A DNA stretch of 11,324 bases from Zetaproteobacteria bacterium (lineage in GTDB: Bacteria > Pseudomonadota > Zetaproteobacteria > Mariprofundales > Mariprofundaceae). Positions 1-11,324 of the stretch are shown one piece after another (positions within the stretch are counted from its first letter, which is position 1; each line of letters starts with the position of its first letter). The notes under the pieces were generated by a model. It had not been told where the DNA came from, did not search any database, and was given only the letters and a program-made list of their open reading frames with translations. Where the stretch lies: assembly GCA_021545665.1 (NCBI GenBank), contig JAJRTX010000268.1, positions 1-11,324 of the forward strand. Reading direction: 5' to 3'. Both the position numbers and the translations under genes were made by a program.

Positions 1-128
1 CCCCCCGACTCCGCGGCCCTGAAAGTTATTGCCCAGTGCCCGGTGTCTGCCAAGTGAATACAAGAAACGTCGACCCCCGTGTTGTATCCGTCGAGGACAT
101 CGTGACAGAGCGCGTCCCACCAACGCAT
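1..128 (-). CDS. Partial unknown protein, cut by the left edge of the window
   Basis: A leftward reading frame starts with ATG at 128-126 and stays open for 42 codons to the window edge. It begins MRWWDALCHDVLDGY and continues with a plausible mixed protein composition (TGVDVSCIHLADTGHWAITF). It lies 45 bp downstream of the tad2 stop codon on the same strand, so it could be the next gene of that leftward operon; the gap holds an octamer repeat array. The ribosome binding site is weak (GAAGACATGA before the ATG). A second ATG at 132-130 opens another frame that is arginine-rich and looks less like a protein. I do not recognise a family. The C-terminus is missing. Confidence 0.4.
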   Translation of the reverse strand, partial: MRWWDALCHDVLDGYNTGVDVSCIHLADTGHWAITFRAAESG

Positions 129-135
129 TCATGTC

Positions 136-175
136 TTCGTCACTCAGTGACAAAGTTACTTCGTCACTGAGTTTC
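136..175. repeat. GTNAC octamer array 1
   Basis: GTNAC pentamers start at 139 (GTCAC), 147 (GTGAC), 155 (GTTAC) and 163 (GTCAC), exactly 8 bp apart, with a degenerate fifth (GTTTC) at 171. The first two form the 13-nt palindrome GTCACTCAGTGAC (139-151), which recurs identically at 782 and 8595. The array fills the gap between tad2 and the leftward gene after it, and ends on the tad2 stop codon. Confidence 0.85.
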
Positions 176-437
176 ATTTCACTTCAACCCAGTCGTTTGC
201 CAGCATATCGGTCTGGCTGCAGAGCCAAGGTACGATCGTACCATCTGCGGTGTGCATGTCGATATGTGCGCGGTACTTGATCTTGGTGCCGGGGGGGTAC
301 ATCGTGTTCAGCGGCGGACGATTGACTTCGAACTCGCTGCCTGGGACGAGGAAGATGAACATGTTCTCCCCATTCCAGTTGATGCGTGCGAGGCGGGCGC
401 CGGCTTTGATCTTGACGAGTGCTTCTGAGAAATTCAT
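174..437 (-). CDS. tad2: Tad2-like Thoeris anti-defence protein (DUF2829)
   Basis: The 87-residue product has the full DUF2829 pattern: an N-terminal FSEALVKIKAGARLARINW segment (3-21), NMFIFLVPGSEFEVNRPPL (25-43), YPPGTKIKYRAHIDM (47-61), and the C-terminal TADGTIVPWLCSQTDMLANDW (63-83). That is the normal length and full extent of the family. DUF2829 proteins include Tad2, which phages use to bind and sequester the cyclic ADP-ribose isomer signal (1''-3' gcADPR) made by the Thoeris sensor ThsB, so that the effector ThsA is not activated. This would act in the cytoplasm early in infection. The start at 437 follows AGGAG (449-445) with 7-nt spacing and overlaps the stop of a 34-residue ORF (GAATGA), implying coupled translation. 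Family assignment is strong; actual anti-Thoeris activity is inferred, because some DUF2829 members are untested. Confidence 0.9.
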   Translation of the reverse strand: MNFSEALVKIKAGARLARINWNGENMFIFLVPGSEFEVNRPPLNTMYPPGTKIKYRAHIDMHTADGTIVPWLCSQTDMLANDWVEVK

Positions 438-538
438 TCGTGTACTCCTGCTAGGTTATTGTGTCGCGCGATCACTAGTTTATCATGTTGGAAACTCCGC
501 ACCAAACGCGGATATTCATACATGTTACCTCCGCACAT
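434..538 (-). CDS. Small unknown protein upstream of and coupled to tad2
   Basis: This is a 34-residue ORF. The ATG at 538-536 follows AGGAG with about 6-nt spacing, and the TGA stop (436-434) overlaps the tad2 start codon. A second ATG at codon 6 is preceded by GGAGGT but with a very short spacer. The product (MCGGNMYEYPRLVRSFQHDK and a further 14 residues) is basic, soluble-looking and matches no family I know. Position, ribosome binding site and stop/start overlap support real translation, possibly as a leader peptide for tad2 or as an independent small protein. The same frame is open further upstream to 895 but runs through repeat arrays, so I reject the longer version. Confidence 0.5.
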   Translation of the reverse strand: MCGGNMYEYPRLVRSFQHDKLVIARHNNLAGVHE

Positions 539-559
539 TTTTCTCTCCTGTAAGTTGAA

Positions 560-604
560 TATACGCTGCGGCGTATAACCCCCTGATATACGCTGTAGCG
601 CATA
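560..604. promoter_or_regulatory. Twin palindromes, probable operator pair upstream of the tad2 operon
   Basis: TATACGC-TGCG-GCGTATA (560-577) is a perfect 7-bp inverted repeat with a 4-bp centre. TATACGC-TGTA-GCGCATA (587-604) repeats it with one mismatch. Starts are 27 bp apart, about 2.5 helical turns. The pair lies 22-66 bp upstream of the 34-residue ORF, where the leftward promoter should be; reading leftward, a TATATT hexamer (563-558) overlaps the first site. This is typical of a dimeric repressor or activator site. The regulator is unknown. Confidence 0.55.
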
Positions 605-722
605 AACAGCTCCCGAATCTACACAGGCATAGTACACCCGGGTAGGCTGTTTTACAAGGCCTGAGGCGGTAAAATATATAATTTTTGGGAAATATATGCC
701 GACATAGATCAACATTCGCTGG

Positions 723-774
723 TATTTTTTTTTCAAAAAAATAGTGACAGGCAGGGGGCTAGGGGGGTACTGGG
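723..774. repeat. A/T inverted repeat next to a G-rich tract
   Basis: TATTTTTTT (723-731) and AAAAAAATA (735-743) form a 9-bp inverted repeat around a TTC spacer. Immediately after, G runs of 2, 5, 6 and 3 occur at 750-751, 754-758, 762-767 and 772-774. An easily melted tract beside a strand-asymmetric G-rich tract could be an unwinding element or a two-tetrad G-quadruplex; only the composition is seen directly. Confidence 0.5.
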
Positions 775-841
775 TGACTCCGTCACTCAGTGACGCAGTG
801 ACAAAATCCGAAGTTACTCTGTTACTTTGGCGAACTGTCAC
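774..841. repeat. GTNAC octamer array 2
   Basis: GTNAC units start at 774, 782, 790 and 798 (GTGAC, GTCAC, GTGAC, GTGAC), then after a one-base phase slip at 813, 821 and 837 (GTTAC, GTTAC, GTCAC). Units 782-794 form the same GTCACTCAGTGAC palindrome as arrays 1 and 5. Confidence 0.85.
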
Positions 842-890
842 AAGTCCAAGGAACCTTCCCAGTCTGACAGATCTATGGTACGTGCGTTTT

Positions 891-958
891 ATCACTGAGT
901 ACTAAGTCACTCAGTTACGTAGTGATTCAGTGTCCTAGTTACTTAGTTCCTTAGTAAG
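891..958. repeat. GTNAC octamer array 3, seven phased units
   Basis: From 906 to 958 the 8-bp phase is unbroken: GTCAC (906), GTTAC (914), GTGAT (922), GTGTC (930), GTTAC (938), GTTCC (946), GTAAG (954), most preceded by TNA. Degenerate ATCAC at 891 extends it to the left. It is the longest array and the most decayed, lying about 100 bp upstream of the first rightward gene. Confidence 0.8.
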
Positions 959-1002
959 CCCAATAAAAATCACGAGGTTCTGATTTTCCGCATTCATATC
1001 AA

Positions 1003-1060
1003 CAGCGGCTCACGCCGCTGGTGCCCTGCCAAAATGTCATTTACTAAGTGGGGGAGAGTA
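1003..1060 (+). promoter_or_regulatory. Hairpin leader A (stem-TCAC-stem-GTGCC, then RBS)
   Basis: A 7-bp stem CAGCGGC/GCCGCTG (1003-1009 with 1014-1020) closes a TCAC loop and is followed at once by GTGCC (1021-1025). The ribosome binding site GGGGGAG and the ATG at 1063 follow 37 nt after GTGCC. It is one of four related leaders in this block. The structure is read from sequence; its function (processing site, mRNA stabiliser, translation control or terminator) is unknown. Confidence 0.65.
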
Positions 1061-1062
1061 GC

Positions 1063-1341
1063 ATGAGCATCTACATTGTATTCATTTCAGCGGGCGTCGG
1101 AGCCAATGGTGAACTCGTTGGCGTTCAAGAAACCAGCAAGCACGGTACGTTCGATGAAGCCACGGACGCTTGCGTTGACTCCTGGGATACCAACGACGCT
1201 ATCCATCCTGACATCTTCTCTTGGGTCAAGTCCACTAAAGACGACACCAAGTACTGGCCTGAAGACTACTGCAAGACACATGGCCAATGCGCCCGAGACC
1301 TCGCTGACTTCCGGCACATGTCTTATGGTACGTCTGCATAA
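1063..1341 (+). CDS. Unknown acidic protein, 92 residues
   Basis: I chose the ATG at 1063 because GGGGGAG sits 6-7 nt upstream; a GTG at 1048 is in frame but lacks a site. The product starts MSIYIVFISAGVGANGELVG and has Ser/Thr/Asp-rich middle sequence with cysteines in TDACVDSW, EDYCKTHG and GQCARDL and a short hydrophobic start. It ends with TAA at 1339-1341. There is no signal peptide or membrane segment. It is the first rightward gene and is preceded by leader A, so it is probably expressed early. I do not recognise a family; the N-terminal strand-like stretch could be the edge of a small alpha/beta fold, but this is a guess. Confidence 0.75.
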   Translation: MSIYIVFISAGVGANGELVGVQETSKHGTFDEATDACVDSWDTNDAIHPDIFSWVKSTKDDTKYWPEDYCKTHGQCARDLADFRHMSYGTSA

Positions 1342-1346
1342 CCGTT

Positions 1347-1386
1347 GGGGGCCTCGTGCCCCTTTCGCGGTGGACAATCGCAGGAG
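1347..1386 (+). promoter_or_regulatory. Hairpin leader B (GC stem containing GTGCC, then RBS)
   Basis: GGGGC (1348-1352) pairs with GCCCC (1358-1362) around CTCGT; here GTGCC (1356-1360) forms part of the 3' arm. The following GTGGACAATC (1370-1379) is identical to the same position in leader C and lies in a second small hairpin, GCGG (1367-1370) with TCGC (1378-1381). The RBS AGGAG follows at 1382-1386. GTGCC ends 34 nt before the ATG at 1395. Confidence 0.55.
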
Positions 1387-1394
1387 TGCAACTC

Positions 1395-1568
1395 ATGTTC
1401 ATCATTTACTTTAATATGGTCGCTATTCACGCAGTCTTCTCACGTGACGTAGCCGAAGACTACATCCGGGACAACATAATTGCTCTTGAGGCGTTCGAGG
1501 AAGAGTTCATCGTCGAATACGTGGATCTAGCTGCAGCACAAGGGGTAAAAGCCTCTACCAATCCATAG
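1395..1568 (+). CDS. Unknown small protein, 57 residues
   Basis: The ATG at 1395 follows CAGGAG with good spacing; an in-frame ATG at 1356 would place the start inside leader B and is rejected. The product begins with a hydrophobic stretch (MFIIYFNMVAIHAVFSRD) and continues as a glutamate-rich helix (NIIALEAFEEEFIVEYVDLAAA). It may be peripheral to the membrane, with a short N-terminal hydrophobic segment of about 14 residues and an acidic cytoplasmic helix. It stands alone between two hairpin leaders. No family is recognised. Confidence 0.65.
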   Translation: MFIIYFNMVAIHAVFSRDVAEDYIRDNIIALEAFEEEFIVEYVDLAAAQGVKASTNP

Positions 1569-1590
1569 TTTTACGGGCTTAACCACCCTG

Positions 1591-1648
1591 GGTATCACTG
1601 GCTTACGCCAGTGGTGCCCTTTGTGAGTGGACAATCACTAATAAAGGA
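1591..1648 (+). promoter_or_regulatory. Hairpin leader C (stem-TTAC-stem-GTGCC, second hairpin, RBS)
   Basis: CACTGGC (1596-1602), TTAC loop, GCCAGTG (1607-1613), then GTGCC (1614-1618). With G-T pairs the stem extends outward to GGTAT/GTGCC, 12 bp in all. A second hairpin GTGA/TCAC (1623-1626 with 1635-1638) encloses GTGGACAA, matching leader B with compensating stem changes. An AAAGGA site and the ATG at 1656 follow; GTGCC ends 37 nt before the ATG. Confidence 0.65.
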
Positions 1649-1655
1649 TATTGAC

Positions 1656-1949
1656 ATGGACATGATACTTCAAGGCTTCTTTGCAGCGGCCACTGTGCTG
1701 TACTTGTGCAGCTACATCGGCTTCCGTCGCATCTTCGCATACGCGTTCGTCCTGGACCTCGCCGTTACTGGTGGGTTCATCTGGATGTTCGCTGGTTCAT
1801 ACGCAGGTATGATGACCGGTGTTATCGCCGGACTCATATTCTCCGCGTTCATGCGCATTGGCCGACGTCTGTTCGGCATCGAGCGCCTGCAACTCGTCCG
1901 CGGCTATGGTCATATACTCCCCAGTGTAATCTGGGTAAGAAGCAAGTAA
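1656..1949 (+). CDS. Small phage membrane protein, 97 residues
   Basis: The start at 1656 is preceded by AAAGGA; ATG at 1662 is an alternative. Residues about 4-22 form one membrane segment, and 26-66 are hydrophobic enough for two more (FAYAFVLDLAVTGGFIWMF and AGMMTGVIAGLIFSAFM). The C-terminal tail from MRIGRR onward is basic and would face the cytoplasm by the positive-inside rule. The layout resembles a type of small unknown membrane protein found in many phage genomes. Function is unknown; location in the inner membrane is inferred from hydrophobicity. Its stop overlaps the start of a 25-residue ORF (TAATG). Confidence 0.75.
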   Translation: MDMILQGFFAAATVLYLCSYIGFRRIFAYAFVLDLAVTGGFIWMFAGSYAGMMTGVIAGLIFSAFMRIGRRLFGIERLQLVRGYGHILPSVIWVRSK

Positions 1950-2026
1950 TGACCATTACTGTAGTAAATAAGCGCGGTGGTATCGCCGCTTTGGCTAAAC
2001 AAGGAGACCTTAACCTCGTATGCTAG
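1949..2026 (+). CDS. Possible 25-residue peptide coupled to the membrane protein
   Basis: ATG at 1949 overlaps the preceding TAA (TAATG) and the frame runs to TAG at 2024-2026, giving MTITVVNKRGGIAALAKQGD plus five residues. No good ribosome binding site precedes it beyond the overlap, so translation would rely on termination-reinitiation. It is followed by an 88-bp gap before the SLOG gene. It could be a real micro-protein or a chance frame. Confidence 0.3.
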   Translation: MTITVVNKRGGIAALAKQGDLNLVC

Positions 2027-2114
2027 TGTGCACCTAAAGCTTGCCACGGTGACATCATCAAAGCATATATCGAGCGGCTTAACCATCCCACCAGCAAACA
2101 ATAAGGAGAACACA

Positions 2115-2618
2115 ATGAATAGGCTCTATGCCGGTATTGGCGCGCGTAATACGCCAAGCAATATACTCGAAGTCATGACACAGCTTGCTGCTGCACTTGA
2201 GCACGATACTTGGATCTTGCGCAGTGGTGGCGCTCGTGGTGCTGACTCTGCTTTCGAACGTGGTGTTGTAGACCCAACTAATAAGGAGATATTTCTGCCT
2301 TGGCGCGGCTTTAATTCCAGTGATTCACCTCTGTGCGAAATTACTAATGAAGCCTATGCATTGGCACATAGCTTCCACCCTGCTTGGGAGAGATGCAGTA
2401 CTGCAGCTCGCAAGTTCCACGCCCGTAACTGTTACCAGATACTGGGTGCTACACTGCAGTCGCCAGTTAAAATGGTGGTGTGTTGGACGCCCAACGCATT
2501 AATAACTGGTGGTACCGGGCAAGCGTTGCGTATCGCACAACACTACAACATCCACATAAGAAATCTCGCGGATGATTCTGTGCTTGATGACATTCTTGAA
2601 TACATTAGGAGTAAGTAA
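2115..2618 (+). CDS. Stand-alone SLOG (DprA/LOG-like) nucleotide-binding protein
   Basis: I start at the ATG at 2115, directly after AAGGAGAACACA; the longer frame upstream has no site. The 167-residue product shows the phage SLOG pattern: YAGIGARNTP (5-14), the phosphate-binding LRSGGARGADSAFERG (35-50), KEIFLPWRGF (57-66), FHPAWERCSTAARKFHARN (87-105), VVCWTPNALITGGTGQALRI (121-140) and a final INVRNL-like strand. The fold is Rossmann-like and is shared with DprA, LOG enzymes and the sensor domain of Thoeris ThsA. Phage members are of unknown function; they probably bind a nucleotide or nucleotide-derived signal in the cytoplasm. It starts a coupled run, overlapping the next ORF by TAATG. 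Family call is strong, ligand unknown. Confidence 0.85.
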   Translation: MNRLYAGIGARNTPSNILEVMTQLAAALEHDTWILRSGGARGADSAFERGVVDPTNKEIFLPWRGFNSSDSPLCEITNEAYALAHSFHPAWERCSTAARKFHARNCYQILGATLQSPVKMVVCWTPNALITGGTGQALRIAQHYNIHIRNLADDSVLDDILEYIRSK

Positions 2619-2746
2619 TGATTGAAACAATCGGATTCATTCTGTATCTCGCCCTCTGCTACGTAGCCGGCTATATGTTCGGGTTGTGTATCGCAGAGCT
2701 AATTAACCGACATGAATGGACACACGAGGTATTTACTCATGTCTAA
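2618..2746 (+). CDS. 42-residue single-pass membrane protein
   Basis: ATG at 2618 overlaps the SLOG stop (TAATG) and the frame ends at TAA 2744-2746. An AGGAGTAAGTA site lies just upstream. Residues about 5-28 (IGFILYLALCYVAGYMFGLC) form one clear membrane helix, followed by a short hydrophilic tail with several His and Glu. The gene overlaps the start of the next one by 8 bp. Small one-helix proteins like this are common in phage early regions; no function can be assigned. Confidence 0.65.
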   Translation: MIETIGFILYLALCYVAGYMFGLCIAELINRHEWTHEVFTHV

Positions 2747-3002
2747 GTTATACAACGAACTTACCGGGCTCGTCACTGATTACGATCTGGAGGCTAATGT
2801 CGATGAGTGGATTGTATGCAGCGCGCCCACACCAGGCCACCCTATGGTGGGCCGCTCTTGCCATAATGACATCCGTTTGGCAAAGATCGCCCAGATCAAC
2901 CTCTTTCTTGAGGAAGATATTGATGCATGGATTGAATACATTCCTGCATTCGACGGGCCGAATATTGAGACACAACTTACGGCCGAAAGGAGAATGTCAT
3001 GA
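2739..3002 (+). CDS. Unknown acidic protein, 87 residues
   Basis: The start ATG at 2739 (MSKLYNELTG) follows GAGGT with a normal spacer and overlaps the end of the membrane ORF. An in-frame ATG at 2712 lies deeper inside that ORF and has no site. The product is acidic, with two Trp-containing helical-looking stretches (NVDEWIVC and EDIDAWIEYI) and no membrane segment. It ends in ATGA overlap with the exported protein gene. I recognise no family. Confidence 0.7.
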   Translation: MSKLYNELTGLVTDYDLEANVDEWIVCSAPTPGHPMVGRSCHNDIRLAKIAQINLFLEEDIDAWIEYIPAFDGPNIETQLTAERRMS

Positions 3003-3463
3003 TAGACAACGAATCAAAACTCACCAAGTGGACGATAGCAATATGCTTCGTCCTCATTGCTATGTATTTCGCTACTCCTACTCGTGCAGACGACTTGGAC
3101 TGGAGTGACTTCGGTAATTACACCACCGGAGAGCTACTGAACAAATTCCTTCAGCGGAATGACATGGATCAAACCAACAAAGTTATTGATCTGTGGATCG
3201 ATGGTTGGTTTGATAGTATGTATTCCTTCTACTCGTATGACGGCGTCTTAGACTCAGAGAGCCTAAGCGCCCTCTACGCTTGTACACGCAAGCGATGGCC
3301 TACTCCTGGCGATGCACGCCGTACGCTATTAGAGTGGGGAGCCAGCCAAGAGCTGAAAGATGTGTCAGTCTCGATGTCTCTGTATTTCGGAATGCGCCTC
3401 GCCTGCACATCTGTCTTGGGTGAGGTCGTCACGTCCGAAGAGAAAGAGAGGACAAGCAGTTAA
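2999..3463 (+). CDS. Exported protein, 154 residues, distantly Rap1a/Tai-like layout
   Basis: The start ATG overlaps the preceding TGA (ATGA). The N-terminus has a signal peptide: positive KLTK, a hydrophobic core (WTIAICFVLIAMYFA) and a likely cleavage after TRA near residue 30, so the mature part would be periplasmic or secreted. The mature protein has one Cys in LYACTRKRW and one in MRLACTS. A central WIDGWFDSMYSF helix followed by these two cysteines recalls the layout of Rap1a/Tai-type immunity proteins, but the match is weak and I would not name it so. A lysis, superinfection or envelope role is possible. It is the last gene before leader D. Confidence 0.75.
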   Translation: MIDNESKLTKWTIAICFVLIAMYFATPTRADDLDWSDFGNYTTGELLNKFLQRNDMDQTNKVIDLWIDGWFDSMYSFYSYDGVLDSESLSALYACTRKRWPTPGDARRTLLEWGASQELKDVSVSMSLYFGMRLACTSVLGEVVTSEEKERTSS

Positions 3464-3480
3464 CCGAGAAAGCAAGAAAT

Positions 3481-3534
3481 CCAGGGTTTACACCCTGGGT
3501 GCCTTGTGTTTTGTGAGTCATTACCAGAGGAGAC
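3481..3534 (+). promoter_or_regulatory. Hairpin leader D (stem-TTAC-stem-GTGCC, then RBS)
   Basis: CCAGGGT (3481-3487), TTAC loop (3488-3491), ACCCTGG (3492-3498), then GTGCC (3499-3503). The stem sequence differs from leaders A and C at several positions yet pairs perfectly. TTTGTGAGT (3510-3518) matches leader C, and GTGA/TTAC (3513-3516 with 3521-3524) can form the second hairpin. The RBS AGAGGAG and ATG at 3539 follow; GTGCC ends 35 nt before the ATG. Confidence 0.65.
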
Positions 3535-3538
3535 AGAT

Positions 3539-3985
3539 ATGGCTCTAAGAACAGTGTCAGTTGATTCAGGCACACCCGCGCAAATATACGCTCGGAGGAT
3601 AGATATGGAAAGGCATTGGCGTTCTTTCGCTGACCCACTACATATCCTTATCCGGTACGAAGAGCGTGCGTTTGTACAATTCAACCTCGCGAACTACGAC
3701 GATCCAATTGTGGATCGAGAGTTCATTAGTCGATACATCAACGAAAGAATAGGAGATAAACATGAGCAACGAACATGCACGCATATCAGTCGGTATGGAA
3801 GCAAACCAGCCGCCGTCCCCCGAGTTACCTGCCGCTCCAGTTCAACCGTTAGCGACAGAGCAGCCGAGCGCGCCAAGTGTAAGTGGGTCAACGGCGCTCG
3901 CGTGGTGGCACGCGATGAAGTACGAGTGGAAGCGATCGGCCCGGGGCAATCAGTACTTGGCGCCGCAGGAATCATATGTCGCTGA
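3539..3985 (+). CDS. Unknown protein whose 3' end overlaps the next gene by 224 bp
   Basis: The ATG at 3539 follows AGAGGAGACAG; a second in-frame ATG at 3605 follows GGAGG with ideal spacing, so two products are possible. The first 74 residues (MALRTVSVDSGTPAQIYARR to RYINERIGDK) look like a normal protein with a mixed helix/strand pattern. The frame then fails to stop where expected: the next gene's RBS and a TAA (3757-3759) are present but in another frame, and it runs 74 residues further with an Arg/Ala/Ser-rich composition typical of an off-frame reading. Either the stop was lost by a small indel or mutation, or this is genuine overprinting. No family recognised. Confidence 0.6.
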   Translation: MALRTVSVDSGTPAQIYARRIDMERHWRSFADPLHILIRYEERAFVQFNLANYDDPIVDREFISRYINERIGDKHEQRTCTHISRYGSKPAAVPRVTCRSSSTVSDRAAERAKCKWVNGARVVARDEVRVEAIGPGQSVLGAAGIICR

Positions 3986-4550
3986 TGTACTCGACCGGGC
4001 AGACGTATACACAACGCGCATCACAGCTCGTCTTACCAAGGACGACTTCGCTGAATTCGACGCCGCCGTCGTGTCCGTTCAGGAATCCATCCAGAACGAA
4101 GATGCATACGATATGACCGGCACTGAAGGTCATGGCCTTCGCCGCTACTACCTCGGTCGTTTAGTCTTGGCTCGCAAGATCTGCGGTACCACAGCAGTAT
4201 CTGCTGAGCACCGTACGATAAACGAGATGAGTCGGCGTGATGGTGATGTTGTGAAGATGCAGGCCGACTCCGAAGGCTATTACGCTGCTGATATTGAGAA
4301 GCGTGAGAGCTGGGGACAGAAGGCAGTTCGCCTCGAGTATATCGTGAAAGCGATTGCTGACGGTGAAGTCATTCCGACCGACACCACAGCGCTCAACGAG
4401 TTGATCTCCAAGCGAATCACGAATGGCAAGAACATCGGTCTTGGTGATGAAGCCTTCGAGCTTGGCAAGACGCTGCAACGCCCGCCGCAAGCCGTAGTTG
4501 CTAACATAGCAGCTCCCTCTCGCGAAGAGTTGCTGGCAATGACCGCATAG
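3762..4550 (+). CDS. Unknown 262-residue protein with Pro/Ala-rich N-terminus
   Basis: ATG at 3762 follows AGGAG (AGGAGATAAAC) with good spacing. Residues about 15-45 are Pro, Ala and Ser rich and probably disordered (PPSPELPAAPVQPLATEQPS). From about 46 on the protein is folded-looking, charged and mostly helical, with WWHAMKYEWKRSARGNQYL, a TARLTKDDFAEFDAAVVSV segment and a long helical C-terminal part ending in REELLAMTA. No membrane segment, no metal-binding Cys/His cluster. It is the largest gene of the first block and ends it, just before the terminator. A recombination or DNA-binding accessory role is possible from position only; I do not recognise the family. Confidence 0.8.
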   Translation: MSNEHARISVGMEANQPPSPELPAAPVQPLATEQPSAPSVSGSTALAWWHAMKYEWKRSARGNQYLAPQESYVADVLDRADVYTTRITARLTKDDFAEFDAAVVSVQESIQNEDAYDMTGTEGHGLRRYYLGRLVLARKICGTTAVSAEHRTINEMSRRDGDVVKMQADSEGYYAADIEKRESWGQKAVRLEYIVKAIADGEVIPTDTTALNELISKRITNGKNIGLGDEAFELGKTLQRPPQAVVANIAAPSREELLAMTA

Positions 4551-4561
4551 GTCTTCTGGTG

Positions 4562-4595
4562 GCGACGACGCGGATCAACTGTACGCGAAAGTCGC
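4562..4595 (+). other. Two-tier hairpin in the gap before the polymerase block
   Basis: GCGAC (4562-4566) pairs with GTCGC (4591-4595), and inside it CGCG (4569-4572) pairs with CGCG (4584-4587) around an 11-nt loop, leaving a small internal loop. It sits 12 bp after the stop of the 262-residue gene and 6 bp before a longer hairpin. Together they could be a structured 3' end or a short RNA. Confidence 0.35.
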
Positions 4596-4600
4596 TTGTT

Positions 4601-4637
4601 GAAGGGCTAGGCACTTCGGTGCCTGGTCCTTCATTTT
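4601..4637 (+). terminator. 14-bp hairpin with TTCG loop, intrinsic terminator
   Basis: Positions 4601-4614 pair with 4619-4632 without a gap: 12 Watson-Crick and two G-T pairs, closed by C(TTCG)G, an exceptionally stable tetraloop. A short T run (4634-4637) follows. The upper stem is AGGCAC/GTGCCT, so GTGCC, the motif shared by leaders A-D, is again in a hairpin upstream of a gene. The T run is short, so termination may be partial. Confidence 0.65.
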
Positions 4638-4676
4638 AGAATCACCCACAAGCCGTGGGCATAACTGGAGAGCATC

Positions 4677-4946
4677 ATGGAATTACAATCACTGGTAAAG
4701 TACAAGATACATGGGATTAACAGTGTTGGTGGTGTTACTCGATCATCTAACAACAACATATTCTATGATTCGTATAAACAAGCACATGAACAATGCATGG
4801 AATACATGCGTAGGCCTGGTTCCGTCGGTTTCGTTATAATGAAAACCTGCGCCATCATTCGAGCAGCTACTCCCCCACTCGAAGTACACGTTGTCCAAGG
4901 TAGCGGACGTATTGTTCCATTGCAAAACACTCTAGCCGATGAATAA
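4677..4946 (+). CDS. Unknown protein, 89 residues, upstream of the polymerase
   Basis: ATG at 4677 follows TGGAGAGCATC. The product begins MELQSLVKYKIHGINSVGGV and contains a hydrophobic strand (SVGFVIMKTCAIIRAATPP) that is too polar and short for a sure membrane segment. A small CCCAC/GTGGG hairpin lies about 20 nt upstream of its ribosome binding site. Its stop overlaps the polymerase start by 8 bp, so the two are probably translated together. No family is recognised; a small accessory protein for replication would fit the position only. Confidence 0.7.
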   Translation: MELQSLVKYKIHGINSVGGVTRSSNNNIFYDSYKQAHEQCMEYMRRPGSVGFVIMKTCAIIRAATPPLEVHVVQGSGRIVPLQNTLADE

Positions 4947-6828
4947 TCTATTTATTGACTACGAAACCTTTTGGGACGTGGGCTATAGCCTTCGTTCCCC
5001 AAAGATATCAACCACTGATTATATTCACGATAGCCGTTTCGCTATACACGGTGCGAGTGTAGCGTTCGACGGCGATACACCTAAGTGGTTGAACTACGCA
5101 GACCTCAAGAATATGTTTCACCAACTAAAACACACAGGTGAAAAAGTACGTTTGGTCTGTCACCATATGCTGTTCGACGGATATATTACAACGCATATCT
5201 TTGGTTACGAGGCCACTGATTATTTCTGCACAATGGGAATGATAGAAGCACTATTCCAAGGAGGTGTGGGCCGAGGTCTTGATGAAGCCATGACCACACT
5301 GTTGGAGTGGGAAACCGGTAAAACAGACATACTCAAGCGCACTAAGGGTAAGTACTGGAAACAGATGACACACTCCGAACAAACCGAAATGATTACCTAT
5401 GCCAACAAAGATCTACGTGGAACACAGTCACTCTTTCGCAGGTACGCGGCTCTCTTACCGGACGACGAGTGGAAAATCATGAGTACTATACTCAAAATGT
5501 TTTGCCATCCGCGCCTAGTATTTAATGAAGCCCTATTGGCTTCTGCGTTACAGCGCGCACATGACGATCGCGATTCGCGAGTAGAGAACGCAATTACCTA
5601 TTTCAACTGCACAGAGGACGACCTACGCAAGGCCCCATTCCTGGATCTCATCAAATCATGCGGTATCGCAGTACCGATGAAAAAATCACCCTCTGTCGAA
5701 GGAAAAATGATCCCAGCACTTGCAAAGACCGATCAGGGATTTCAAGATCTATTAGAACACGAAGACCCAAGAGTAGCTGCACTTGCCGAGGGACGGCTCG
5801 CAGTAAAATCAACTCAGGGCATTACACGGGCTCGACGCTTCTTGGATCTGCAGCACAAAGTCGGTATTTTACCAGTCGCGTACAACTACTACCGGGCACA
5901 CACCGGAAGACTCTCCGGCGCCAACAAAATCAACTTGGCAAACCTGAAACAAAACTCCGATCTACGGAGAGCCATCGAAGCGCCCCCGGGCTTCGTCCTC
6001 GCTGTTGCTGACTCTAGTCAAATTGAGTGCCGTGATAATGGATACCTCGCCGGTCAAGAAAGCCTCATGAAGCTCTTTCGCGAAAAGAAAGACCCATACA
6101 ACGACATGGCTTCTACCATCTTCGGGCGGGAAATCGACAGGAAAGAAAGGGACGAAGCCGGCGGATACCCGAATTTCATAGAGGGATTCATAGGCAAAAC
6201 AGCAGTACTTGGACTCGGCTTCCAGATGGCCGGACCGAAATTCAAATGGACTTGTGAAATGGGTGCTAAGACTCGCCTTGGTATTGATTACGAAATAGAT
6301 TTGGATGAATCTTACCGTATTGTAGATATCTACCGGCGAAAGAACTACATGATCGAGAAAAGCTGGAAACGTTACGAAGAGTGGCTACATCGTATGGTAC
6401 TCAACGATGCCCCTTTCCATTTTGATTACGGCGATGGGTGCTTTCAGATTGAACCAAAAGAAAACAAAATATATTTCCCCAACGGTACCTATCTCTACTT
6501 CCCATGTCTCTCATACGATGCCGGTTCATTTACATACGTCAAAAAGCTCGGCAAGAAATATGTCAACAGATATATTTATGGAGGCAAGTTATGTGAAAAT
6601 ATCGTGCAAAAGCATAGCCGTGACATCGTTGCCTGGCAAATGCTTAACATCGCAGAGCGATATCGTGTTGTCTTGCATACGTATGATGAAAACGTAGCAT
6701 TGATCCCCGAGACAGAAGCAGAAGAGGGAACACAATGGCTTATTAACGAAATGAAAAGGTGCCCGTCGTGGGCAGCTTCACTGCCGCTCGACGCTGAGGG
6801 TGGCTACGCAAAGGAGTATTCGAAATGA
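4939..6828 (+). CDS. Family A DNA polymerase with 3'-5' exonuclease
   Basis: The 629-residue product is a full phage PolA for genome replication. The exonuclease domain has FIDYETF (Asp7, Glu9), HHMLFD (Asp80) and YANKD (Tyr154, Asp158), so proofreading should be intact. Polymerase motifs follow: HTGRLSG (321-327), motif A ADSSQIECR with Asp358, motif B GKTAVLGLGF with Lys420, Leu424 and Phe428, and motif C HTYDENV with Asp583. Leu424 is the equivalent of E. coli Phe762. The residue four before Lys420, normally Arg (E. coli Arg754), is Gly416, and the motif C His is Tyr582. There is no 5'-3' nuclease domain, as usual in phages. No strong site precedes ATG 4939; it overlaps the previous stop, implying coupling, and ATGA links it to the next gene. 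Confidence 0.95.
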   Translation: MNNLFIDYETFWDVGYSLRSPKISTTDYIHDSRFAIHGASVAFDGDTPKWLNYADLKNMFHQLKHTGEKVRLVCHHMLFDGYITTHIFGYEATDYFCTMGMIEALFQGGVGRGLDEAMTTLLEWETGKTDILKRTKGKYWKQMTHSEQTEMITYANKDLRGTQSLFRRYAALLPDDEWKIMSTILKMFCHPRLVFNEALLASALQRAHDDRDSRVENAITYFNCTEDDLRKAPFLDLIKSCGIAVPMKKSPSVEGKMIPALAKTDQGFQDLLEHEDPRVAALAEGRLAVKSTQGITRARRFLDLQHKVGILPVAYNYYRAHTGRLSGANKINLANLKQNSDLRRAIEAPPGFVLAVADSSQIECRDNGYLAGQESLMKLFREKKDPYNDMASTIFGREIDRKERDEAGGYPNFIEGFIGKTAVLGLGFQMAGPKFKWTCEMGAKTRLGIDYEIDLDESYRIVDIYRRKNYMIEKSWKRYEEWLHRMVLNDAPFHFDYGDGCFQIEPKENKIYFPNGTYLYFPCLSYDAGSFTYVKKLGKKYVNRYIYGGKLCENIVQKHSRDIVAWQMLNIAERYRVVLHTYDENVALIPETEAEEGTQWLINEMKRCPSWAASLPLDAEGGYAKEYSK

Positions 6829-6998
6829 AAGAAGGCACACAGATTGTTGGCGGCTGCTTTGTCGCTATGATACCGGTTGTCGCATGGCTGAACCACATAT
6901 TCACCTGCTTCGAAGAGGAAATGTAGGGGTTCTTACTCGCTGGTGCTGTGTTCTTCCCCATCGGGGTAATACACGGCGCTTGGTTATGGTTCCAGTAG
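6825..6998 (+). pseudogene. Small phage membrane protein interrupted by an amber codon
   Basis: ATG at 6825 overlaps the polymerase stop (ATGA). The frame gives 33 residues (MKEGTQIVGGCFVAMIPVVA, then WLNHIFTCFEEEM), meets TAG at 6924-6926, and continues open for 23 more (GFLLAGAVFFPIGVIHGAW and LWFQ) to TAG at 6996-6998. Read through, it is a 57-codon two-helix membrane protein of a kind widespread in phages, in which a helix ending N/T-H-x-x-x-C is followed by Trp and then a second helix with PIGxxHG. The TAG falls where Trp (TGG) is usual, so one G-to-A change explains it. Other genes here end at TAG, so the codon is not reassigned. Either the gene is truncated or it depends on suppression. 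Confidence 0.65.
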
Positions 6999-7009
6999 GG
7001 AGAACGCAC

Positions 7010-7216
7010 ATGAACACTTTATTAAAGATAGCAATCGGTTGGGTCGTGTGGAACGCCGGAGTACAGATATTTGCTCACCTTACGACCAACGCTATACCTT
7101 CCGTATCAGGGGCAACTAGCGCAGTTGAGTTTGCGAATGGTGCGATGATGGCTGCATACCTGTTCGGTGTCCCAATTCTAACCACGCTCTGGATACTAGG
7201 AGAAAGCGATGAGTAA
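7010..7216 (+). CDS. Small membrane protein, 68 residues
   Basis: ATG at 7010 follows AGGGAGAACGCAC. The product (MNTLLKIAIGWVVWNAGVQI onward) has two hydrophobic segments, about 5-24 and 46-62 (AAYLFGVPILTTLWILG), joined by a Ser/Asn/Thr-rich loop, and a short acidic tail. It would sit in the inner membrane as a hairpin. Its end overlaps the exonuclease start by 8 bp. It stands beside the interrupted membrane gene, so the two could act together, but nothing in the sequence shows this. Family unknown. Confidence 0.7.
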   Translation: MNTLLKIAIGWVVWNAGVQIFAHLTTNAIPSVSGATSAVEFANGAMMAAYLFGVPILTTLWILGESDE

Positions 7217-7916
7217 CTTCGATTTCAGTCGGGTAAGCGCAAGCGATCAACCCCGAAACAACTGCGAAGTGATGATTGATATTGAAACCTTCGGCACCGA
7301 GGTCGGGGCGCCGGTGATAACAATCGGCGCAGTCCTGTTCGACCCCTACGCCAACGATAGCAGCAAAGAGCTATTACGCAGATCGTTCATGCGTAGGATC
7401 GACATCAGTAACACTCTGCAAATCGGAAAAAATATCAGCGGTGGGACAATGCGTTGGTGGTTTGAGCAGAGCGATTCGGCAATCAAGGCATTGGTAGGTA
7501 ATGATGCCGTTACTGCCGAAGCAGCATTCAAAGATCTGGAGGGATACTGTAATGAGCGAGGTTCGTTCACGAACAAAAAGTTTTTCAGCAATATCACTGA
7601 CTTTCCCAAGTGCTCCCGGTTCTGGGCCAAGGATCCAGACTTTGACATGCGCCTCATGCAGTACTACTACGAACACCCCGACATTTCGGCCAAAATGCCA
7701 TGGAACTTCTGGTCCTGCCGTTCAGTGCGGACACTGCAAGATTTGGCATGGCCTATGGGCGGGTTGGAACGACCGAGCTTCGAAGTCCCCGGTGTTGCGC
7801 ACGATGCAGCTTGGGACGCCATTACACAAGCAATGACTGTACAGGCAGCAATGCACCGACTCGGCCTCTCAAGAGACCAAGACGTCCAGTTCGATAGTTG
7901 GGACGGTAATGATTAG
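7209..7916 (+). CDS. DEDDh 3'-5' exonuclease (Rv2179c-like, PF16473 type)
   Basis: The 235-residue product carries the DEDDh motifs in order: MIDIETFGT (Asp24, Glu26), WAKDPDFD (Asp144/Asp146 region) and VAHDAAWDA (His198, Asp203). The segments APVITIGAVLFDP (34-46), GGTMRWWFEQS (78-88) and CRSVRTLQDLAWPMG (170-184) fit the Rv2179c-like family of RNA/DNA 3'-5' exonucleases found in many phages. It would degrade single-stranded nucleic acid or trim RNA, with two metal ions, in the cytoplasm. ATG 7209 follows TAGGAGAAAGCG. It sits three genes after the polymerase in one run, so a role in replication or nucleotide recycling is likely. The polymerase already proofreads, so this is an additional activity. 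Its stop overlaps the AP2-like gene. Confidence 0.88.
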   Translation: MSNFDFSRVSASDQPRNNCEVMIDIETFGTEVGAPVITIGAVLFDPYANDSSKELLRRSFMRRIDISNTLQIGKNISGGTMRWWFEQSDSAIKALVGNDAVTAEAAFKDLEGYCNERGSFTNKKFFSNITDFPKCSRFWAKDPDFDMRLMQYYYEHPDISAKMPWNFWSCRSVRTLQDLAWPMGGLERPSFEVPGVAHDAAWDAITQAMTVQAAMHRLGLSRDQDVQFDSWDGND

Positions 7917-8310
7917 ACGAAGGTGGTCAAAGCGAGTCAGGAGATACACATACCAGCTGACACACAGAGGGAAATACCGCGGAACATTTTCAACCCAAGA
8001 AGAAGCCGAAGCTACGATAACGGCAATTGACCGAGATGGCGAAATCACTCCCCGGGAGAACCAACTATCGGCTACTGCGACAGGACACAAGTATATATCT
8101 TTTGATGGAGGAGAGCTACATCGCAAAAAGAGATACCGGGTGCGGCTGTGCCAGAAATGTGTTGGGTGGTTCCATACTCTAGACGAAGCAATATCTGCCA
8201 GAGACATCGCACATAGTGTCTTCGTCAGGACGGGCCTAGTAGTGAAGATACGCTCAACGGGAAATGTGGGTGGTCCGAAAACTACGAGCCCAGCAAAACA
8301 GCATACCTAA
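7909..8310 (+). CDS. AP2-like DNA-binding protein, two degenerate repeats
   Basis: ATG at 7909 lies inside the end of the exonuclease gene. The 133-residue, very basic product has two AP2-like units. The first (about 13-41) reads YTYQLTHRGKYRGTFSTQEE and EAEATITAID; the second (about 59-104) has a longer first part and then RYRVRLCQKCVGWFHTLDEA followed by ISARDIAHSVF. This is the three-strand plus helix pattern of AP2/ERF and phage AP2 domains (YRVRI, then GxFxTxEEA, AxxAxD). In phages such domains often accompany HNH homing endonucleases; here there is no HNH motif (no His-Asn-His cluster), so it is either a stand-alone DNA binder or a remnant. It closes the polymerase block and is a candidate regulator. 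Confidence 0.7.
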   Translation: MIRRRWSKRVRRYTYQLTHRGKYRGTFSTQEEAEATITAIDRDGEITPRENQLSATATGHKYISFDGGELHRKKRYRVRLCQKCVGWFHTLDEAISARDIAHSVFVRTGLVVKIRSTGNVGGPKTTSPAKQHT

Positions 8311-8404
8311 GCCATTCTGAAAAACAAGAACCGCATAGGTAAGCCAAAGCCCTAGCCGGTCCACGTTCTGAATAATTAGTTCGCGTCAGAAAAGACATTA
8401 GCCG

Positions 8405-8449
8405 CGAAAGAGAACTCTCTTTTCTATATTTTTAATTGTAAAAAAGAGA
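8405..8449 (+). terminator. AT-rich hairpins, possible terminator
   Basis: AAAGAG (8407-8412) pairs with CTCTTT (8417-8422) around AACT and is followed by a pyrimidine/T-rich run to 8433. The same CTCTTTT can pair instead with AAAAGAGA (8442-8449), giving a mutually exclusive structure. The stem is weak in G/C, so termination strength is uncertain; it follows the AP2-like gene by about 95 bp. Confidence 0.4.
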
Positions 8450-8482
8450 ACCCACCCTATTATCAATGACTTACACTGGGAC

Positions 8483-8501
8483 TTAGTCACTAAGTAACTG
8501 A
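8483..8501. repeat. GTNAC octamer array 4 (two units)
   Basis: GTCAC (8486-8490) and GTAAC (8494-8498) are 8 bp apart in TTAGTCACTAAGTAACTGA. It is a short member of the same family as the arrays at 136, 774 and 891. Confidence 0.65.
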
Positions 8502-8573
8502 TATCGTTGGTGTTTAGGTGGTCCATCAAAAAGCGACCCAGGTCCATCTATTCCGCGGCTTTTTCCCAGATTA

Positions 8574-8586
8574 TGTTAATTTAACA
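8574..8586. promoter_or_regulatory. 13-bp perfect palindrome TGTTAATTTAACA
   Basis: TGTTAA and TTAACA form a perfect inverted repeat around one central T, six bases before array 5 and 45 bp before the start of the next gene. The size and place fit a small operator. No binding protein is known. Confidence 0.4.
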
Positions 8587-8591
8587 CAATC

Positions 8592-8618
8592 CAGGTCACT
8601 CAGTGACTTGGTTACTAC
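8592..8618. repeat. GTNAC octamer array 5
   Basis: GTCAC (8595), GTGAC (8603) and GTTAC (8611) are in exact 8-bp phase; the first two form GTCACTCAGTGAC, identical to arrays 1 and 2 more than 7.7 kb away. The array ends 13 bp before the ATG at 8632. Confidence 0.85.
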
Positions 8619-8631
8619 CGAGGGCAGATGT

Positions 8632-9006
8632 ATGTTCGTAATAAACATGAGGCTGGCTTTTCCGAGAATAAATCGATTCGTAGCAGAGGATTTCATGTGT
8701 AACGCGTGGCCATCGTGGTACATAACTGCGGCACCATACATATGCGCCGGGACAACAGTCCGGCTCTTCAAACTCAAACCCGGCATCCAGCAAGTACAGG
8801 TTGTGTTTACGAAAACCAAGCCAAAGAATCGTATAAATTACAAGCTCTCGAAAAATCCGAATCAGCGGCTTATTGGGTTCGGGGGCGGACTATTCTGGGG
8901 GGCGGGCGCCACGATCTGCCTGATGATGGATAGCGGATACAAATACGTGTACGTGAGGGCGACGAAACAACCACAACCAGAACCTACAGAAGGGCGGATA
9001 CAGTAA
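8632..9006 (+). CDS. Unknown protein, 124 residues
   Basis: I chose ATG 8632 because GAGGG lies about 7 nt upstream and because the longer frame (GTG 8518) would read through the octamer array. ATG 8647 is also possible. The product begins MFVINMRLAFPRINRFVAED, is basic in the middle (KTKPKNRINYKLSKN), has a Gly-rich hydrophobic stretch (RLIGFGGGLFWGAGATICLM) that might insert in a membrane, and ends in a Pro/Gln/Glu-rich tail. Its stop overlaps the next start (TAATG). No family is recognised. Confidence 0.6.
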   Translation: MFVINMRLAFPRINRFVAEDFMCNAWPSWYITAAPYICAGTTVRLFKLKPGIQQVQVVFTKTKPKNRINYKLSKNPNQRLIGFGGGLFWGAGATICLMMDSGYKYVYVRATKQPQPEPTEGRIQ

Positions 9007-9209
9007 TGAAAATTGTGACGAAATTGAATAGTAGGGCTAGCACACCCGACGACACTAATATCGGCGATGTGCTGGAATTTAAACGCCCTGGCAAACGTGA
9101 GATTGAACATGTCGACTCCTCTATGATTGTGGAGCGGCTGGAGTTCACTCCGGTACTGAAAGCAGAGTTTGAAGCACAGGGGTATACCTTCGATGATGGC
9201 GACAACTGA
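9006..9209 (+). CDS. Unknown protein, 67 residues
   Basis: ATG 9006 overlaps the upstream stop (TAATG), so translation is probably coupled. The product (MKIVTKLNSRASTPDDTNIG onward) is charged and strand-rich, with EFKRPGKREIEHVDSSMIVE, and ends FDDGDN. No membrane segment or metal site. It overlaps the next ORF by 17 bp. I do not recognise a family. Confidence 0.65.
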   Translation: MKIVTKLNSRASTPDDTNIGDVLEFKRPGKREIEHVDSSMIVERLEFTPVLKAEFEAQGYTFDDGDN

Positions 9210-9420
9210 TTATTACCTGCGGGCGTTTGCGCATGTGCACGTAACAGACCCCCGCGAGGGAGCGAGCGATGCATGCTTGGCATGCGGCATTGACTTGCGG
9301 GACCTGATTCACAGCAATGAATGGATAGCAAAAAGGAGAAAATACGATGATTATCTTCGAAAACAAGGGCGAGCTCGATATAAGGGCCATCAAGACCTTT
9401 GGAGTGAACTCGAAAAGTGA
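9193..9420 (+). CDS. Small protein with a Cys-x-x-Cys knuckle
   Basis: Two adjacent ATGs (9193, 9196) follow CAGGGG; an in-frame ATG at 9169 is deeper in the previous gene and has no site. The 75-residue product contains ACLACGIDLRDLIHSNEW, where Cys-x-x-Cys-Gly followed by Asp-Leu-Arg and a nearby His looks like half of a zinc knuckle; similar short motifs occur in small unknown phage proteins. The C-terminal third (RRKYDDYLRKQGRARYKG) is basic and overlaps the start of the 407-residue gene by 74 bp in another frame. The overlap is long but the sequence remains protein-like to its stop. Confidence 0.6.
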   Translation: MMATTDYYLRAFAHVHVTDPREGASDACLACGIDLRDLIHSNEWIAKRRKYDDYLRKQGRARYKGHQDLWSELEK

Positions 9421-10570
9421 TAAGGGCTCAGCCATTGGGTATTTTGGTACTGGTCTGAAATATGCGATCGCAATTTTACTCCGCGAAGAGCATAAAGTCA
9501 GCATAAAGACCAATGGTGTTACTTACAACTTTGGTGTTCAAAATTCCAAAATACGGAATGACGTGTTTGACATCGTCACAATGAACGGAGAGGAGCTTGG
9601 CTTCACCACGCAACTCGGTAGAGACTGGAAGTTGTGGCAAGCGTTTCGAGAATTGTACAGTAACATGCTGGACGAGGGAGGGAGCGCGTATGAGTTGCCG
9701 ATCTTCACAAACCCGGATAAAGAGTCTACGTATGTGATCGTGGACGGAGCAGGAATGACAGAGTGCTTTCATGACCGCGATCGGTACTTCATGAGTCCTA
9801 ACCGCGGAAAGGCACTACACTCCGACGGAGATGTAAGTTTGTATGCGCGGGTCGGGACCCGAACCGCAGGCGACGTTTATTACAAGAACGTACGTGTTAT
9901 GGGAACTCGGGCGCCAGCACTATTCGACTACAACCACCATAGGGGATTGACGCTCACAGAGGATCGAACCATCGTCGATACTTGGTCGACGCTGTATCAC
10001 GTGGCCAGACTTGTTATGCAGAGTCAAGATAAACGCTTTATAAAACAAATGGTTATGTGCAATTCAATGATGTATGAAGCAGGCATCTCGTACCGCAAAA
10101 TGTTCGGTACTAACATCGATACATTTCTCGATGTCGTCGGCGAGCTGCGAAAAAGATACAAGGACGTTGGAATCAATGCCTCTGCTATCACACTGCACAA
10201 AGAGTTGCGAAATACACAGCATTTTTTGCCAAGTGTGTCGTGCCACTTGAATTCTGTGGAAACCCAACAACTTGAACGGGCAATATCTTTCTGTAAAGAT
10301 ACACTCGAGCTCGACATAGATGATTACAGGCTGATCATCGCCAAGGACCTTGGTAGTGACGGGCATCTTGGTCGGGCAAATATTGAAGATGGTATAATGT
10401 ACATCAGCAAGCAATGTTTCCGGGAAGGGACAAAGCGCGTAGCCACTGCGCTACTCGAGGAGTACACACACTGCAAGTACGAAGTTATTGACGAGACTGT
10501 AGAGCAAAAGTGGGTATACCTCAACCAGATTCTCTCCCTCGGCGAACGTCTCCTCGGGGAACCACTATGA
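9347..10570 (+). CDS. 407-residue protein with GHKL-ATPase-like motifs and an EExxH site
   Basis: ATG 9347 follows AAGGAGAAAATACG. Residues 30-42 (IGYFGTGLKYAIA) look like the G2 box of GHKL ATPases (Hsp90/GyrB/MutL type), 102-112 (ELYSNMLDEGG) like the N box, and 132-138 (VDGAGMT) like a G1 box with the first Asp shifted or lost. The usual order is N, G1, G2; here it is G2, N, G1, which a circular permutation would give. A conserved-looking GLTLTEDRT follows at 200-208. Near the C-terminus ALLEEYTHCKYEVIDE (368-383) resembles a metallopeptidase helix with EExxH in place of HExxH. It overlaps the next gene by ATGA. ATP binding and peptidase activity are inferences; phage proteins of this shape are usually annotated only as ATP-binding. 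Confidence 0.6.
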   Translation: MIIFENKGELDIRAIKTFGVNSKSDKGSAIGYFGTGLKYAIAILLREEHKVSIKTNGVTYNFGVQNSKIRNDVFDIVTMNGEELGFTTQLGRDWKLWQAFRELYSNMLDEGGSAYELPIFTNPDKESTYVIVDGAGMTECFHDRDRYFMSPNRGKALHSDGDVSLYARVGTRTAGDVYYKNVRVMGTRAPALFDYNHHRGLTLTEDRTIVDTWSTLYHVARLVMQSQDKRFIKQMVMCNSMMYEAGISYRKMFGTNIDTFLDVVGELRKRYKDVGINASAITLHKELRNTQHFLPSVSCHLNSVETQQLERAISFCKDTLELDIDDYRLIIAKDLGSDGHLGRANIEDGIMYISKQCFREGTKRVATALLEEYTHCKYEVIDETVEQKWVYLNQILSLGERLLGEPL

Positions 10571-10797
10571 TTTTACGAAAAAGGGCAGACATCATGCGCT
10601 TGATTCGCTTCGCATTACCGGCTTTGGTTTTTGTCGTAGCTGGGTCTTGTTCTTTGGAACGATACCACCAGGAATACATCCCACAGCCGTTTCATTCAAC
10701 GACACAGAAAAGTATGACCCTACCGCAGAAATGCCGGCCACTGCTAAACGATCCGAGTGATGCCTGGATCGACTGCATGGGAGTGGGAAAAAAATGA
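10567..10797 (+). CDS. Possible small lipoprotein, 76 residues
   Basis: ATG 10567 overlaps the upstream stop (ATGA) after GGGGA; ATG 10594 (MRLIRFALPALV) with its own AGGGCAGA site is an alternative. In either case a basic start is followed by a hydrophobic core (FALPALVFVVAGSCSLERY). The Cys after AGS is a borderline lipobox, since position -3 is Ala rather than Leu, so the product may be a lipoprotein or simply exported. The mature part is about 50 residues with two further Cys (QKCRPL and IDCMGV) that could form a disulfide. An o-spanin (Rz1-like) role is possible by position and size, but it is not proline-rich and no i-spanin is visible. Confidence 0.6.
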   Translation: MILRKRADIMRLIRFALPALVFVVAGSCSLERYHQEYIPQPFHSTTQKSMTLPQKCRPLLNDPSDAWIDCMGVGKK

Positions 10798-11039
10798 ACA
10801 GATTTTCAGAGTGGCTAAAGGCCGGGGCGGAAACACCAGATTTTATGCCCGCAGCCGATCGGCAGATGTATAGCGATGCGGGAAATGAAATCGAACGGCT
10901 CGCCGACCGCATTGAAGTGCTTGAGCGGGTGCTTGAGCGGGTGCTTGAGGCAGCAGACGAGTTCATTAAAGCTGATGGGTCAATTAGCGATATGCGACTC
11001 TATTTAGCAATAGCCGCAGCACAAGAGGTGAAGAAATGA
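10794..11039 (+). CDS. Coiled-coil protein, 81 residues
   Basis: ATG 10794 overlaps the previous stop (ATGA). The N-terminal part (MNRFSEWLKAGAETPDFMPA) is followed by a long amphipathic helix (about 30-60: EIERLADRIEVLERVLERVLE) with leucine/valine at heptad-like positions, then a shorter C-terminal helix. The helix contains an in-frame 12-bp tandem duplication. It probably forms a dimer through the coiled coil. Small phage proteins of this layout, with a coiled coil after an ADRQMYSDAGNEIERL-like stretch, are common and of unknown function. Confidence 0.75.
   Translation: MNRFSEWLKAGAETPDFMPAADRQMYSDAGNEIERLADRIEVLERVLERVLEAADEFIKADGSISDMRLYLAIAAAQEVKK
10917..10949 (+). repeat. In-frame 12-bp tandem repeat in the coiled coil
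   Basis: GTGCTTGAGCGG occurs at 10917-10928 and 10929-10940, followed by a 9-bp partial copy (10941-10949), encoding VLER-VLER-VLE. Perfect copies point to a recent slippage event that lengthened the helix by four residues. Confidence 0.85.
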
Positions 11040-11157
11040 GTTACAGAGAAACATCTATCCACAGCTTAGATTACCCGACGAACGCGATCAGAAAGACCTG
11101 GCGGCTGTGGATGATCTACTAGACAAGGTTAAGGCCGCGATTAAGGAATCGAAATGA
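11036..11157 (+). pseudogene. Small gene with an apparent one-base frameshift
   Basis: ATG 11036 overlaps the previous stop (ATGA), but its frame ends after 28 codons (TAG at 11120-11122) and reads poorly. From 11053 another frame is open to TGA 11155-11157 and reads IYPQLRLPDERDQKDLAAVD, then DLLDKVKAAIKESK, a normal helical protein, and that TGA overlaps the next start (ATGA), as expected for a real gene end. This second frame has no start codon. Adding one A to the AAA run at 11049-11051 joins MSYRE-N to it, giving a 40-residue protein. A deletion in the A run, either real or a sequencing error, is the simplest reading; a programmed -1 shift is an alternative. Confidence 0.55.
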
Positions 11158-11324
11158 CACCAGACGACTACATACGTAAGGGCGTGGAACTGGCTAATGG
11201 GTTTCGGTGGCTGCACCGTGATCAAGTTGAGTTACCGGGACTTAATAATCCTGCATTACGCCCTTTCGAGCAGCAATGGTTTCTAGCCGCCCTTGTCGCC
11301 CAACTCGTAGAGCAGGTGGATGCG
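11154..11324 (+). CDS. Unknown phage protein, cut by the right edge
   Basis: ATG 11154 overlaps the preceding TGA (ATGA). The open frame gives 57 residues to the edge, beginning MTPDDYIRKGVELANGFRWL and continuing through PFEQQWFLAALVAQLVEQVD. The DYIRKGVELANGFxW start and a later FLAALxAQLVxQVD helix match a small conserved phage protein type that I have seen without assigned function. The C-terminus is missing. It continues the coupled run of block 3. Confidence 0.7.
   Translation, partial: MTPDDYIRKGVELANGFRWLHRDQVELPGLNNPALRPFEQQWFLAALVAQLVEQVDA

Follow-up and report, generated by a model that had tools for sequence, protein, structure and literature searches.

UNAC-capped hairpins with covarying stems between the genes of related phage contigs, a possible punctuation element of polycistronic mRNA

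The window (the whole stretch of DNA analyzed, 11,324 nt) and three related phage contigs share a family of hairpins with 27 copies, distributed as three in the window, ten in L002, eight in L164 and six in L197. Covariation of the stems, the presence of copies in relatives and a wobble bias that points to the mRNA strand support the view that the family is a selected RNA structure, as the sequences suggest. We tentatively propose that it may serve as a cis-acting punctuation element of polycistronic phage mRNA, combining a stop-proximal hairpin similar to REP elements with an independent 5′ leader; the mechanism is one that we infer, and we regard this reading as quite possible, if short of probable.

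A copy was defined by a UNAC loop on at least seven upper pairs, and both the loop and the pairing of the upper stem are thus selection criteria. All 27 counted copies are extragenic and lie on the coding strand, two qualifying hairpins inside genes (L002 8524 and L164 10585) having been left out. An L197 hairpin with a TTGC loop (7244) was excluded as well, and L198 was not counted, being 99.9% identical to L197 over 8297 bases. Two weak matches to the covariance model also stayed uncounted, one inside a gene of L197 (E 0.003; found again in the near-identical L198) and one in the contig of L002 (E 0.71). The continuous helices comprise 13–17 pairs and span 30–38 nt. Only the UNAC loop, itself a selection criterion, and a GNUGY strand on the 3′ side are common to all copies, while the stems differ and covary. 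Among the 96 loops found on hairpins with at least seven pairs, 29 belong to the TNAC class, in which all four middle bases are found, against seven for the next class.

The features of the window are collected in Table 1. The earlier note had described 7-bp stems, tetraloops, a directly following GTGCC and a narrow spacing to the start codon at 1003, 1596 and 3481, and all of these hold, the distance from GTGCC to ATG being 37, 37 and 35 nt for elements A, C, and D. Perfect 7-bp hairpins (loop of 3–8 nt) followed by GTGCC occur three times in the window and in none of 200 dinucleotide shuffles; of perfect 7-bp hairpins with a 4-nt loop, the window holds seven versus a mean of 0.6 in shuffles. 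The 7-bp stem at 1596 is present, but the helix really extends to 13 pairs, with a lower stem GGGTAT/GTGCCC that contains wobbles at pairs 8 and 10. Since GGGTAT pairs with GTGCCC, GTGCC forms the lower 3′ arm in element C. The lower stem of element D is weak and irregular (five of seven pairs in register), and element A, the first copy of its array, has no lower 5′ arm. GTGCC was rejected as the unifying tag that the earlier note had made of it: it usually represents the 3′ arm of the lower stem, and TTGTCC or CTGTC takes its place in L197. The product of gene 1 had no match in PHROGs or Pfam; a homolog, recognized by reading translations, is encoded in L002 at 3066.

Table 1. Hairpins, motifs and genes of the window (all on the + strand).
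Feature	Position	Strand	Description
Element A	1003..1025	+	7-bp stem CAGCGGC/GCCGCTG at 1003-1020, TCAC loop, GTGCC directly after
Leader tail of A with RBS	1026..1062	+	Reaches ATG at 1063
Gene 1	1063..1341	+	92 aa, MSIY...
B	1348..1362	+	5-pair hairpin GGGGC-CTCGT-GCCCC, different type
GTGGACAAT motif	1370..1378	+	Ahead of gene 2 RBS
Gene 2	1395-1568	+	GTGGACAAT motif and RBS ahead
Element C	1590..1619	+	13-pair hairpin, TTAC loop at 1603, upper part 1596-1613
GTGGACAAT motif	1627..1635	+	Ahead of gene 3 RBS
Gene 3	1656..1949	+	97 aa; orthologs in L164, L002, L197, each with its own element ahead
Element D	3479..3503	+	9-pair hairpin, TTAC loop at 3488, followed by GTGCC; 7-bp part 3481-3498
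Gene behind D	3539..3985	+	MALRTVSVD...; likewise behind elements in L164 and L002
4600 hairpin	4600..4633	+	UUCG-capped, terminator-like, ahead of gene at 4677

When the copies are aligned over a 14-pair helix, 91.3% of the cells are paired, compared to 32.5–46.6% in slid controls. Both sides change at 11 pairs (89 double-change cells, which are not all independent events, since some of the copies are paralogs and all stem from four contigs), and none of 500 shuffles reaches the covariation score. Among the gene-3 leaders of the four phages, the three outside the window differ from that of the window by four, five and six both-side changes, and 13 or 14 of the 14 pairs are kept; one of the five changes in L164 concerns a pair that neither leader closes. 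Across the lower stems of the 23 internal copies, 49 G-U pairs stand against two A-C mismatches, which indicates the mRNA strand. The proposal of a selected RNA structure is thereby strengthened, and where the earlier note had named a lack of copies in relatives or unpaired stems as evidence against it, copies and pairing were found.

Of the 23 internal copies, 21 have the lower 5′ arm in register (at least five of seven pairs), versus none of the four copies that lead an array; at L164 13123 two of seven lower pairs are in register. The GNUGY strand is present in 27 of 27 copies, even where it has no partner. The leader tails that follow are rich in T (37% versus 23–26% in the loci), and their RBS region has a mean unpaired probability of 0.50, a value given without a control. 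A second hairpin hiding the RBS had no consistent effect, and a pseudoknot between loop and GTG was rejected by reasoning, as nucleotides for a linker crossing the stem are absent.

The position of the element is narrowly defined with respect to both codons. The foot of the upper stem lies 37–48 nt from the start codon in all 27 copies (mean 41.3 nt), with ATT at L002 3449 and ATC at L164 9513 being our choices of start codon. The 23 internal junctions with an element measure 68–96 nt, in agreement with the earlier suggestion that the elements mark genes uncoupled from the preceding gene, and the hairpin is part of the minimum-energy fold in each of the 23 spacers folded alone. In these folds, with small internal loops allowed, the outer foot is located at most 15 nt after the stop codon in 21 internal copies (median 6) and 21 and 35 nt from it in the remaining two; measured from the upper stem only, the foot falls within 15 nt in 16 of the 23. 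Eight junctions of 53–165 nt have no element. The absence of elements from short junctions is partly trivial. L200 and L201 encode gene 3 behind a 26-nt spacer with no element, and the element is therefore not essential. This placement favors a control of translation or RNA stability over a promoter.

As a punctuation element, the stop-proximal hairpin would close one expression unit and block coupling, while the upper hairpin and the T-rich tail would give the following unit a leader of its own, insulated and loading ribosomes independently. A copy at the head of an array would require the leader half alone, which would be why it is missing the lower 5′ arm. Each gene group thus probably starts its own protein-making unit; early expression of the region is likewise something we infer.

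REP elements are described in PMC12306157 as short extragenic palindromes with several copies per genome, one class of which lies at most 15 nt from a stop codon, and ribosome stalling and an exonuclease barrier are reported for them there. The family resembles them in being extragenic, palindromic, short (27 of 27 counted copies) and multi-copy (3–10 per contig), and its outer foot near the stop codon recalls the translational class. In contrast to REP copies, which share a common consensus motif, its stems differ and covary; it occurs in phage, carries a UNAC loop and a GNUGY strand, and is also found before the first gene, at a narrow distance from the next start codon. A stop-proximal REP-like hairpin would be of a known kind, from which covarying stems, UNAC loop and GNUGY strand appear to set the family apart. 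REP-like placement by itself leaves unexplained why the copies have one loop class and a GNUGY strand in common. The SAS/ESAS of Cluster K mycobacteriophages (PMC3203893) are likewise repeated elements that stand ahead of some of the phage genes; the SAS is the 13-bp GGGATAGGAGCCC, typically 3–7 bp before the start, a 17-bp imperfect inverted repeat is included, and the elements are mostly kept at related genes. The family differs as a tetraloop hairpin 37–48 nt upstream of the start, and a search of the + strand in the four regions gave no match to the SAS 13-mer, up to two mismatches being allowed. Rfam gave no match for the window at the gathering threshold and none up to E 5 for 950–4700; the nine matches in L164 and three in L002 up to E 5, some of which overlap elements, are all far below gathering scores. 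Among the matches listed in searches of the open-access literature, no description of the element was found.

The intercistronic RNase III sites of phage T7 are hairpins between the genes of one transcript as well, and an RNase III-like nuclease of host or phage might cut the present hairpins into cistron-sized mRNAs in the same way. We consider this unlikely: the intercistronic, multi-copy, sense-strand arrangement agrees with processing, as do minimum-energy folds in which interrupted helices reach 22 pairs, and a 5′ hairpin shared by the first copy and the products would fit such a scheme, but classical RNase III sites have longer helices than the 12–17 pairs of 16 of the 23 helices here, and cleavage has no need for the loop class and GNUGY strand that are shared. 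Partial terminators or attenuators that step transcription down along the operon are a still weaker candidate. By a terminator score, nine of the 27 copies lie above 0, four of them (L197 5646 and 6995, L002 8812 and 4491) outscore the 4600 hairpin, and element D is among three terminator-like sites at 500–4800 of the window; however, 18 copies score below 0, all four first copies below −39, and shuffles of the same region contain 3.3 such sites. Taken as a whole, the family does not have the form of intrinsic terminators, in which a U tract directly follows a GC-rich hairpin, and intrinsic termination fails to account for it. Hairpin promoters are used by the N4 virion RNA polymerase, and the shared loop on a hairpin, with conserved bases after it, is reminiscent of these or of other single-strand DNA sites. 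This we hold to be very improbable, as the excess of G-U over A-C in internal copies would place C-A mismatches on the template strand, the upstream sequence is little conserved (no position between −60 and −14 exceeds 0.28 bits) and the distance is fixed relative to the start codon.

A phage or host RNA-binding protein might recognize the GNRA-like UNAC loop, as N proteins do with boxB, either as one regulator of all leaders or to carry an antitermination complex; we regard this as improbable too, marginally more so than nuclease processing. Antitermination requires one site per operon, versus 3–10 copies per contig here, and the spacing tracks stop and start codons. The predominance of TNAC loops and the retention of GNUGY without a partner speak for binding. 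UNAC loops fold like GNRA (PMC5311481, PMC12550061), which may apply to the present RNAs by analogy, and UMAC loops are known from phage boxB RNA, as in phi21 CUAACC with N peptide (PMC12550061). Loop class, short stem and phage RNA are shared with boxB, but not a boxA enrichment (nine of 27 elements versus 35% of 1200 random places). None of 20 scanned proteins of the relatives is named RNA polymerase or antitermination protein, and several had no match. A bolder version of the punctuation reading, to which we give little credence at present, would see a dedicated RNA code of an uncultured phage clade. In it, a phage or host factor would recognize the UNAC-capped hairpin with its GNUGY strand and its wobble, nearly constant at pair 8, and would split the polycistronic mRNA into units that are translated independently; the lower 5′ arm would come in only at sites where the gene ahead has to be closed.

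The covariance model had no match up to E 1 in the polA relatives (79 loci, 1.2 Mb), none in pieces of KPP25, RHph_TM3_14A, Bhz59, PAE1, and SI01, and none in L200, L201, L202, and L001; a collection of named phages contained nothing similar to the window at the DNA level. A pattern scan of genome contigs, with three of the 3′ bases left open, gave two matches (Streptomyces and Mycobacterium), which were taken as chance. Protein data from genomes and metagenomes contain 136 homologs of gene 3, and the element could mark the phage clade that they represent. Phages carry many tiny genes per transcript, each expressed at its own level; the compact 68–96 nt spacer, with a covarying hairpin, narrow distances to stop and start codons and differing first and internal forms, suits a reporter test of intercistronic insulation.

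Two neighboring hairpins that the earlier note had counted with the family, B and the 4600 hairpin, were rejected as members and belong to other types, having a different stem and no UNAC loop. A second copy of B precedes another gene in L164 (8670). The note had also placed a covarying mini-hairpin in B and C; GTGGACAATC is indeed common to both, but its covariation is weakly supported because the flanks of the GTGRACAAT motif are mostly invariant. The scanned phage contigs contain GTGRACAAT itself nine times, in each case in an intergenic spacer and on the coding strand.

The three hairpins described in the earlier note (copies A, C and D) agree with that description in position, stem, loop, GTGCC and spacing. 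A perfect 7-bp hairpin followed by GTGCC occurs three times in the window and in none of 200 dinucleotide-preserving shuffles. The window is phage-like DNA, judging from its PHROGs matches. No DNA-level match to the window was found among the records of the phage collection; homologs of its polymerase, with up to 80% identity, are present in large protein data.

Coordinates of features in the window and in related phage loci
Feature	Window	Related loci	Remark
AAGGAACCTTCC block	848-859	L002 2880; L164 8200; L197 5176	one per locus (4/4)
Hairpin copies A, C, D	1003, 1596, 3481
B-type hairpin	1348-1362		5 pairs
DUF4326-type gene (PF14216)	1950-2110	L002 6422; L164 11535	decayed remnant by eye in window; intact in relatives
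DprA-like protein	2115-2618		PHROGs family match
Overlapping ORFs	3539-3985, 3762-4550
Phage DNA polymerase	4939-6828		PHROGs family match
Phage exonuclease	7209-7916	L213 4518-5225	L213: L002 counterpart
TTGC-loop hairpin		L197 7244-7269	related, intercistronic
26-nt spacer ahead of gene-3 homolog		L201 7975-8000	counterpart in L200

The same element, a sense-strand hairpin with a UNAC loop, is found in three IMG/VR phages, L002, L164 and L197 (plus L198, nearly identical to L197). L002, with a polymerase 56% identical to that of the window, was found via polymerase alignment, L197 and L198 via alignment of orthologs of gene 3 (window 1656..1949), and L164 via a hairpin pattern in which GGTGCC, the loop and three inner pairs were fixed and, beside this fixed part, four bases on the 5' side and three of four on the 3' side were free. 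Among 61 pattern matches in the loci scanned, 13, 25, 10, 2 and 11 had zero, one, two, three and four complementary flanking pairs, respectively. All 11 four-pair matches belong to the window (2), L164 (1) and L002 with two overlapping contig pieces (8 matches at four distinct sites). A TNAC loop is carried by 29 of the 96 hairpins with a 4-nt loop and at least 7 pairs on the plus strand of the four loci, the next class being TNGC with seven. Two hairpins within genes were excluded, giving 27 copies (window 3, L002 10, L164 8, L197 6). Run over both strands of the window and of the contigs of its relatives, a model built from these recovers the same places and no further site of comparable score. 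In L197 the TTGC-loop hairpin, which has TTGC in place of UNAC, precedes a start codon at 7308.

A gap-free alignment of the 27 copies spans 44 columns. The U-N-A-C loop was a selection criterion, with all four bases seen at N; UNAC loops are described as adopting a GNRA-like U-turn fold (PMC5311481), and UMAC loops are reported in ribosomes and phage boxB RNA (PMC12550061). The 7-pair upper stem is Watson-Crick in 186 of 189 cells and G-U in three. In the lower stem, most internal copies (those between genes) of the window, L002 and L164 have a GGYAY-type arm paired with GTGCC or GTGCT, and L197 has GATGG- or GGCAG-type arms paired with TTGTCC or CTGTC; GTGCC is thus a 3' arm whose sequence depends on the phage. 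A wobble occupies pair 8 in 22 copies (U-G 18, G-U 4); the pair is Watson-Crick in one copy and unpaired in four. All 27 copies, including the array-leading ones without a 5' partner, have a G-N-U-G-Y 3' strand, and the tail preceding the RBS is T-rich (37% T versus 23-26% across the loci). A second motif, GTGRACAAT, occurs nine times, eight of them between hairpin and RBS (window 2, L164 6) and once in an L002 spacer without the element.

Paired cells make up 91.3% of the 14-pair helix, with changes on both sides at 11 pairs, 89 double-change cells and a covariation score of 0.663, the copies coming from four contigs and being partly paralogous, so that these events are not all independent. 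None of 500 shuffles equaled the paired percentage, double-change cells or score, 15 equaled the count of doubly changed pairs, and 40 that of pair types; when the 3' partner is displaced by 1-3 columns, 32.5-46.6% of cells are paired. Since copies were chosen partly for pairing in the upper stem, fairer tests come from the seven lower pairs and from the open positions of the pattern. In the lower stem, the 23 internal copies have 95 Watson-Crick, 49 G-U and 2 A-C cells and 15 other mismatches, and the four first copies 9, 3, 4 and 12, respectively. The 49 G-U versus 2 A-C cells indicate that internal copies fold as coding-strand RNA, an argument likewise applied to another element in PMC2864571. 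All 27 copies fold better than their shuffles (mean z -5.8, weakest -2.2). A selected RNA structure, as proposed earlier, is borne out by the copies in relatives and by the gene 3 leaders of the four phages, which differ from the window on both sides at five (L164), four (L002) and six (L197) positions and keep 13 or 14 of 14 pairs.

Each of the 27 elements is on the coding strand, either between genes or ahead of the first gene, with 37-48 nt from the end of its upper stem to the following start codon (mean 41.4, SD 3.1; 41.3 with one start shifted by 2 nt). For the genes behind the element at L002 3449 and L164 9513, the best-placed start codons after the RBS are apparently ATT and ATC. The junctions holding internal copies measure 68-96 nt; the element's absence from all 25 junctions of at most 12 nt is in part trivial. 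It is also missing from eight junctions of 53-165 nt (window 1341, 1949 and 4550; L002 5046 and 9860; L164 8663 and 12539; L197 7235). A search of these, window 1949 excepted, gave other stable hairpins (window 4600, L002 9894, L197 7244), B-type hairpins without a UNAC loop (window 1348, L164 8670) or only weak ones (L002 5079, L164 12543). The 26-nt spacer in the relatives L201 and L200 precedes a gene-3 homolog (56%) and has no element. Folded alone, all 23 element spacers contain the hairpin in the minimum-energy structure. Its outer foot lies within 15 nt of the upstream stop in 21 of them (median 6) and at 21 and 35 nt in the other two. Of the 23 internal copies, 21 have the lower 5' arm in register (at least 5 of 7 pairs), against none of the four first copies; the two exceptions are L002 6371, whose stem is full but contains a single bulge, and L164 13123, whose stem is poor. 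The array-leading copies have no listed gene just upstream on the same strand and lack the lower 5' arm, but retain the upper hairpin, GNUGY strand and tail.

Structure and geometry of the element are established at the sequence level. We favor a two-part element with these proposed roles: the full hairpin would close the upstream unit, while the upper hairpin and T-rich tail would serve as leader of the next. This reading is favored by the stop-proximal placement of internal copies, which is shared with the stop-proximal REP as presented in PMC12306157 (at most 15 nt from a stop codon, with ribosome stalling and an exonuclease barrier reported for REP), together with first copies that have no lower 5' arm yet keep the upper parts. 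A promoter is disfavored because conservation upstream of the element does not exceed 0.28 bits at any position from -60 to -14. We infer that the region is expressed early.

Two serious rivals to the two-part element are processing by an RNase III-like enzyme at the hairpin and recognition by a putative protein using the UNAC loop, the latter giving the best account of the shared loop class and shared 3' strand. Partial termination is possible for single copies but unlikely as the role of the family; a terminator score is above zero in 9 of 27 copies, four of which exceed the UUCG-capped, terminator-like hairpin at window 4600. The L002 exonuclease matches PF16473, a 3'-5' exoribonuclease family, and the predicted enzyme could act on RNA ends guarded by such hairpins.

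Up to E 5, the window region has no match to any Rfam family, and all matches in L164 and L002 are far below gathering scores. The 79 polymerase-relative loci scanned with the covariance model (1.2 Mb) and the pieces of five named phages gave no element, and the open-access literature searched yielded no description of it. The element lacks a sequence consensus, one of the defining features of REPs; it also lacks the SAS feature of the SAS/ESAS of Cluster K mycobacteriophages (PMC3203893) and shows no enrichment of the boxA of boxB / nut sites.

The AAGGAACCTTCC block sits in a long non-coding stretch ahead of the first element, surrounded by GTGACT-type repeats, and this region is a candidate origin or control region. 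The DUF4326-type remnant is shortened and has an in-frame stop. In the window the two overlapping ORFs, read in different frames, share 224 nt; L002 and L164 have this arrangement too, with overlaps of 224 and 152 nt, though the overlapping ends look dissimilar.
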